From a candidate division WOR-3 bacterium (GTDB lineage: Bacteria; Hydrothermota; UBA3072): 64,000 nt of DNA. The stretch spans positions 99,954-163,953 of the forward strand of contig JBDRZZ010000003.1 of assembly GCA_039804165.1 (NCBI GenBank), read 5' to 3'. The translations under genes were made by a program, and so were the position numbers. The notes under the pieces are model-generated. The model saw nothing but the letters and a program-made list of their open reading frames with translations. It searched no databases and was not told the DNA's origin. Of this stretch, positions 1-64,000 are shown piece after piece (position 1 is the stretch's first letter; every line of letters begins with the position of its first letter).

Positions 1-1
1 A

Positions 2-340
2 TTAAAATCTGTAAATTTTCCAGGTCCTGTAGCAAAAATAGTGTCGCAACATCATGAGAGGATGGATGGATCTGGATACCCTTATGGGCTTAAAGGAAAA
101 GATATTATGATTGAGGCGAGAATTATAGGGGTTGCTGATGTTGTAGAAGCAATGAGTTCAAGAAGGCCTTATAGAAGTCCTTATAATATTGAAATTGTTC
201 TAAATGAGATTGAGAAAAACAAAGGAGAGCTTTACGATCCTGAAATAGTAGAGATTTGTATAAAACTTTTTGAAAATGGATTTAAGTTTAAGGAGATAAG
301 CGTATTTGATAAAGATTTAATTGAAAAATGTAGCTTTTGA
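2..340 (+). CDS. HD-GYP domain protein, C-terminal part (5' end outside window)
   Basis: This is the C-terminal third of an HD-GYP domain, the phosphodiesterase type that hydrolyses cyclic di-GMP. The reading frame is open from base 2, before the first possible start (GTG at 41). The residues ahead of it (FPGPVAKIV) match the family's FPWPVAEIV-like segment, so the gene begins outside the window. The diagnostic HHERMDGSGYP motif, which carries metal ligands and the GYP signature, follows directly. Downstream come the usual RIIGVADVVEAM and RPYR segments and a short helical tail. Any N-terminal sensor domain (PAS, GAF or REC are common) is not visible, so what it senses cannot be judged. It ends 108 bp before the next operon. 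Confidence 0.88.
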   Translation, partial: LKSVNFPGPVAKIVSQHHERMDGSGYPYGLKGKDIMIEARIIGVADVVEAMSSRRPYRSPYNIEIVLNEIEKNKGELYDPEIVEICIKLFENGFKFKEISVFDKDLIEKCSF

Positions 341-393
341 GGTAGATAAGGAACTTTTCTTTAGCTCGTTCGTCTTTTATTTTAAGTTACCTC

Positions 394-421
394 TTGACTT
401 ATGTAAAATATAACATATGTT
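394..421 (+). promoter_or_regulatory. Predicted promoter of the parvulin-pdxA-sprA operon, overlapped by a palindrome
   Basis: A -35 box TTGACT (394-399) and a -10 box TATGTT (416-421) are separated by 16 bp. A perfect 14-bp palindrome, ATAACATATGTTAT (410-423), covers the -10 box, which is a typical place for a repressor to bind. An AGGAGGG ribosome binding site follows at about 437-443, in front of the ATG at 449. The promoter call rests on consensus matching only. Confidence 0.5.
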
Positions 422-448
422 ATCATAAAAAAATCCAGGAGGGATTTT

Positions 449-1999
449 ATGGTGTTTATTTTAATTTTACTAGGACTTTTTTCTTCTAAGCCAAAGGAAA
501 AGCCAGTGGCAATAGTGGGAAGCCAGGAAGTTTTTATGAAGGATATTCCGGAAGGGAAAACTATTGAGAAATATGTAAGGGATCTTGTTCTCTTTTTTCT
601 TGCAAAAGAAAAAGGTTATGATGATTCTGTGCGGGCAAATGTAGAGGAGAGATTTAATAGAGAAGTTATTAGAAAGACTTTTAGAGAAAGAATTACAAGA
701 CGTGCAGAACCAACACCTTATGAATGTGTAGTCCATTATATAAATTCTGGTAAGGAGTTGAAGATTCAACTTATCCAAACAGATAAGTTCTCTAACGCTC
801 TTAAGGCTTATTTAGAAATTATGGTGGGAAAGGATTTTGGGAGTGTAGCTGAGAAATATTCTTCTATTCCGGAATTGAAGGAAGCTAAAGGTGAAATAAA
901 AGAACCTCTAAAATATTCTCCATTTTTACCTGTTACTATTAGAAAGATTTTTAATTTAAAGAAAGGAGAGGTTTCATTTCCCATAAAATATGCGAGTTTC
1001 TGGAATATAATAAAGGTAATTGATGTTCAACAACATAATGTTTTTGATAGAGGTAAAATTAGAGGAGAAATTTCAGGACCGAAAATAAAAGGAGAAGTCT
1101 CAAGAGAGAAAGCATCCATTTTTTCTTCCAGGTTAAGAAGACTAATTGAATGGCTTGTGAATACAAAAATTAATTCTAAAGGGCTTTCTTTTCTTTGGGA
1201 GAAAGTAGAATCTCTTGGTAGAGAAGTTTTATTTAGGAAAACAGCTTGGGGAGAGGAAGAATTAAAAGTTGTTTTAGCGAGAAGTGCTCTTGGAGAATAC
1301 ACAATAAATGATCTAATAGAGGATATAAATGCTGGGAAGATAGATATTGCTTTGATAAATAGTGAAAAAGTGGTTGCAGATTTTATAGCGGATTGTATTC
1401 GAAATGAGTTTCTTGTTGTTTTCTCTAAGAGGCTTGGGGCTCATAGAGATCCTTACCTTATTGAAAATTATAATAGAAGTCTTATGAATTCTACGGTAGA
1501 TTTTTTTAGAAGAAAGGAGATTTTGAGTGTAATTACAGAAAATGACGATGAATTAAAGACTTTTTATGAAGCGAATAAAGAAAAATATAGAGTTGAGGAG
1601 AAAAGGAAGGTATATTTAATTGAGGTTCAAGAGGAAAAAGAAGCCCAAGAAATAAGAAGAAAGCTTTTAAGAGGCGCGAAGTTTGAAGTTCTCGCCAAAG
1701 AAAGGTCTATTGGTATTGGGAAGAAGAGAGGAGGGGAGGTAGGTTATATTGGAAGGAAGTATAAAGATCTTGGAGAAGTGGCCTTTCTTCTTAAAAAAGG
1801 AGAGATTTCTAAACCTTTTAAGACGGAGAAAGGTTGGGCAATTATAAAAGTTACAGATATAAAAGAAAGTTATATTCAAGAATATTCAAAAGTAAAAGGA
1901 ACTGTAGCATATGACTACAGAAAACAAAAAGCAGAAGAAATAGAGAATGAGTTTTTTGAACGAAATAAAGAACGTATAGGTGTTAAGATCTTTCTCTAA
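449..1999 (+). CDS. Parvulin-type peptidyl-prolyl isomerase, SurA/PpiC-like (first of three)
   Basis: This 516-residue protein is predicted to be periplasmic. It starts with a short hydrophobic segment (residues 2-12) that could be a signal peptide or anchor. A clear parvulin (Rotamase) domain lies near the C-terminus, at about residues 375-475. It carries the family's FEVLAKERS, GGEVGYIGR, ISKPFKTEKGWAIIKV segments. A second, degenerate parvulin-like stretch at about residues 108-195 keeps the KDFGSVAEKYS pattern but lacks the glycine-rich core. That gives a SurA-like two-domain plan with one probably inactive domain. Proteins of this type escort unfolded outer-membrane proteins and catalyse prolyl cis-trans isomerisation. 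It is the first gene of an operon with two more parvulins and, downstream, a giant outer-membrane protein that could be a client. The start is fixed by an AGGAGGG ribosome binding site. Confidence 0.8.
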   Translation: MVFILILLGLFSSKPKEKPVAIVGSQEVFMKDIPEGKTIEKYVRDLVLFFLAKEKGYDDSVRANVEERFNREVIRKTFRERITRRAEPTPYECVVHYINSGKELKIQLIQTDKFSNALKAYLEIMVGKDFGSVAEKYSSIPELKEAKGEIKEPLKYSPFLPVTIRKIFNLKKGEVSFPIKYASFWNIIKVIDVQQHNVFDRGKIRGEISGPKIKGEVSREKASIFSSRLRRLIEWLVNTKINSKGLSFLWEKVESLGREVLFRKTAWGEEELKVVLARSALGEYTINDLIEDINAGKIDIALINSEKVVADFIADCIRNEFLVVFSKRLGAHRDPYLIENYNRSLMNSTVDFFRRKEILSVITENDDELKTFYEANKEKYRVEEKRKVYLIEVQEEKEAQEIRRKLLRGAKFEVLAKERSIGIGKKRGGEVGYIGRKYKDLGEVAFLLKKGEISKPFKTEKGWAIIKVTDIKESYIQEYSKVKGTVAYDYRKQKAEEIENEFFERNKERIGVKIFL

Positions 2000-2015
2000 A
2001 TGAAGGGAGGAAATT

Positions 2016-2903
2016 ATGTTAAGAAAGATTGGATTAGTTGTAATAATTGTTGGGTGTCTTTTTTCTATCGAGAGTTGCAAAAAGGATAAAGGGCAAAGAG
2101 AAAAAATTGTTGCTAAAGTGGGGAAAACTTATCTAACAGTGGATGACTTTATAGAAATATACCCTCCTCAACTTCTTATACAAGCTCCTAAGAATTATAG
2201 AAAAGCATTAATTGAAAATTGGGTTAATAATGAGATTATATATAGAGAAGCTTTGAAAAAAGGAGTGCATAAGAGACCAGAAATCCAGAAAAGGATAGAT
2301 AGGATTAAGAAACAATTGGTTACGACGAGTTACTTACAAGATTTGTTAGAGAAAGAACAATTTGTTTCTGAGCTTGAGGCAAGAGCTTATTTTGAGAAGC
2401 ATAAAGAAGAATTTAGCACTGTGATAGAGATATCTCATATATCTTCCAATTCAAGAGAAAAAGCAGAAAAGATTCTTTCAGAACTTAAATCTGGAAAGAA
2501 TTTTGCAGAGCTTGCAAAGAAATATTCTACCGATGGAGAGTCTTCTTCAAATGGAGGATATCTTGGAACTTTTAGAATGGGAGAACTTTCTAATTATCCT
2601 CTTTTTGAAAGAGCAGCTTTCTCTCTTAAGAAACCAGGGGAAATATCCCCTGTTTTAGAGACAGAGTTTAATTATGATATAATAAAATTGCATTCAAGGA
2701 AAGAAATTCCTGTAGAATATGAGAAAGTTGCCAATACTATAATCTCTAAGTTAAGAATTGAAAAAATTCAAACGAGAATAGAGAAATTATCAGATTCTTT
2801 AAGGAAGATCTATCCTTATGAGGTATTTCCTGAAGTTTTAGAGGAAGAGCTGGGCGTTCCATCAGTTTTACCAAAAGAGGAAAAAAGTGAATCTTTGAAG
2901 TAA
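2016..2903 (+). CDS. Parvulin-type peptidyl-prolyl isomerase, predicted lipoprotein (second of three)
   Basis: This 295-residue protein has an N-terminal signal sequence ending in IESC at residue 21, a plausible but not ideal lipobox, so it is probably lipid-anchored. A SurA-like N-terminal helical region (about residues 30-125) is followed by one complete parvulin domain (about 135-235). The domain's hallmark segments are visible: ISHISSNSREKAEKIL, FAELAKKYSTD, GGYLGTF and ISPVLETEFNYDIIKL. The protein most resembles PrsA/PpiD-type foldases. It lies 16 bp after the first isomerase with a GGGAGG ribosome binding site, and 7 bp before the third. Expected role: folding or chaperoning of envelope proteins. 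Confidence 0.82.
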   Translation: MLRKIGLVVIIVGCLFSIESCKKDKGQREKIVAKVGKTYLTVDDFIEIYPPQLLIQAPKNYRKALIENWVNNEIIYREALKKGVHKRPEIQKRIDRIKKQLVTTSYLQDLLEKEQFVSELEARAYFEKHKEEFSTVIEISHISSNSREKAEKILSELKSGKNFAELAKKYSTDGESSSNGGYLGTFRMGELSNYPLFERAAFSLKKPGEISPVLETEFNYDIIKLHSRKEIPVEYEKVANTIISKLRIEKIQTRIEKLSDSLRKIYPYEVFPEVLEEELGVPSVLPKEEKSESLK

Positions 2904-2910
2904 ATATGTA

Positions 2911-4020
2911 ATGATTTTATTTTTGTTTTTTGCCTTTGATGGAATAGCTTGTGTTGTTGATAGAGAGGTAATAACTCGAGAGGAACTGAGATATATTTCT
3001 GTCTTTTATCCGGGGATTAGTTCTCAGGTTTTGCTTGAAAAACTTATAAATGATAAAATTATTCTTCGGATAGCAGAGGCTGATACTTTAAAAGTAAGTG
3101 ATGAAGAAATTGCAAAAATGAAGGATGAAATGTTGCTGAATAATCCATCCCTTAGTTTTATTCTTAGAGATGAATATCTTGATAAGGTTTATACTGAACA
3201 ACTAAAAGCCCAGGCTTATTCTAATAAACTGGTCTCTTCAAAGTTTAGAGAAAAGTTGAAAATCTCTCCCGGAGAGGTGCACAATTTTTACAACACTTAT
3301 AAAGATTCTTTAAGGATGCCGGAAACTGTTGTTTTTCAAAGATTACAAATTCCTGTTTTATCTCCCGAGAATGACATTTTTCTTAAAAAGGCGAAACGAA
3401 TCTTAGATGAGTACATAAAAGGAATGGATTTCTCTTTACTTGTAAAGAAATATTCTGATGATTTTGCTACAGTTCCTTATGGGGGAAGAATAGGAAGTTT
3501 TACTCCTCAAGATATTCCAATCTATTTTGCTCAGGTTCTTAAACTTGAGGAAGGAGAAGCGGAAATATTTGAGTCTCCTCGGGGCTATCATATTATAAGA
3601 TTAGAAGGAAAAGATGGAATAAATTTAATTCTCTCGCAGATATTAGTGGAGGTTAAACTAAAAGAAGAAGAAATCAGAAGAAGAGAAAGAGAAGCTCTTA
3701 AGATAAAAGAAAAATGGGAAAAAGGAGATACTACCTTTCCTTATGAAATAGAAAGTATGGGGCCTATCCCCCTCAAAGCTCTTACTCCGGAGCTTTTTTC
3801 AATAATTGATGCTCTTAAACCTGGAGAAGTGAGTAAACCAATATTGGAAGGAAGTAAGTTTTATCTTTTTAAGATTGTCAAAAAAGAAGAAAGTAAAGTC
3901 CCAGAATTTTCAGAGATAAAGGATAAACTAACTAGTTTGCTTATCCAGAAAAAAATGTTAAAACTTTTAAGTAAGATTATTGAGGAAGAAAAAAAACACG
4001 TTTTTGTAAAGAAATTATAA
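2911..4020 (+). CDS. SurA-like peptidyl-prolyl isomerase (third of three)
   Basis: This 369-residue protein has a signal peptide (residues 1 to about 14, MILFLFFAFDGIA). It continues with the SurA N-terminal pattern VVDREVITREEL and LLEKLINDKIILRIAE, then two parvulin-type regions. The first (about 140-240) is complete, with FSLLVKKYSDD, GGRIGSF and FESPRGYHIIRLEG. The second (about 243-335) is divergent but keeps the terminal ISxxILE and YLFKIVKKEES pattern. This is the classical order of the E. coli chaperone SurA, though shorter (SurA is about 428 residues). It sits between another isomerase and pdxA, the gene order seen at surA-pdxA in enterobacteria. No strong ribosome binding site precedes the ATG, so it may be translated by coupling. 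Confidence 0.82.
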   Translation: MILFLFFAFDGIACVVDREVITREELRYISVFYPGISSQVLLEKLINDKIILRIAEADTLKVSDEEIAKMKDEMLLNNPSLSFILRDEYLDKVYTEQLKAQAYSNKLVSSKFREKLKISPGEVHNFYNTYKDSLRMPETVVFQRLQIPVLSPENDIFLKKAKRILDEYIKGMDFSLLVKKYSDDFATVPYGGRIGSFTPQDIPIYFAQVLKLEEGEAEIFESPRGYHIIRLEGKDGINLILSQILVEVKLKEEEIRRREREALKIKEKWEKGDTTFPYEIESMGPIPLKALTPELFSIIDALKPGEVSKPILEGSKFYLFKIVKKEESKVPEFSEIKDKLTSLLIQKKMLKLLSKIIEEEKKHVFVKKL

Positions 4021-4048
4021 ATTGAATATATATATTTTGTTCTGAGCA

Positions 4049-4957
4049 ATGATTGGAATAACCTTAGGGGATCCAGGAGGAATTGGTATTGAGGTTACTC
4101 TCAAAGCTCTTTCTAATTTTAAAGAAGGGCGCTTTATCCTTTTTGGGAATGAGAGAGCCTTGGAATATTATTCAAAAAAGTTAAGCCTAAAGATTCCTAA
4201 GAACGCTGAAATATGGAATATTAAGGGTGATTTTTTTATAGGGGAGATTAATCCAAATAATGGAGAAGTTGCTTATAACTCCATAATGGAAGCAATAAAA
4301 GCTGTAAAAAATGGAATGTGTAATGCAATTGTAACAGCTCCTATAAATAAGAAAGCTCTTCAACTTGCAGGCTTTGATTATCCTGGACATACAGAAATTC
4401 TTGCAAGAAATTTTTCTTGCGAAGATTTTGCGATGATGATGGTTTCTGAGGAGATGAAGATAGTATTTGTCACCACCCATATCCCTTTATCTTCTGTTTC
4501 TCTAACTCTTTCGAAAGAAAAAATTATAAAAAAGACAAAATTGGCTTATAAATATCTTAAACTTTATTGGGGTTTAGAGAATCCATCTTTTGGAGTTCTT
4601 GCCTTAAATCCACATAAAGGGGATGAAGGTCTTTTTGGGAGGGAAGAGGAGGAGGTGATAAAACCTGCGATAGAAGAATTGAGGATGGAAGGAGTTAATA
4701 TAGAAGGTCCTTTTCCCTCCGATACGTATTGGATTTCTCAGAGAAAGGACTGCACAGTTGCTCTTTATCATGATCAAGGGATGATTCCATTTAAATTAAA
4801 GAGTTATGGTAAAGGGGTAAATATTACCTTAGGGCTTCCGATTCCTCGAACCTCTCCTGATCATGGAACAGCTTTTGATATAGCTGGGAAAGGAGTGGCT
4901 AATCCCGGGAGTATGAAAGAAGCTATAAAATTAGCTTTGAAGATAGCAGATGTTTGA
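4049..4957 (+). CDS. pdxA: 4-hydroxythreonine-4-phosphate dehydrogenase PdxA
   Basis: PdxA oxidises 4-phosphooxy-L-threonine in the DXP-dependent route to pyridoxal phosphate, in the cytoplasm. The 302-residue protein is full length for the family, with a compact N-terminus. Visible signatures are ITLGDPGGIGIEV at the start, the metal-ligand segment PGHTEILA, ALNPHKGDEGLFGREE, GPFPSDTYW, and the C-terminal YHDQGMIPFK ... RTSPDHGTAFDIAGKG. These include the conserved His and Asp ligands. It follows the surA-like gene as in enterobacteria, and its last 8 bases overlap the start of sprA. No pdxJ is present in this window. Confidence 0.95.
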   Translation: MIGITLGDPGGIGIEVTLKALSNFKEGRFILFGNERALEYYSKKLSLKIPKNAEIWNIKGDFFIGEINPNNGEVAYNSIMEAIKAVKNGMCNAIVTAPINKKALQLAGFDYPGHTEILARNFSCEDFAMMMVSEEMKIVFVTTHIPLSSVSLTLSKEKIIKKTKLAYKYLKLYWGLENPSFGVLALNPHKGDEGLFGREEEEVIKPAIEELRMEGVNIEGPFPSDTYWISQRKDCTVALYHDQGMIPFKLKSYGKGVNITLGLPIPRTSPDHGTAFDIAGKGVANPGSMKEAIKLALKIADV

Positions 4958-7900
4958 GCTTCTTTTCTTAACCTCCTACGTTAATATTTCTAAATTTTCG
5001 GATGAGCTATATTATAGATATTATAGAAATGAAGTCTCTGAGGCTCCTATTTTGATTAGAGATGTTATTCTTGCTAATTATTATTATAACGGTTATTATT
5101 TATATTCGGAAGGAGGGGAAAGTTTTAGTTTATGGGGGGAAAAACTCTTAGAAGAGAAATTTGGTATCCTACTTTATGGAGAAATAAAAAAAAGTCTCCG
5201 AAAGAGTTCTAAAGTTAAAAGAGAAGAGGGGTTAATTCCGGACATTGAACTTGAGTTGAAGATGCCGAGAGGGCTTTCTTATATATTGGGAGAGGGAGGG
5301 GAGATAAAAGTTAAGGGTTCTCAATCAATAGATTTAAGATTAGAGCAAACGAAAAATACTTACTCTTTTCAGGAAGCACTTCCTTCATACTCATATCCTC
5401 AGATTATCCTTGAGCAGAGACTTAAGGCAAATGTAGATGGAACAATAGGAACTAAATTAAATGTGGAGATCGATCACGATTCTGAACGGTCTGAGCAGGA
5501 GAATGACCTAAAAATATGGTATGGAGGAAGAAGCGGAATGGATACAGAGATTGAGGATGAGATAATTCAAGAACTACATTTAGGTGATGTTGGAAGTATG
5601 GGTGGAGATAAATTATTTGGCATTTCAACAAGAGGTCAGTTTGGTTCAACAACTTTTGACTTAAATATTGGAAAACTTGAAACTGACGAGGTTTCTGGGA
5701 GCGATTACGTAAGCGTAAGTTCTCAGACAATCATTCGTAATGAGAGAGATTACGTAGATGGATTTTATTATACTGGGCTCAAAATTATTCCAGATTCCAT
5801 AATAGAATATGGTCTTTTTGCTAGTGTGGGAGGTGATTTTAGTGGAATACCCACATCTTTGTTTGAATTTAATGGAGAATATATTGGAGAGGCTCGTTTT
5901 TTAGAGCTTGAGAAAGGTAAAGATTACGAACTTAGAGAATTATTAATTTCTGGAAAGAGAAGAAGATTACCTTATTTTCGTATAATAAACTTAGGCAAAA
6001 TAATAGATGGAAGGACAAGATTGGGAGTATATATCATTTATGCAGATTCAACAGGTAAAATAGACACGCTTGGGGGAATTAAAAGAGATCCTACGGATCC
6101 TAAAAGAATTGAATCTCTTACACTTTATCAGCTAAGATCTCCAAATCCAACACCTTCCGATCCATCGTGGTGGCTTAGAATGCGGAATGTGTATAGTTTT
6201 GGGAAAGGGGAAGAAGGGCCTTTCAATCTTAGGGTTGATATTTACAAAATTATTTCTGGTGGGAATGATGAGGAGACTAATGATAAAGGGATACCATATG
6301 CCCAAATTCTTGGAATTAATAAATCAAAGGGATTGATAGATCCAAATCAGGTTCTTTGGGAGGATGGTTGTATTATCTTTCCAGAGCCTTATCCTTTCTT
6401 AAATCCTGAGTTGGGGAGTGATACTGTTCCAGAAATTTATAGAAAATCAATTGATTTATTCCCAGAGATAGGTAAAAAATATAAAATAGTAATTACAACA
6501 ACTTCTTCTATAAGGTCCTTTACTTTGAAAGGAATGAAACCTATAGTTGAAGGCTCAGAAGTATTGACTGTGGAAGGAGGTAGAACTTTACAAAAAGGGA
6601 TAGATTATACAATAAATTATTATACAGGTGAAGTAGAACTTAAAGAAGGATTAGTGTTACCGCCGGATGCTAAGATTCGGTATTCTTTTAAAAGTCAACC
6701 TTTACTCTCGTTTAAGTCCCAATATAGGAGTAAGCTAAATCTTCAATCTAATTTTATCAAAGATGGGAAGTTGAATTTTGATCTTCAGTTTCTTTCTAGA
6801 TCAGATAAAGGTGTTTTCCGTCCCGTGGTAGGTAAGGAGCCTTCAAACATTGCTTCAGGGAAACTTGATTTTTCTCTTAGAAAAGAGCCTGAGTTCTTAA
6901 GTGATTTCTTTAGTAAAATGCCTTTTGTGGATGATAAGAGCAAATCTGGATTTGCAATAAATGGAAACTATGGTTTTTCCTTACCTAATCCTGCCTCCAA
7001 TGGAAAAAGTTATCTGGATGATATGGAATCAATTAATCTTTCTTTGAATATTGGGCTGGAGGATTTTAGATGGTCTTATAGTAGCGTCCCTAATGGAAAT
7101 AATATAAATAATATTTGCAAGATAGACTGGTTTACCGATAGATATTATTATTATAGTAGGATATTTCCTGCTTATTCTGAAGCTTCTTTTAGTGAAAATC
7201 GGACTAGTGTTTTGGTTCTTTATTTCCAACCTAAAAACGTTGAAAGCTGGGGTGGAATTATGCAGGCTTTTACCCGAGCGCAGAATTTCTCCAAAAAGGA
7301 TTTTCTTGAGATATGGATTAAAGGAGATGGAGGAGAGTTCATATTTGAAATGGGATCAAGAATGGCAGAGGATGCCCCAAGATGGGGTAAAAGTTCTAGT
7401 GGTTTGGATTCTTTAATCCAACCAAATGGAATTTTAGATAAAGAAGACAAAAATGGAGATGGGCTTTTGCAGGCAGAAGAAGATTGTGGGCTTGATGGTG
7501 TTAGGATGAATGATGAAAATTGGTTTTATAGACCAGATACTTTATATGATGAAGGGGTAGATGATTATTATGGTAAAGGAGGAAGTTTTAAAGATTCTTT
7601 AAAAAGCCATAATAAGGAAGGGAATGGTCGATTGGACTCAGAAGATCTTAATGGAGATTTTATCCTTGAAAAAAATAATGATTACTTTAGATATAAGATA
7701 GATCTTTCCTCTCAAAAATACTTGTCAAAAGAAGGCCTCAATGGGTGGAAGGTTTTTATAATACCCCTAAGGGATTCCTCTTGTTACGAAAAAATAGGGA
7801 ATCCTTCTTTTGATAACATTGTTTATACAAGAATATGGCTTAGAGGATTTAGGGAAAATACAAGAATTACAATAGCCAAAATAGAGGCAGTTGGTAACGA

Positions 7901-10427
7901 ATGGTTAAATAAAGGGGTTCATTTTGCTCTTAGCGATTCATTAAACCCTGAGGGTGGAAGTTTTATAGTTGGGTATAGAAATACAAGAGAGGACCCAGGA
8001 TATGTCTCTCCTGTCGAGATGGAGCCAATTTATGGGATGAATACTTATGAGAGAGAGCAATCTTTATCTTTTAAGATAGATTTTTTAAAACCAAACAATT
8101 ATTGTCTTATTGAGAAATATCTTGAGTTAGATGTTCAAAGTTATGGAGAAGGATATGATTTCCGTTTATACAAAAATTTAAACTTTTATACAAAATTTAT
8201 TGGGGATTCTCCTGATTCTATTTTGGTTTTTATTAGGCTTGCTACAGATTCTGCTAATTATTATCAATACACTACAAACATTTCTCAAAAAGGCGATTGG
8301 GATACTCTTTGGGTTAATTTTGATAAATTTACAGAGTTAAAGGCTAATAATGAAACTAGAAGAGGAGAATATTCTCTTAAAGGGAATCCTTCTCTTAAAA
8401 ATATTTCTTACCTTCAGTTGGGTGTATTAAATAAGGGGTCTACAGATGTAAAAGGAGAAGTTTTAATAGATGATATAATTTTAACCGGAGCAGATAAAAG
8501 AAGGGGTGATTTAATAAATCTTTCTTTATCTGGCAATTGCGGGGATCTTCTCCCTAATGTATCATACCAAATAAGTAAGCAGTCTTCAAATTATAAGAGT
8601 AATCTGTCTGAATTAAGAAGTTTAGGAGATAGAGAAGATTTTTCTCAAGGGTTTGGGTTAACAGCTAATATAGGGAATTTTTTGGGGGATATAGTTAATT
8701 GTCCTATTACAGTAAATTTAAGAGAAGCAAAGAGAATTCCTGTTTATAGAGTAAACTCTGATGTTTTGCTTAATGAAGAGGAAAGAAATTCACTTGCAGA
8801 GAAATCCGAAGGAAGGGATATTACCTTTAGTATCTCAAAGAAGACCAAATCAAAGAACTGGTTTCTAAGAAATACAATTGATAACCTAAAATTGAGTGGT
8901 TCTAATAGAAGAAGTGAAAATTTCTCTCCCTTTAAGAGAGCTGATACAACTGTAAGTTCAGCTTTTTCGGCTAATTATAGTTTAGATTTACCAAGGTTAT
9001 CCTTCCCTATTTTTGGGGACAAGAATTCTTCTTTGCTTCCTAAAAAATTAGATTTTGGGACTAATTACGAGTGGAAAGAAACTGCGGAATATTCTTATAA
9101 AGATAAGGATTCTTTATATGAAAGAAAAGTTCTCCCAATAACAAAACAAATTAGAAGTTCTGCCAGTGTTTTTTATAATCCTATAAGATGGATAGAAGCA
9201 AATTATTCAATCTCTTTTAAAAATGATCTAAGAGAGAAAGAGGCTTTCTCACAAAAATTCTCTTTAAAAGATTTAGGTCAGGATGCTCTCTTAACCGAAA
9301 ATCTTAATTTGTCCCATCGTTCAAGTCAATTTGGAGTTAATAATTTAAATCTTACTTATAAGGTAGACTTTAATCAAAATCATGAGATTGAATATTCAAA
9401 ATCCTTAGGAGATTCTTTGGATGTTAGAAGTTGTTCTCGGCAAAAGACTGTTAGATTCGATGACGACCTAAAGCTGGGTAATTTCCTTGAAAAAATTCCA
9501 GGTCTTTCAAAAATTTCTCGTAACATTTCTCCATTAAAATTTTCTTATAATTTCAGTAAAAGTGGTAGTTTTGCTTATCTCAGTGCCAAGCCCAATTTCA
9601 AATTTAGATATGGGATTGAAGATAATCCGGAAGAAAATTTATTTGTAGATTTTAGTAATAGAGATGGCGGTAAAATTAATAAGAGTTATTCTATATCCTC
9701 TGGTTTTTCTTTATGGAGAATAAAAGTAGATATAAAAGGAAGACTCACAGAAAATGAACCTGATGATTTCCAGTTGAAGAGAAATCCTCAAGAAGCAAGA
9801 AAAAACTCAAAATTGACTTTCCCCGAGATATCCTTAGATATTTCAGATATTCAAAAATATATCCCCTATTTTAGTAATTATTTAAAAAGAGCTTCTTTCT
9901 CTCTTTATGTTACAAAAGATTCTTCTTATGAAAGGAGTATTGTAGATCAAACATATTCCTCAGGAAAGTCTTCTTTATCAATCACACCAGGACTAAATTT
10001 TAGTCTTAAAAATGATCTTGGAATTGGAATCTCTCCTAATTATACTTCAAGAAGAGATTTTCCACCTTCAAACTTAAATGGTTATACTACATCAAAGGGA
10101 GTAAAAGTATCTTTTTCGTATCAGATAAGGCCTTCTAAGACAGGATCTTCTTTTCCTCTTTTGGGGAGAATAAAGTGGGAAACTCCAATAAGTCTCAATG
10201 CCTCTTTTAATTTTAGTGATAATGAAAGTTATTACATCAATAGCCTTGGAAATAAATCCGTAAATACAGATAATAAGACAGTTGATTTTAATATTAATGG
10301 GAGTTACTCTTTTTCAGAAATGGTAACAGGAGGGTTATTATTTAACTATAGAAATTATTTTGATGAAAGATTGAAAATCTCTTCTTCTACATTTGGAGGA
10401 GGTATTAACGTAATTATAAATTTTTAA
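4950..10427 (+). CDS. sprA: SprA-like giant outer-membrane protein (type IX secretion translocon family)
   Basis: This 1825-residue protein resembles SprA/Sov, the very large beta-barrel that forms the outer-membrane translocon of the Bacteroidota type IX secretion system (SprA itself is about 2400 residues). Family landmarks seen here are a VEGGRTLQKGIDYTINYYTG element (about residues 540-560), SYLDDMES (about 688-695, compare YLDDFEGS in SprA), and an acidic calcium-loop segment DKEDKNGDGLLQAEEDCGLD with a second such loop about 50 residues later. After about residue 1200 there is a long run of alternating-hydrophobicity strands ending in ..GGGINVIINF, as expected for a barrel. The start is constrained by an in-frame TAG at 4944-4946. 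The resulting N-terminus (MFELLFLTSYVNIS) is only a weak signal peptide, which is odd for this family. It overlaps pdxA by 8 bp and shares an operon with three periplasmic isomerases. No other T9SS core gene is visible in the window. Confidence 0.85.
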   Translation: MFELLFLTSYVNISKFSDELYYRYYRNEVSEAPILIRDVILANYYYNGYYLYSEGGESFSLWGEKLLEEKFGILLYGEIKKSLRKSSKVKREEGLIPDIELELKMPRGLSYILGEGGEIKVKGSQSIDLRLEQTKNTYSFQEALPSYSYPQIILEQRLKANVDGTIGTKLNVEIDHDSERSEQENDLKIWYGGRSGMDTEIEDEIIQELHLGDVGSMGGDKLFGISTRGQFGSTTFDLNIGKLETDEVSGSDYVSVSSQTIIRNERDYVDGFYYTGLKIIPDSIIEYGLFASVGGDFSGIPTSLFEFNGEYIGEARFLELEKGKDYELRELLISGKRRRLPYFRIINLGKIIDGRTRLGVYIIYADSTGKIDTLGGIKRDPTDPKRIESLTLYQLRSPNPTPSDPSWWLRMRNVYSFGKGEEGPFNLRVDIYKIISGGNDEETNDKGIPYAQILGINKSKGLIDPNQVLWEDGCIIFPEPYPFLNPELGSDTVPEIYRKSIDLFPEIGKKYKIVITTTSSIRSFTLKGMKPIVEGSEVLTVEGGRTLQKGIDYTINYYTGEVELKEGLVLPPDAKIRYSFKSQPLLSFKSQYRSKLNLQSNFIKDGKLNFDLQFLSRSDKGVFRPVVGKEPSNIASGKLDFSLRKEPEFLSDFFSKMPFVDDKSKSGFAINGNYGFSLPNPASNGKSYLDDMESINLSLNIGLEDFRWSYSSVPNGNNINNICKIDWFTDRYYYYSRIFPAYSEASFSENRTSVLVLYFQPKNVESWGGIMQAFTRAQNFSKKDFLEIWIKGDGGEFIFEMGSRMAEDAPRWGKSSSGLDSLIQPNGILDKEDKNGDGLLQAEEDCGLDGVRMNDENWFYRPDTLYDEGVDDYYGKGGSFKDSLKSHNKEGNGRLDSEDLNGDFILEKNNDYFRYKIDLSSQKYLSKEGLNGWKVFIIPLRDSSCYEKIGNPSFDNIVYTRIWLRGFRENTRITIAKIEAVGNEWLNKGVHFALSDSLNPEGGSFIVGYRNTREDPGYVSPVEMEPIYGMNTYEREQSLSFKIDFLKPNNYCLIEKYLELDVQSYGEGYDFRLYKNLNFYTKFIGDSPDSILVFIRLATDSANYYQYTTNISQKGDWDTLWVNFDKFTELKANNETRRGEYSLKGNPSLKNISYLQLGVLNKGSTDVKGEVLIDDIILTGADKRRGDLINLSLSGNCGDLLPNVSYQISKQSSNYKSNLSELRSLGDREDFSQGFGLTANIGNFLGDIVNCPITVNLREAKRIPVYRVNSDVLLNEEERNSLAEKSEGRDITFSISKKTKSKNWFLRNTIDNLKLSGSNRRSENFSPFKRADTTVSSAFSANYSLDLPRLSFPIFGDKNSSLLPKKLDFGTNYEWKETAEYSYKDKDSLYERKVLPITKQIRSSASVFYNPIRWIEANYSISFKNDLREKEAFSQKFSLKDLGQDALLTENLNLSHRSSQFGVNNLNLTYKVDFNQNHEIEYSKSLGDSLDVRSCSRQKTVRFDDDLKLGNFLEKIPGLSKISRNISPLKFSYNFSKSGSFAYLSAKPNFKFRYGIEDNPEENLFVDFSNRDGGKINKSYSISSGFSLWRIKVDIKGRLTENEPDDFQLKRNPQEARKNSKLTFPEISLDISDIQKYIPYFSNYLKRASFSLYVTKDSSYERSIVDQTYSSGKSSLSITPGLNFSLKNDLGIGISPNYTSRRDFPPSNLNGYTTSKGVKVSFSYQIRPSKTGSSFPLLGRIKWETPISLNASFNFSDNESYYINSLGNKSVNTDNKTVDFNINGSYSFSEMVTGGLLFNYRNYFDERLKISSSTFGGGINVIINF

Positions 10428-10433
10428 AAATTT

Positions 10434-12059
10434 CTATATATTTTTTCCTACTTCGGGTTCTACAATATGAGGGGTGATAAATATTAGGACCTCTCTTTTC
10501 CTTTCTTCTTTTTGATTGTGCCCAAAAGCCGCACCTATAATAGGAATGTTCTTTAATATAGGGACTCCGCTCTTTCTTTCCGTTATAGTTTTTGTATAGA
10601 ATCCTCCAATTACGATTGTCTGGCCATCTTTTACAAGAGTTTGTGTTTCTGAGCGAGTTTCTGTTACTACTGTGTTATTTGTTCCAGGAACAACATCGCT
10701 TAACTCAACACTGAGATCCATTGTAATATCTCCTGCAGCGTTTATATGAGGAGTAACCTTTAGTTCAATACCAGCTGTATACCATCTTGTTATGGGTTGC
10801 CCATTAATATCAAGAGCGGTTATCGCAAATCTTTTTCCTCCGAAGATTCTGGCTTCTTTATTATTAACTGTTGTGACCCTTGGGTTGGAGTGAATTTCAA
10901 GCTTTTGGGCTTGCTCTAAAGCAATAAGTTTTGATGCAAGAGCCCCCCAATCTTGAACTGTCGCTACATTAATAAAGGCACCAGCGGTTGGCTCTGGAGG
11001 TAGAACGTGTTCTGCCTCCACTTTCAAATTAAAAGGTGTTGCTTTTAAATTGGTTACCTCCCAAGCTAAACCTAATTCTCTGGCTGCTGTTTGATCTATA
11101 TCTACTATTTTAGATGTAATTGCAACTTGAGGTGTTTTCTTGTCAAGAGCTTTAATTAAACTTTCTACAGCTTCTAGCTTTGAGGGGATATCATTTACAA
11201 TAATTGAATTTGTCCTTGTATCTATTTCTACTGTCCCTCTTTTTGAAAGTAGGGATTTTACCGCTCCTTCAACTTCCTTTGGTGTTGTAAATTCAAGGAC
11301 ATAAATTCCTCTTTTAAGGGGTTGTGACAATTCAATGTCTTCTCTTTCTTTTGCAAATGTTGCAGGGGAACCAACCCTTATCACATTATTTTCTATAATA
11401 TAAGTATATCCTTTTGTTTTTAAGATTAAATCCATTGCTTTTTCCCATTCTACGTCATTCAATTCAACGGAAATGGTTCCCTTTACTTCATCTCCTATTA
11501 TTATGTTCATTCCGCTAACCTGAGCTATTGAACGAAGAGTTGTCGCAAGATCGGCATTTTCTAATCTCATTGAAACTGTTTCTTGGGAGGGTTCGGTCTT
11601 GATAGGAGGAACTTCTTCCTCTTTTTTAGGTTCTTCCCAAACTACTTCTTCTTTAGCGCTCCAAGGGGTAAAATCGTTAGTATTTGTATTTAACTTAATA
11701 GAAATTGTATTTACTGTTGGATTAGAAATTTCGTAGGTGTAGTTATCAGAGCGTTGAATAACTACCCTTGTTAGAGAAGCAGCTGAGATGTAAGACAAAG
11801 CAATATTTTCAACCCCCCCTCTATTTACTTCCCAAAAATTACCACTAAGAGCGCTAGTAGTCTCAAGAAGGTCTAAAACTAACTTATGATCCATTGTAAA
11901 CTCAGAAAATGTTGCATAATCGGTTAAAGTAAAGAGAATTTCTGTGTAACCATTAGTTTTTCTGACTTCAATATTTGTGAGTTCTGGATCCTTTGGATTT
12001 GCAAAAGTTAAACATGGTAATAATAAACACAAAAGAAAGATTTTTTTATACATATTCAC
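10434..12059 (-). CDS. pilQ: Type IV pilus secretin PilQ
   Basis: PilQ forms the outer-membrane ring through which type IV pili extend and retract. The 541-residue protein has a signal peptide (residues 1-20), an AMIN domain (about 28-125) that binds peptidoglycan, and a proline/glutamate-rich linker. An STN/N0 domain (about 160-235), one secretin N1-type domain (about 240-310), and the secretin core (about 365-535) follow. The core shows NPRVTTVNNKEARIFGGKR, GIELKVTPHI, TLVKDGQTIVIGGF and GVPILKNIPIIGAAF, which are the pilus/type II secretin signatures. It is shorter than typical PilQ (about 700 residues) because it has one AMIN and one N1 domain. It is the last gene of pilMNOPQ, overlaps pilP by 4 bp, and is convergent with sprA, only 6 bp from its stop. 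Confidence 0.95.
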   Translation of the reverse strand: MNMYKKIFLLCLLLPCLTFANPKDPELTNIEVRKTNGYTEILFTLTDYATFSEFTMDHKLVLDLLETTSALSGNFWEVNRGGVENIALSYISAASLTRVVIQRSDNYTYEISNPTVNTISIKLNTNTNDFTPWSAKEEVVWEEPKKEEEVPPIKTEPSQETVSMRLENADLATTLRSIAQVSGMNIIIGDEVKGTISVELNDVEWEKAMDLILKTKGYTYIIENNVIRVGSPATFAKEREDIELSQPLKRGIYVLEFTTPKEVEGAVKSLLSKRGTVEIDTRTNSIIVNDIPSKLEAVESLIKALDKKTPQVAITSKIVDIDQTAARELGLAWEVTNLKATPFNLKVEAEHVLPPEPTAGAFINVATVQDWGALASKLIALEQAQKLEIHSNPRVTTVNNKEARIFGGKRFAITALDINGQPITRWYTAGIELKVTPHINAAGDITMDLSVELSDVVPGTNNTVVTETRSETQTLVKDGQTIVIGGFYTKTITERKSGVPILKNIPIIGAAFGHNQKEERKREVLIFITPHIVEPEVGKNI

Positions 12060-12619
12060 CTCTCTCCTTTCAAAGATAAAGTAACTTTAACTTCTTCTCC
12101 AAACTTTCTAAGCAAAAAACTCACAGAAGATTCTGTAATTTTACTTACTCTCCCATCAATTACAGGGTCTCCCTCTTTCAAAACATAACCCCTATTTCCT
12201 TCTTTTAAGATGGCAAAATATTTGTTTTTAACCCAAACAATTCCAGTGAGAATTGCTAATTCAACATTTAGGAGTTTCTCTTCTCCTTCACCTCCTATAA
12301 TTAGAGGAAGAAAAGGATCGGGATTACCTCTGTCTGAGTAATACACTTTAACCCAGTTTAAAGCTTCGTCAAATTCTTTTAAGGTATCAACCAAAGTGCT
12401 ATCCACTTCTTTAGGTTGTTCTTTTTTCTCTTCTTTTGCTGAAGTTATAACATTGAAAATTTCTGCATTTTTTGTTCTTAATTCGTTTTTAGGGGGGGAA
12501 AAAAATCTTACTGTCTTTCCTAACACTTCATTAAAAATACTACCTTTTTCTCTATCACAGCTTAATAAAACTAAAAAGAAAAAAATAACCATAATTTTAA
12601 AAAGGTTCTTACCCTTCAA
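12056..12619 (-). CDS. pilP: Type IV pilus assembly lipoprotein PilP
   Basis: PilP is the inner-membrane-anchored lipoprotein that links the PilMNO platform to the PilQ secretin. The 187-residue protein has a canonical lipoprotein signal ending in VLLSC (Cys 21), then a low-complexity linker. A C-terminal globular domain follows (about residues 95-185). It contains the pilot-like NPDPFLPL segment, ILTGIVWVKNKYFAILKEGN and YVLKEGDPVIDGRVSKI, the beta-rich pattern of the PilP/GspC HR domain. It overlaps pilO by 11 bp and pilQ by 4 bp, so the operon is translationally coupled. Assignment rests on both sequence pattern and position. Confidence 0.85.
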   Translation of the reverse strand: MKGKNLFKIMVIFFFLVLLSCDREKGSIFNEVLGKTVRFFSPPKNELRTKNAEIFNVITSAKEEKKEQPKEVDSTLVDTLKEFDEALNWVKVYYSDRGNPDPFLPLIIGGEGEEKLLNVELAILTGIVWVKNKYFAILKEGNRGYVLKEGDPVIDGRVSKITESSVSFLLRKFGEEVKVTLSLKGER

Positions 12620-13169
12620 CTTTTCCTCCTTTTGTTATATAGGTAAGGAGTTCAAAAGTTGCAGAAACTGCAAATTTTTCTTCCTTCTCTTCCTTAATAG
12701 TAATAGGAGAAAGTTTCAGATTTCTAACATTAACAATCCTTTGCATATTATTTAGTTCAGCCATAAATCCTGCTATATTATGGTAACCTCCTTCAACTTC
12801 CATTTGTATTACAATTTCACTATATTTTTCTTTTTGGGTCCTACTCACCGGTTTGAAATGTTTTATTTTTACTTCGTTTTTTGTAGCTCTTTCTGTAAGA
12901 GTTTTAACCAAATCTGAAATTTTCTCTTCTTTTGGTAACATTTTTTGTGCTTGATTCCACCTTGCTGCAATAATTTTGTGTTTTCTAATTGCTTCTTGCT
13001 TCCTCTGAACGATTGCCATTGTTTTGCTGAGTTTTAACTCTAAATCTTTATACTCTTTTTGTTTTATAGCTATTTTCTGGTTTTTTTCTTTTAACACAGT
13101 GAAATACATTCCAACCCCAATTAAAATTGCAATAAAAAGAACAATTACAGAACCTCTTATCTTTTTCAT
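12609..13169 (-). CDS. pilO: Type IV pilus inner-membrane protein PilO
   Basis: PilO forms a heterodimer with PilN in the inner membrane and connects the cytoplasmic PilM ring to PilP/PilQ. The 186-residue protein has one transmembrane helix (about residues 7-26). A coiled-coil stretch rich in K, E and Q (about 27-70) and a ferredoxin-like C-terminal domain (about 80-180) follow, with MLPKEEKISDLVKTLTERA and YHNIAGFMAELNNMQRIVNV, the family's recognisable segment. It overlaps pilN by 4 bp at the start and pilP by 11 bp at the end. Confidence 0.9.
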   Translation of the reverse strand: MKKIRGSVIVLFIAILIGVGMYFTVLKEKNQKIAIKQKEYKDLELKLSKTMAIVQRKQEAIRKHKIIAARWNQAQKMLPKEEKISDLVKTLTERATKNEVKIKHFKPVSRTQKEKYSEIVIQMEVEGGYHNIAGFMAELNNMQRIVNVRNLKLSPITIKEEKEEKFAVSATFELLTYITKGGKVEG

Positions 13170-13747
13170 TTCTCGCCTCCAAGGTTAATTAGTCCGGAGA
13201 GTTGAAAGCTAATAACAGAATATTCTTTCTCTTCGGTTTCTTTAAATTCATCTAATTTCACTTCATCAAAGTAAGAAGAGGATTGCAATCTATCCATAAG
13301 ATTTGATATCATAAAATTAGAAAAAGTTTTACCTTGGAGTTTGAATCTCTGAGCGTTTTCCTCAAATAAAGTGAACCATATATATTCTGGCTTTAGGCTA
13401 TTTAATTCGTCCATTACATGGAAGTATAGGGAGCGACCTTTATTTAAAGTTTGGACAATAGTTATCCACTCATTTAGTTCCTTTTGTTGTTGTTCTATTT
13501 CTTCTACAATTTTCTTTTCTTTCTCAAGTTCTCTTAATTGTTGTTCTGCTCTAACAATATCTTCTTCCAATTTTTTAAGTTTTTTGTCTTTTTGGTAGTT
13601 TAAAAAAAATACTATCCCTATTGTGAGAATTAAAATTAATACAGAGAGAAACATATCGGCTTTAGGAAGCTTTAAAGTAGGCTTTTTAAACTTGACCTCT
13701 CTTACTTTTTTAAGTTGTTCCTCAGGGATCAGGTTTATTTTTATCAT
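13166..13747 (-). CDS. pilN: Type IV pilus inner-membrane protein PilN
   Basis: PilN partners PilO, and its short cytoplasmic N-terminus docks into PilM. The 193-residue protein opens with MIKINLIPEE, the conserved INLLP-type PilM-binding peptide. A basic stretch, a transmembrane helix (about residues 31-49), a charged coiled coil (about 50-85) and a periplasmic ferredoxin-like domain ending near residue 190 follow. It begins directly after the pilM stop codon and overlaps pilO by 4 bp. Confidence 0.93.
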   Translation of the reverse strand: MIKINLIPEEQLKKVREVKFKKPTLKLPKADMFLSVLILILTIGIVFFLNYQKDKKLKKLEEDIVRAEQQLRELEKEKKIVEEIEQQQKELNEWITIVQTLNKGRSLYFHVMDELNSLKPEYIWFTLFEENAQRFKLQGKTFSNFMISNLMDRLQSSSYFDEVKLDEFKETEEKEYSVISFQLSGLINLGGEK

Positions 13748-14785
13748 TTATAACCCCCTTAGAGCTAAACCCAAAGCAATTGCAAGCACAGGCGCTTCTT
13801 TCTCTAAATTAACTTTAATAAAGGATGATTCTTTGTCATATTCAAAATTAATAAATGGATTTATCACCTCTGTGTGGCACCCAAATCGTTCTTCTAAGAA
13901 CTTTGGTAGTCCAGGTATCAGACTTCCTCCTCCACTTATTATAATTTCGCTAAAGCTTTCAAATCCTTCAGGTAAATAAGGTAACACCCTTTCTATAGCA
14001 ACTCCTAGATCGTCCTGAAAACTTTCCATAGCGTTTTGATATGCGTATTGATCAATTTCTTCTTTTTTGCCGGATCGTATTATATCAGTGGCTCTTTCTC
14101 CATCTATTCCTGCTTCTCTCTGAAGGGCTTGAATTAAGTTGTTTACAGCTGTAGAGATTGAACGGGTAAAATGATTTATGGAACCTGTGACAAAGCTCAT
14201 TGTAGTAGATTGAGCTCCAATATCTAATAGTCCTACTAATTTATTGGGTTTTGTTGTATAGTTAAATTCAAAAATGTTCTGAAGGGAGAAAGCAGGAATA
14301 TCTAAGACAATCGGTTCAAGACCAACTTCTCTAAAGAGATTTATCCTTGCTTCAACGGAGCTCTTTTTTGCTCCCACAAGGATAACCTCCATAGAATCCT
14401 CTCCCGCATTAGGATTTACTATTTCAAAGTCCATGGATATGTCTTCAATGTCATAAGGAATGTATTGCTCAGCTTCCCACTTTATTTGCTCTCTCGCTTC
14501 TACTTCATTCATTTTTGGCATTTTTATCTTTTTTACAATTATATCTCTTCCTGAAATGCAACTAATAACTTGTTTGTTATCTATTTCAAGCTTTCCAAGT
14601 TCTTGCCTTATTGCGTCAATTACTGTCTCTCTGTCCATTAATTCCCCATCTACAATGGCATGAGAAGGTAATGGGGTAATACTACACTTTGTTAATACAG
14701 GTTTTTTGATACTTCCTTCTACTACTACTGTTTTAAGAGAATGGCTACCTATATCCATAGATAGCACTGAACTCTTTTTGAACAT
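13748..14785 (-). CDS. pilM: Type IV pilus actin-like ATPase PilM
   Basis: PilM is a cytoplasmic actin-like protein that forms a ring on the inner face of the type IV pilus machine and binds PilN. The protein (345 residues from this start) shows the actin-fold nucleotide-binding segments: LSMDIGSHSLKTVVVEG at the N-terminus, GLLDIGAQSTTMSFV in the middle, and the adenosine loop IIISGGGSLIPGLPKFLEERF. I chose the ATG at 14785 over the in-frame GTG at 14791. An AGAGAGG ribosome binding site lies 5 bp before that ATG and would be too close to the GTG. It is the first gene of the pil operon, 15 bases after a predicted transcription start. Confidence 0.95.
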   Translation of the reverse strand: MFKKSSVLSMDIGSHSLKTVVVEGSIKKPVLTKCSITPLPSHAIVDGELMDRETVIDAIRQELGKLEIDNKQVISCISGRDIIVKKIKMPKMNEVEAREQIKWEAEQYIPYDIEDISMDFEIVNPNAGEDSMEVILVGAKKSSVEARINLFREVGLEPIVLDIPAFSLQNIFEFNYTTKPNKLVGLLDIGAQSTTMSFVTGSINHFTRSISTAVNNLIQALQREAGIDGERATDIIRSGKKEEIDQYAYQNAMESFQDDLGVAIERVLPYLPEGFESFSEIIISGGGSLIPGLPKFLEERFGCHTEVINPFINFEYDKESSFIKVNLEKEAPVLAIALGLALRGL

Positions 14786-14807
14786 AAACACCTCTCTTCT
14801 TTTTTTA

Positions 14808-14836
14808 ATTATAATTTATATTTCTATATTTGTCAA
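14808..14836 (-). promoter_or_regulatory. Consensus sigma70-type promoter of pilMNOPQ
   Basis: On the minus strand a perfect TTGACA (-35, 14831-14836) and a perfect TATAAT (-10, 14808-14813) are separated by exactly 17 bp. Transcription would start near 14801. It is the best promoter match in the window and points to strong pilus operon expression. It also shows that the host uses a conventional housekeeping sigma factor. Confidence 0.85.
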
Positions 14837-14854
14837 GTCTTTTAGCTAATTTTT

Positions 14855-14870
14855 GTGTTAAATTCAACAC
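14855..14870. promoter_or_regulatory. Inverted repeat between the divergent pilM and smc promoters
   Basis: The sequence GTGTTAAATTCAACAC is palindromic in its arms (GTGTT / AACAC) with a near-symmetric centre. It lies just upstream of the pilM -35 box and about 37 bp upstream of the smc -35 box, where one regulator could reach both. It may also be a chance match in AT-rich DNA. Confidence 0.3.
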
Positions 14871-14906
14871 TTTATTTTTTGATTTACTTCAACTTTAAAA
14901 AAACTC

Positions 14907-14933
14907 TTGACTATTTCTTATTTTTTTTATAAA
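14907..14933 (+). promoter_or_regulatory. Predicted smc promoter giving an almost leaderless mRNA
   Basis: TTGACT (14907-14912) and TATAAA (14928-14933) are 15 bp apart. A start 7 bases after the -10 box would fall at about 14940, four bases before the smc ATG (14944). No Shine-Dalgarno sequence precedes that ATG. The spacing is short, so confidence is moderate. Confidence 0.45.
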
Positions 14934-14943
14934 TTAAAGCCAA

Positions 14944-17900
14944 ATGAGACTAAAAGAAATAAGATTATCAGGATTTAAATCTTTCCCAAGTAAAACTTGT
15001 TTGAGTTTAAAAGAAGGGGTTACCTCCTTTGTGGGACCAAATGGTTGTGGGAAAAGTAATATCATTGATGCAATAAGGTGGTCTTTGGGAGAAACAAGCA
15101 CAAAGGCTCTACGCGCAGAGGGAATGGAAGATTTAATCTTCTCGGGAACAGAGAAACGGCCTCCTGTAGGTATGGCAGAAGTTACATTAATATTTGAAAA
15201 TAATGGAGGAATTCCGACGGAGTTTGATGAAGTAGAGATAAAAAGAAGATTCTTTCGTTCTGGTGAGAGTGAGTTTTTAATTAATGGAACACCTTGTCAG
15301 CTTAGAGATATTCGGAATCTTTTCGCTAATACGGGTCTAAAGTCTGCCATTTTGAGTCAAGGATCTGTAGAAGATTTTCTTATAGCTGATTCAGAAATAA
15401 GAAGGGAAATCTTTGAGTCGATTTCAGGTATAAAGAAATATAGGAATGATAAAAAAGAAGCAGAGAATAAACTTATTGGGGTTTCAGCTGCCCTTGAGAA
15501 ATTGGAAATAATTCTTAACGAAAGAAGGAGTTCTGTTAATTCGTTAAAAATAGAAGCAAATAGAGCAAGAAGATTTCATAAATATAAAGAAAAATTAAAG
15601 GAGAAAACAATTATTTTAGCAAAGAAACAGCTTTTTGAAATGGAAAGGATTCTTGAAGAAAGAGAAAAAGTAAAGAAAGAACAAGAGGAAAGGATAGATC
15701 TAATTCAATCTATAATTAATAAATTGATGAGTGAAATAAAAATAGAAGAGGAGGTTCTAAAAGAAAAAAGGGAAGAATACAGATTAAAAGGGGATTTAAT
15801 TCAAAGAGTTCAAGAAGAAATCTCTATTTTGAGAGAGAAAAAAGCAGCTAATTCTGGAGAATTGCGTCATATAGAAAATTATACTAAAGATTTTCCAAAT
15901 AATATTTCAGATGTTATATTAGACTTACAAAATGAGTTAGAAGAGGTTAAGCAGAAAGAGAATAAATTAGATTATCAAATTTTAAATTATAAGCAAATAA
16001 TAGAACATTTAGAAAAAAAGTATAAAGAACTAAATTCTTTAATAGAAGGGCTTAAAGAAAGAGAGCTTTCCCTTAAGATAAGAAGAGAAGAACAGATATC
16101 AAGAATGAATTTGCTTAATAGAGTAGTAGAAGAATGCAAAGGAGAGATTGAAAGAGAAATCTCTAAAATGAGAGAACTTAAAACCTCTATAGAAAGTAAA
16201 AGAGAAAGACTAAAAGAAAGCTCAGAAAAAATAAATAAGCTGAACGAAATGTTCAACAAATTGGAAAACGAAAAGACAATTCTTCTTAGAAGAATACAGG
16301 AAGAAAGGGCTGAAATAGAAAGAATAAAAAGGGAAATAGAATTTTATAAGAAAATCGATATTGAAGTCTCAGATGAGATAAAAAAAATTTCTAAGGAATT
16401 TAATTTACCTTTTCTTTCTGATGATTTAGAAGTAGAGAAGGGTTACGAATCAGCTATAGAAGCCATTTTAGGGGAAAAAGTTAAAGGTTTGGTTGTAAAG
16501 GTCGAAGAAATAAAGGAAATTTTGAATTTTATTAGAGATAGAGATTTGAGAGGGGGAGTTTTTGTAACAGAAGAAGGAAAAGAAGAAAAAGGTGGAATGG
16601 CAGAAGTTATTTTTGGGAGATTTGCTAATCTTTTGAAAAAAGAGCTTTCTAAATATAAATTTACAGAGACTCTTGGTGAAGCAATAGAAAAGGCAAAGAA
16701 AGAAGGAGGATATTGGGTAACGAGAAGAGGGGAGCTTGTGATTGACAACTTTATTATTCTTCCAAAAGACAAAGAAGGAGTCTTAGAGAGAAGAGCAAAA
16801 GAGAAGTTTTTATTTAAGAAGAAGGAAGAAAAGGAAGCCCGTCTTAAGATTCTGGAAGAGGAAAGAACAGAGATTTTAGATAAATTGAATCAAATAGAGA
16901 AAGAAATGGAGAAAGAAAAAAACAAAAGAGAAGAACTTGTAAATAGTGTTTCTAAAATAGAATTTGAAATTAGCCGTCTTGAGGTTAGATTGGAATCCAT
17001 TACAGCTAATTTAGCTAATACTCAAAAAGATTTAGATAATATAAAAAAGACTCTTAAAGAAGAAGAGGAAGAAAAAAAGAATATTGAAGGAAAATTATCT
17101 TTGAATTTTGACGAACAAGAAAAAATAAAAAAAGAAATAGAAATAAAAGAAGGAGAACTTAAGAAGTTAGAAGAAGAAAGAAGAGAGATCGAAGAAAAAG
17201 AAAGAAGATTAAGAGAAGAAATGGGAAGGCTGAAAGAAGGTTTAAGGCTTCTTCAGAAAAAAGAGGAATTAAAGAAAGAAATTCAGGAGCTTGACGTTAT
17301 TATTGAGAAAAAAACAAAAGAATTTGAGGATCAGAAAAAAGGAAATGTATCCTTAAATAGTGAAATCCAAAAAAGGGAAGAAGTTTTAATTGAGAAGAGA
17401 AAAGAGTTATTAAAAGAAGAGGAAGAGAAAAGTAAATTGGAAAGCCAGTTAAATGAGTTAAAAATGAAAATTGCCGAAGAAAGATATAAAAAAGAGGGTC
17501 TACAAAATCAGATATTCAAGGAGTTTGGAGTGGAAGTTACGCCAGAGAAAGTGGAAGTGAATGAAGAAGAGTTCTCTAAAGAAATAGAGATTTTAAAGAA
17601 GAGAATAGAAGCTCTTTATCCTGTGAATCCATTAGCTATGATTCAGTATGAAGAGAAGTTAAGAGAGTTAGAAAAACTTGAAAGGGAAAGAGCAGATCTT
17701 GTTGCTTCTAAAAAAGATATTGAAGAAACTATCTTAGAGATAGATGCAAAAGCGAAGAAAGAATTTGAAGAAACAATTAATAAGATTAAAGAGGATTTTA
17801 AATCTATATATAGTAAACTTTCTCCAGGAGGCGAAGCTGATATAAGATTGAAAGATGGAAATGTGTTTGAATCAGATATCGAAATTTTGGTGAGACCAAA

Positions 17901-18210
17901 AGGGAAAAAACTAAAAAATATGGAGCTTTTCTCAACAGGAGAAAAAACCATAGCTGCTATTGCTCTTCTTCTTTCTGTGATGCGTAAGTTGAGGTCTCCT
18001 ATTTATATAATGGACGAAATCGATGCATCTTTAGATGAAAGTAATATTGAGAGATTTAACGATGTTCTCCGGGAGTTTGCAGAGGATTCTCAAATATTAA
18101 TAGTTACTCATAATAGAGCCACAATGGAACGGTCAGATTACATATATGGGATAACCATGGAAGAAGAAGGTGTATCAAAGGTCCTTTCTATAAGTGTGAA
18201 TGAAATTTAA
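14944..18210 (+). CDS. smc: Chromosome segregation ATPase SMC
   Basis: SMC dimers with ScpAB condense and segregate the chromosome. The 1088-residue protein has the full family layout: N-terminal ATPase half with Walker A GPNGCGKS (31-38), a long coiled coil (about 165-475), a hinge (about 480-605), a second coiled coil (about 615-920), and the C-terminal ATPase half. The ABC signature is FSTGEK (996-1001) where most SMCs have LSGGEK, and Walker B is IYIMDEID (Asp 1024, Glu 1025) with a normal ASLDE D-loop. It is slightly short (about 1150-1190 is usual), with the loss in the coiled coils. No scpA or scpB is nearby. The last 11 bases overlap the next gene. Confidence 0.95.
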   Translation: MRLKEIRLSGFKSFPSKTCLSLKEGVTSFVGPNGCGKSNIIDAIRWSLGETSTKALRAEGMEDLIFSGTEKRPPVGMAEVTLIFENNGGIPTEFDEVEIKRRFFRSGESEFLINGTPCQLRDIRNLFANTGLKSAILSQGSVEDFLIADSEIRREIFESISGIKKYRNDKKEAENKLIGVSAALEKLEIILNERRSSVNSLKIEANRARRFHKYKEKLKEKTIILAKKQLFEMERILEEREKVKKEQEERIDLIQSIINKLMSEIKIEEEVLKEKREEYRLKGDLIQRVQEEISILREKKAANSGELRHIENYTKDFPNNISDVILDLQNELEEVKQKENKLDYQILNYKQIIEHLEKKYKELNSLIEGLKERELSLKIRREEQISRMNLLNRVVEECKGEIEREISKMRELKTSIESKRERLKESSEKINKLNEMFNKLENEKTILLRRIQEERAEIERIKREIEFYKKIDIEVSDEIKKISKEFNLPFLSDDLEVEKGYESAIEAILGEKVKGLVVKVEEIKEILNFIRDRDLRGGVFVTEEGKEEKGGMAEVIFGRFANLLKKELSKYKFTETLGEAIEKAKKEGGYWVTRRGELVIDNFIILPKDKEGVLERRAKEKFLFKKKEEKEARLKILEEERTEILDKLNQIEKEMEKEKNKREELVNSVSKIEFEISRLEVRLESITANLANTQKDLDNIKKTLKEEEEEKKNIEGKLSLNFDEQEKIKKEIEIKEGELKKLEEERREIEEKERRLREEMGRLKEGLRLLQKKEELKKEIQELDVIIEKKTKEFEDQKKGNVSLNSEIQKREEVLIEKRKELLKEEEEKSKLESQLNELKMKIAEERYKKEGLQNQIFKEFGVEVTPEKVEVNEEEFSKEIEILKKRIEALYPVNPLAMIQYEEKLRELEKLERERADLVASKKDIEETILEIDAKAKKEFEETINKIKEDFKSIYSKLSPGGEADIRLKDGNVFESDIEILVRPKGKKLKNMELFSTGEKTIAAIALLLSVMRKLRSPIYIMDEIDASLDESNIERFNDVLREFAEDSQILIVTHNRATMERSDYIYGITMEEEGVSKVLSISVNEI

Positions 18211-18673
18211 AATTGTAATTAAATTTTATTTCTTATTTGCTTTAATATTTCTCGTAGGATGTAAGGAGATAAGATCTCGGGAATTTAAGATTATCCAGAT
18301 TGGGGAAGAAAAAATAGAGGTTGAAATCGCTGATACTCCAGAGGAGTGGGAAATTGGCCTTGCATATAGGGATACACTTCCTGAGGATAAAGGAATGTTG
18401 TTTGTTTTCCCTACGTTGGAAAGAAGGGTTTTCTGGATGAGGGGGTGTAAATTTGATATAGATCTTGCCTATATAGAACCAAATGGGGTAATTTCGGAAA
18501 TCATAACAATGAAAAAAGAGTCTCCTTTTACCCCTTTAGATTCTTTAAAGAGATATCCTTCCAAGTCATCAAAAATAAAGTTTGCTATTGAGATGATTGG
18601 AGGTTGGTTCAAGAGGCATGATATAAAACCTGGAGATAAAATTAATTTTAAGGATTATAAACCGAACTTCTGA
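18200..18673 (+). CDS. DUF192 family lipoprotein
   Basis: This 157-residue protein has a lipoprotein signal ending in LVGC (Cys 21). A complete DUF192 domain (about residues 38-150) follows, with the family's VEIADTPEEWEIGLAYRDTLPE, GMLFVF and VFWMRGCKFDIDLAYI-type segments (quoted in parts). DUF192 proteins are small, single-domain, usually exported, and have no established biochemical function. It overlaps smc by 11 bp and is probably co-transcribed with it. Nothing links the two functionally. Confidence 0.85.
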   Translation: MKFKIVIKFYFLFALIFLVGCKEIRSREFKIIQIGEEKIEVEIADTPEEWEIGLAYRDTLPEDKGMLFVFPTLERRVFWMRGCKFDIDLAYIEPNGVISEIITMKKESPFTPLDSLKRYPSKSSKIKFAIEMIGGWFKRHDIKPGDKINFKDYKPNF

Positions 18674-18695
18674 AAAACTTTTTATTTATAATAAA

Positions 18696-20747
18696 TTAAA
18701 AAGGAATTTTTATTTTTTCTTTAATTTTTTCTTCGATTTTCTCTTTTGCCATCTTTTTTGCTTCGTTTTTTCTCTCTTCTATCTTGGTTTGTAATTCCTG
18801 TTTTTTCTTTTCTAAAAATTGGACATATGTATTTAATTCTAAAAGATTTCCTTTGAGATCTTCTTCTATAGAAATAAAACCCTTTAAAGAATCTTCATAT
18901 TCTTGGAATTTTTCTTTAAGTAAGTTGTTTAGTTCTGAGTTGAGTTTACCTTTAGTTTCTTCTAACCAGTCAACCATTAATTTCTCTATGACTTCGGAAA
19001 CAAGTTCATCTAAGTTACTGCTTATCTTAAAGTCATAATTTCCTAATTCTGAGACTAAATAGCTTACTTCAATATCTACAGGATTTTTTGATAGGATATA
19101 CTTGAGGAGAGCCCCAATTTTATCTTCTTCTTTTAAATCTATATCAACACTAAAGAGATGAAGAGATAAACTTCCTTCTGCTTTATTTGAAGGATTAAAA
19201 GCAAGTTTACCCTCAAGATTGTAATTTCCTTTTATCTTTCTAATTCTAAAAGCTTTTATCTCTTCTTCTAAAAAAAACGGAATATTTTTTGCATTAAAAT
19301 TGAAAGCCGCTATTTTTTCTCTTTTGTCTCTTTTGTCTATTAAACCAGCTAACTCAATTTCTTCTATATTTTTAATTCTTTTGATAGAAAATGTGGTAGG
19401 ACTATTTATTAAATTCTGATCACTCGTTATATGTTTAACCTTTATCCCATAAAGATTCCTTTCCGCAACACTCCCTAAAGAAACATCTATATTCTTAATC
19501 CAGAATTTCGGGAGAATTGTGGTTGGGAAAGTAACGTCTCTTCCATAAGCTCGTAATACGAGTTCTTTTCCTTCTCTTCTTTTTATCATCGGCTTTAATT
19601 TTTCGAAATAATAAATCCAGATTTTAAATCTATTATGAATTTCTTTTGTATATCTTTCTATAATAGGTCTAAGGATTGAAGTTACTATTTCTTTTCTTTT
19701 TTCTGGGGATTTAATAAAAGAACTTAGGTATGAGTAATCTGATTTAATAGTATTCTCAATTTTCTTTTTATCTTCGTTGACAATTCCGAGGGCCTCTTTT
19801 AGTTCTTTATAAGTATTAGAAAATTTGCTTTCTAAGAGTTTTATTTCTTTATATGCGTCTTCTACTTTGTTGTAAGAATTTATTGCTTCTTCAACTGTTT
19901 TTATCTCTTCTACTTTTATTGTTTTTATAGGTTCTATTATTTTAGGTAGCCCTTCTATCCCCTTTTTTTGCTTTGCTGAGTTTTCTTTCCATTTATCTTC
20001 TAAGCTCTTATATTTCTCTACGAGCTCTTCTAAAAGTTTTGGAGATTTAATATTTTTCTTCTCCCTTTCTATAATTTCCATAACAACTTTTTTCGAATCC
20101 TCTAAGAAAAACTCTCCAAAGCTTTTTGGTATTTCTATAGCTGGGCTTGTTTTTTTCTTTCTACGGGTAAGAGCTCCAGAGGTTTTCCTCTCTGTATCCC
20201 ATCTAATTTCCTGAAATTTAACATTGTTGATTATAACTTTACCTCTTATTAGTTTTTGAAGGTCAAGATGAATTTCGGTTTCTCCAAGTTCGAACAAATT
20301 CCGAAAAGGTTTTCTACAATTTGCCACTTCAAGAGATTTAAAATTAATTCGTCCCTCAAAGATGTTAAAATTAAGGTCTCTAATATCTGCTTTTGCTTCA
20401 AAGATGTTTTCAAGGCTTCTTTCTAAACCCCTTTCAATTAGCCTGTCTTTAAAGAAAGCGTTAAAGAGAACCACAGTTCCGAGGAAGAATCCCAAAAGGG
20501 TAAGCCTACCTTTTAGAATAAAACCTTCGTTACTTTTTATACTCTTTGCTATTTTCTTTAACCTTTTTATATCTTTAGTTTCAAGATTTTCTTTTACCTT
20601 ATAAACACCTTCTTCATTCTTATAAAACACCTCCTGAATAAAGTTTTTGTATTCATGGATATAAAGTTTATTTAAGATCTTTCTTTTGAAATCTTCTTCG
20701 GTGAATGAGCCTCTAAATAGTTTGGGAATTTTCTTTAAATTCTCCAT
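18696..20747 (-). CDS. TIGR03545 family protein (AsmA-like, membrane-anchored)
   Basis: This 683-residue protein matches the pattern of TIGR03545, an uncharacterised family found only in some outer-membrane bacteria and usually paired with TIGR03546. It has a cytoplasmic N-terminus and one transmembrane helix (about residues 99-117). An AsmA-like segment follows (about 120-210: ERGLERSLENIFEAKADIRD, then FKSLEVANCRKPFRNLFEL and a GKVIINNVKFQEIRWDTER-type strand pattern). A long charged helical middle (about 215-370), a second beta-rich region (about 405-565), and a coiled-coil C-terminus ending in a lysine/glutamate-rich tail complete it. The architecture resembles AsmA/TamB-type proteins that bridge or move lipid between membranes, but that role is inferred. 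It starts 1 bp after the TIGR03546 gene. Confidence 0.75.
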   Translation of the reverse strand: MENLKKIPKLFRGSFTEEDFKRKILNKLYIHEYKNFIQEVFYKNEEGVYKVKENLETKDIKRLKKIAKSIKSNEGFILKGRLTLLGFFLGTVVLFNAFFKDRLIERGLERSLENIFEAKADIRDLNFNIFEGRINFKSLEVANCRKPFRNLFELGETEIHLDLQKLIRGKVIINNVKFQEIRWDTERKTSGALTRRKKKTSPAIEIPKSFGEFFLEDSKKVVMEIIEREKKNIKSPKLLEELVEKYKSLEDKWKENSAKQKKGIEGLPKIIEPIKTIKVEEIKTVEEAINSYNKVEDAYKEIKLLESKFSNTYKELKEALGIVNEDKKKIENTIKSDYSYLSSFIKSPEKRKEIVTSILRPIIERYTKEIHNRFKIWIYYFEKLKPMIKRREGKELVLRAYGRDVTFPTTILPKFWIKNIDVSLGSVAERNLYGIKVKHITSDQNLINSPTTFSIKRIKNIEEIELAGLIDKRDKREKIAAFNFNAKNIPFFLEEEIKAFRIRKIKGNYNLEGKLAFNPSNKAEGSLSLHLFSVDIDLKEEDKIGALLKYILSKNPVDIEVSYLVSELGNYDFKISSNLDELVSEVIEKLMVDWLEETKGKLNSELNNLLKEKFQEYEDSLKGFISIEEDLKGNLLELNTYVQFLEKKKQELQTKIEERKNEAKKMAKEKIEEKIKEKIKIPF

Positions 20748-20748
20748 A

Positions 20749-21288
20749 TTATCTGATATTTTCGTAAAATCTTACGGCTGTGCTGAAGGTGTTTTTAAGG
20801 TTTGTAATAAGGGGTTGTTGAAGGAGAGCTTGAATAAATTTATTATTTGCAACCCTTTCTCTCAATTTATCTCTATAAACATCAATTAGGAATTTTGATA
20901 AAAAATAAATGGGTAAAAATAGGAGGACTCCCAAAACAAATCCTCCCATAACTATAGAATTATAATATTTGGTTAAATAGAGGAATGGATTATTAAAAAG
21001 TTTTGTAAAGAAGTTAGATAAGGAAGGAATGGTTAAAATCGCAAAACCAATTTTGTCTAAAAGTGGGTCTAAAAATTTAATAGGGAGGCTAAATATGGCA
21101 ATAAATATGAGTTCTATTGCTTGATTTAAATTAAGAAAGAAAGTTAAAATAAAGATAGAGAGCCAAAGAATATTTGTCTTTGGAATCATTGCCAAAACGA
21201 ATGCAAAAGAAATAGATAATGCAATTCCAGAAGATTTTTTATTTGAATTTATCGCCACGAAAATTTTCGCAATCCAATTAATAAGCAT
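20749..21288 (-). CDS. TIGR03546 family membrane protein (DUF2062-like)
   Basis: This 179-residue integral membrane protein has about four hydrophobic segments (about residues 22-37, 40-73, 82-92 and 110-135). Its N-terminus, IAKIFVAINSNKKSSGIALS, followed by AMIPKTNILWL, matches TIGR03546, the partner of TIGR03545 in a two-gene unit of unknown function. It is the first gene of the pair, with the second 1 bp downstream. No Shine-Dalgarno sequence precedes its ATG. The predicted transcription start lies about 3 bases upstream, which suggests a leaderless message. Confidence 0.75.
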   Translation of the reverse strand: MLINWIAKIFVAINSNKKSSGIALSISFAFVLAMIPKTNILWLSIFILTFFLNLNQAIELIFIAIFSLPIKFLDPLLDKIGFAILTIPSLSNFFTKLFNNPFLYLTKYYNSIVMGGFVLGVLLFLPIYFLSKFLIDVYRDKLRERVANNKFIQALLQQPLITNLKNTFSTAVRFYENIR

Positions 21289-21296
21289 ATAAATTA

Positions 21297-21324
21297 AGTG
21301 TATAAATTTTTATTTCTCTGTCAA
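21297..21324 (-). promoter_or_regulatory. Predicted promoter of the TIGR03546/TIGR03545 pair
   Basis: On the minus strand TTGACA (21319-21324) and TACACT (21297-21302) are 16 bp apart, and transcription would begin near 21291, about 3 bases before the ATG. An inverted repeat, AAGTGTAT (21296-21303) and ATACACTT (21326-21333), brackets the promoter. Confidence 0.5.
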
Positions 21325-21366
21325 GATACACTTAAAGCTCTTATTATTGAATAAGATAAATAGGGC

Positions 21367-21394
21367 TTGACATCTTAGTTGAAAAGCATATAGT
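21367..21394 (+). promoter_or_regulatory. Predicted promoter of the TPR lipoprotein gene
   Basis: TTGACA (21367-21372) and TATAGT (21389-21394) are separated by 16 bp. A transcription start near 21401 leaves a leader of about 26 bases. An AAGGAGG ribosome binding site lies 6 bp before the ATG at 21427. Confidence 0.65.
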
Positions 21395-21426
21395 AAAAGC
21401 ATTAAAAATTTTAAAAAGGAGGATTT

Positions 21427-22470
21427 ATGAATAAATTGTTAAAATTTTTTACTGCAGCATTTATCTTAGGGATTAGTTGTAAAGGGCCTGAAATTACAGG
21501 TGGGAACATTCATCTTCAAGAAGGAAGACCTGATAGGGCTATTGAACAGTATAAAAAATCAATAGAGAAAGAACCTAATAACACAACTCCAGTTGTTGGG
21601 GTATCAGTAGCTTCTTATATGAAAAAAGCTTATAAAGATGCAGTTTTATATCTTGAAAAGGCAATCGATATGGATAAAGAGAAGACGGAGAAAGATCTTA
21701 GAGATTATGAAAAGCTTTTAAATACAAAGTATTTGAAATGGCAGATTTATTATAATGGAGCTGTTGAAAATTACAACGAGAATCCCAATAAAGGAATTGA
21801 GCTTGCAAAAAAATCTTTAGATGTTTCTGACCCCGAAAAGGTTTCTTTAAGTTACTGTCTTTTGGGAAGAATGGTTTTAAATATGGGAAAAGTGGATGAA
21901 GCAGAGAAGTATTATGAAGAAGCAATTAAAGTTTATAAAAATAATGTTGAACCCTACATATACTTAGGCAGATATTATTTAACAACAAAAGAGACAGAAA
22001 AAGCCCTTAAGTATTTTAATGAAGCCTTGAAAGTGGATTCTACAAAGGTTGAGGTTTATGAACTAATTGGGCAAGCTTATCTTCTTAAGAAAGATTATAA
22101 AGGAGCAATAAAATCGTTAGAAGGAGCGTTGAAAGTTATTGGAGAAAAACCCACAATTTTTTACAACCTTATGGTTGCACATTATGAAAGTGAGAACTAC
22201 GATGAGGGAATAAAGAATGGGAAGAAGGTAATAGAGAAAGGGGGTGTGGACCCCACGGTTCTTAATAATACTTATAATCTTATTGGGCAAATGTATATAA
22301 AAAAGAATGAGTATAAGGAAGCGATAAATTTAATGAAAGAATGTATAGATAAGGGAATTAACGACTGTAATGCTTATTCTCTAATGGCACAAGCTTATTA
22401 TAAATTGGGGCAGATAAAAGAATCTAGCCTCTGGTCAAAGAAGTGGGAAGAATGCGAGAAGAATAAATAA
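21427..22470 (+). CDS. Tetratricopeptide-repeat lipoprotein
   Basis: This 347-residue protein has a lipoprotein signal ending in LGISC (Cys 18). An almost continuous array of TPR helices follows, about eight repeats by eye. Examples are GRPDRAIEQYKKSIEKEPNN (residues about 33-52), MVLNMGKVDEAEKYYEEAIK (about 150-170), TTKETEKALKYFNEALKVDS and LLKKDYKGAIKSLEGALKVI. TPR lipoproteins of this type act as scaffolds in envelope complexes (BamD and PilF/PilW are examples), but no specific partner can be read from the sequence. It stands alone between a strong promoter and a strong terminator, so it is a monocistronic unit. Confidence 0.85.
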   Translation: MNKLLKFFTAAFILGISCKGPEITGGNIHLQEGRPDRAIEQYKKSIEKEPNNTTPVVGVSVASYMKKAYKDAVLYLEKAIDMDKEKTEKDLRDYEKLLNTKYLKWQIYYNGAVENYNENPNKGIELAKKSLDVSDPEKVSLSYCLLGRMVLNMGKVDEAEKYYEEAIKVYKNNVEPYIYLGRYYLTTKETEKALKYFNEALKVDSTKVEVYELIGQAYLLKKDYKGAIKSLEGALKVIGEKPTIFYNLMVAHYESENYDEGIKNGKKVIEKGGVDPTVLNNTYNLIGQMYIKKNEYKEAINLMKECIDKGINDCNAYSLMAQAYYKLGQIKESSLWSKKWEECEKNK

Positions 22471-22494
22471 AAGGGTAATTTTAAATTCTATCTC

Positions 22495-22528
22495 AAGGGA
22501 TAAGCAAATTGCTTATCCCTTATTTTTT
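22495..22528 (+). terminator. Rho-independent terminator after the TPR lipoprotein gene
   Basis: An 11-bp perfect stem (AAGGGATAAGC / GCTTATCCCTT) with a 5-base AATT-type loop is followed by a run of T residues. It begins 25 bp after the upstream stop codon. The right arm overlaps the stop codon of the convergent TsaC fusion gene, so it may limit read-through from both sides. Confidence 0.85.
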
Positions 22529-23560
22529 GAACTTATTTCTAAGATACTCCTCCAATTTTTTATTTGCCTCTTTTATTATATTAAATGTTTTTCTACATTC
22601 TTCCAAACTTTTCCCAGCAGGATCTTCTATTATATACTCTTTTTCTTCCCTTCTAAAATTTCTTAAGAAAACCACTTTATCCATACTTTCTGGGAAAACC
22701 TTCATTATATATTTTTTCTGAAAATCATCCATAATTAGAATTAAATCTGCCCATTCTGTTAAAGATTTTGTTAAAAGAGTTGAGGAAAAATTTTCGAAAA
22801 TTAAATTGTTTTCCTCCAAAACCTTCTTGGCATCTTCATATAAATCCATTCCTCCCAGTCCTAAAATTCCTGCTGAGCGAATATTAACTTTTTTAAGATC
22901 GCTTAATAAATTTCTTAAATGTATCTCTGCCATAGGACTCCTGCATTTATTAGCGGAACAGACAAAAAGAACATTAAATTCTAAATGCTCTCCAAGTTTA
23001 ACTTCTTCCCCTACAATTCTTTCTATTTTCAAAATAGAGACATCACCCTTTCTTTGAATTATAATTGAGTTATCTGAAATATCTAAAACAGTCGAAGCTT
23101 TTCCGCTTCCAGGTTTTCCCTCTATTTTTTTATCAAAATAAATTTTAACGTCTTCTATTTTTTTAGGAGTTTCTTCACCACTGATATTTGCACTTGTTGC
23201 AACAAGAGGTAGTTTATTTTTATTTATGAAATTTCTTAATTCTTTGTGATTGGGAATTCTTATCCCTATTTTCCCCTCTTTTGAAAGGACCCCAGGGGGT
23301 AAATCTTTTTTCCCTTTTAAAATAAGAGTTAACCCTCCTGGAAGAAGTTTCTTGAGCTTTTCAAGAACAGGAGGAAGTTCCTCCACCCATTTTTTTATTT
23401 CTTCTACATTCCCAAGAATAAGTTGAAAGGGTTTATCTTGAGGTCGTTTCTTTATTTTTTTTAATCTTTCTACACACGAAGTAGATAGGAAGCATCCAAT
23501 CCCAGGAATGGTGTCTGTGGGGAAAAGAAATACCTCCACTTTTTTTGTTTCTTTTTTCAT
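22520..23560 (-). CDS. TsaC/Sua5 threonylcarbamoyl-AMP synthase fused to a low-molecular-weight phosphatase
   Basis: This 346-residue protein joins two enzymes. Residues about 8-185 are a YrdC/TsaC domain, which makes threonylcarbamoyl-AMP for the t6A modification of tRNA. Visible are FPTDTIPGIG, KKRPQDKPFQLIL, LLPGGLTLILKG, GIRIPNH and ATSANISGE. Residues about 195-340 are a low-molecular-weight protein-tyrosine-phosphatase/arsenate-reductase-fold domain. Its CX5R loop is CSANKCRSP (Cys 201, Arg 207) and its general-acid Asp lies in EDPAGK. Both active sites look intact, so this is a bifunctional protein rather than a degraded one. It overlaps the upstream M50 protease gene by 4 bp and is the last gene of the long minus-strand operon. 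Its stop lies inside the terminator of the convergent gene. Confidence 0.9.
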   Translation of the reverse strand: MKKETKKVEVFLFPTDTIPGIGCFLSTSCVERLKKIKKRPQDKPFQLILGNVEEIKKWVEELPPVLEKLKKLLPGGLTLILKGKKDLPPGVLSKEGKIGIRIPNHKELRNFINKNKLPLVATSANISGEETPKKIEDVKIYFDKKIEGKPGSGKASTVLDISDNSIIIQRKGDVSILKIERIVGEEVKLGEHLEFNVLFVCSANKCRSPMAEIHLRNLLSDLKKVNIRSAGILGLGGMDLYEDAKKVLEENNLIFENFSSTLLTKSLTEWADLILIMDDFQKKYIMKVFPESMDKVVFLRNFRREEKEYIIEDPAGKSLEECRKTFNIIKEANKKLEEYLRNKFKK

Positions 23561-24612
23561 TTCACCAAAAATGGTGTTGGGACAAAAGTCAAGATTAATA
23601 TTAAAAAAGAAATTAAAGCAATAATCTTATGTTTCTTAGAAAGAGGAGATATTGTGTCAAGTGGAGAGGGATGTTTAAAACCAATAACGAGGAAAAGGAT
23701 AGCCCAAACTATCCATCCAATCCAGAAAAAACTTAATAATATTGCTATACCAAAAACAATCCAACCTACTATCTTGCTTTTCTCGTTAATTAAGGCGTAT
23801 AATATGTGTCCTCCATCAAGCTGCCCAACGGGAAGTAAATTTAAGGCTGTTATGAAATATCCAATCCAACCTGCAAAGGCTATTGGATGTAAAGAGATGT
23901 CTTTTCCTTCTGGCAATGTATGAAAATATATCCTTGTGAACAGCTTAATCAGAATGGAATCTCCAAGTGTTAATCCTCCCTTATAATCTGAAATACTCAC
24001 GGGTTCTGAAAGATGAAGACCTATTAATAGCACAATAGTAGAGACAATAAAGCCAATTATTGGGCCTCCTGCTCCTATCTCTATTAGAGAGTTTCTATCT
24101 TTTATTGGTGATCTCATTTTAATTATTGCCCCAAAAGTTCCAATTAAGTGTGGAGCTGGAATGAAATAAGGTAAAGAGGCATCCACATTGTTTTTTCTTG
24201 CCAAAAGATAATGCCCGAGCTCGTGACTTCCAATGATTAACATAATTGATAAGGAAAAAGGAATCCCTTTAATAATATTAAAGATTGGGGAAAAGGGATT
24301 CACTTCCAACTGAAGAGCTCCAGCAATTAACGTTGTTATGAACGTCATTATTAAAAGTAAAAAATTTATCCAATCTTTTCTTTCTTTTTTCTCAGGTAGT
24401 GGAATAAAAGTTAATGAGATTCCTTCTCCTTTCCTTCTAAAACTTACGAAAAAATCCAAAAGTTTTACTTTTTCTTTTATATATTTTAATGCTTCTTCTT
24501 CTGGGATCTTTAACTTTCCTTCCAAGACAAAAGAAAAATGCTCTGTTTTTGAAGCTTCTATTTCTAAAACTTCTTGTAATAACTCTTCAATCTTTTTGTG
24601 AAGACTTTCCAT
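23557..24612 (-). CDS. Site-2-protease family zinc metalloprotease (M50)
   Basis: This 351-residue multi-pass membrane protein is an M50 intramembrane protease. A soluble N-terminal region (about residues 1-80) precedes the first of about seven hydrophobic segments. The zinc site is SHELGHYL (His 130, Glu 131, His 134) within a membrane helix. The third ligand motif, NLLPVGQLDGGHI, lies about 125 residues later. Its layout resembles the plant/bacterial EGY-like S2P branch rather than RseP, because no PDZ domain is seen. Substrates are unknown. It overlaps argS by 1 bp and the TsaC fusion by 4 bp. Confidence 0.9.
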   Translation of the reverse strand: MESLHKKIEELLQEVLEIEASKTEHFSFVLEGKLKIPEEEALKYIKEKVKLLDFFVSFRRKGEGISLTFIPLPEKKERKDWINFLLLIMTFITTLIAGALQLEVNPFSPIFNIIKGIPFSLSIMLIIGSHELGHYLLARKNNVDASLPYFIPAPHLIGTFGAIIKMRSPIKDRNSLIEIGAGGPIIGFIVSTIVLLIGLHLSEPVSISDYKGGLTLGDSILIKLFTRIYFHTLPEGKDISLHPIAFAGWIGYFITALNLLPVGQLDGGHILYALINEKSKIVGWIVFGIAILLSFFWIGWIVWAILFLVIGFKHPSPLDTISPLSKKHKIIALISFLILILTFVPTPFLVK

Positions 24613-26192
24613 TACATTCTTAAAGGAGCTGAAACTCCTAAAAGTTCTAATCCTTTTTTTATTACATTTCTTGTTGCATTTGAGAGAAAGAGTCTGGGTT
24701 CTATTAATTCTTTATCACCATCTAAAATCCTTATATTTTGGTAGAGATTATGATAAAGTTTAGAGAGACTAAGGAGATAATGAGTGATGAGGTGGGCTTC
24801 TCTTATTTTTGCGGCGTCTTCCAAAATTTCTGTAAATATTGGGATTTTCTTTATTAAATTCCATTCCTCTTTTTGCTTAAGTTTTGAAAGTGCTTCTTTT
24901 GAATCTATAGGATAACCTCTATCCATTGCAAGCTCAAGAAGAGAAGAGATTCTAGCGTGACCATACTGGACATAATAAACAGGATTCCTCTCAGATTCCT
25001 CTTTTGCAAGTTCAAGATCAAAGTCCATGGGGATGGAAGATTTCTTTAAAAGATAAAAGAATTTCACAGCATCAATTCCAACCTCGTCTATTAGTTCGTC
25101 CAGAGTGATAAAAGTTCCTGCTCTTTTTGACATTTTCAGGGTTTCGTTTCCTTTTTTAAGAGTTACCCATTGCACAATTTTTACTTCAAGATTGTTGGCT
25201 GGATATCCTAATAGTTTTAAACTCTCCTTAAGCTCTGGGATATGGTCCTGATGATCTGGACCAAGTAAATCAATCAAAAGATCAAAATTTCTATCAAATT
25301 TGAATCTATGGTACGCAATATCAGGAACGATATAAGTCCATGTGCCATCATTTCTTCTAAAAACTCTTTCTCTCTTCCCAGCTACAAACCATAGTGCACC
25401 TTCTTTTTCTACAAGAGGATTGGGAGTTATTTTTTTAAGGTCTGAGATAACTGCTTCTACTTTCCCATCTTCAATTATTTTAGATTCTCTTATCCACTCG
25501 TCAAAATGAATGTGCAATCTTTGAAGAGTCTTTTTTATCTCCTCCAGCATATAATCTGCCCCGAACTTTCCATAATCTTTAATTCCTTTATTAATTGCTT
25601 CTTTAGCAATTTTTTCTATATAATCACCTTTATAAGCATTTTCAGGATATTGAACCTCTTTACCTTTTATTTCTTCTATCTTGAGCTTAATTGACTCGCC
25701 AAGATTTTTGATTTGATTCCCTGTATCATTTACATAATATTCCCTTTTCACATCAAATCCCTGAGATTGAAGTATCCTGGCTAAAGCATCCCCGTAAACA
25801 GCCCCACGACCATGAGCTACAGTTAAAGGCCCTGTGGGATTAGCAGAAACAAATTCAATTAGAACTTTCTTCCCTTTTCCTGAGTTTGTTTCCCCGTAAT
25901 TAGGATTTATTGCCTCGGCTAACTCTTTAAGCCAAGCTTCTTTTTTTATTTTAAAATTTAAGAATCCTTTTATCTGAAAAACAGACTCTGTTATATCCAA
26001 GTCCAATTTTCCAAGGATTTCTCTTGCGATTTTCTCAGGATTGCTTTTTAACTTTTTAGCTAATGGGAAGGCAACATTCACGCTATAATCCCCCATTTTT
26101 TCATCTGGAGGATAAAGAATATCGAATTCTATTTCTTCTCCAAATATATCCTTTGTTATTTCTTTTATTATTTGTTCAATTTTATTCCTCAT
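24612..26192 (-). CDS. argS: Arginyl-tRNA synthetase
   Basis: ArgS charges tRNA-Arg. The 526-residue protein shows the N-terminal Add1 domain (about residues 1-85) and the class I signature in ANPTGPLTVAHGRGAVYGD (HGRG in place of HIGH). KMSKRAGTFITLDELIDEVG (KMSKR in place of KMSKS) is the second signature. A DALR anticodon-binding domain ends in LGVSAPLRM, the family's usual C-terminus. It is slightly short of the typical 550-580 residues. It overlaps rsfS by 11 bp and abuts the M50 gene in the operon. Confidence 0.95.
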   Translation of the reverse strand: MRNKIEQIIKEITKDIFGEEIEFDILYPPDEKMGDYSVNVAFPLAKKLKSNPEKIAREILGKLDLDITESVFQIKGFLNFKIKKEAWLKELAEAINPNYGETNSGKGKKVLIEFVSANPTGPLTVAHGRGAVYGDALARILQSQGFDVKREYYVNDTGNQIKNLGESIKLKIEEIKGKEVQYPENAYKGDYIEKIAKEAINKGIKDYGKFGADYMLEEIKKTLQRLHIHFDEWIRESKIIEDGKVEAVISDLKKITPNPLVEKEGALWFVAGKRERVFRRNDGTWTYIVPDIAYHRFKFDRNFDLLIDLLGPDHQDHIPELKESLKLLGYPANNLEVKIVQWVTLKKGNETLKMSKRAGTFITLDELIDEVGIDAVKFFYLLKKSSIPMDFDLELAKEESERNPVYYVQYGHARISSLLELAMDRGYPIDSKEALSKLKQKEEWNLIKKIPIFTEILEDAAKIREAHLITHYLLSLSKLYHNLYQNIRILDGDKELIEPRLFLSNATRNVIKKGLELLGVSAPLRM

Positions 26193-26535
26193 CAGGAAAC
26201 TCCTCTTTTGTTACATCTCCCCATAAACGTTCAAGATTATAATACTCTCTTTGCTCAGGTTGAAAAACATGAACTACAAAATCTATATAGTCCATTAGAA
26301 TCCATTTTGCCATTTCATATCCTTCTATACTATGAGCAATCTTTTTTTTCTTTTTTAATTCTTCGGAAATGGCGTCTACTACCACTCTTGATTGAATGTC
26401 GGAAAAGGCAGTGCAAATTATAAAAGCTTCAGTCAAATCTGTAACTTCTCCAACCTTTAATTTAACAAGATTTTTGCATTTTTTTTCTTTCATTTTTTCA
26501 ATAACAATTTTAATAAGATTATTGGTGTCCTCCAC
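26182..26535 (-). CDS. rsfS: Ribosomal silencing factor RsfS
   Basis: RsfS (DUF143/Iojap) binds ribosomal protein uL14 and blocks subunit joining in starving cells. The 117-residue protein is full length. Visible family segments are LTEAFIICTAFSDIQSRVVV, the HSIEGYEMAKWILMDYIDFV segment (GYExxxWILxDYxDxVVH signature), and HVFQPEQREYYNLERLWGD at the end. It overlaps the LytR_C gene by 17 bp and argS by 11 bp. A LytR-type gene next to rsfS is a common bacterial arrangement. Confidence 0.95.
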   Translation of the reverse strand: MEDTNNLIKIVIEKMKEKKCKNLVKLKVGEVTDLTEAFIICTAFSDIQSRVVVDAISEELKKKKKIAHSIEGYEMAKWILMDYIDFVVHVFQPEQREYYNLERLWGDVTKEEFPDEE

Positions 26536-26956
26536 TTAACCTCCTGTCTTTTAAGACTTTTTCTGGTAAAACCTCTTTATAATCTTTTCCAAGTAAAATT
26601 AAAACGTGGACACACATATTAGAATCTATACTTGTAGAAGTCAAGTCTATTCCAAGGTTAGAGCTGACAATCTTTGCCCATTCTTTTTCCTTCGATAAGC
26701 GGTCTATTACAACTGTTTTTTCTTGTTTTTCTTTTGCATTGGCATAATTTATCACATCAAATCCCTTGCTTCTTAGATAATCTGTTGTAACCCTTGCAAG
26801 AGCATCTACGCCACAAGCATTTAGGACTTCCACTTTTATGTTATGATAATCTATTGGTCTAACTATTTTGTTACCGAAAGAGAAAAGGAATAATCCAATA
26901 AAGAACATGAGAATTAAAGTTAGAATTGAAAAATTATTTTTAGATTCTTTCGCCAC
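26519..26956 (-). CDS. LytR C-terminal domain membrane protein
   Basis: This 145-residue protein has one N-terminal transmembrane helix (about residues 11-29) followed by a LytR_C domain (about 38-135): VEVLNACGVDALARVTTDYL, then RSKGFDVINYANA and a C-terminal MCVHVLILLGKDY. The domain occurs alone or at the C-terminus of LytR-CpsA-Psr proteins and is thought to act at the cell envelope. No LCP catalytic domain is present here. It overlaps the GlmU-like gene by 17 bp and rsfS by 17 bp. Confidence 0.8.
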   Translation of the reverse strand: MAKESKNNFSILTLILMFFIGLFLFSFGNKIVRPIDYHNIKVEVLNACGVDALARVTTDYLRSKGFDVINYANAKEKQEKTVVIDRLSKEKEWAKIVSSNLGIDLTSTSIDSNMCVHVLILLGKDYKEVLPEKVLKDRRLSGGHQ

Positions 26957-27881
26957 TTTTAACTATTGTTCCTGAAGGGATTTCTTTATCGACAAGATAG
27001 ACAAAAGGTTCTAAGATACAATTACTCCCAATAATTGATTTCCCTCTTAAAACAACATTTGGATAGATAATTGTGTCCTTCCCCACCATAACTTCGGGTT
27101 CTATAAACACAGTATCAGGCATAATTATTGTAACTCCTTCTTCTTGAAGAGCTTCTATTTTTTTTCTTCTTAAAATATCGGTTACCTCTGCAAGATCTCT
27201 CCTTGTATTAATGCCCTTTAGTTCCCAAGAATTCTCTATAATTACCCCTCCAACTTTTCCTCCAGCTTCTTTTATAAGAGAGATAACATCGGTAAGATAA
27301 TACTCTCCTTGAGCGTTGTTAGGGGTAAGGAACTTTAAAGCTTCTTTGAGTTTCGGGATAGAGAACACATAGATTCCACCATTTACTTCTCTGATTTCTT
27401 TTTGAGTTGGAGTGGCATCTTTTTCCTCTATAATCTGGATTATCTCTTCTCCCTTTCTTATTATTCTACCATAACCTTTAGGATCTTCAGGGAAAAAAGT
27501 CATTATAGTCGCATCATTATTTTGTTTTTTATGATATTCTAATAATCTAATAAGGGACTCTTTCATTAGAAGTGGTGTATCACCAGACAGAACAATAACA
27601 TCTCCTTTACACTCCTTAAAGGTTTTTAAGGCAATTGAGACAGCAGCCCCTGTTCCTGTTGGTTTCTCTTGAAATGCATAATTTATCCCTTTAAAAATTC
27701 CTTTTAAAACCTCTCCATCTTTTCCGTAAACAAGAGTGATGGATTCAGGGGAAAGGCTTTTTGCAAGATTAATAACCCATTCGATTATAGGTTTTCCCAT
27801 TAATTCATGAAGCACCTTTATTTTTTTTGATTTCATTCTTTTGCCTATTCCTGCAGCAAGAATTATTATGTGGGGAACCAT
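26940..27881 (-). CDS. GlmU-like UDP-GlcNAc uridylyltransferase without a full acetyltransferase domain
   Basis: This 313-residue protein carries a complete GlmU-type nucleotidyltransferase domain (residues 1 to about 225). It shows LAAGIGKRMKSKKIKVLHEL, EKPTGTGAAVSIAL, VLSGDTPLL, GYGRII, EVNGGIYVF and NAQGEYYLTDVI. These are the UTP and GlcNAc-1-phosphate site motifs. A short left-handed beta-helix stub follows (about 245-313). True GlmU is about 450 residues and also acetylates glucosamine-1-phosphate, and that domain is missing here. The likely activity is therefore UDP-GlcNAc synthesis only, with acetylation done elsewhere. It starts 3 bp after the lon stop (TAATAATG), so translation is coupled. 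Confidence 0.85.
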   Translation of the reverse strand: MVPHIIILAAGIGKRMKSKKIKVLHELMGKPIIEWVINLAKSLSPESITLVYGKDGEVLKGIFKGINYAFQEKPTGTGAAVSIALKTFKECKGDVIVLSGDTPLLMKESLIRLLEYHKKQNNDATIMTFFPEDPKGYGRIIRKGEEIIQIIEEKDATPTQKEIREVNGGIYVFSIPKLKEALKFLTPNNAQGEYYLTDVISLIKEAGGKVGGVIIENSWELKGINTRRDLAEVTDILRRKKIEALQEEGVTIIMPDTVFIEPEVMVGKDTIIYPNVVLRGKSIIGSNCILEPFVYLVDKEIPSGTIVKSGERI

Positions 27882-27883
27882 TA

Positions 27884-30244
27884 TTATTTTTTTTCTATTT
27901 TCAAACCAATAATTGCAAGTTCTACAGCTTCTTCTATTCGTTCAACAAAGTGGAAAGAAAGCCCTTCTTTATATTCTTCAGGGATTTCCACAAGGTCTTT
28001 TTCATTATCTTTTGGAAGAATGATGTTCTTTATCCCTGCCATTTTAGCTGCAAGAACTTTTTCTTTTACTCCTCCTATTGGTAGAACTCTACCTCTTAGA
28101 GTTATCTCCCCTGTCATTCCGTAATCAGGGGAGACTGGTTTTTCTGTAAATAAAGATATAAGAGCCACTGTTAATGTAATGCCCGCGGATGGACCATCTT
28201 TAGGAATGGCGCCTTCAGGGATGTGAATATGAATGTCTTTATTAACAAATTTATTATAATCAATGTTAAATAGTGAAGCATTAGATTTGATATAAGAAAG
28301 AGCGGCTCTTGCGGATTCTTTTAAGACATCACCCAACTGTCCAGTTAATATAAGTTCCCCTTTCCCATCCATTATTGTTGCTTCTACAAAGTGAATTGTT
28401 CCTCCAGCAGGGGTCCATGCAAGTCCAGTAGCAACACCAATAGAAGGCTCCTTTTCTTTTTCTTCTCCGCGGAATTTAATAGGTCCCAAATATTCCTCTA
28501 ACGAATCTTCAGTTATTTTGAAGAAGGTTCCTTCTCCCTTAGCGACTTTTCTTGCCACTTTTCTACAAACTTTTCCAATTTCTCTCTCCAAGTTTCTAAC
28601 TCCAGCTTCTCTTGTATAGTTATTTATTATTTTTTTTATCGCCTCTTCTGTAAATTCTATTTGTTTCTTTTTTAAACCGTTTTCTTTTATCATCCTTGGG
28701 ATTAGATACTTAGTAGCAATTTTAAATTTGTCAAAAGCCGTATAACCAGGCATTCTGATAATCTCCATTCTGTCTAAAAGAGGTGGAGGGATTGTGTCGG
28801 TTATATTTGCCGTGGTTATAAACATAACGGAAGAGAGGTCAAAAGCCACTTCTAAGAAGTTATCTCTAAAGTTTGTATTTTGTTCAGGATCAAGAACTTC
28901 AAGTAAAGCTGAGGCAGGATCCCCTCTAAAGTCTTTTCCAATTTTATCTATTTCATCCAGCATAAAAATGGGGTTTTTTGTTTTTAGTCTTTTTAAATGT
29001 TGGATTATTCTACCTGGGAGTGCCCCTATATATGTTCTTCTATGTCCTCTAATTTCAGCCTCATCGTGGACACCTCCCAAAGAGAGACGAGTAAATTTTC
29101 TCCCCATGGCTCTTGCAATTGATTGCCCAATAGAGGTCTTACCAACTCCAGGAGGGCCAACAAGACATATTATGGGACCTTTTGTGTCTTTTTTGAGCTT
29201 TCTCACAGAGAGGAACTCTATTATTCTTTCTTTTACGTCTTGAAGATTATGATGATCTTCATCTAAAATTTTTTCTGCCTTCTTTATATCCGTATTATCC
29301 TTTGTTTTCTTTTGCCAAGGTAGATCGCACAGCCAATCAAGATAATTTCTAATAACGTTGTACTCGGGAGAATGAGGGGGGACCATTTCTAATCTATTAA
29401 GTTCACTTAAGGCAGTTTCTTCTGCTTCTTTTGTCATCTTTGCCTTTTTTATTCTTTCTTTATATTCTTTAATCTGAACTGCAAGAGGATCTTCTTCTCC
29501 AAGTTCCTTCTTTATTTCTTTAAGTTGCTCTCGGAGAATTGCCTTCCTTTGGCTTTCAGTTAGTTCCTTTTGAACTCGCCCTGAAATTTCACCTTGAATC
29601 TTTGCCCTGGCGAGAGTTTCGGAGAGAATTTTTATGAGTTTTTCACACCGCTCTTTAACATCTAAGGTTTCTAAAAGATCTTGTCTTGCAGAAATATCTA
29701 TTTTTAAATTTCCGCTAATAAAATCTACGAGGTTTGAAGTATCTTCTATATTAAGGGCAACTGTAACTATTTCTTCAGGGAGATAAGGGGAATACTCCAC
29801 AAATTCTTTGAAGATATTTAATAATCTATTTTTGATGGGTTCTATTTCCTCTTCGTTAACGGGTTTCTCCTCTACTTTTTCTACTCTTGCGGAAATATAA
29901 GGTTTTTCCTGGACTATATCTTTGATCTTTATTCTTCTTAAACCTTGAGCAAGGACCCTTATGCTCCCATCAGGCACTTTTATCATTCTAATAATTGAAG
30001 CCATAGTCCCATACTCTTCTATGTCATTTGGGGTAGGATTCTCCAAAACTTTGCTAAGGAAAACACCTATAAGTTTATCCTTATTAAGGGCGTCTTCTAT
30101 TAACTTAATGTAATGTTCCTTTTCTACCGCAATGGGTAGAACCATTGTTGGAAATAAAACAACTTTTCTTAAAGGTAGTATTGGCAAAACAGTAGGGACT
30201 TCAGAAATAAGCTCTTCTATAGAAACTCTTCCATTCTCTTCCAT
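27884..30244 (-). CDS. lon: ATP-dependent protease Lon
   Basis: Lon degrades misfolded and regulatory proteins in the cytoplasm. The 786-residue protein has the LonA layout. An N-terminal substrate-binding domain (about residues 15-210, LPILPLRKVVLFPTMVLPI) is followed by a coiled region. The AAA+ module has Walker A GPPGVGKTS and RGHRRTYIGALPGRII. The C-terminal serine-lysine protease domain has Ser 686 in KDGPSAG and Lys 727 in GGVKEK. An AGGAG ribosome binding site lies 5 bp before the ATG. It follows hsp20 by 8 bp, so two proteostasis genes are adjacent. Confidence 0.97.
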   Translation of the reverse strand: MEENGRVSIEELISEVPTVLPILPLRKVVLFPTMVLPIAVEKEHYIKLIEDALNKDKLIGVFLSKVLENPTPNDIEEYGTMASIIRMIKVPDGSIRVLAQGLRRIKIKDIVQEKPYISARVEKVEEKPVNEEEIEPIKNRLLNIFKEFVEYSPYLPEEIVTVALNIEDTSNLVDFISGNLKIDISARQDLLETLDVKERCEKLIKILSETLARAKIQGEISGRVQKELTESQRKAILREQLKEIKKELGEEDPLAVQIKEYKERIKKAKMTKEAEETALSELNRLEMVPPHSPEYNVIRNYLDWLCDLPWQKKTKDNTDIKKAEKILDEDHHNLQDVKERIIEFLSVRKLKKDTKGPIICLVGPPGVGKTSIGQSIARAMGRKFTRLSLGGVHDEAEIRGHRRTYIGALPGRIIQHLKRLKTKNPIFMLDEIDKIGKDFRGDPASALLEVLDPEQNTNFRDNFLEVAFDLSSVMFITTANITDTIPPPLLDRMEIIRMPGYTAFDKFKIATKYLIPRMIKENGLKKKQIEFTEEAIKKIINNYTREAGVRNLEREIGKVCRKVARKVAKGEGTFFKITEDSLEEYLGPIKFRGEEKEKEPSIGVATGLAWTPAGGTIHFVEATIMDGKGELILTGQLGDVLKESARAALSYIKSNASLFNIDYNKFVNKDIHIHIPEGAIPKDGPSAGITLTVALISLFTEKPVSPDYGMTGEITLRGRVLPIGGVKEKVLAAKMAGIKNIILPKDNEKDLVEIPEEYKEGLSFHFVERIEEAVELAIIGLKIEKK

Positions 30245-30252
30245 TTCTTCTC

Positions 30253-30675
30253 CTATTCTATCTCTATTATTTTTTCCTTCTCAGGAGTTTTAGGGAGAAT
30301 TATTTGAATAAAACCTTCCTCTTTTCTCACCATAGCTTTTTCTGGTTCAGTGATAGGATAAGGTAATTTAATTCTCCTTTCAAAACTTCCAAAAGGAATC
30401 TCCATTGAGAAAAACCTCCGATTTTCTTCTGAAAATGGATCTTTTCTCTTCCCTGAAATAGTGAGGATTCTTCCTTCTATTGTTATTTTTATATCTTCGC
30501 ACTTTACTCCCGCTGCTTCCACAAGGACAATGAGTGAATCTTCTTTCTCAAATATATTTATAAGAGGATGCCAGCCCCATTTATACGGAATTCCTCTCAC
30601 AGAATTCATAAAATCGTTTAAAAGCAAATCCATTTCCCTCTCAAACTTTTTTATTTCATCAAAAATATTACCCAT
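30253..30675 (-). CDS. Small heat shock protein Hsp20
   Basis: This 140-residue protein has an alpha-crystallin domain (about residues 42-135) with VLVEAAGVKCEDIKITIEG, LTISGKR, GSFERRIKLPYPI and EGFIQIILPK. It holds unfolding proteins in a refoldable state without ATP. The short N-terminal arm ends in PLINIFEKEDSLIV, and the C-terminal IXI-like tail is EKIIEIE. An AAGGGGGG ribosome binding site precedes the ATG, inside the end of the SAM hydrolase gene (8-bp overlap). It sits immediately upstream of lon. Confidence 0.93.
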   Translation of the reverse strand: MGNIFDEIKKFEREMDLLLNDFMNSVRGIPYKWGWHPLINIFEKEDSLIVLVEAAGVKCEDIKITIEGRILTISGKRKDPFSEENRRFFSMEIPFGSFERRIKLPYPITEPEKAMVRKEEGFIQIILPKTPEKEKIIEIE

Positions 30676-31423
30676 TTTCCCCCCTTACTATAATTTTTTC
30701 TCCTACCTTTACTCCTAAGAAAGATGCTGCGCTTTTTCTGTTTAAAGAGATTTCTAATTTTCTAAAGCCATCATTTACAAGAGCAATAAGTTCATTCTCC
30801 TTCCCTTCTGAGTAATTTTTTGATAGACCCTTAATCTTTATTCCTTTTATCTCTATTTCCATATTTTTCTTAATTTTATCTCCATTTATATTAGAAATGA
30901 GATTCCCAAATCTGTCTATGTATATCACCTCCCCAATTATTTTATCTTTTTCTTCCTTAGGCTTTGGAATTGAAATTCTAACAGGATCCTTTATTTCTTC
31001 TCCTAAAATTTCCATTTTTTCTCCTAAAGAGAGCCTCGCTGCAACTTCAGCAAATAGCTCTCTTCCATCGAAGGTATTGGATTTCCTACCGATCTTTTCT
31101 TTTATCTTAAAAACGGAGGAAAGGCCAGGAGTAAGAACTCCATTATCAGGACCTACAAAAAAATGCCCATCTTTAAAAGAAAAAATTGCTCTTCTTTTGC
31201 TCCCCACAGTTGGATCTACTAAAACAAGATGGACGCTTCCAGGGGGAAAGTATTGATAGGTTTCTCCTAAGATGAAAGAAGCAGATACTAAATCTCCAGG
31301 TGCTACCTCATTTGTAATATCAATAAACTTAACAGAAGGATTTATTTTCAAAATCACTCCCTTTACCATAGCTACGTATGGATCCTTTATTCCAAAATCT
31401 GTAATAAATGTAATCAAAGACAT
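30668..31423 (-). CDS. S-adenosyl-L-methionine hydrolase (DUF62 family)
   Basis: This protein (251 residues from this start) belongs to the DUF62 / SAM hydroxide adenosyltransferase family. The family splits S-adenosylmethionine to adenosine and methionine and is related to fluorinases and chlorinases. Segments seen are ITFITDFGIKDPYVAMVKG, VKFIDITNEVAPGDLVSASF, LVLVDPTVGSKRRAI, VGPDNGVLTP and, in the C-terminal domain, YIDRFGNLISNI. No long insertion typical of halogenases is seen, so the hydrolase is the likeliest activity. I chose the ATG at 31423 because MSLITFITDFG matches the family's N-terminus. An in-frame ATG at 31459 would add 12 residues. It is preceded by the esterase gene with a gap of about 50 bp. 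Confidence 0.88.
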   Translation of the reverse strand: MSLITFITDFGIKDPYVAMVKGVILKINPSVKFIDITNEVAPGDLVSASFILGETYQYFPPGSVHLVLVDPTVGSKRRAIFSFKDGHFFVGPDNGVLTPGLSSVFKIKEKIGRKSNTFDGRELFAEVAARLSLGEKMEILGEEIKDPVRISIPKPKEEKDKIIGEVIYIDRFGNLISNINGDKIKKNMEIEIKGIKIKGLSKNYSEGKENELIALVNDGFRKLEISLNRKSAASFLGVKVGEKIIVRGENG

Positions 31424-31474
31424 ACAATAAAAATATACACCATAAAAATTAATATGCAAGGGTAAAATAGCTTC

Positions 31475-32209
31475 TCAATGTTTCTTATGCATCAACAACC
31501 ATTCATATATTTCTTTGTTTTCGTAAACCTTGTGGATAGAATGTCCTTCCCCAGTGAGTTTTGTATATTTAACTTTTCCACCTACCTTTCTTAGAGCTTC
31601 TACCATCTCTTCGGTTTTCTTGGGAGGCACAATCTTGTCCAAAGCCCCATGGAACGCCCAAACCGGAATCTCTTTCATTGCTTCAATATTTTTGGTACTC
31701 CACCATCCGCATAAAGGGATTACTGCTGCAAAGTATTCTGGATGTTTCATTGCAAGCATCCAAACTCCACATCCTCCCATACTCATTCCAGTTAAGTAAA
31801 TTCTTTTTTCATCAATTCTATATTTGCTTGATAGTTCTTTATATAAGATAGGGAACCAATCATCTTTACTCCAATTTCTGTCTGGAGGGCATTGAGGAGA
31901 GACTACGATAAAAGGAAACTCCCATCCTTTACTTATAAGATGAGGAGGCCCATACTTTTTTATTTTTTCTAAGTTATAGCCCCTAGAAGATTTACCATGA
32001 AGGTAAACCAAGAGAGGCCATTTGTTATTATCCTCTTTTTCATAATCTTTTGGTAAATATAAAAGATATTTGTAAAGAGAATGCCCTTTTGTTTCAATTT
32101 CCCTAATCGGAGCTCTGGAGAGATTCGGATTTATACAATTTGATAGTTGTAAAAAGAGGAAGAAAAGAAAACCCTTCACTGGTTTATTCCAGATTTTCAC
32201 TTTATTCAC
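31475..32209 (-). CDS. Predicted lipoprotein esterase, alpha/beta hydrolase
   Basis: This 244-residue protein has an N-terminal signal ending in QLSNC (Cys 25), so it is probably lipid-anchored. An alpha/beta hydrolase fold of the dienelactone-hydrolase / feruloyl-esterase-like type follows. Segments seen are [14 protein letters not shown] (oxyanion), the nucleophile elbow [22 protein letters not shown] (acid) and EGHSIHKVY (His). A segment resembling predicted peptidase/polyhydroxybutyrate depolymerase relatives ([15 protein letters not shown]) is present. The catalytic Ser-Asp-His triad looks complete, but the substrate cannot be told. It overlaps yjbQ by 8 bp. Confidence 0.82.
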
Positions 32210-32615
32210 CTATTATTTTAATCAAAACTCTTTTTTTTCTCCTCCCATCAAATTCTCCATAGAATATTTGTTCCCATGGGCCAAAATCTAATTTTCCATC
32301 AGTGACAGCCACAACAACTTCCCTTCCCATAATTTGCCGTTTTATATGAGCATCAGCATTATCCTCAAAAGTGTTGTGTTTATAAAGAGATGGGGTATAA
32401 GGGACTTTCTCCTCAAGCCATCTCTTGTAATCCTCATGAAGTCCTTTCTCGTCATCATTTATAAAAACGCTTGCTGTTATATGCATAGCATTCACAAGGC
32501 ACAGACCTTCTTTTATTTTACTTTCTTCCAAGGCTTTTTCTACCTCAGGAGTTATATTTATAAATTCAACCCTTTCTTTAGTATTAAACCATAATTCCTT
32601 TCTATAACTTTTCAC
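32202..32615 (-). CDS. yjbQ: YjbQ family protein (UPF0047)
   Basis: This protein (137 residues from this start) is a full-length YjbQ/UPF0047 member. Family segments are [21 protein letters not shown], quoted as [12 protein letters not shown] and DEKGLHED, then [20 protein letters not shown] and [15 protein letters not shown]. Conserved His and Glu residues line a small beta-barrel pocket. Some members rescue thiamine phosphate synthase mutants, but the cellular role is unsettled. I chose the GTG at 32615 because an AAGGAGG ribosome binding site lies 5 bp upstream. The GTG at 32621 overlaps that site. It is the first gene of the eleven-gene operon. Confidence 0.9.
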
Positions 32616-32648
32616 TTTCACCTCCTTATTCAGGTTTTATTTATTCCA

Positions 32649-32666
32649 CTTATACACCGGTATAAG
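32649..32666. promoter_or_regulatory. Candidate operator: inverted repeat over the -10 box of the lon/hsp20 operon
   Basis: CTTATAC and GTATAAG are perfect 7-bp inverted arms separated by ACCG. The repeat spans the predicted -10 box and transcription start of the eleven-gene operon. It does not resemble CIRCE or a CtsR site, so a repressor, if any, is unidentified. Confidence 0.4.
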
Positions 32667-32687
32667 AATAATAAATTTACTAAGCAA
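32659..32687 (-). promoter_or_regulatory. Predicted promoter of the yjbQ-lon-argS operon
   Basis: On the minus strand TTGCTT (-35, 32682-32687) and TATACC (-10, 32659-32664) are 17 bp apart. The -35 box is weak, which suits a regulated promoter. Transcription would begin near 32652, about 37 bases before the chosen GTG. Confidence 0.45.
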
Positions 32688-32717
32688 AAAATCTTTATCT
32701 ATATTTTATCGATTTTT

Positions 32718-33100
32718 CTTATTGCTCAAGGATTTTTTGTAATAAAAATAATGCTTTATCTCTAAAGAACAAGCCCCAGTTAGGCATTCTAATTAAGTGG
32801 AAGAACATGGCTCTTTTTCTCAACTGATAGAAAATAATTGCTTCAACGTTTGTATTCTAAAGATATAACCATCTTTTTATTTTCTTTAATGTGAGATGTG
32901 GTTTCCCTTTCCAGCCTGCGTTTTCTTTTAAGAGCATCTTTTATAGCTCTTAAATTTCTGAACAACCTTTTTGAAGTTATCTCTATCGATAAATAAGATT
33001 TATATTTCGATAGTAAATGCTATTTTTCCTACTTTTGCTATAGCCCTTCTAATTTGGTTTCTCTTGGGGGCTATGGGATATTAAAAATAATTTTAGGGAA
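32718..33100 (-). pseudogene. Decayed, unrecognised protein-coding remnant
   Basis: On the minus strand the final 73 codons read as a coherent basic and aromatic protein tail. Segments include ENAGWKGKPHLTLKKIKRW, NTNVEAIIFYQLRKRAMFF and LFFRDKALFLLQKILEQ, ending in a TAA at 32718-32720. The frame is broken by a TAG between the first two segments. Further upstream, short coherent stretches (FRNLRAIKDALK, RRAIAKVGKIAF) continue in other frames, as expected after frameshifts. I cannot name the family. The rest of the 1.07-kb gap up to 33690 holds no intact gene that I can support. Confidence 0.35.
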
Positions 33101-33637
33101 GAGCTGGGCAGCTAATCCAACTCAGTGAAAGACAGTGGCTAATATGATACAAGTATAATGAATCTATTGGCATCTTTAAACCTATTCTTCAATAGTATCG
33201 TTTTTAATTGTAGTATTCCCTGTATTTGTTACCTATCTCCATCACTTAAAAAGGACTTTCAGGATACTCGTAATAAATAAGATTACAATGAAATCTCTGG
33301 TGAGATATTTCACTGTTTTTGCTATCTTTTTAATACTTTCGTTACCCTTTAAACTGGTTCTAACTAAGAGGACTTTCTTCTTAATACTAATTTGTTCCTT
33401 GCCTATGATTTCTTGCTTCCTTTTAGACTTTTACTCTTACCTTTATAATATTTCACTCACAACTTTAAAATATCTCCTTATTTGGGCTTAAGAAGATGTT
33501 TTTTATTCGAAAATATGGCAATATTTTACATATAAATAAAAAAGAATATGAAATCTTAAAAGTCCAATGGCAACTATTCGCAAATCGCCTTTATCTTTGA
33601 TTTCTAAAATATGTGTCCAAGCTTTTGATTGAATCAC
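33101..33637. other. Gene-poor AT-rich stretch without a supported gene
   Basis: The stretch contains many stops on both strands. A 67-codon plus-strand frame at 33288-33491 is hydrophobic but has no ribosome binding site. Short minus-strand open stretches (for example one encoding ILEIKDKGDLRIVAIGLL near 33.6 kb) look like coding debris. It probably continues the decay seen just downstream on the minus strand. Confidence 0.4.
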
Positions 33638-33666
33638 TTGACAATTTTTATAATTGTATTTAATGT
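33638..33666 (+). promoter_or_regulatory. Predicted promoter of the propeller-repeat secreted protein
   Basis: TTGACA (33638-33643) is followed after 17 bp by TAATGT (33661-33666), a weak -10. A GAGGAGG ribosome binding site (33680-33686) lies 4 bp before the ATG at 33691. Confidence 0.45.
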
Positions 33667-33690
33667 TGATTAAAATATTGAGGAGGAAAA

Positions 33691-36600
33691 ATGAAAAAAG
33701 TAATAATTATCTTATTAATTTTTCTCTTTAGTGTTAATCTCCTTTCGCTTTTTGCTCAACAAGTTGTTTCTGTGAGTCCTACTAAGAATTCCATTAATGT
33801 CTCAAAAAACACGAACATATCTGTTACCTTCGATAAGGAGATGAATCCTTCCACGATAAACGAGAGCACATTTATTGTTTATTCCTTTCGAAAAGGGTTA
33901 CAAGCAGGAACTTACAGTTATGAATCTGGAACAAAAAGAGCGACATTCGACCCAGCTAATGATTTTGCTGTAGGAGAAATAGTCTATATCATCCTTACAA
34001 AAGGGATTGAAGATACAGGAGGTAATCCTTTAATTAGTCCCTATGAATGGTGTTTTACTGTTCTGGTGGATGGGGGAAGTGGGGCTTTTGGAGGGAAAGA
34101 GTACTATAGTGTAGGAGATGGTCCTTATTCTGTTTTTTCTTCGGACTTAGATGGTGATGGAGATATGGACTTGATTTCGGCAAATTATTTTTCTGGCACT
34201 GTTTCTGTTTTAAAGAATAATGGTAATGGGAATTTTGGAGAGAAAGAGGACTATTGGGTAGAATATGCTCCTTATTCCGTTTTTTCCTCTGATTTAGATG
34301 GTGATGGCGATTTAGACTTGGCTGTTGCAAATAGTGGTTCAAACAAAGTTTCTATTTTAAAGAATAATGGGGATGGGAGTTTTGCTCCAAAGGTGGACTA
34401 TGGAGTGGGGAATGGTCCTTATTCTGTTTTTTCTTCGGACTTAGATAGGGACGGTGATATGGACCTTGCGGTGGTAAATGGAAATTCCAACAATGTTTCT
34501 ATTTTAAAGAATAATGGGGATGGGAGTTTTGCTACGAAAGTGGACTACGGAGTAGGAAGTAGTCCTGTTTCTCTTCTTTCCTCTGATTTGGATGGTGATG
34601 GGGATTTAGACTTGGCTGTTGCAAATTTTGGTTCTAACAATGTTTCTATTTTAAAGAATGAGGGGAATGGGGCTTTTACTCTAGGAGGGAACTACAATGT
34701 GGGATATAGTCCTTATTCAGTTTTTTCCCAAGATTTAGACGGGGACGGAGATTTGGACCTTGCTGTGGCAAATAGTGGTTCCAACAATGTTTCTATTTTA
34801 AGGAATAATGGAGATGGGACTTTTGCTACGAGAGAAGACTACGATATAGGGGGTACTCCTTATTCTATTTTTTCCTCAGACTTAGACGGTGATGGCGATT
34901 TAGACTTGGCTTCGGCAAATAATTTATCTGGCACTGTTTCTGTTTTAAGGAACAATGGGGATGGCACTTTTGCTCCGAAAGTGGACTATGAGGTAGGAGG
35001 TTATCCTATTTCTATTTTTTCTTCTGATCTAAACTCTGATGGTGATTTAGACCTTGTTGTTGCGAATTGGGCTTCCGACAATATTTCGGTTTTGTCCAAT
35101 CTTCAACCACCAGAGGTTGTTTCTGTAAACCCCACTAAGAATGCTCTTAATGTCTCGAAAAACACAAATGTCTCTGTGACATTTGACAAGGATATAGACT
35201 CTTCTACGATTAATAATACCACATTTATTGTTTATTCCTTAGGAAAAGGATTACATACCGGAAGCTATACTTACAACGCGGAAACAAAAACAGCGACATT
35301 TGACCCAGCTAATGATTTTAAGGTAGGAGAAATAGTAACAATTGTTCTTACCCCAGATATCAAAAATACAAATGGCGATACTTTAGCTTTTCCTTATGAA
35401 TGGTCTTTTACTGTTGAGGTAGATGGAGGTAGTGGGGCCTTTGCTCCGAAAGAGGACTATGGAGCAGGAATTGATCCTTGTTCTATTTTTTCCTCTGACT
35501 TAGACGGTGATGGGGATTTAGACTTGGCTGTGGCTAATTATCTTTCTGACAGTATTTCTATTTTAAAGAATAATGGTAATGGGACTTTTGCTACGAAAGT
35601 GGACTATGGTGTAGGAGATGCTCCTAAAACCGTTTTTTCTTCTGATTTAGATAGGGATGGAGATTTAGACTTGTCTGTGGCAAATAGTGGATCCGGGACT
35701 GTTTCTATTTTGAAGAATAATGGAGATGGGACTTTTGCTCCGAAAGTGGACTATGGTGTGGGAGATGCTCCTATTGCTATTTTTTCCTCAGACTTAGACG
35801 GTGATGGGGATTTAGACTTGTCTGTGGCGAATCGGGGTTCTCAGAATGTTTCTATTTTAAGGAATAATGGAAACGGCATTTTTGCTACACAAGAGAACTA
35901 TGATGTGGGAATTGATCCTTATTCTATTTTTTCCTCTGACTTAGATGGGGATGGGGATTTAGACTTGGCAGTGGCAAATTGGGGTTCCCATACTGTTTCT
36001 ATTTTAAAGAATAATGGAGATGGGACTTTTGCTTCGAAAGTGGATTATGAGGTGGGAGATGCTCCTACTTCTATTTTTTCCTCTGACTTAGACGGTGATG
36101 GCGATTTAGACTTGGCTGTGGCGAATCAGGGGCACGACAATGTTTCTATTTTAAGGAATAATGGAGATGGGACTTTTGCGGAGAAAGTGGACTACGGAGT
36201 AGGAAGTAATCCTACTTCTATTTTTTCCTCTGACTTAGACGGTGATGGCGATTTAGACTTGGCTGTGACGAATATTGCTTCTTACGATGTTTCCATTTTA
36301 AAGAATAATGGAGATGGGACTTTTGCTCCGAAAGTGGACTATTGGATAGGTGGTGATCTTGTTTCTGTTTTTTCCTCTGACTTAGACGGAGACGGAGATT
36401 TAGACTTGGCTATTGCAGATCAGTATTCTGAGAATGTTTCGATTTTACGTAATCTTCCTTTACTAGAGGTTGTTTCTGTAAGTCCCGTTAAGAACGCTCT
36501 TAATGTCTCAAAAAATACGGATATCTCTGTTACATTTAATAATGATATGGATGCCTCTACAATCAATGATACCACATTTATTGTTTATTCCCTGCAAAAA

Positions 36601-38391
36601 GGGTTGCAAGCAGGAACTTACAGTTATGAAAATACAACAAAAAGAGCGAGATTCGACCCGGCTAATGATTTTGTTGTAGGAGAAATAGTCTATGTCATCC
36701 TTACAAAAGGGATTAAGGATATAGGAGGGAATCATTTAAATAGTCCCTATGAATGGGCTTTCACTGTTAAAGCGGATGGAGGAAGTGGGACTTTTGCTCC
36801 GAAAGTAGACTATGGAGCAGGAATTGATCCTTGTTCTATTTTTTCCTCTGACTTAGACGGTGATGGCGATTTAGACTTGGCTGTGGCGAATCAGGGGTAC
36901 GATAATGTTTCTATTTTAAGGAATAATGGAGATGGGTCTTTTGCAGAGAAAGAAGACTATGATGTGGGAGATGCTCCTAAATCCGTTTTTTCCTCAGACT
37001 TAGACGGTGATGGCGATTTAGACTTGTCTGTGGCTAATTATCTTTCTGACAGTGTTTCTATTTTAAAGAATAATGGTAATGGGACTTTTGCTTCGAAAGT
37101 GAACTATGGTGTAGGAGATGGTCCTTATTCTATTTTTTCCTCTGACTTAGATGGTGATAGCGATTTAGACTTTGCTGTGGCGAATAATCTTTCTGACAAT
37201 ATTTCTATTTTAAGGAATAATGGTGATGGCACTTTTGCAGAGAAAGAGGACTATGATGTCGGGAATGCTCCTATTTCTATTTTTTCTTTTGACTTAGACG
37301 GTGATGGCGATTTAGACTTGGCTGTGGCGAATTATCTTTCTGACAGTATTTCTATTTTAAAGAATAATGGTAATGGGACTTTTGCTTCGAAAGTGAACTA
37401 TGGTGTAGGGGATGGTCCCGCCTCCCTTTTTTCCTCTGACTTAGATGGTGATGGCGATATGGACTTGTCTGTGGCAAATTTTGGTTCTGGCAATGTTTCT
37501 ATCTTAAAGAACTATGGTAATGGGAATTTTGCTGAGAAAGAGAACTATAAGGTGGGGAGCGGTCCTCAATCCGTTTTTTCCTCTGACTTAGACGGTGATG
37601 GGGATTTAGACTTGTCTGTGGCGAATTATCTTTCTGACAGTATTTCTATTTTAAAGAATAATGGAGATGGGACTTTTGTTCCGAAAGTGAACTATGGTGT
37701 AGGAGATGGTCCTACTTCTATTTTTTCCTCTGACTTAGACGGTGATGGGGATATGGACTTGGCTGTTGCGAATATTGGTCCCAACACTGTTTCTGTTTTG
37801 TTGAACAATAACTCTTTTATTACTGTTATCTCTCCTAATGGTGGAGAGAACTGGAGAGTGGATAGCACTTATAATATTACCTGGGGTTCTTTAGGCACGA
37901 GCGGAGCGGTCAGAATAGAATACTCTATAGATAAAGGTTCAAATTGGGCAGAAATTATTGGAAGTACCGAGGATGACGGTAGTTACTCCTGGACAATACC
38001 AAATGCACCGTCCGATAGTTGTCTTGTGCGAGTAAGTGACATTGATGGTGAGCCTTCAGACGTAAGCGATGGATTATTTAAGATTTTACCTCTTTCAACG
38101 GTTCCAGAAGATTTGCCGGAAGTTTATTCAATGAGTGTAAAGGCAATTCTCACTGGTAGAAAGTTTGAAGTGAGGTATTCTCTTCCCGTGAAGGCTTCTG
38201 TTAGATTTGAAATATATGATATAAAAGGTGCAAAGATAGAAGAAATTATTGAAGAGAAACAACGAGGATTTTACTCAAGAGAAATAGATATGGCTGGTAG
38301 ATCAGCAGGGTTATACTTCCTTAAGATGGAGGCTAACGGAGGAGAATTTACCAAAGTAAGGAAGGTTGTGTTAATTAATCGTTATAAATAA
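33691..38391 (+). CDS. Giant secreted protein: three Ig plus seven-bladed propeller modules with a T9SS-type C-terminus
   Basis: This 1566-residue protein starts with a signal peptide (residues 1-23, cleavage near FAQ-Q). It has three copies of a two-part module. Each is a Big_5/SbsA-type Ig-like domain (about 24-125, 474-580, 925-1030) followed by exactly seven FG-GAP/VCBS repeats of about 49 residues (about 133-471, 583-922, 1034-1373). Each repeat carries the calcium-loop core DLDGDGDLDLAVAN and ends NNGDGTFA. Seven such repeats are what a closed seven-bladed beta-propeller requires. A further Ig-like domain (about 1378-1470, ISPNGGENW start) and a C-terminal domain (about 1485-1566, VRFEIYDIKGAKIEE and GLYFLKMEANGG) resemble T9SS type A sorting domains. 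Such proteins are usually surface adhesins or matrix binders. It stands alone between decayed flanks. Neighbouring repeats are nearly identical in DNA, so the copy number may vary between strains and is prone to misassembly. Confidence 0.9.
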   Translation: MKKVIIILLIFLFSVNLLSLFAQQVVSVSPTKNSINVSKNTNISVTFDKEMNPSTINESTFIVYSFRKGLQAGTYSYESGTKRATFDPANDFAVGEIVYIILTKGIEDTGGNPLISPYEWCFTVLVDGGSGAFGGKEYYSVGDGPYSVFSSDLDGDGDMDLISANYFSGTVSVLKNNGNGNFGEKEDYWVEYAPYSVFSSDLDGDGDLDLAVANSGSNKVSILKNNGDGSFAPKVDYGVGNGPYSVFSSDLDRDGDMDLAVVNGNSNNVSILKNNGDGSFATKVDYGVGSSPVSLLSSDLDGDGDLDLAVANFGSNNVSILKNEGNGAFTLGGNYNVGYSPYSVFSQDLDGDGDLDLAVANSGSNNVSILRNNGDGTFATREDYDIGGTPYSIFSSDLDGDGDLDLASANNLSGTVSVLRNNGDGTFAPKVDYEVGGYPISIFSSDLNSDGDLDLVVANWASDNISVLSNLQPPEVVSVNPTKNALNVSKNTNVSVTFDKDIDSSTINNTTFIVYSLGKGLHTGSYTYNAETKTATFDPANDFKVGEIVTIVLTPDIKNTNGDTLAFPYEWSFTVEVDGGSGAFAPKEDYGAGIDPCSIFSSDLDGDGDLDLAVANYLSDSISILKNNGNGTFATKVDYGVGDAPKTVFSSDLDRDGDLDLSVANSGSGTVSILKNNGDGTFAPKVDYGVGDAPIAIFSSDLDGDGDLDLSVANRGSQNVSILRNNGNGIFATQENYDVGIDPYSIFSSDLDGDGDLDLAVANWGSHTVSILKNNGDGTFASKVDYEVGDAPTSIFSSDLDGDGDLDLAVANQGHDNVSILRNNGDGTFAEKVDYGVGSNPTSIFSSDLDGDGDLDLAVTNIASYDVSILKNNGDGTFAPKVDYWIGGDLVSVFSSDLDGDGDLDLAIADQYSENVSILRNLPLLEVVSVSPVKNALNVSKNTDISVTFNNDMDASTINDTTFIVYSLQKGLQAGTYSYENTTKRARFDPANDFVVGEIVYVILTKGIKDIGGNHLNSPYEWAFTVKADGGSGTFAPKVDYGAGIDPCSIFSSDLDGDGDLDLAVANQGYDNVSILRNNGDGSFAEKEDYDVGDAPKSVFSSDLDGDGDLDLSVANYLSDSVSILKNNGNGTFASKVNYGVGDGPYSIFSSDLDGDSDLDFAVANNLSDNISILRNNGDGTFAEKEDYDVGNAPISIFSFDLDGDGDLDLAVANYLSDSISILKNNGNGTFASKVNYGVGDGPASLFSSDLDGDGDMDLSVANFGSGNVSILKNYGNGNFAEKENYKVGSGPQSVFSSDLDGDGDLDLSVANYLSDSISILKNNGDGTFVPKVNYGVGDGPTSIFSSDLDGDGDMDLAVANIGPNTVSVLLNNNSFITVISPNGGENWRVDSTYNITWGSLGTSGAVRIEYSIDKGSNWAEIIGSTEDDGSYSWTIPNAPSDSCLVRVSDIDGEPSDVSDGLFKILPLSTVPEDLPEVYSMSVKAILTGRKFEVRYSLPVKASVRFEIYDIKGAKIEEIIEEKQRGFYSREIDMAGRSAGLYFLKMEANGGEFTKVRKVVLINRYK
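34090..37810 (+). repeat. Coding tandem repeats, 147-bp unit, 21 copies in three blocks of seven
   Basis: The unit encodes one FG-GAP/VCBS propeller blade of 49 residues. The three blocks (about 34090-35105, 35437-36457, 36790-37810) are separated by Ig-domain coding sequence. Several units are close to identical, notably in the second and third blocks (for example the TCTGACTTAGACGGTGATGG core). This points to recent duplication or gene conversion. Confidence 0.9.
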
Positions 38392-38420
38392 TTCTCCCGA
38401 ATACCTAATCCTAAGACGTA

Positions 38421-38447
38421 ACTTTCTTCAGAAAGTGTCATTTTTTT
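38421..38447 (+). terminator. Possible terminator after the propeller-repeat gene
   Basis: A 6-bp stem (ACTTTC / GAAAGT) with a TTCA loop is followed, after four bases, by seven T residues. It lies 30 bp after the stop codon. The stem is short, so it is only a moderate candidate. Confidence 0.45.
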
Positions 38448-38689
38448 AATACGGAAATTTTTACCTTTTTGATACCCATTGCGTGATCAGGTTTTTTAAT
38501 ATATATTGAGCCGACAGGTTACTCCCAACAGTAATACCTCTTTTATCCTTCCGCCAGGTCCCCACATTATGTCCGTACCTTTAATTATCCGATCGACGCT
38601 TCTGCCAAAATAAAGGTTTGATTATGGATTTTTCGGTTTTTTCAATATCTTCTATTTTTCAACAAAACGGATTTAAACTTAAAATTTTT

Positions 38690-38950
38690 CTCAGTTTATC
38701 TCACACATAAAGGTTGCAACAACCACTACATATTGGGAGCATTTTGCCTCTATATATTTATTTTCTGATTTTTCTAACTTTTTCTCCATTCCAGATTTTC
38801 AAAAAATTGGATTTTGTTAGTTCGCCTAATTCTGTCAAATATAAATTAATGACGAGCGGGAAAGAAGCTCTTCCGTCGGTGAAATAAATAAGTCTCTTTG
38901 CTACATATGAAGAAAATTTACTTCCTAAAAAGAAGGAATATTCCAGAAAT
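38690..38950 (-). pseudogene. Remnant of a radical SAM protein C-terminal SPASM domain
   Basis: On the minus strand an open stretch from about 38949 reads RLIYFTDGRASFPLVINLYL, then LGELTKSNFLKIWNGEKVRK. After a TAA it continues IYRGKMLPICSGCCNLYV in the same frame before another stop. The pattern (a strand ending in DG, LGNL-like turn, FxxIWNGEKxRxIR, then a Cys-x2-Cys-Cys cluster) is that of the SPASM/twitch extension of radical SAM enzymes. Two in-frame stops, the missing upstream cysteines and the absence of the CxxxCxxC core show it is a dead fragment. The rest of the 650-bp gap (38448-39044) holds no supported gene. A GC-richer open stretch near 38.5-38.6 kb on the minus strand is unexplained. 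Confidence 0.55.
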
Positions 38951-39044
38951 CAGCTTTTAGACTTTCTTTTTTTAAAAAGACAAAGGATTTCTTTTTCAAT
39001 AAGGATTTCGCCATTTAAAAATTATAATTTGACCATTGTTTTTG

Positions 39045-40514
39045 TTAAGATTTAGATGCTTTTAAGATTTTCTGAAGTAATATCTTTATTTTTGTTTTTT
39101 CTTTGTAGCATAGGACAGAGCAGAGAATTATAAATGCGAGTAATCTTTGATATAGAGCATTACCAAAAAGGGTTGTCAAGCATAATAGTGCGATACCTAA
39201 ACATAGGTCTGATAAAATTATTTTTAAATTGTAATTTACTGGTAAGAGCTTATTCCCAACAAGGTAAGAGAATAAGGCAAAGAGAAAATAAGAAAATAAT
39301 GTTGCGAAAGAAGCTCCCATTATACCCCAAAAGGGAATCAGGTAAAGATTGAGGGCAATGTTTACCAGGAGTGGAGTAAGGGCGATAGGGACAAGTAGAC
39401 CTGTTCTTGATTTTATATAAAAAGGAGCTGTAAAGATTTCCTCAAGACCAAAGAAAATGTAAGAGAGAGCAATGATGGGAACTATTGATTGAGCTTCCCA
39501 GTATTCTTTTGCCACCATAATTTTGAAAATTTCTGGGGTAAAGAACGAAAGGATTGCCCAGAGAAAAAGAGATAGCCGGACAAATGTGATGGCAGAGTTA
39601 GCAAAGGCTTCTTTTTTACGAGGATTCTTGAAAAAGAATGGAGTCCAGGAGGCACGAAAGCCATGAACAATTATCCCCATTACGGTACCGAATTGATAGC
39701 CAAGAGTATAAATGCCTGCTTCAGAAAGTCCAAGGATCAATTTTATTATCCAGCGGTCAATTAATTCCAGACCTATCCATATTATGAAGGATAAGGGTAG
39801 GAGAGGTAATCCATAGGATAAAAGATTTTTTATTTTAGTCCATTTTATTTTTAGGGTAAAGCGAGAATGTATTTCTGGATAAAGGATAAAAAAGAATATA
39901 GAGCTACTGAGGAGATTACCGAGGAGAACTCCACCAATGCCTAATTTTAATTTTAAAACAAAAAGAATATTGAAAACAATGTTCGAGAGAAATCTCAAGG
40001 TGTTAATTGTAACAAACTTTTTTGATTGATTTTTGATTCTTAAAATTAAGAGAGCTGGTTCAAATAGAGTTTCTATCCATATTGTTAGAATAGCAAGAGA
40101 AATAAGGTAACCTTCGTCAGGTTCCATTAGGAATATTGCCACTTGTTCAGAATAAATGATTAACAGAAGAAGAAAAATAGAAGTGTAAATTAAACGAAAA
40201 ATAAAGAATCTAGTGAAAACTTCGTTCTCTTCCGCGTTTTTTTCTGTTATTTGTTTAAGTAGAGCGTCATTTAATCCGAGTGTAAAAAGAAGAATCAATA
40301 TACTGGATAATAAATATATCATAGCAATTTTCCCGTATTCTTTCTGAGTGAAAGTGTGAGTATAAAGGGGGATTAAAAAGAATCCAATGGCTCTTTTTAA
40401 GAAAAGCCCAATTCCATAAATTATTGTTTCTTTAAAAAGTTCTTTTACGCTCCCAGAATTTTTCAATATTTCAAATTTTTTTATAAACTTGGTTTCTGAA
40501 AAAACACTGAGCAC
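39045..40514 (-). CDS. Polysaccharide flippase (Wzx / MATE-like)
   Basis: This 489-residue integral membrane protein has about 12-14 hydrophobic helices and the oligosaccharide flippase N-terminus LFKETIIYGIGLFLKRAIGF, followed by LIPLYTHTFTQKEYGKIAMI. Such flippases move lipid-linked sugar units across the inner membrane for O-antigen or capsule assembly. The annotated start lies 44 bp inside the end of the FemAB-like gene. No good downstream ATG exists, though a TTG at about codon 17 could be the true start. It fits with the surface-glycan genes at 49-51 kb and 55-62 kb. Confidence 0.9.
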   Translation of the reverse strand: MLSVFSETKFIKKFEILKNSGSVKELFKETIIYGIGLFLKRAIGFFLIPLYTHTFTQKEYGKIAMIYLLSSILILLFTLGLNDALLKQITEKNAEENEVFTRFFIFRLIYTSIFLLLLIIYSEQVAIFLMEPDEGYLISLAILTIWIETLFEPALLILRIKNQSKKFVTINTLRFLSNIVFNILFVLKLKLGIGGVLLGNLLSSSIFFFILYPEIHSRFTLKIKWTKIKNLLSYGLPLLPLSFIIWIGLELIDRWIIKLILGLSEAGIYTLGYQFGTVMGIIVHGFRASWTPFFFKNPRKKEAFANSAITFVRLSLFLWAILSFFTPEIFKIMVAKEYWEAQSIVPIIALSYIFFGLEEIFTAPFYIKSRTGLLVPIALTPLLVNIALNLYLIPFWGIMGASFATLFSYFLFALFSYLVGNKLLPVNYNLKIILSDLCLGIALLCLTTLFGNALYQRLLAFIILCSVLCYKEKTKIKILLQKILKASKS

Positions 40515-41433
40515 CCATACTGGCCTTAAAAGAAATCAAACCTCTGTTTACCTCCATCGGATTTTCCGGAGAGACTTCTTGATTCACACCCAGATCCAGA
40601 TATTTAAAACCGTTTTTTTGTCCCCATTTTATTATTTCAAATAAAAGATAATTTATAGGACGATACTCTTGATACTCGTAATCAAGAGCAATATAAAAAG
40701 CTAAAAGAGTTTTTTCGTTACATACAAATATTAGAGACCCTCCCAATAAAATTCCATTTCTATAAGCTAAGAAAAGTTTAAAATTATTTGGGAGAAGAGA
40801 GTTGAGAGTTCTTAACTCTTCAAGTGTATGAGTTACAGGGACCTTAAACTTCTCCTTATTTTTTAATAAAATGGGGTAGAAATTCTCATAATCCTCGCTT
40901 AATTTCACTTCAACATTTGCTTTTATGGCTTTTCTTATTGCATTTCTGGAATTTCCATGGCATATTTTTAATGGATCTTCTTTTGAAAGATCTATTACCG
41001 ATGTATACATAATTGAAGAATAGGTAAACCCATTGTAAAGAAGAACATATTCTAAATTGCAAGTAATTTCTTTTAAATATATAATTGGAGGAATTGTAAT
41101 ATAAACCTCTTTTATGTTATTATCCTTGCAATACTTAATGAAAGTTTTTATTACGCAATCTACCTTATCAAAACTTCTGTCATCCATCACAATTCCTCCA
41201 AAACTTGCACCTGCAGGAGACTTAAAAACAGAATTGTTTAACATTCCTGGTAAAACCGCTATTATGTTACTCTCTGAGTGGAAAACAAGATGATGGAAAT
41301 TGAATCTGTTAATTGGGTGATATTTTAAAAATTGTATTTTATGGAAAATTGTTCCATTATTAGCTTTATCCACAAATTTATCCCAAGCTTCTTTTAATTC
41401 TTCTCTGTAAGGTTCTACAATTATCTCTTTCAT
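40471..41433 (-). CDS. FemAB-like GNAT-fold acyltransferase
   Basis: This 320-residue protein has two GNAT-like halves, as in FemAB/BioF2-type (Acetyltransf_6) proteins. The N-terminal half has the typical GTIFHKIQFLKYHPINRFN and SPAGASFGGIV segments. The C-terminal half has LFLAYRNGILLGGSLIFV, LLAFYIALDYEYQEYRPINY and GFKYLDLGVNQE. Members transfer aminoacyl groups to peptidoglycan or modify polysaccharides. This one lies next to a flippase, which favours a glycan-linked role. It follows panB and overlaps the flippase gene. Confidence 0.78.
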   Translation of the reverse strand: MKEIIVEPYREELKEAWDKFVDKANNGTIFHKIQFLKYHPINRFNFHHLVFHSESNIIAVLPGMLNNSVFKSPAGASFGGIVMDDRSFDKVDCVIKTFIKYCKDNNIKEVYITIPPIIYLKEITCNLEYVLLYNGFTYSSIMYTSVIDLSKEDPLKICHGNSRNAIRKAIKANVEVKLSEDYENFYPILLKNKEKFKVPVTHTLEELRTLNSLLPNNFKLFLAYRNGILLGGSLIFVCNEKTLLAFYIALDYEYQEYRPINYLLFEIIKWGQKNGFKYLDLGVNQEVSPENPMEVNRGLISFKASMGAQCFFRNQVYKKI

Positions 41434-41442
41434 TTAAGGATG

Positions 41443-42264
41443 CTAAGCCTCAATATAATCGTTGTAAGTGTGTTGAGGGCCTGGGAATTTCCCAGATTTA
41501 ACTTCCTCTTTATATTTTGTTAGGGCTTTCTTAATCATTTTTTCAAGATCTATATATTGCTTTGAGAATTTTGGTTTAAAGCCAAAAGATAGACCAAGAA
41601 TGTCATTGACAACAAGGATTTGCCCATCTAAATTTTTACCAGCTCCTATCCCATAAATTGGAATGGAACAAGTTTCTTTAACTTTTAAAGCTAACTTTGG
41701 AGTTACTGCTTCTAAAATGATTGCAAAAACGCCAATCTCTTCAAGTTCTTTTGCCGCTTTAACGGTTTCTTCTATTTCTTGTTCGGTTTTTCCTATTATC
41801 TTGTGTCCTATTTGTAGAAAATATTGAGGATTTAAGCCTATATGTCCCATAACAGGTATTCCTGCATCTATAATCGCCTTTATATTATCTTTTTGCTTAA
41901 CTCCTTCAACTTTTACTCCAGAAGCTCCTAATTGAAGAAATTTTCCTGCGTTTAAGACTGCTTTATGGGGAGTTGTATGAAATGAGAGAAATGGCATATC
42001 TACAATTACTGGTGTTTTTTTTGCTCCTTTTAGAACCCCCTTTGTGAAAGTGAGCATATCTTCCATTGTTACAGGAATAGTACTTGAATACCCTAACTCG
42101 CAATTACCAGCAGAATCACCAACAAGGATCCAATCTATCCCACATTCCTCTGCGATTTTTGCAATTGGATAATTATACGCAGTTATACCTACTACGATTT
42201 CTTTATTTTGTTTTTTTTTAAGGAAAAACTTTGCTGTTGGCTTACTCTCCTCCAATTCTCCCAA
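41443..42264 (-). CDS. panB: 3-methyl-2-oxobutanoate hydroxymethyltransferase PanB
   Basis: PanB adds a hydroxymethyl group from methylene-tetrahydrofolate to 2-ketoisovalerate, the first step of pantothenate (coenzyme A) synthesis. The 273-residue protein is full length. Visible segments are GITAYNYPIAKIAEECGIDW, LVGDSAGNCELGYSSTIPVT, VIVDMPFLSFHTTPHKAVLN, GVKVEGV, PVMGHIGLNPQYF and IYGIGAGKNLDGQILVVND. These include the metal ligands and substrate contacts. The start is uncertain: the frame opens with a TTG inside the upstream LysM gene, and no ATG occurs before the conserved region. No panC or panD is nearby. Confidence 0.93.
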   Translation of the reverse strand: MGELEESKPTAKFFLKKKQNKEIVVGITAYNYPIAKIAEECGIDWILVGDSAGNCELGYSSTIPVTMEDMLTFTKGVLKGAKKTPVIVDMPFLSFHTTPHKAVLNAGKFLQLGASGVKVEGVKQKDNIKAIIDAGIPVMGHIGLNPQYFLQIGHKIIGKTEQEIEETVKAAKELEEIGVFAIILEAVTPKLALKVKETCSIPIYGIGAGKNLDGQILVVNDILGLSFGFKPKFSKQYIDLEKMIKKALTKYKEEVKSGKFPGPQHTYNDYIEA

Positions 42265-43309
42265 CCAATCTTACTTTATCCCCAGTAGATATATCAGTAT
42301 TCCCCATAATAGAGGTTATATATCCTGAGGCTGTTTTATCTTGAACGTTGACAATCTGAATCTCCCCAAGAGGTTTAATTAAATCTCTTTCCCTTCCTCC
42401 TTGTTCTCTGTAGATGAGGAAAACATCTCCAAGTTGAACGTCTTTATTTTTTCCGGGTTCAATATAAGCAACGGAGAAGGGCTTTACTACGTCTTCATCT
42501 TCTTTAAAAGCAATTATTTTTCCTTTTAAATCTTGAAGTGTAGGCTTAACTTTCCCAGCTTTGATTTCAGGCGGAATATAATCCATGATCTTATCACCCA
42601 CTTCTATTTTTTCATAAGAGTCAATTATTCTTGCTTTTGATACTTTCTCCCCTGCTTCAATTATTTTTAATATACCTTTTATTCTTACTATTCTTCCATA
42701 TCCAAAAATCTCCTTGTCCCATTTAAATATAGTATAAAGCTTATCTTCTTCCACTCCCTTAGATTTACCAATATTTACTTGAACTTTGTCTCCAAGAGTA
42801 GTTGGAGAGCCTTCAAGTACAGCTTCTCCATATAGAATCTTTTCTACCTCTCCTTTTTCTAAACTGTGATCTGTAGTTATAAAGCCTGCAGAAAGAGCAG
42901 CCTTTCTTGTAAAGGCATATGTTTCAGGTTTTATAACCGAGAAAAGAACAGGTTCCTCTTTCCATAACTCAAGAGGAGTCTTTTTTGTGCTAATTGCTTT
43001 TCTCTTTTCTTCGATTAATTTGCCTTTTGCCCCTTTTAATTCTGTTACTAACCCTTCTTTCAGAGGAGGTGTTACTTCTTGTTCGGCAGGAACATTTGGA
43101 ATTACAAAAACTTCCCCAGGATAAATCCAGTGTGGATCTGCTATTGAATCTTTGTTTGCTTCATATATTACAGGCCAGAGAAATGGATTATTGTAGTAAT
43201 GTTCAGCAATAAACCATAAACATTCCCCTTTAACTACAGTGTGTTTTTTATATTGTGCAATCAAAGAAAAGCTTCCAACCAAAAGGATAGTTAAAATAAA
43301 TCTTTTCAT
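42242..43309 (-). CDS. Secreted LysM-domain protein
   Basis: This 355-residue protein has a signal peptide (residues 1-19, ending LIAQ) and an N-terminal LysM domain (about 22-75: HTVVKGECLWFIAEHYYNNP and WPVIYEANKDSIADPHWIYP, GEVFVIP). LysM binds peptidoglycan. The remainder (about 110-350) is beta-rich, with repeated GDKV and GYGRIVRIKG-type turns that may fold as small barrels, but I recognise no named domain. It resembles uncharacterised LysM proteins of other deep-branching bacteria. An AAGGAG ribosome binding site precedes the ATG, inside the end of the DUF1844 gene. Confidence 0.8.
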   Translation of the reverse strand: MKRFILTILLVGSFSLIAQYKKHTVVKGECLWFIAEHYYNNPFLWPVIYEANKDSIADPHWIYPGEVFVIPNVPAEQEVTPPLKEGLVTELKGAKGKLIEEKRKAISTKKTPLELWKEEPVLFSVIKPETYAFTRKAALSAGFITTDHSLEKGEVEKILYGEAVLEGSPTTLGDKVQVNIGKSKGVEEDKLYTIFKWDKEIFGYGRIVRIKGILKIIEAGEKVSKARIIDSYEKIEVGDKIMDYIPPEIKAGKVKPTLQDLKGKIIAFKEDEDVVKPFSVAYIEPGKNKDVQLGDVFLIYREQGGRERDLIKPLGEIQIVNVQDKTASGYITSIMGNTDISTGDKVRLVGRIGGE

Positions 43310-43312
43310 TTT

Positions 43313-43582
43313 TTACTCCTTTTCTTTTATATATTTTAATTCAAGATCTTGAATTATGTTCTTTAAATAACCTTCTTCTTCTTTTGTTAGGTTACCTTTT
43401 GTTTTATCTCTAAGTATTCTTAAAGAGTCTATGAGATATCTTGATGTTTCTAAGTCTTTTTCCTTTTTGCCTGTTAATGGATCCTCTACAAGCCCAAGAG
43501 AAATATAAGCCCCTGTTGCCATCCGCATAACTATGGAAGAAAAAGTTGCTTCTTCTAAAACTTTTTTTTCTTTTTTACTCAT
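43313..43582 (-). CDS. DUF1844 domain protein
   Basis: This small protein (89 residues from this start) matches DUF1844: FSSIVMRMATGAYISLGLVE, DPLTGKKEKDLETSRYLIDS and LRDKTKGNLTKEEEGYLKNI. The family is small, mostly helical and of unknown function. I chose the ATG at 43582 because an upstream in-frame start would place the N-terminus inside the tRNA gene. It is the first protein gene after tRNA-Val, 19 bp downstream, and is likely on the same transcript. Confidence 0.82.
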   Translation of the reverse strand: MSKKEKKVLEEATFSSIVMRMATGAYISLGLVEDPLTGKKEKDLETSRYLIDSLRILRDKTKGNLTKEEEGYLKNIIQDLELKYIKEKE

Positions 43583-43601
43583 TTTGCATAAAGCTTTCAA
43601 T

Positions 43602-43676
43602 TGGGCGAAAGAGGACTCGAACCTCTGACCTCCTGCTTGTAAGGCAGGCGCTCTCACCTGACTGAGCTATCCGCCC
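43602..43676 (-). tRNA. tRNA-Val (anticodon UAC)
   Basis: The minus strand folds as a complete cloverleaf of 75 bases. The acceptor is GGGCGGA paired with TTCGCCC (one G-U). The D arm is AGCTCAGTCAGGTGAGAGC, the anticodon stem CTGCC/GGCAG carries loop TTACAAG-type bases with anticodon TAC, and the T arm is AGAGG/CCTCT around TTCGAGT. The discriminator base is A, and CCA is not encoded. A promoter lies directly upstream, with its predicted start on the first tRNA base. Confidence 0.95.
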
Positions 43677-43682
43677 CTTTTT

Positions 43683-43711
43683 ATTTTAATCTTTGCAACT
43701 TATTTTGTCAA
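43683..43711 (-). promoter_or_regulatory. Promoter of tRNA-Val and the genes downstream
   Basis: On the minus strand TTGACA (43706-43711) and TAAAAT (43683-43688) are 17 bp apart, five of six matches in the -10 box. Counting 7 bases from the -10 box places the transcription start at 43676 or 43677, which is the first base of the tRNA. Confidence 0.75.
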
Positions 43712-43842
43712 GGGTAATATTCATTTACATTAAGATTGTCTACTAAGACTTAGCCATTTTATTTTCTCTGAAATTTTGTAGAGTAATTTCAAAGGGACCT
43801 CATTAAGAATAAGCATTCAAGTTGAACTCTTTAAGATTTATT

Positions 43843-44514
43843 TTAAGACTCAATTAAAGTCAACGTGATATTTCTCTCTTTATCGCCTTTCCTATAAGAA
43901 TAAAATAATTCATAAGGGGATTCTATCTCTGGAAAAAGATAAATTCTCTCAATTCCTAAATTTTTTAAAATATTGATGTTTGCTTCCTTAAGAGAGAGAA
44001 AATATTTGCCGTCTTTAAAATAAACACAAGGTGAGCCAAATTTATTGAAGAGATTTGCAATCTCTTCACTAACTTCGTAGTCTTCCCATTTTATGCAATA
44101 ACCAAGCACAACTTCCCACTCAAGAGGTTTTATCCCATAAATTTCCTTCATTTTTAACACAAAATTTTTCGGAAATTCAAGAACTGTTCCCCTCCAACCA
44201 ATATGAAGAAGTCCAAGAAGTTCTTTCTGTTTATGGTAAAAGGTTAGTGGAAGACAATCTGCCGTTCTAACATACAAACCTACATTTTTCTCTTGGGTGA
44301 AAAGCCCATCTCCAACCAATTTTACTCCAAAACTTGCCTTATGAATTATTGCAGAGTGAATTTGAATAAGACCTACAGTTTTACATTTTATAAAATCAAG
44401 AGGATTAAAATATTTTGTTCCCTGAATCACTTTTACTTTTGGTTCAAAATAAAATTCATACCATTCTTTTTCGCCTTCAACTCTTTTCTGCCAAGATTTG
44501 GTATCTTTATTCAT
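43843..44514 (-). CDS. pgeF: Peptidoglycan editing factor PgeF (YfiH, laccase-like fold)
   Basis: This protein (223 residues from this start) belongs to the YfiH/DUF152 family. The family removes wrongly incorporated amino acids from muropeptide precursors and was earlier called polyphenol oxidase. The metal-site motifs are present: QIHSAIIH (His), LYVRTADCLPLTF (Cys), and LLHIGWRGTVLEF (His). The C-terminal ELFYSYRKGDKERNITLT corresponds to the family's FFSYRRDGxTGRxxTLI ending. I chose the ATG at 44514 over a TTG two codons upstream. It is divergent from the secreted protein at 44636. Confidence 0.9.
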   Translation of the reverse strand: MNKDTKSWQKRVEGEKEWYEFYFEPKVKVIQGTKYFNPLDFIKCKTVGLIQIHSAIIHKASFGVKLVGDGLFTQEKNVGLYVRTADCLPLTFYHKQKELLGLLHIGWRGTVLEFPKNFVLKMKEIYGIKPLEWEVVLGYCIKWEDYEVSEEIANLFNKFGSPCVYFKDGKYFLSLKEANINILKNLGIERIYLFPEIESPYELFYSYRKGDKERNITLTLIES

Positions 44515-44591
44515 AGCCAAAAATTTATCTTATTTTAAAAAAAATCAAGAGAAAATAAAAATTGGAACTAATCTGGTTTTTTCGAATCTAA

Positions 44592-44630
44592 TATAATTAA
44601 AAAAGAGCATGCTCTTTAAAAGAAAGGAGG
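44592..44630 (+). promoter_or_regulatory. -10 box, leader palindrome and ribosome binding site of the secreted protein gene
   Basis: TATAAT (44592-44597) is a perfect -10 box without a well-spaced -35 box. A perfect 16-bp palindrome, AAAGAGCATGCTCTTT (44602-44617), begins where transcription should start. It could be an operator or a 5' hairpin. GAAAGGAGG (44622-44630) lies 5 bp before the ATG. Confidence 0.45.
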
Positions 44631-44635
44631 TTTAT

Positions 44636-46156
44636 ATGCGTAAGATTTATTTAATTTTACTTTTATCTCTATCACTTTTTGGGGTAAGTAAGTTAAAGAT
44701 AAATGGTGATTCGGTGGCTACAATTATAATAGGAGATACTCTATTTTTAGAGGTAAACTTAGATGGAGATTCTTTAGCCTCTTTGGAGGTCTATATGGAT
44801 CTTAATAATAATGGAATTCTTGAAGAAGGAGAGCCACCTTTATACTATGGGTGTTTAATTGATGGAAGCTGGGAAGACATTGATGAGAAGAAAAATATCT
44901 ATTTTTCAACAGTGGTGAGATCCTCCAAGATTGAGATTCCTACAGGTGACTTTATTGTTATAGTAAGAGATGAAGCAGGACTAGATCAAGCAATACTCCA
45001 TGTTCAGCCTCCTATAGGTGGACCTCTTACTGGAAAGATATTCTTTCCTAGTCCCCTCCCAATTAATGCTTCAGGTGTATTGGTAAAAGCTGTCCCTTGT
45101 TTTAAGGACGCAGCTCAAGAAGAAATAGGATCCTTAATTGACATAACGAATCAGGAAGGAGAATATAGCATTTCTGTCCCCACGCTTCAATATTATAAGA
45201 TTCTCACACTTCCTCCTAATGAAGTTTTCCCTGGATTTTTAGGGACTTTATCTCGGGATTCAGCTATACCTGGGGAAAAATCTTTAGATGATACTTTGAT
45301 TGCCACGGATGGCTCTTTGTTTAAATGTATATTCCTTAAAGAAATGACACAAGAGCCTCCCACCCCTTATACTTCTCCAATAATGACTTTTATCTCCGGT
45401 CTTTTCATAGATCCTTCCGGAATGATTGAAACTTTAATCCCTTGCTTTAAAACCGGGGTTGGGAAATTAGGAGAGGGAAGTTTCTTGTTGCGGTCTTCTT
45501 CTTTGGGAAATTCATGGGAGGTGGAGTTCTTTCAAAAATATGATCCTTACTCAATGACTCCCCCAAAGAGATCTTTTTCATTCGTTGAGGTTCCGGATAC
45601 TATAATAGATACAATTATTGTTGAACCTTGTGATGCACAGATAGCAGGGACTGTTTTTGTAGATGGAGTTCCTACAGATGGGATAGAAGTTTGGGCTTTT
45701 TCCCCTGGAATTGGAAAGGCTCCAAGCTCAGGGACTTTCTCTACAGGCTTTTATAGACTTCTTGTTTCTTCTAAACCGATGTCTTATACAGTCGGATTAA
45801 GTGATTTCCCTGATTCCTTATATGGAGGACCTAAAAATGTCTCCCCTGGCTCAAGCGGTGTAAACTTCTATGTAAAAACGATGGGGATAAAAGAGGAGGA
45901 ACGTTCTTCCAACTTAGAAGCTTTCCCGACCCTTCTTATTTCCTCTACCTTGCTTGAGGTAAAAGGAGTAACTAAAAAAGATGCAGCTCTCAAGCTGTTT
46001 GATGTAACTGGAAAGATGGTTGGGGTAATTCCTCAGAAGGAATTTATAGGAAATACCGCAAGATATGAAATAGATATTAATAGACTTCCAGGAGGAATTC
46101 TCTTTGGGAAAATTGAAAACGAAAAAGGAACTATAAAGCTCACTCTTTTAAGATAA
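44636..46156 (+). CDS. Secreted protein with a T9SS-type C-terminal domain
   Basis: This protein (506 residues from this start) has a signal peptide (residues 1 to about 18). An Ig-like N-terminal region follows (about 20-120, with MDLNNNGILEEGEPP, a calcium-loop-like segment). Beta-rich domains with repeated carboxypeptidase-regulatory-like turns (TGKIFFPSPLPI, IAGTVFVDGVPTDGIEVWAF) come next. The C-terminal domain of about 75 residues (LEVKGVTKKDAALKLFDVTG, YEIDINRLPGGILFGKIENE) has the strand pattern of T9SS type A sorting signals. No catalytic motif is seen. The start is set by a strong ribosome binding site, 9 codons after an earlier in-frame ATG. A strong terminator follows. Confidence 0.8.
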   Translation: MRKIYLILLLSLSLFGVSKLKINGDSVATIIIGDTLFLEVNLDGDSLASLEVYMDLNNNGILEEGEPPLYYGCLIDGSWEDIDEKKNIYFSTVVRSSKIEIPTGDFIVIVRDEAGLDQAILHVQPPIGGPLTGKIFFPSPLPINASGVLVKAVPCFKDAAQEEIGSLIDITNQEGEYSISVPTLQYYKILTLPPNEVFPGFLGTLSRDSAIPGEKSLDDTLIATDGSLFKCIFLKEMTQEPPTPYTSPIMTFISGLFIDPSGMIETLIPCFKTGVGKLGEGSFLLRSSSLGNSWEVEFFQKYDPYSMTPPKRSFSFVEVPDTIIDTIIVEPCDAQIAGTVFVDGVPTDGIEVWAFSPGIGKAPSSGTFSTGFYRLLVSSKPMSYTVGLSDFPDSLYGGPKNVSPGSSGVNFYVKTMGIKEEERSSNLEAFPTLLISSTLLEVKGVTKKDAALKLFDVTGKMVGVIPQKEFIGNTARYEIDINRLPGGILFGKIENEKGTIKLTLLR

Positions 46157-46169
46157 ATAAAACACCTCT

Positions 46170-46205
46170 AAAAAGGAAGGTGCTAAAAATAGCACCTTCC
46201 TTTTT
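46170..46205 (+). terminator. Strong rho-independent terminator
   Basis: A 15-bp perfect stem (left arm 46170-46184, right arm 46191-46205) with an AAAAAT loop ends in five T residues and lies 13 bp after the stop codon of the secreted protein. The arms contain A-rich and T-rich ends, so it could also work in the other direction. Confidence 0.92.
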
Positions 46206-46288
46206 AGTTCTTGTTTTAATTAACAATATAATTATCTTAGACACTTTTAAGCTACCCTATTTTCTACTCGAAATTAAAACAATATTTT

Positions 46289-46316
46289 TTGACATTATTA
46301 TTTTATATTTTACATT
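46289..46316 (+). promoter_or_regulatory. Predicted promoter of the histidine kinase gene
   Basis: TTGACA (46289-46294) and TACATT (46311-46316) are 16 bp apart. A start near 46323 would give a leader of about 7 bases to the GTG at 46330, or about 64 bases to the ATG at 46387. Confidence 0.5.
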
Positions 46317-46386
46317 TTTAAAAAATTAAGTGCTTGGAGTTAAAGGCTATGTGTTTTGGACCATTTTTTGTAAGAAATTATTTTTA

Positions 46387-48822
46387 ATGACAAATTTTAA
46401 AAATGAGGGGAGAAAATCGCGAGATAAAGAAGATCAATATAAAGTAGCTTTTGAGACTGCGGCAACGAGTATTGTAATAATAGAAAATGATATGACAATA
46501 TCCCTAATAAATAAGGAATTTGAACGTCTCTCAGGGTTCAAAAGAGAAGAAATAGAAGGAAAGAAAAAGTGGACCGAGTTTGTTGCAAGAAAAGAAGATT
46601 TGGAGAGGATGAAGAGATACCATATAGATAGGAGAAAAGACCCGAATTCTGTTCCAAAAAATTATGAATTTAAATTTATTGATAGATATGGTAAGCTGAA
46701 AGACGTTTATATTTCTGTAGACATTATTCCTGGAACAGATAAAAGTGTGGCTTCTTTATTAGACATTACAGAAAGAAAAGAAAGGGAAGAAGAATATAAA
46801 AGTTTAATCAATGGAATGAATGAAACTGCTTTTGTAATTAATTTTGATGGTAAATTTATAGAAGTTAACGATAGAGCTTTAGAAGTCTTAGAATACTCAA
46901 GAGAAGAATTTTTAAAAATGGGGCCAACTGATATTGATGCTCACCTATCTAAAGAAGAAATAGAAAATCTTATAAAAGGAATGAGAAAAGGAGAAAAGCA
47001 AGTTTTTTCTACTCTTCATAGAACAAAAAAAGGAAAGATAATTCCTGTGGAAATTAGTTCGAGTTTAATAACTTATAAGGGTAATCCTGCGATCTTAAGT
47101 ATTGCAAGAGATATAACAGATAGAGAAAAGGCAGAAAAGGCATTGAGAGAAAGTGAGGAAAGGTTCCAAACAGTAATAGAAAATATGCCATACGGTGTAT
47201 GTTTACATAACATTGAGGGAGAAGTCTTGCTTGTAAATAATGCGTTTTGTGAACTTTCTGGATACAAAAGAGAAGAACTCCTAAAAATGAGAATAAAAGA
47301 CTTTGATCCTGAAAGCGAGACAAGAAAAGATAAAAAAAGGTTCTGGCTTAAATTAGGGAAAGGAGAATTTGCCAGATTAGAATCCACTCTCTATCGAAAG
47401 GATGGATCTTCTTTCCCTGCAGAGATATGTATTAGTGCAATCTCCTTAAGAGGGGAAAAAATGATCTTGGGAATTGTTCAAAATATAAAAGAAAGAAAAG
47501 AAGCGATTGAGAAGCTTAAGGAAAGCGAAGAAAAATATAGAAATCTATATGAAAGTTTAGTAGATGCTTTTGTTAGATTTGACATGGAAGGTAATATAAT
47601 TGAATTTAATAAGACTTACTTAGAAATGCTTGGATATTCTGAAGAGGAAATAAAAAAAATGAAAAATACAGATTTAACTCCTTCAAAATGGCATAAAATG
47701 GAGAAAGAGATAATAAAAGAGCAAATTATAAAAAAGGGTTACTCGGAAGTTTATGAGAAGGAGTACATTAGAAAAGGTGGGGAGATTTTCCCTGTAGAAT
47801 TAAGAGCTTTTTTAATCCGCAATAATGATGGAACCCCTAATAGTATTTGGGCGATTGTTAGAGACATAACTGAGCGAAAAGAGTTAGAGAAAGAGTTAAG
47901 GAAGATAGAGAGACTTGAATCTTTAGGGGTCCTTGCCGGTGGAATTGCTCATGATTTTAACAACCTCCTTACAGGAATTCTTGGTAATTTATCTCTTGCT
48001 GAAATAAAAGAAGAAGGAGGAGAAGACATAAAAGAGCTATTAGAAGAAGCAAAAGATGCTGCTCTTCAAGCAAAGGAGTTAACCCAGCAACTTTTAACTT
48101 TTTCAAAGGGTGGTGAGCCAATAAAAGGGGAAGTTTCAATAGAGGAGATAATAAGAAAAACAGCAGAATTTGCCCTTAGAGGTTCAAATGTTAAGTGTTC
48201 ATATGATTTTCCAAAAGGTCTTTGGAAGGTGGAAGTGGATAAGGGTCAAATAGCCCAGGTAATAGAGAATCTTACAATAAATGCAAAACAGGCGATGCCC
48301 GAGGGGGGAGAAATAAAAATTAAAGCTGAGAATCTAATACTTGAAAATTCGCAACCCATCCCTTTAAAAAAGGGTAAGTACATAAAAATTACATTTATGG
48401 ATGAAGGAGTAGGAATTCCTGAGGAGAATTTACCTCGTATATTTGATCCTTTCTTTACCACTAAAAAAAGAGGTAGTGGGCTTGGTCTTGCAATTGTCCA
48501 TTCTATTATTCAAAAACATAATGGATTTATTACTGTTGATTCTAAATTAAAAAGTGGGACTACCTTCTTTATTTACCTCCCAGCAATGGAAAAGAAACTT
48601 GAAGAAATAGTGAAAGAAGAAATAAGAATTGATTCCACTCTTAAAGGAAAAGGCAAAATTCTTGTTATGGATGATGAAGAAACCGTTCGAAATACAATTA
48701 AGGGAATCCTTAAAACTCTTGGATATTCTGTTCTCTTAACTAAAAACGGGGAAGAGGCTATAAGAAAATATAAAGAAGCCATTAAGAAAAAAGAGCCATT
48801 TGATGCTGTTATTCTTATCTAA
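46387..48822 (+). CDS. Multi-PAS hybrid sensor histidine kinase, receiver cut off by a frameshift
   Basis: The protein (811 residues to the present stop) has four PAS domains (about residues 15-130, 135-250, 255-370 and 380-495) with PAC-type ends such as DITERKEREEE. A HisKA domain follows with phospho-acceptor His 522 in GGIAHDFNNLLTGILGNLSL. An HATPase domain has N-box ENLTINAKQAMPEGG, G1 DEGVGIPEE and G2 GSGLGLAIV. A receiver domain then starts at about residue 752 with MDDEE. The frame hits TAA at 48820, exactly at the phospho-acceptor site (FDAVILI, then stop). No transmembrane helix is seen, so it is a cytoplasmic sensor. The start is uncertain: a GTG at 46330 would add 19 residues, and neither has a clear ribosome binding site. 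No response-regulator gene is adjacent. Confidence 0.85.
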   Translation: MTNFKNEGRKSRDKEDQYKVAFETAATSIVIIENDMTISLINKEFERLSGFKREEIEGKKKWTEFVARKEDLERMKRYHIDRRKDPNSVPKNYEFKFIDRYGKLKDVYISVDIIPGTDKSVASLLDITERKEREEEYKSLINGMNETAFVINFDGKFIEVNDRALEVLEYSREEFLKMGPTDIDAHLSKEEIENLIKGMRKGEKQVFSTLHRTKKGKIIPVEISSSLITYKGNPAILSIARDITDREKAEKALRESEERFQTVIENMPYGVCLHNIEGEVLLVNNAFCELSGYKREELLKMRIKDFDPESETRKDKKRFWLKLGKGEFARLESTLYRKDGSSFPAEICISAISLRGEKMILGIVQNIKERKEAIEKLKESEEKYRNLYESLVDAFVRFDMEGNIIEFNKTYLEMLGYSEEEIKKMKNTDLTPSKWHKMEKEIIKEQIIKKGYSEVYEKEYIRKGGEIFPVELRAFLIRNNDGTPNSIWAIVRDITERKELEKELRKIERLESLGVLAGGIAHDFNNLLTGILGNLSLAEIKEEGGEDIKELLEEAKDAALQAKELTQQLLTFSKGGEPIKGEVSIEEIIRKTAEFALRGSNVKCSYDFPKGLWKVEVDKGQIAQVIENLTINAKQAMPEGGEIKIKAENLILENSQPIPLKKGKYIKITFMDEGVGIPEENLPRIFDPFFTTKKRGSGLGLAIVHSIIQKHNGFITVDSKLKSGTTFFIYLPAMEKKLEEIVKEEIRIDSTLKGKGKILVMDDEETVRNTIKGILKTLGYSVLLTKNGEEAIRKYKEAIKKKEPFDAVILI

Positions 48823-49022
48823 CTGTTCCTGGAGGGATGGGAGGTAAAGAGGTAATAAAAAGACTTTTGAAAATCAACCCAAAGGTTAAAGCTATAGTTT
48901 CAAGTGGTTATTCTAATGATCCAGTTATGTCCCATTATAAAGATTACGGATTTTCTGCAGTAGTCATAAAACCTTATGATGTTTACGAGCTTAGTAAAGC
49001 ATTGAAAAGTATTCTTCCATAG
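48817..49022 (+). pseudogene. Frameshifted remainder of the kinase receiver domain
   Basis: If one G is restored after base 48816, the upstream frame continues as VILDLTVPGGMGGKEVIKRL and then VKAIVSSGYSNDPVMSHY and VVIKPYDVYELSKALKSILP. This is the second half of a typical receiver domain, including the conserved Thr/Ser-like and Lys (IKPY) positions. The tail has a 61-codon open frame from 48837 but no ribosome binding site or start context of its own. It is best read as the end of the kinase gene, which would then run to 49022. Confidence 0.85.
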
Positions 49023-49101
49023 AGAAAAGAGCTTATATAAAAAGATTTTTTTAAGAAACTTGACAATTAGTTTATTCTAAATAAGTTTCTTAGAATTAAA
49101 G

Positions 49102-50205
49102 ATGTATAAAATTGGGTTACTTGTTGGGACAAGACCTGATGCAATAAAGATGGCACCTTTGGCAATGGTTTTGAAGAAAACAAGGGTTTTTTCTCCGTTT
49201 GTTATTGCAAGTGCTCAACATAGGGAATTATTAGATCAAGTTATACATCTTTTTGGTCTAAAAGTAGATGTAGATTTTAATTTGATGAAGGAAGATCAAG
49301 ATCTTTTTTATATCACAGGAAGCTTACTTAAAAAAATGAAAAACATTTTAGAAAAAGAAAATTTAGATCTTCTTTTAGTCCAAGGTGATACAACCACAAG
49401 TTTTGTGGCTGCTCTATCTGCTTTTTACAAGAAGATCCCTATAGGCCATATTGAGGCAGGGTTAAGAACCTTTGATAAATATCAACCCTTTCCGGAGGAG
49501 ATAAATAGGATTTTTATTGATAATATTAGTGATCTTTTGTTTGCTCCAACGGATTGGGCGAAAGAGAATTTAATAAAAAGTGGGATACCAATAGATAAAA
49601 TATATGTGACCGGAAATACAGGAATTGATGCGCTTTTTTGGGTTATTAAAAACACAAAACCAGACAAAAAGATTGAAGAATTAGTTGAAAATAAAAAGAA
49701 GGTAATCTTATTTACCTGTCACAGAAGAGAAAGCTTTGGAAGCCCAATGGAGGAGATATTTGAAGCTGTTAGGGAAATAGCAAAAAGGAAGGATACTTTA
49801 ATTGTTTATCCTGTTCATCCTAATCCCAATGTTAAAGAAAAAGCCAAACGGATCTTAGGAGGGGTTTCTAATATAAAATTAATTAAGCCTCTTAGTTATG
49901 AAAATTTGGCGTTTCTTTTATCAAAGGCTTATCTTGCCTTAACAGACTCGGGTGGAATTCAAGAAGAGGCTCCTTCTTTTGGGGTTCCTGTTTTTGTATT
50001 AAGGAATAAAACAGAACGTCCAGAGGGAATTGAGTGTGGTGTAGCGAAGCTATTGGGGACAAATAAACACAAAATTCTTGAAGAGGTTACAAAGATATTA
50101 GATAATGAAGAGGAGCGAAAGAAAATGAGTAAGAAAAAAAATCCCTATGGTGATGGGAAGGCGAGTGTTAGAATTTTAAAAATACTTAAAGAGTTCTTTG
50201 GATAG
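49102..50205 (+). CDS. wecB: UDP-N-acetylglucosamine 2-epimerase (non-hydrolysing)
   Basis: WecB interconverts UDP-GlcNAc and UDP-ManNAc for surface polysaccharides. The 367-residue protein is full length. Segments seen are LLVGTRPDAIKMAPL, SAQHRELLDQVIHLFGL, VQGDTTTSFVAALSAFYKKI, HIEAGLRTFDKYQPFPEEIN, FTCHRRESFG, YPVHPNPNV and LTDSGGIQEEAPSFGVPV. GTRPD replaces the usual GTRPE. No Shine-Dalgarno sequence precedes the ATG. A TTGACA at 49060-49065 lacks a convincing -10 partner. The next gene, a glycosyltransferase, begins 6 bp after it. Confidence 0.93.
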   Translation: MYKIGLLVGTRPDAIKMAPLAMVLKKTRVFSPFVIASAQHRELLDQVIHLFGLKVDVDFNLMKEDQDLFYITGSLLKKMKNILEKENLDLLLVQGDTTTSFVAALSAFYKKIPIGHIEAGLRTFDKYQPFPEEINRIFIDNISDLLFAPTDWAKENLIKSGIPIDKIYVTGNTGIDALFWVIKNTKPDKKIEELVENKKKVILFTCHRRESFGSPMEEIFEAVREIAKRKDTLIVYPVHPNPNVKEKAKRILGGVSNIKLIKPLSYENLAFLLSKAYLALTDSGGIQEEAPSFGVPVFVLRNKTERPEGIECGVAKLLGTNKHKILEEVTKILDNEEERKKMSKKKNPYGDGKASVRILKILKEFFG

Positions 50206-50211
50206 TTTGCG

Positions 50212-51324
50212 ATGAGAATTCTTCTTAATGGAATGTATTTTTATCCAGAAGTTGGAGGAATGGAAGTTCATATGTTGAATCTTGCTATTGAGTTTTTAAG
50301 ACTTGGAGATAGGGTGGAAGTGGTTACATCTAATTCTGCCAAAATGGGTGAAAAAGAGGTTTATAAAGGTATTCTTATAATAAGAACCCCTTTTTTCGGT
50401 AAAAATTTACTTGGATGGATTTTAACGACCTTATTTTCTATCCCTGTTTTTTTAAAAAGGTCCAAAAAGGCAGATATTGTTCATGGTCATGACATTGCTT
50501 CAATACTTCCGTGTATGATTGCAAAAAAATTCAAAAAGAAGCCTTTTATTCTTACATTACATAGTTCTCACTTCATAAAACTTTCAGAAAATTTCATATT
50601 TAAAAAATATTTTAGGTGGGGCATAAAAGGTGCTGATTACGTTTTTGCTGCAAGTAAGGAAATAAAAGAGATTGCAAATAAATTGGCGCCAGAAAAAGAA
50701 GTAGAAACCATTGTTAACCCTGTTAATACAGAGTTTTTTTCTCCTTGGGCAAAGCCAATTATTAGGAGAAAAAAGGGAGAATTTTTATTAATTTGTCCAC
50801 GTCGGCTTGTTGAAAAAAATGGGGTTCAATTTTTAATTGAAGCAATGCCTAAAATCTGTAAAGACAAAAAAGTAAAATTAGTAGTGGTTGGAGAGGGACC
50901 ATTAAAGGATAGAATAGAGAAAAGAATAAAAGAACTTAAAATAGAAAAGAATGTTTTTCTTATAGGAAGTTTACCTAACGACAAAATGCCAGGTCTATTT
51001 GTAAGCGGAGATTTAGTGGTAATTCCTTCTCTTATGGAAGCAACTTCTATAGCAGCTCTTGAGGCAATGTCTTGTGGAAAGCCAGTAGCCGCAAGTAGAG
51101 TAGGTGGTTTGGTTGAGCTAATAGATGAAAAAGTAGGATTCTTAATGGAACCTAAGAATCCAGAAGATATAGCGAGAAAAATAAATCTTGCTTTTAATAA
51201 TGTTAATTTACTGAAAAAGAAAGGAGAATTAGCAAGAAAAAAAGTCATTAGTAATTGGGGGTTAGATAAACTTGTGGAGAGACATAGAGAAGTTTATCTT
51301 TCTTTCTTAAAATTATCCCATTGA
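50212..51324 (+). CDS. Glycosyltransferase family 4 (GT-B)
   Basis: This 370-residue protein is a GT4-type transferase. The acceptor half opens with MRILLNGMYFYPEVGGMEVH, the typical N-terminus, and contains HGHDIASILPCMIAKKF. The donor half has LICPRRLVEKNGVQFLIEAM, VVVGEGPLKDRIEKRI, VFLIGSLPNDKMP and the EX7E-type motif PSLMEATSIAALEAMSCGKP. The sugar cannot be told. It follows wecB by 6 bp and is likely in the same glycan pathway. A promoter for the next unit overlaps its stop codon. Confidence 0.9.
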   Translation: MRILLNGMYFYPEVGGMEVHMLNLAIEFLRLGDRVEVVTSNSAKMGEKEVYKGILIIRTPFFGKNLLGWILTTLFSIPVFLKRSKKADIVHGHDIASILPCMIAKKFKKKPFILTLHSSHFIKLSENFIFKKYFRWGIKGADYVFAASKEIKEIANKLAPEKEVETIVNPVNTEFFSPWAKPIIRRKKGEFLLICPRRLVEKNGVQFLIEAMPKICKDKKVKLVVVGEGPLKDRIEKRIKELKIEKNVFLIGSLPNDKMPGLFVSGDLVVIPSLMEATSIAALEAMSCGKPVAASRVGGLVELIDEKVGFLMEPKNPEDIARKINLAFNNVNLLKKKGELARKKVISNWGLDKLVERHREVYLSFLKLSH

Positions 51325-51349
51325 CATAAATATTCAAATATATTATTAT
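51321..51349 (+). promoter_or_regulatory. Predicted promoter of the M16 protease-aminotransferase-dut unit
   Basis: TTGACA (51321-51326) and TATTAT (51344-51349) are 17 bp apart, starting inside the stop codon of the preceding gene. An AAGGA ribosome binding site lies 6 bp before the ATG at 51371. Confidence 0.7.
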
Positions 51350-51370
51350 ACTTACGCATAAGGATTAGAT

Positions 51371-52606
51371 ATGGAAATGGATAATTATAAAAAAAGTGTT
51401 TTATCATCAGGAGTCACTGTCTGTTCTGAATTTGTCCCTTATGCCTCTTCTGTTGCAATTGGCATTTTTGTCGTTGTGGGATCAAGGGATGAGAAAAAGG
51501 AGAAGGAAGGGATATCGCATTTCACTGAGCATGCAGTTTTTAAAGGGACAAAGACTCGGACCGAGAGAGAAATTTCTTTCGCAATAGAGTCAAGAGGGGG
51601 TTATTTAAATGCATCAACTTCTAGGGAGTGGACCTCTCTTTATGCTCATGTTCTACCCGAAGATCTCGAGCTTGCAGTTGATGTTCTTGGAGATATGGTA
51701 GAAAATCCTCTTTTTTTAGAAGAAGATTTAGATGCAGAGAGAGAAATTATCTTACAAGAGATTAAAATGGTAAATGATTCTCCAGAAAATTTGGTTTTTG
51801 ACTATTCATTTAAAAGCACTTTCGGAGAGGAACATCCATTATCCAGATTTATATTGGGAAGGGAGGAATCTGTAAAAAGTATAAATCGTAATGATATTTT
51901 AGAATTCTGGGGAGAACATTGGTCCTCTAATAGAATTTTTGTGTCTGCTGCGGGAAAAGTTAGTCATGAAAATTTGTGCTCTCTTATAGAAAAAAGAATA
52001 AAAAGAGAAAGGGGAAATAATATAAATAGATTTTCCCCTCTCTTAGAAAGGGTGAGTATTAACATTATTCCTAAAAGAGAGTTAAAACATAAATATGTGG
52101 TCCTCTCTTCTTCTTCTTTTCCTTACACAAGTAATTTAAGATTTGGACTGCTAATTGCAGGGACTATTCTTGGCTCAGGAATGAGCTCTCTTTTGTTTCA
52201 GAGATTGCGTCAGGAATTAAATTATGTTTATGAGGTTTCCACTTTCAGTGAGTTTTTTACCGATACAGGAATTTTTGGGATATATTTTTCTACAGATCGG
52301 TTAAAGGAGACTTTAAATGCAACAAAGGATTTATTAGGTTCTTTAGAGTTTACTGAAGAAGAGGTAAACTCTGCAAAGAATAGATTGAAAGGTAATATCT
52401 TAATTTCTTTGGAAAGTATTGATAATAAAATGGAGAGGAATATTAAAGAAGAAATTTACGGTGGGAGGAGGTCTTCTATTCTTGAACTTTTAAATAAAAT
52501 AGAAAACGTCTCGATGGAAGAGATAAAAACTATTGTGGATCATTATTTACGCCCAGAAAACCTTGTTCTTACAGTTTTAGGAGAAGCCAAAAATGTTTCT
52601 TGGTGA
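51371..52606 (+). CDS. M16 family zinc protease (processing-peptidase-like)
   Basis: This 411-residue protein is an insulinase-family M16B peptidase. The inverted zinc motif is HFTEH (His 50, Glu 53, His 54), with the third ligand Glu in EREIILQEIKM about 75 residues later. GIFVVVGSRDEKKEKEGISH and ESRGGYLNASTSREWTSLYA precede and follow the motif in the usual way. The second, inactive half has LRQELNYVYEVSTFSEFFTD, matching the R/Y element. Such proteases degrade or process peptides in pairs or as homodimers. A dut gene lies near M16 genes in several bacterial groups, as here three genes on. The end overlaps the next gene by 14 bp. Confidence 0.92.
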   Translation: MEMDNYKKSVLSSGVTVCSEFVPYASSVAIGIFVVVGSRDEKKEKEGISHFTEHAVFKGTKTRTEREISFAIESRGGYLNASTSREWTSLYAHVLPEDLELAVDVLGDMVENPLFLEEDLDAEREIILQEIKMVNDSPENLVFDYSFKSTFGEEHPLSRFILGREESVKSINRNDILEFWGEHWSSNRIFVSAAGKVSHENLCSLIEKRIKRERGNNINRFSPLLERVSINIIPKRELKHKYVVLSSSSFPYTSNLRFGLLIAGTILGSGMSSLLFQRLRQELNYVYEVSTFSEFFTDTGIFGIYFSTDRLKETLNATKDLLGSLEFTEEEVNSAKNRLKGNILISLESIDNKMERNIKEEIYGGRRSSILELLNKIENVSMEEIKTIVDHYLRPENLVLTVLGEAKNVSW

Positions 52607-53777
52607 TATTTATAATTCAAGGAGATTCTCTTTATACGAATCTTTCCCTTTTAATTTTTATAAAGATAAATTTTATTATTTTATGAGTCGGGATATCCAG
52701 ATAATAAATCTTTTTTCTGTAGATCCTATAAGTATTCACCAAATAATTGAATCTGAGATAGGCTCGGAAGAAAAGATAATAAAAGAACTTAGGATCTTTC
52801 TAGAAGTTCCTGAGGATTATAAACTTCTTCTCCTTCCTAATCGTTTTGCTGCTTATTATCTTGCTTTTTTCACAGTAGCTGATGTAGGAGACGAAATATT
52901 AACCCCTGCGCCTATACCTTATTTTCTAAGACAATATGCGGATGTTTGTGCACTTACAATCAAATGGATAGAAACAAAATCTGCTGAAGACTTCGAATTA
53001 CCTTTGAGAAGGGAGGTGGAAGATTCTATTACTCCAAGGACGAAAATATTTTATTTTTCTGAACCTAATTTTTCTGGGAATATAATATATTCAAAAGATA
53101 GCTTAGAAAGGATAATTTTTATATCAAGAAATTATCAATTGTTTTTACTAACAGATGAAACTCTTTCAACTCTTTTTAGGGACAAAGAAGGGTTAATATT
53201 CACGAAGAACTTTGCTCTGAATAACGAAAGAATCATTAGAATAAATAATTTCCTAAGGGAATTCTTTTTAGGGGATTTAACAGCTTTTATTTTTCATTCA
53301 ACTTTACCTTCAAAGATTGAATTAATAGCCCATGATTTATTTCCTGTGATACAGCCTCAACTCTCTAATGTAGATTATTTTCTAAAACACTCAGAGGAAT
53401 TACTTCAAGGAAGACTTCAAAAATTAGAACAAAACAGGATTGTGCTTCAGAGCTTTTTAGATAGTAGGCCTGATGTTGTAATTAGTTACCCAAATACTAT
53501 ATCTTCTGTTTTTCTGAAACTTCCAGTTCCTAATGCTGATACTTTTGTGGAATGGTTATTGTGCGAGTATAATTGGGATAAAAGAACCGTCTTTGTTGCG
53601 CCAGCTTCTTTATTTCATTCGAAGGAATACGAGGAGGAAGGGGAAGTTTTGATTGATTATAGCTATCTCAATCCTGAAATCTTAGAAGAAGGTTTAGAGA
53701 TATTAGGAGAGGCTCTCAATCGTTATCTTGGGCTTAGTGAAAAAGGAGTGGTAAAGGATGATTTCCGAGAGGGGTAA
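52593..53777 (+). CDS. Aminotransferase-fold protein lacking the catalytic lysine (pseudoenzyme)
   Basis: The 394-residue protein aligns along its whole length with its neighbour, an aspartate-type aminotransferase, but the active site is gone. The neighbour's SPNNPTG is EPNFSGN here, DETYREIVF is DETLSTLF, and SISKKFSACGARIG is NNFLREFFLGDLTA. The PLP-binding lysine is replaced by Leu 221 and the carboxylate-binding arginine is lost. The C-terminal domain retains the shared FVEWLL ... TVFVAPASLFH pattern (FIIWML ... TTMITPADGCY in the neighbour). The frame is intact and well translated, so the protein appears to be maintained as a non-catalytic fold rather than as a decaying gene. It overlaps the M16 gene by 14 bp and the aminotransferase by 20 bp. 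Confidence 0.78.
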   Translation: MFLGDIYNSRRFSLYESFPFNFYKDKFYYFMSRDIQIINLFSVDPISIHQIIESEIGSEEKIIKELRIFLEVPEDYKLLLLPNRFAAYYLAFFTVADVGDEILTPAPIPYFLRQYADVCALTIKWIETKSAEDFELPLRREVEDSITPRTKIFYFSEPNFSGNIIYSKDSLERIIFISRNYQLFLLTDETLSTLFRDKEGLIFTKNFALNNERIIRINNFLREFFLGDLTAFIFHSTLPSKIELIAHDLFPVIQPQLSNVDYFLKHSEELLQGRLQKLEQNRIVLQSFLDSRPDVVISYPNTISSVFLKLPVPNADTFVEWLLCEYNWDKRTVFVAPASLFHSKEYEEEGEVLIDYSYLNPEILEEGLEILGEALNRYLGLSEKGVVKDDFREG

Positions 53778-54963
53778 AAATACACCTAAGTCTTCAATAA
53801 GAAAACTTATGCATTATGCAGATAAGGCTAGAAAAGAGGGTGTTTATGTTTATCATTTAAATATTGGGCAACCAGATATAAAGACGCCTAAGGTAATTCT
53901 TAATGGAATAAGGAACTTTGATGAAGAGATTTTAGCTTATAGTCCTTCTCAAGGGATCCCAGAATTAAGGGAAGCCATTACCGAATATCTAAATGAAGAT
54001 TTTTCTCTTAAAATAAACCCCGATGAAGTTTTTATAACAACAGGTGGAAGTGAGGGAATTTTATTCACTCTTCTTGCGGTTTTAAATTATGGAGAAGAAA
54101 TTTTAACTCCAGAGCCTTTCTATAGTAATTATGGACCCTTTGTTTCTATTGCGGGTTGTAAACTTATTCCTATTGAGACTTCAATGGAAAATGGCTTTCA
54201 TCTTCCTTCTTCTCAGAAAATAAAATCTTTAATAACACCTAAAACCAAAGCAATTCTTGTGTGTTCTCCAAATAACCCAACAGGCACTTTACTTACTGAT
54301 GAAGAGATGAAGATGCTTGTCGATATTGCATTTGAAAATAATCTCTGGATTTTTTCGGATGAGACTTATAGAGAGATTGTTTTTGAAGGGAAGGCCCCAA
54401 AGACCTTTTTGCAATTTGAGAAAGCTATAGATAGAATTGTTGTTATTGATTCAATATCAAAGAAATTTTCAGCTTGTGGTGCACGGATTGGTTATGTGGT
54501 TACAAAAAATAAAGAGTTATACGATATTCTTCTTAAGTTTGGGATGGCAAGACTTTGTGCTCCTACAGTTGAACAATATGCAGCTATTAAGGGATTTAGA
54601 GAACGGAAAAACATTATACCAGAGATTGTTAAGGAGTATGAGCACAGAAGGAACGTTGCTTTTGAAGAAATTGGGGAAATAGAAGGAGTAATTTATAGAA
54701 AAACAGAAGGAGCTTTTTATACAATTGTGAAACTCCCTGTAGAGAATGCCGAAGAATTTATTATTTGGATGCTAACCTCTTTTAGAAGAGATGGTAAAAC
54801 CACAATGATTACCCCTGCGGATGGTTGTTATACTTTCCCTTCCAAGGGAATAAATGAGGCAAGAATAGCTTTTGTTTTAAATGAGAAAGATCTAAGAGAT
54901 GCATTAAGGATATTAAGAGAAGGGCTTTATGAGTTTAACAATAAATATAAAAAGATTGGATGA
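53758..54963 (+). CDS. PLP-dependent aminotransferase (aspartate/alanine-type, class I)
   Basis: This 401-residue fold type I aminotransferase transfers amino groups between amino acids and 2-oxo acids. It shows YHLNIGQPDIKTPKVIL, YSPSQGIPELREAITEY, TTGGSEGILFTLLAVLN, CSPNNPTGTLLT, IFSDETYREIVF, and the PLP lysine Lys 235 in SISKKFSACGARIGY. The C-terminal arginine region follows. It resembles archaeal-type aspartate or aromatic aminotransferases, but the substrate is not certain. It overlaps the pseudoenzyme by 20 bp and dut by 35 bp, so all three should be co-translated. Confidence 0.92.
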   Translation: MISERGKNTPKSSIRKLMHYADKARKEGVYVYHLNIGQPDIKTPKVILNGIRNFDEEILAYSPSQGIPELREAITEYLNEDFSLKINPDEVFITTGGSEGILFTLLAVLNYGEEILTPEPFYSNYGPFVSIAGCKLIPIETSMENGFHLPSSQKIKSLITPKTKAILVCSPNNPTGTLLTDEEMKMLVDIAFENNLWIFSDETYREIVFEGKAPKTFLQFEKAIDRIVVIDSISKKFSACGARIGYVVTKNKELYDILLKFGMARLCAPTVEQYAAIKGFRERKNIIPEIVKEYEHRRNVAFEEIGEIEGVIYRKTEGAFYTIVKLPVENAEEFIIWMLTSFRRDGKTTMITPADGCYTFPSKGINEARIAFVLNEKDLRDALRILREGLYEFNNKYKKIG

Positions 54964-55363
54964 GGGGATACCACTACCAGAGTATCAAACTGAAGGAAGT
55001 TCAGGTCTTGATCTTTATGCTTCTGAAGATTGTATTTTACCCCCTGGGGAATTTAGAACCATCCCTACAGGTATAGCTCTTGAGATTCCATCTGGTTATG
55101 AGGGAGAGATTAGAGCAAGGAGTGGATTGGCTTCTAAGTTTGGGATTGGGATTCTTAATTCTCCAGGAACAATAGATTCTGATTATAGAGGAGAAGTTAA
55201 AGTCATTTTATTCAATTTTGGTAAAAAGGATTTTAAAATAAAAAAAGGAGATAGAATAGCTCAGTTGATTATCTCAAAGGTGGAGAAAGTAAAACTAAAA
55301 GAGGTGAAAGAACTTTCTCAAACAAAGAGAGATGATAAAGGATTTGGTTCTACAGATCTTTAG
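54929..55363 (+). CDS. dut: dUTP diphosphatase
   Basis: Dut hydrolyses dUTP to dUMP, keeping uracil out of DNA and feeding dTMP synthesis. The 144-residue protein has all five trimeric-dUTPase motifs: SSGLDLYA (1), RARSGLASK (2), GTIDSDYRGEV (3), GDRIAQLII (4) and RDDKGFGSTD (5). Length is normal. It overlaps the aminotransferase by 35 bp and is followed 12 bp later by the acyltransferase. Confidence 0.97.
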   Translation: MSLTINIKRLDEGIPLPEYQTEGSSGLDLYASEDCILPPGEFRTIPTGIALEIPSGYEGEIRARSGLASKFGIGILNSPGTIDSDYRGEVKVILFNFGKKDFKIKKGDRIAQLIISKVEKVKLKEVKELSQTKRDDKGFGSTDL

Positions 55364-55375
55364 TTTTTCATAAGA

Positions 55376-56227
55376 ATGTTGTTCTTTAAAAAAACTTTTA
55401 TGCTTTTTTTAACTCAATTTTTAAGATTCACTCCAGAAGCTCTTCGTGAGTTTCTTGCGAAGCTCTTTGGAACATTATGGTATATTTTTGCGAAAGGAAG
55501 GAGAGAAGTTATAAGAGAGAATCTCCTTGCAGTTTTAGGGGAAGCAAAAGAAGAGGACGTGAAAGAGGTTTTTATCAACTTTATGAGAGTTTATGGTGAT
55601 ATTTTGAATATCCCAAATATGAGTGAAAGATATGTAAAATCAATGATAAAAGTCCCAGAGCTATATATATTAAAAAAGGAATTAGAAAAAAGTAGAGGCC
55701 TCATTCTTGTTTCTTGTCATCTTGGTGGTATGGAACTTGCGGGAATTTTTCTCTCAAGTTTAGGATTCCCTCTTTATTCTGTAGCGGAAACCCGTGGCCC
55801 TGGAATGAGTTTTTTTAACTTTTACAAAAGATATAGGACAAAATTTGGAAATAAATTACTCTCTCTTGAAAGTAAAAATTTAACATTCAAATTAATCAAG
55901 CTTCTTAAGGAAAACAAAATAGTGGTTTTGATTGGAGATAGAGATATTTTAAATACTGGAGTTCCTACAAAATTTTTTGGGAGAATCGTTTCAATACCAA
56001 AGGGAATTGTTTTACTTTCAAGAATAACGAAAGCTCCTATCTTGGTAGGATTCTTAGCTCTAAATAAATTTGGTTCCCCACGATATATAGGGAAGATTTT
56101 TCCCCCAATATATCCGGAAGAATTCTGTTCTCCTTTGGAGATGTTAGATGTATTAGTCAAGAATCTTGAGGAGGCAATAAAAATGTATCCTTTACAATGG
56201 TTTGTTTTTCAGAGGATTTGGAAATGA
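55376..56227 (+). CDS. LpxL/HtrB-type lysophospholipid acyltransferase
   Basis: This 283-residue membrane-associated protein belongs to the lipid A biosynthesis acyltransferase family. It has an N-terminal hydrophobic helix (about residues 3-30). The RREVIRENLLAVLGEAKEED segment comes next, then the catalytic HX4E motif in SCHLGGMELAGI, GDRDILNTGVPTKFFG and PKGIVLLSRITKAPILVGFL. Members acylate lipid A or related glycolipids, supporting a lipopolysaccharide-like outer membrane. It is followed by a glycosyltransferase through an ATGA overlap. Confidence 0.88.
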   Translation: MLFFKKTFMLFLTQFLRFTPEALREFLAKLFGTLWYIFAKGRREVIRENLLAVLGEAKEEDVKEVFINFMRVYGDILNIPNMSERYVKSMIKVPELYILKKELEKSRGLILVSCHLGGMELAGIFLSSLGFPLYSVAETRGPGMSFFNFYKRYRTKFGNKLLSLESKNLTFKLIKLLKENKIVVLIGDRDILNTGVPTKFFGRIVSIPKGIVLLSRITKAPILVGFLALNKFGSPRYIGKIFPPIYPEEFCSPLEMLDVLVKNLEEAIKMYPLQWFVFQRIWK

Positions 56228-57312
56228 AAATTATTTTTGTTTCGGATCTCTATTACCCACATATTGGAGGAATTTCTGAACATATATTTCATCTTGCAAA
56301 TGAGTTTGAAAGGATGGGGCATAAGGTTTCAATTCTCACAGCAAATATAGAAGGAGATCTAAAACCTGATGAAAGAAGAGTTATAAGAATTGGAAAATCA
56401 ATTGTTATTCCAATGAATAAGTCTAACGCAAGAATTACCTATCAAGTTAAGCTTTCTCTACTATCAGAAGTTATAAATAAATATAATATAGTCCATATCC
56501 ATGGAACAATTGCTCCTACACTTCCTCTTCTTGCCTTAAAGGTTTCGAAGAGAACAAATATTTTCACCTTTCACCCTACATTTAATTCTTCTACGTTATA
56601 TAAAGTCTTCAAAGGTTATTTAAACCATTACTTTAGGAAAATTCACGGAAAGATAGCGGTTTCTCCCACAGCTATGGCGTCTATTTCTAAATATTTTCCT
56701 GGTGAATATCGCATAATTCCTAATGGGATTGATGTTTCTAGATTTAAAATAAGAAAGGTGGAGAAAAATCCTTTTGAAATTTTATTTGTTGGGAGGATAG
56801 AACCGAGAAAAGGCTTACAATTTTTAATTGATGCATTGCCAATTATTAAGAGAAGATTCCCAAAAGCATTTTTAACCGTAGCAGGAGGAGGTTATAAGAG
56901 TATGAAGATAAAGATTCCGCCAGGGGTTAGAGAAGCAGTTAACTTTTTAGGTTTTGTATCCCCTTCTAAATTACCTGAAATATTCAATAGAGCGAGCGTT
57001 TTCGTTTCTCCCGCAATAAGCGGTGAGAGTTTTGGAATCGTTCTTTTGGAGGCCATGGCTTCTGGGATTCCAGTTCTTGCTTCGGATATTCCGGGTTATA
57101 GATGTGTGATTAAAAATGGAGTGAATGGTTTACTTTTCCCCCCTGGAAAGCCAGAGGAAATTGCGTCAAAGGTTATAAAACTTATGAAAGATGAGAGATT
57201 ACGGAAGACTTTAATAAGAGGAGGACTTAATACAGTAGAAAGATATTCTTGGAGTGCCATTGCAAAAGAAATTATTAAATTCTACTATGAAGTCAGTCCT
57301 TCTCTACCATAA
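56224..57312 (+). CDS. Glycosyltransferase family 4 (PimA-like)
   Basis: This 362-residue GT-B protein opens with MKIIFVSDLYYPHIGGISEH. The HIHGTIAPTLPLLALKVSKR and FHPTFNSSTLYKVFKGY segments of PimA-like mannosyltransferases follow. The donor half has ILFVGRIEPRKGLQFLIDAL, TVAGGGYKSMKIKI and SPAISGESFGIVLLEAMASG (EX7E). I chose the ATG at 56224 (ATGA overlap with the acyltransferase stop) over one 27 bp upstream. The arrangement acyltransferase, PimA-like transferase, deacetylase suggests a glycolipid or surface glycan pathway. Confidence 0.9.
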   Translation: MKIIFVSDLYYPHIGGISEHIFHLANEFERMGHKVSILTANIEGDLKPDERRVIRIGKSIVIPMNKSNARITYQVKLSLLSEVINKYNIVHIHGTIAPTLPLLALKVSKRTNIFTFHPTFNSSTLYKVFKGYLNHYFRKIHGKIAVSPTAMASISKYFPGEYRIIPNGIDVSRFKIRKVEKNPFEILFVGRIEPRKGLQFLIDALPIIKRRFPKAFLTVAGGGYKSMKIKIPPGVREAVNFLGFVSPSKLPEIFNRASVFVSPAISGESFGIVLLEAMASGIPVLASDIPGYRCVIKNGVNGLLFPPGKPEEIASKVIKLMKDERLRKTLIRGGLNTVERYSWSAIAKEIIKFYYEVSPSLP

Positions 57313-58027
57313 TATATCAAAAACCTTTTCTCCTTATGGAGGGGTTGTTTTTCCTTGGGAATTTAGGAAGCAAATAAGATTTCTAAAAAATAAAAGAATA
57401 AAATTTTTAACCCCAGAGAATTTTATCAAGGAGGATTCTGGAATCTTACTAACATTTGATGATGGATATATTGATTTATATGAGTTTGCTTTTCCAATAA
57501 TTCAAGAAGAAAAAATACCTGCTATTATTTTTGTGGTTTCAGGGTTTGCTGGGAAAAAGAATAATTGGGATGTTACAATAGGGAAATCCTTTATCCATCT
57601 TCCATGGAGTAAAATAGATGAGATGCACCGCTATGGGATTACGATTGGTTCTCATTCTCATCTTCATCCTGATTATTCAAGAATCCCTATAGAGTTTGTA
57701 AGAAAAGATATGGAGATCTCTTTTAAGATCATTTCAGATAAACTTGGAGAAGAAGTGAAGTACTTTTCTTACCCTTTTGGTAGAATAAGAAAAGGGGAAT
57801 GGTATCTTGCAGAAGAAGTTGGTTTTAAGTTAGCATTTACTTCTATCCCTGTTTCTTTGGGTAATCCTTATTTTTTAGGAAGATGGGGAGTTTATACCAT
57901 AGATAATATCTTTACTCTTTCTGCGAAGTTAGGATTAAATAAATTAAGAACAATTGAGAAAATTAAGTGTAGAGGAATAAATTTGGTCTCTAATGCTACC
58001 AGTATTATAAAAGGATTTAAATCTTAA
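57287..58027 (+). CDS. Polysaccharide deacetylase (NodB domain)
   Basis: This protein (246 residues from this start) is a carbohydrate esterase 4 type deacetylase. The metal and catalytic motif LLTFDDGYIDL lies at about residues 54-64, the second histidine motif is GSHSHLHPDY, and KYFSYPFGRIRKGEW is the third. It probably removes N-acetyl groups from a surface or lipid-linked sugar. No signal peptide is seen, so it may act in the cytoplasm. I chose the ATG at 57287, since it matches the domain edge. It overlaps the glycosyltransferase by 26 bp and is convergent with nadE. Confidence 0.85.
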   Translation: MKSVLLYHNISKTFSPYGGVVFPWEFRKQIRFLKNKRIKFLTPENFIKEDSGILLTFDDGYIDLYEFAFPIIQEEKIPAIIFVVSGFAGKKNNWDVTIGKSFIHLPWSKIDEMHRYGITIGSHSHLHPDYSRIPIEFVRKDMEISFKIISDKLGEEVKYFSYPFGRIRKGEWYLAEEVGFKLAFTSIPVSLGNPYFLGRWGVYTIDNIFTLSAKLGLNKLRTIEKIKCRGINLVSNATSIIKGFKS

Positions 58028-58030
58028 GGA

Positions 58031-58822
58031 TTATCTTAACTTCACAATCACAGGGAGTTTTATTCTCTTATAATAAGTTGATTTAAATAATGAGAGGGTT
58101 TTCTCAACATCTTCTTTTTTGAACCCAGCTTTTATAATCTCTTCTTTGTTTTTCTTTTCGTCTACATAGAGTTTCAAAATGGGGTCCAAAATCCTATAAG
58201 GCAACAACTCATTTTCATCTAATTGGTCTTTATTGAGTTCTGCTGTCGGTGGCCTTTTTATAATTGAACTTGGAATGACTTTTCCCTTTGTCTTGTTAAT
58301 CCATTTTGTTAGTTCGTATATTTCGGTTTTATATAGGTCTCCAATTGGAGCAATAGCACCTACAGTATCGCCATAAAGGGTACAATAGCCTGTTAATATT
58401 TCAGATCTATTTCCTGTTGCGATGACCAAAGCCTTTTCTTTATTAGCTACATACATAAGAAAATTTGCTCTAATTCTTGCCTGAAGATTTTCTTCTGGTA
58501 TTTCTATTCTTTTAATAATGAATTTCTTAGAAAGCTTTTCTAAATATTTATCGAAAATATCTGTTATATCAAACTCGATTAACTCTACACTTATTCTTTT
58601 ACAAAGTTCATAGGCATTTTCTTGACTTTGAAGAGAAGTAAATTTAGCCTTCATAAAAAGAGGTATTATATTCTCTCTACCAATTGCTTCAGCTGTTAAA
58701 AAAGCTGTGATAGCTGAGTCTAGCCCTCCACTTACTCCTATAACACCTTTTTTAAAACCACTTTTATTGAAGTATTTTCTTATTCCTTCTATGATTTTAC
58801 TATATACTACTTCCCATTTCAT
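58031..58822 (-). CDS. nadE: NH3-dependent NAD+ synthetase
   Basis: NadE converts nicotinic acid adenine dinucleotide to NAD+. The 263-residue protein has the P-loop pyrophosphatase motif GVSGGLDSAITAFL, then ARIRANFLMYVANKE, ATGNRSEILTGYCTLYGD and PIGDLYKTEIYELTKWI. IPSSIIKRPPTAEL and DENELLPYRILDPIL follow. It lacks the glutaminase domain of long NadE, so ammonia must come from elsewhere. It has its own promoter upstream and is convergent with the deacetylase, 3 bp away. Confidence 0.95.
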   Translation of the reverse strand: MKWEVVYSKIIEGIRKYFNKSGFKKGVIGVSGGLDSAITAFLTAEAIGRENIIPLFMKAKFTSLQSQENAYELCKRISVELIEFDITDIFDKYLEKLSKKFIIKRIEIPEENLQARIRANFLMYVANKEKALVIATGNRSEILTGYCTLYGDTVGAIAPIGDLYKTEIYELTKWINKTKGKVIPSSIIKRPPTAELNKDQLDENELLPYRILDPILKLYVDEKKNKEEIIKAGFKKEDVEKTLSLFKSTYYKRIKLPVIVKLR

Positions 58823-58939
58823 CTTTATTTACTCTTACAAAGATCTATTACGATTCAAAATTAAACCTATAAAGTTTCCTTATTTGGTTTCAAATAATGA
58901 TAAAATCCTATATCTATTATCTTTTTAGTATTTTAGGAT

Positions 58940-58969
58940 ATAATATATTTTAAATGAAGGATAAGTCAA
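58940..58969 (-). promoter_or_regulatory. Predicted nadE promoter
   Basis: On the minus strand TTGACT (58964-58969) and TATTAT (58940-58945) are 18 bp apart. The leader would be about 110 bases. I saw no convincing riboswitch or nadE-repressor site in it. Confidence 0.5.
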
Positions 58970-59037
58970 TAGATTTAATTTTGGAATAGGGAAATCCAAA
59001 ACAAGCTGGATTTATTTTCTGAATACTAAATAGAACT

Positions 59038-60147
59038 TTAGAAATTTAACCCTAAAGATTCGTATATTTTTAAGATTGCTTCTTTTGTTCTTTCATAAGA
59101 AAATTTGCTTTTTACTATTTTTCTTCCCTCTTCCCCCATTTCGATTCTTTTCTTCTTGTTTTTAATTAGTTCTTTTAACTTTTCTACATATCCATTCAGA
59201 TCATTGGGTGAAATGAGATAGCCTGTAAAAGAATCTACGACCACTTCTTTTATTCCGTCCACAGAAGAGGCTACAACAGGGAGCCCTGAAGCCATTGCTT
59301 CAAGAATAGATAAAGGGGCTCCTTCCCATTTTGAAGGGAGAAAGAAAATATCAATCTTGGAAAGGAAATCAGGGATGTCCTTCCGCCATCCTAAAAGCTT
59401 AATTCTTTTATTTCCTCTTATTAAATTTTCTACTTTTTTACGAAGAACCCCATCGCCAACATATAGAAAAACGACGTTCTTGAATATTGAAGTCACTTTT
59501 AAGGCGACTTTCGCCCAAATTATTGGATTTTTTTGAGGTTTAAAATTAGCCACCGTTCCTATCTTTATAAAGTTATTCCTTTTGCTTCTCCTTTTAAAAA
59601 GACTCGTATCTACATAATTGGGAACATAGATATATTTTGGCCTTTTACTAAGACCCCATTCCAGGGCTTTTTTTATATGGATCTTAGAGACTGAAATTTG
59701 AAAATTGCCAAAACAAGAAGCGATTCTTTCTGCTAAGAGATAAATAAATCTTTTGAAAAAAAGAATATAAGGATTAATAGCGAATCCATGAATGTGGTGG
59801 ACGGAAAATACAAAAGGAAGTGTTCCCGAAACTAATCTTCCAATTATACCTGCTTTTGAACCATGGGTGTGCAAGATTATTCGGTCATATTCTTTATGAA
59901 ATGTAATAAGAATATTTCTTAATTTAAAGAAACAAAGGATGTCACTTAGTGGACTAATCTCTCTTTTTAAACAAGATAATGTTATGTGTCTTTCTCCTAG
60001 TTTTTCTTTTACGTTTTGATAGAGAAATCCACCCTTTCCTGTGATTAATACTCCTTTATCTTTTAACTCTCTTACTAAATCTAATACAATTTTTTGAGCT
60101 CCCCCTAATTCTAATTTAGCAATACATTGAATAACTAAAACTCGCAT
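59038..60147 (-). CDS. Glycosyltransferase family 4
   Basis: This protein (369 residues from this start) is a GT-B transferase. MRVLVIQCIAKLELGGAQKI, PFVFSVHHIHGFAINPYI and NYVDTSLFKRR are the acceptor-side landmarks. FKPQKNPIIWAKVALKV, LYVGDGVLRKKVENLI, LLGWRKDIPDFLSKIDIFFL and PSKWEGAPLSILEAMASGLP (EX7E) are the donor-side ones. I chose the ATG at 60147 because it matches the family's N-terminus. A longer frame reaches 60207 inside the upstream gene. It overlaps that gene by 13 bp and belongs to a three-gene glycan operon. Confidence 0.9.
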   Translation of the reverse strand: MRVLVIQCIAKLELGGAQKIVLDLVRELKDKGVLITGKGGFLYQNVKEKLGERHITLSCLKREISPLSDILCFFKLRNILITFHKEYDRIILHTHGSKAGIIGRLVSGTLPFVFSVHHIHGFAINPYILFFKRFIYLLAERIASCFGNFQISVSKIHIKKALEWGLSKRPKYIYVPNYVDTSLFKRRSKRNNFIKIGTVANFKPQKNPIIWAKVALKVTSIFKNVVFLYVGDGVLRKKVENLIRGNKRIKLLGWRKDIPDFLSKIDIFFLPSKWEGAPLSILEAMASGLPVVASSVDGIKEVVVDSFTGYLISPNDLNGYVEKLKELIKNKKKRIEMGEEGRKIVKSKFSYERTKEAILKIYESLGLNF

Positions 60148-61382
60148 AAATTCTCTGCAATTCTTTTTCCTTCCAAGATAGATTCTTCCATATAAGAATA
60201 TTCCCACTTGCCGAATCTTCCTGCTAAGGTTATATTATAATTCTCTAAAAATTCCTTGATTTCTCTGAGGATATTCTCTCTACTTTTATTATAAATTGGA
60301 TAGGCATATGGAATCTCAACCTTAGAAACTATATCTATCTTTTCTCTTTTTATCATTCCTATTTCCTCCAGATTTTTAATTACAATTTCAATAATTTTTT
60401 TACTTGGATTTTTATCTCTATATGAAATTTCTACCCATAATGAGGAACACCCTTTAGGTGCAAGCTCTCTATACACATTTGAAAGAGAGCCAACCCGATA
60501 GAAAGGAATTTCCCTTTCTGGAAAATATATCCAGTGAAATTTCGAAGGTTCAAAATTTATATTATGTAGTTCACCTGGAGGTAAAATTTCTCCTTTTATT
60601 CCAATATTTAAACAAAGAACCGAATTCCAAATCAGTTTTTCTTTTAATTTAATCTTCCTTCTATAGAACATCTTCAATAACTCAGGAAGAGGGATTGTAG
60701 AAATAAGCTTCTCATATTTTATTTTCTTGGAATCTAAATAAACATAATTTTTATCTATTTTCTTAACTTCCCCTTTTACAAACTCAATTCCTTTAGAAAA
60801 AGAAGAAATAAGCTCACCAATTCCTTCAGGAGGATAAAAGAATTTAGCGTTATAACCAACTTCCTGTGAAGAGCTTGGCTTTTCCTTAGGCACATAATTA
60901 ACGAGAAAATTAGGGGTTATTTCTCTTATTGGATATCTCCAAAGCTTCTCATTATAAGGCAAGAAAAAAATTTCATATAATCCTTTTCCAAAATTACTAA
61001 TAAACCAATCCTCAAGATTTTGAATTTTTTTCTTGTTTCGAAGAGTAAACCATATAGAGGATTTTATACGGCTTAATATAGGAAGGTATTGAATGTTTAA
61101 TTGAATTGGATATGGAATAAGTCTTTTGTAAAGATAAACATACGAGTTTCTTTTTATTAATCTAATATTAGGAAGAAGTTTTTTTATTAGATTTTCAACA
61201 TATATGGTTCTGCAATGAAGAAAATGCCCTGTATAGTTAAAAACATATCCATCTATATTTATATTCCTACAGAGTCCTCCTGGCTCTTTTTCTTTTTCTA
61301 TAATTATGAATCTACAATTTCTCTCTTTAAGATGATATGCAATAGATAATCCTGTAATTCCTGCTCCAAGGATTACAATCAA
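60135..61382 (-). CDS. FAD-dependent protein, UDP-galactopyranose mutase/protoporphyrinogen-oxidase-like
   Basis: This 415-residue flavoprotein has an N-terminal Rossmann motif VILGAGITGLSIAYHLKERN and EKEKEPGGLCRNI. A substrate-side segment follows (YTGHFLHCRTIYVENLIKKL and RNSYVYLYKRLIPYPIQLNI, as in UGM-like proteins). The PYNEKLWRYPIREITPNF motif of sugar-nucleotide-linked relatives and a C-terminal FAD motif near LREIKEFLENYNITLAGRFG complete it. Relatives in glycan clusters are annotated as protoporphyrinogen oxidase-like or amine oxidase. With glycosyltransferases on both sides, a sugar-nucleotide or glycolipid role is more likely than haem synthesis. It overlaps the WecA-like gene by 4 bp. 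Confidence 0.8.
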   Translation of the reverse strand: MIVILGAGITGLSIAYHLKERNCRFIIIEKEKEPGGLCRNINIDGYVFNYTGHFLHCRTIYVENLIKKLLPNIRLIKRNSYVYLYKRLIPYPIQLNIQYLPILSRIKSSIWFTLRNKKKIQNLEDWFISNFGKGLYEIFFLPYNEKLWRYPIREITPNFLVNYVPKEKPSSSQEVGYNAKFFYPPEGIGELISSFSKGIEFVKGEVKKIDKNYVYLDSKKIKYEKLISTIPLPELLKMFYRRKIKLKEKLIWNSVLCLNIGIKGEILPPGELHNINFEPSKFHWIYFPEREIPFYRVGSLSNVYRELAPKGCSSLWVEISYRDKNPSKKIIEIVIKNLEEIGMIKREKIDIVSKVEIPYAYPIYNKSRENILREIKEFLENYNITLAGRFGKWEYSYMEESILEGKRIAENLCEF

Positions 61383-62332
61383 GTTTTGCCTCTTAATATA
61401 ATGCCAAAAAATGCAAATATTAGAAATCCAACCGCATATGAAATTACGGCACCTTTAAAGGTAAGTAAAGTGATGATAAAAGAAGCTTCACACAAAGCAA
61501 TTGTTGAGAGGTATATTATAGCCACTATTGAAGGAATAGGCAAGCCCGAAGCCTTAAGTTTTAAAACAAAGTGGTCATGAGAACCCCTAAGAGGATTTTG
61601 TTTTTTCGTAATTCTAAGAGATATTACATAAAAAGTGTCAAAAATTGGGATAAAGAGAATTAATAATGGGACAAAAATACTAATGGGATTACCGAAGGAA
61701 TACCTTGTAATTAAAGCTACCACTGAAAGAATGTAACCAAGAAAAAGACTCCCCGAGTCTCCCATAAAAATTTTCGCTTTTGGTAAGTTAAATGGTAAAA
61801 AGCCAAGACAACTTCCGGCAAGAGTCAAAGCAATTATAGGATAATTTCCTGTGCCAAAAGCTGAAATAAAAACAAAACTTAAGGCTGAAAAAAAGCCAAC
61901 CCCTGCAGCTATCCCATCCATCACATCAATTATATTAAAAGCATTTGTAATTCCAACAATCCAAAAGATGGATAAGATTATGTTAATGGATGTAGGTAAA
62001 GAGACAATTCTCATCCTAAAACCAGCCCAGACCGTAAAAATTCCTATTAAAAATTGAAAGAAAAGTTTTAGATACCTTGAATAAGGCCTAACATCGTCAA
62101 ATAACCCAAGGAGGAAAATTAAAAAACCAAATAGGAGTATTTCTTTCTCTCCTTTACTTAAAAGACCAATTAAGGTCCCTAAGAAAATTGCAATTCCACC
62201 ACCATAAGGAGTTGGATCAGAGTGGGTTTTAATTCCTCCCGGTTTATCTAATAATCCTATTTTTGGAGAAATCTTCCAAAATAGAATTGTTAAAAAGAAA
62301 CTTAAAAAAAATGCGAGAATAAAATAAATCAT
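61379..62332 (-). CDS. WecA/MraY-type undecaprenyl-phosphate sugar-phosphate transferase
   Basis: This 317-residue membrane protein with about ten helices starts lipid-linked glycan synthesis by moving a sugar-1-phosphate (commonly GlcNAc-1-P) to undecaprenyl phosphate. Conserved elements are KTHSDPTPYGGGIAIFLG, FGLLDD-like GLFDDVRPYSRYLKLF, NAFNIIDVMDGIAAGVG, PKAKIFMGDSGSLFLGY and the RGSHDHFVLKL histidine motif typical of the WecA branch. It is the first gene of the three-gene operon ending at 59038, and it lies 64 bp after purQ. Confidence 0.9.
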   Translation of the reverse strand: MIYFILAFFLSFFLTILFWKISPKIGLLDKPGGIKTHSDPTPYGGGIAIFLGTLIGLLSKGEKEILLFGFLIFLLGLFDDVRPYSRYLKLFFQFLIGIFTVWAGFRMRIVSLPTSINIILSIFWIVGITNAFNIIDVMDGIAAGVGFFSALSFVFISAFGTGNYPIIALTLAGSCLGFLPFNLPKAKIFMGDSGSLFLGYILSVVALITRYSFGNPISIFVPLLILFIPIFDTFYVISLRITKKQNPLRGSHDHFVLKLKASGLPIPSIVAIIYLSTIALCEASFIITLLTFKGAVISYAVGFLIFAFFGIILRGKT

Positions 62333-62396
62333 CTCTTAACTCTCCTTTTCAAATTAACAAGTTTATCCAAATTAGTCAATATAAAATTTTTTCAAA

Positions 62397-63119
62397 TCAG
62401 TTGAAATAATCCACCGCATTTTTGAAGATTTTAAGCCCCTCTCCTCCTAATTTCCCATCTTGCCAATCAGGGGGAGAGTGTTTAAATATATTTCTTTCTG
62501 GATGTGGCATGAGCCCTAAGATTCTGCCAGTTTTATCACACAAGCCAGCTATTTTACCACTTGAATTTGTAGGATCTTTCCCAAAATATCTAAGAGCTAC
62601 ATATCCTCCCTTTTCTATTTTATTAAGTGTTCTTTCATCCCCAATAAATAACCTTCCTTCACTATTCGCCATTGGGATGCGAAAGGTTTCTATTCCTTTT
62701 GTAAATACACAATGATTTGGTTCTGCTTTAAGAGTAAGCCATTCGTCTCTAAATTTAGCTTCTGGAATTAGGGTGAGCGTAGCCTTAGCGTCTTTAAAGC
62801 CTGGAAGGAGTTTCATTTTTATTAATATTTGAAAACCATTACATATACCAATAATAAGATTTCCTTTTTCTACGAAATTAAGAATTTCATCTTTTATTTT
62901 TGTAAGCCTTGCTGCTTCTGCGGTTCCTGCTCCAAGGTCATCTCCATAAGTAAATCCTCCCGGAATTGCAAGTATTTGTATTCTTGAGAGAATCTTTGGG
63001 TTTCTTAAAAGAGCGTCGAGAAATATAAATTCCACATCTGCCCCTGCTTTACTAAAAGCGAAACCTGTTTCTACATCGCAGTTTGTTCCAGGCCCTCTTA
63101 AAATTAAAGCTTTTACCAT
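62397..63119 (-). CDS. purQ: Phosphoribosylformylglycinamidine synthase subunit PurQ
   Basis: PurQ is the glutaminase subunit of FGAM synthase, the fourth step of purine synthesis. The protein (240 residues from this start) shows MVKALILRGPGTNCDVETGF, ILAIPGGFTYGDDLGAGT, the catalytic Cys in LIIGICNGFQIL, and the C-terminal LGLMPHPERNIF (His, Glu). I chose the ATG at 63119, with an AAAAGG ribosome binding site upstream. It overlaps the stop codon of purL in an ATGGTAA context. An in-frame ATG at 63137 would add six residues. Confidence 0.96.
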   Translation of the reverse strand: MVKALILRGPGTNCDVETGFAFSKAGADVEFIFLDALLRNPKILSRIQILAIPGGFTYGDDLGAGTAEAARLTKIKDEILNFVEKGNLIIGICNGFQILIKMKLLPGFKDAKATLTLIPEAKFRDEWLTLKAEPNHCVFTKGIETFRIPMANSEGRLFIGDERTLNKIEKGGYVALRYFGKDPTNSSGKIAGLCDKTGRILGLMPHPERNIFKHSPPDWQDGKLGGEGLKIFKNAVDYFN

Positions 63120-64000
63120 TTTACGGCCTTTTCCCATAAATCTAAAATATGTCTTATTTTAACATCCATTATTGTTTTTCTCTCTTTCTTTAAGATAAAA
63201 GAGTCTCCTCTTGTCTCGCCAATCTTATAAAAAGGAATTCCCTTTAGATGCCTTTCCACATATCTCGCTTTGTCTCTCTTTACTTCGAGGAGGAAACGTG
63301 AATTTGATTCGCTAAATAACAGAATGTCTTCCCTTAAGGTTGGGGTTATAAAGCTAATATCAACTTCGCATCCAATTTCGTTAGAGAAACACATCTCTGC
63401 AAGCCCAACAGCTAACCCTCCTTCTGATAAGTCGTGAACTGAGAGAAATAAATTTTTTCTAATCCCATCTGATATTTTTTTTAATATTTTATATGAAAGT
63501 GGTCCATTAACTTCGGGAGGCTCTCCATCTATTTCAAGAATTTTTGAGAATACACTCCCTCCTATTTCATCTTTTGTCTCTCCTACAAGATAAATATAAT
63601 TATTCTCTTCTTTGAAATTTGAGGTCATTGAATAATTATAATCATCTATGACTGAAAGTGATGAAATTAAAAGAGTTGGAGGGATTGAAATTCTTTTTTT
63701 TGAAGAATCTTTCAATGTGAAAAAGTTATTTAAACTATCTTTTCCTGAGATAAAAGGTGTTTTGAATATTTTAGCATAGTCATAACAAGCCTTCACTGTC
63801 TCAAAAAGAGTTGCAAATACTTTGGAATTTGCAACATCACCAAAACAAAAGTTATCAAGAAGAACAGCATTTTTAATATCTCCTCCGGCAGCAACTAAGT
63901 TCCTTAAAGATTCATCAATCACTGAAGCTCCCATCTTATAAGGGTCTATTTTTCCATATGAAGGATTAATGCCAAATCCCAAAACAACAGCTTTATTTGA
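63113..64000 (-). CDS. purL: Phosphoribosylformylglycinamidine synthase subunit PurL, C-terminal part (5' end outside window)
   Basis: PurL is the synthetase subunit of FGAM synthase. The frame is open to the window edge, so the N-terminal half is missing. The 295 visible residues contain GFGINPSYGKIDPYKMGASV, DESLRNLVAAGGDIKNAVLL, GDVANSK, PFISGKDSLNN, IYLVGETKDEIGGSVF, LSVHDLSEGGLAVGLAEMCF and FSESNSRFLLEV, all PurL signatures. The tail ends in VKIRHILDLWEKAVKW and overlaps purQ by 7 bp, so the two are co-translated. No purS is visible in the window. Confidence 0.95.
   Translation of the reverse strand, partial: SNKAVVLGFGINPSYGKIDPYKMGASVIDESLRNLVAAGGDIKNAVLLDNFCFGDVANSKVFATLFETVKACYDYAKIFKTPFISGKDSLNNFFTLKDSSKKRISIPPTLLISSLSVIDDYNYSMTSNFKEENNYIYLVGETKDEIGGSVFSKILEIDGEPPEVNGPLSYKILKKISDGIRKNLFLSVHDLSEGGLAVGLAEMCFSNEIGCEVDISFITPTLREDILLFSESNSRFLLEVKRDKARYVERHLKGIPFYKIGETRGDSFILKKERKTIMDVKIRHILDLWEKAVKW

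Follow-up and report, generated by a model that had tools for sequence, protein, structure and literature searches.

An aminotransferase-fold pseudoenzyme retained across one class of candidate division WOR-3 bacteria, probably with a job apart from the adjoining active enzyme

Analysis of a 64,000-nucleotide stretch of a candidate division WOR-3 genome (the window) and of the corresponding loci in related genomes revealed a tandem pair of aminotransferase-fold proteins, the first of which has lost its catalytic site and is nevertheless maintained. Because one species keeps this pseudoenzyme after deleting the adjoining working enzyme, its job is probably a separate one and not that of a subunit of that enzyme. 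The explanation we favour, with a probability of about 0.7, is that a tandem copy made in the ancestor of the class became a maintained fold protein whose function is independent of both transamination and the neighbouring enzyme.

Locus and predicted fold

The locus consists of M16 peptidase, pseudoenzyme, aminotransferase and dUTPase genes, all on the + strand of the window and each overlapping the next. The features referred to below are:

51371-52606, + strand: M16 peptidase of 411 aa with an intact HFTEH motif (Pfam PF00675/PF05193); 14-bp overlap with the pseudoenzyme gene
52593-53777, + strand: aminotransferase-fold pseudoenzyme of 394 aa, intact ORF (AF2 model, structure search, loss of catalytic residues)
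53106-53135, + strand: segment ERIIFISRNY (residues 172-181) of the pseudoenzyme, a helix and candidate docking surface; R173, F176, N180 and Y181 invariant in 10/10 pseudoenzymes
53256-53258, + strand: Arg222 codon of the pseudoenzyme, at the PLP-lysine column in three alignments; Lys in 4/10 orthologues
53649-53651, + strand: Leu353 of the pseudoenzyme, aligned with the carboxylate-binding Arg386; Leu, Met or Val in 10/10 pseudoenzymes, Arg in 22/22 active sequences
53758-54963, + strand: active class I/II aminotransferase of the PRK07568 subfamily, 401 aa (NCBIfam NF005744), with all catalytic residues present
54460-54462, + strand: PLP Lys235 of the active aminotransferase
54929-55363, + strand: dUTPase (dut), the downstream gene of the same block (Pfam PF00692), found at the same place in relatives

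A first-pass annotation of this DNA had described two aminotransferase-fold ORFs with intact frames and a 20-bp overlap, and both ORFs (52593-53777, 394 aa; 53758-54963, 401 aa) were recovered as such. Its wording that they are "fused by overlap" proved too strong: the 20 bp are specific to the window, the overlap in seven of the eight remaining pairs being 1-4 bp, with a gap of 8 bp in the last. The pseudoenzyme gene adjoins the active gene wherever both exist (9/10 genomes) and overlaps it in 8/9 cases. The junction with the M16 gene is better conserved, the end of the latter overlapping the start of the pseudoenzyme gene in 9/9 loci and by exactly 14 bp in eight of them; in the window, positions 52593-52606 encode the Trp-stop end of the M16 peptidase and, in the other frame, the first residues of the pseudoenzyme as far as its conserved Gly4. 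The HxxEH motif is present in 9/9 M16 orthologues.

The AF2 model of the window pseudoenzyme (pLDDT 86.2, pTM 0.86) has fold type I architecture, and its best structural match is TM1698 (PDB 2gb3; Z 39.3 over 371 residues), which, with PRK07568, is also the best match in sequence (NCBIfam and PDB sequence search). Profile-profile comparison with the active family using hhalign gave a probability of 100 and an E value of 3.5e-50. Single-profile searches score much lower: the best Pfam match is PF00155, at 14.6 bits and under the cut-off of 19.7, and NF005744 reaches 120.7 bits, under the curated cut-off of 389 that the adjoining active aminotransferase exceeds with 528.9 bits. The two neighbours are only ~20% identical. 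For the very divergent orthologue of genome G009, a fold of this kind is likewise predicted (pLDDT 90). As modelled, the 394-aa window protein is therefore an aminotransferase fold, which has its fold and family of origin in common with the TM1698/PRK07568 aminotransferases but lacks their cofactor- and substrate-binding residues.

State of the active site

Comparison of ten pseudoenzyme orthologues with 22 active sequences from the same phylum showed that the Tyr70 loop, the phosphate-loop residues and the equivalents of Asn194, Tyr225, Arg266 and Arg386 are gone in 10/10 of the former and kept in 22/22 of the latter, the one exception being a Gly at one phosphate-loop column in G008. The ring-stacking Tyr is likewise gone in all pseudoenzymes. 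The alignment thus bears out the loss of the NPTG Asn and of the carboxylate-binding Arg386 equivalent noted earlier for the window protein. The N-terminal Ser-x-Arg residues are retained, and the Asp222 equivalent is the sole listed site residue that is invariant in 10/10 pseudoenzymes. In aminotransferase dimers the Tyr70* loop acts in trans and reaches the active site of the partner; since by alignment it is missing in 10/10 pseudoenzymes, none of them would be expected to supply Tyr70* to a partner's site.

The PLP lysine is indeed lost in the window, although at Arg222 and not, as first annotated, at Leu221; MAFFT, hhalign and the HMMER match to TM1698 concur on this register. The expectation that homologues always lack the lysine did not hold, the column being occupied by Lys in G002, G003, G004 and G005, by Arg in the window, G001 and G009, by Leu in G006 and G007, and by Asp, with uncertain alignment, in G008. 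Lysine-retaining homologues had been named in advance as evidence against a non-catalytic protein; they occur, at this one column and in four of ten genomes, but all ten have lost the remainder of the site, and for this reason the Lys does not make those orthologues catalytic. On the simplest reading of the alignment, loss of the lysine seems to have come late and to have occurred more than once, in an already dismantled family. On the aligned residues, some residual PLP chemistry in the four Lys-bearing orthologues is conceivable.

Distribution, selection and a natural deletion

Of the genomes of one WOR-3 class, drawn from four families, 10/10 encode the pseudoenzyme. In the phylum outside this class, 137 sampled genomes yielded no match at class-level profile scores; there were only lower-scoring ones, and those that were read (L010-L030) carry the active motif. 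Genome G035 gave a second profile match. A scan of 84,980 species, with one genome per species, detected the pseudoenzyme only in WOR-3 and allied MAGs, the named relatives being candidate division WOR-3, TA06 and Stahlbacteria MAGs; three Clostridium loci, matching at 24-25%, were taken as active enzymes. Identity across the class ranges from 26 to 63%. In the phylogenetic tree the ten pseudoenzymes lie on one side of a branch with support of 100/100, long-branch caveats applying inside the group, and a single origin in the class is indicated by these sequences.

Outside the class, an M16 gene lies directly 5' of an active aminotransferase gene, with no pseudoenzyme between them, in 11/29 sampled genomes. 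In four loci of other WOR-3 families read at length (L066, L067, L068 and L069) this pair follows pnp, with rpsO ahead of the block in L067 and a dUTPase gene behind it in L068, which points to the gene order before duplication. The simplest history consistent with these arrangements is that, at the base of the class, a tandem duplication occurred inside a pnp-M16-aminotransferase-dut operon. Under the proposed mechanism, the PRK07568-type aminotransferase gene of this old operon would have been duplicated in tandem in the ancestor of the class; the upstream copy would then have lost PLP and substrate binding while keeping the fold, and would have become a maintained protein with a role separate from transamination and from the adjoining enzyme. 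To our knowledge, there is no known reason for the association of M16 peptidase and aminotransferase genes. In G009, pdxJ, a gene of PLP biosynthesis (L065:3512-4231), lies directly 5' of the M16 gene of the M16-pseudoenzyme-aminotransferase-dut block and overlaps it by 13 bp; the two family f1 loci that were read have, in the place of pdxJ, a short ORF, which in L038 encodes a 4HBT thioesterase.

The pseudoenzyme frame is intact in all ten genomes. For G006 and G007, the only unsaturated pair (dS is saturated or undefined in all others), dN was 0.025 and dS 0.215 for the pseudoenzyme, and 0.015 and 0.299 for the active enzyme, corresponding to ratios of 0.12 and 0.05, respectively. The first of these values upholds the earlier view that the gene is not decaying. 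Within the family of the window, the pseudoenzyme evolves at the same rate as the M16 peptidase. At the level of sequence the protein is under purifying selection with its catalytic site lost, as a retained pseudoenzyme should be. We considered, and rejected, a relaxation of selection on the active gene within the window's genus: this gene deviates at 54/240 conserved columns, the M16 gene at 45/212 and the pseudoenzyme gene at 43/172 (Fisher p 0.78-0.89), and equal deviation in all three implies that the genus is simply distant.

The claim that homologues always sit beside the active gene holds in 9/10 genomes and breaks down in G001, the MAG Zod_Metabat.145 (94% complete), which represents the only other species of the window's genus in the sample. 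Its locus lies in the interior of a 241-kb contig and reads M16, pseudoenzyme, a 22-codon ORF and dUTPase. The 22-codon ORF (L002:2669-2737) ends like the C-terminus of the active enzyme (MSSVKGIWEILRKGLYAINNKN), and no orthologue of the active gene was found elsewhere in G001, where the best other aminotransferase is 26% identical. The pseudoenzyme is intact and 63% identical to that of the window, and the 14-bp overlap with the M16 gene survives. Relative-rate counts against four outgroups gave 29-36 unique changes in G001 and 42-44 in G000, the genome of the window, i.e., no acceleration. Constraint on the pseudoenzyme in this lineage, as judged from the sequences of a single MAG, seems to be independent of the active paralogue, and the deletion could be recent. 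The remnant retains a start codon overlapping the stop of the pseudoenzyme gene as well as the sequence immediately 5' of dut, and it may owe its survival to translational coupling with dut.

Possible roles of the pseudoenzyme

The usual explanation for an inactive fold type I partner of a PLP enzyme is that it serves as a subunit of its active homologue. In arrangements of the serine palmitoyltransferase (SPT) type, a dead subunit sits beside, and normally helps, a live one, and in glycine decarboxylase, GcvPA/GcvPB, an ancient obligate heterotetramer, only one of the two fold type I subunits binds PLP. By description, the WOR-3 pair resembles GcvPA/GcvPB in consisting of two adjacent fold type I subunits. 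The pseudoenzyme also resembles LCB1 of SPT, a fold type I subunit without the PLP lysine that stands beside its active homologue LCB2 (PMC3794620), in being itself of fold type I and adjoining an active homologue. With this precedent, with adjacency in nine genomes, overlap in eight of nine pairs, and fold and N-terminal Ser-x-Arg kept, a structural or regulatory subunit forming a heterodimer with the active aminotransferase, in the manner of LCB1/LCB2 or GcvPA/GcvPB, is an understandable proposal. However, LCB1 forms a heterodimer to which it is thought to contribute residues, whereas the WOR-3 pseudoenzyme has lost in every orthologue the trans loop that would complete the partner's site; an inactive subunit of the SPT kind would always be accompanied by the active one, and in G001 the pseudoenzyme persists without it and without faster evolution. 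We consider such a subunit role unlikely, and the first-pass proposal of a retained non-catalytic partner stands as regards an intact, maintained paralogue with a dismantled site, but not as regards partnership with the active enzyme. A joint role in the nine genomes having both genes is conceivable.

That the protein is still an enzyme, performing a different reaction with or without PLP through the remaining pocket or through Lys222 in four orthologues, could find backing in that Lys and in the invariant Asp222 equivalent. It is nevertheless very improbable, given that the PLP phosphate-binding residues, the ring-stacking Tyr, Asn194, Tyr225, Arg266 and Arg386 are gone throughout, and that the lysine column varies between R, K, L and D or an uncertain residue and hence is not selected as catalytic. 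Least credible of all is a decaying pseudogene with stop codons still to come: long branches and fast divergence across the class are what such a gene would show, but intact frames in four families, the dN/dS of 0.12 and a rate matching that of the adjoining M16 gene speak strongly against it. Retention of an aminotransferase duplicate after loss of activity is itself known from yeast Alt2 (PMC3458083, PMC5960717). Alt1/Alt2 is a recent duplication in a single yeast lineage, and its copies share 65% identity, in contrast to the far more dissimilar WOR-3 pair, with its dismantled site and class-wide bacterial distribution. No earlier description of the WOR-3 pseudoenzyme family was found in the open-access literature, which is not proof of its absence.

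Returning to a maintained protein with a function of its own, we infer that it is PLP-free and serves in binding or as a scaffold, without catalysis. As its most likely partner we tentatively propose the M16 protease, as the end of the M16 gene overlaps the pseudoenzyme start in every case seen. This overlap may reflect co-translation of partners; equally, it may only mark where the duplication landed, because M16-aminotransferase adjacency is older than the class and may simply have been inherited. A more speculative and rather doubtful extension is that the ancestral aminotransferase had a second, non-catalytic role with M16, which passed after duplication to the dead copy, now an adaptor or regulator dedicated to the protease; if true, the dead copy can outlive the enzyme. 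Segment 172-181, whose four invariant residues are variable in active enzymes, is a possible new docking surface as judged by conservation, the clustering of invariant residues on it being not significant (permutation, p ~0.06).

Overall, the earlier observation on this locus was largely correct and its interpretation is partly supported. A whole bacterial class keeps the dead copy, and a natural deletion separates it from the active gene. What the dead copy does can thereby be tested directly, the M16 protease encoded upstream being a concrete candidate for its partner. For the family itself, a scan for pseudoenzymes that relied on the lysine alone would miss 4/10 of its members.
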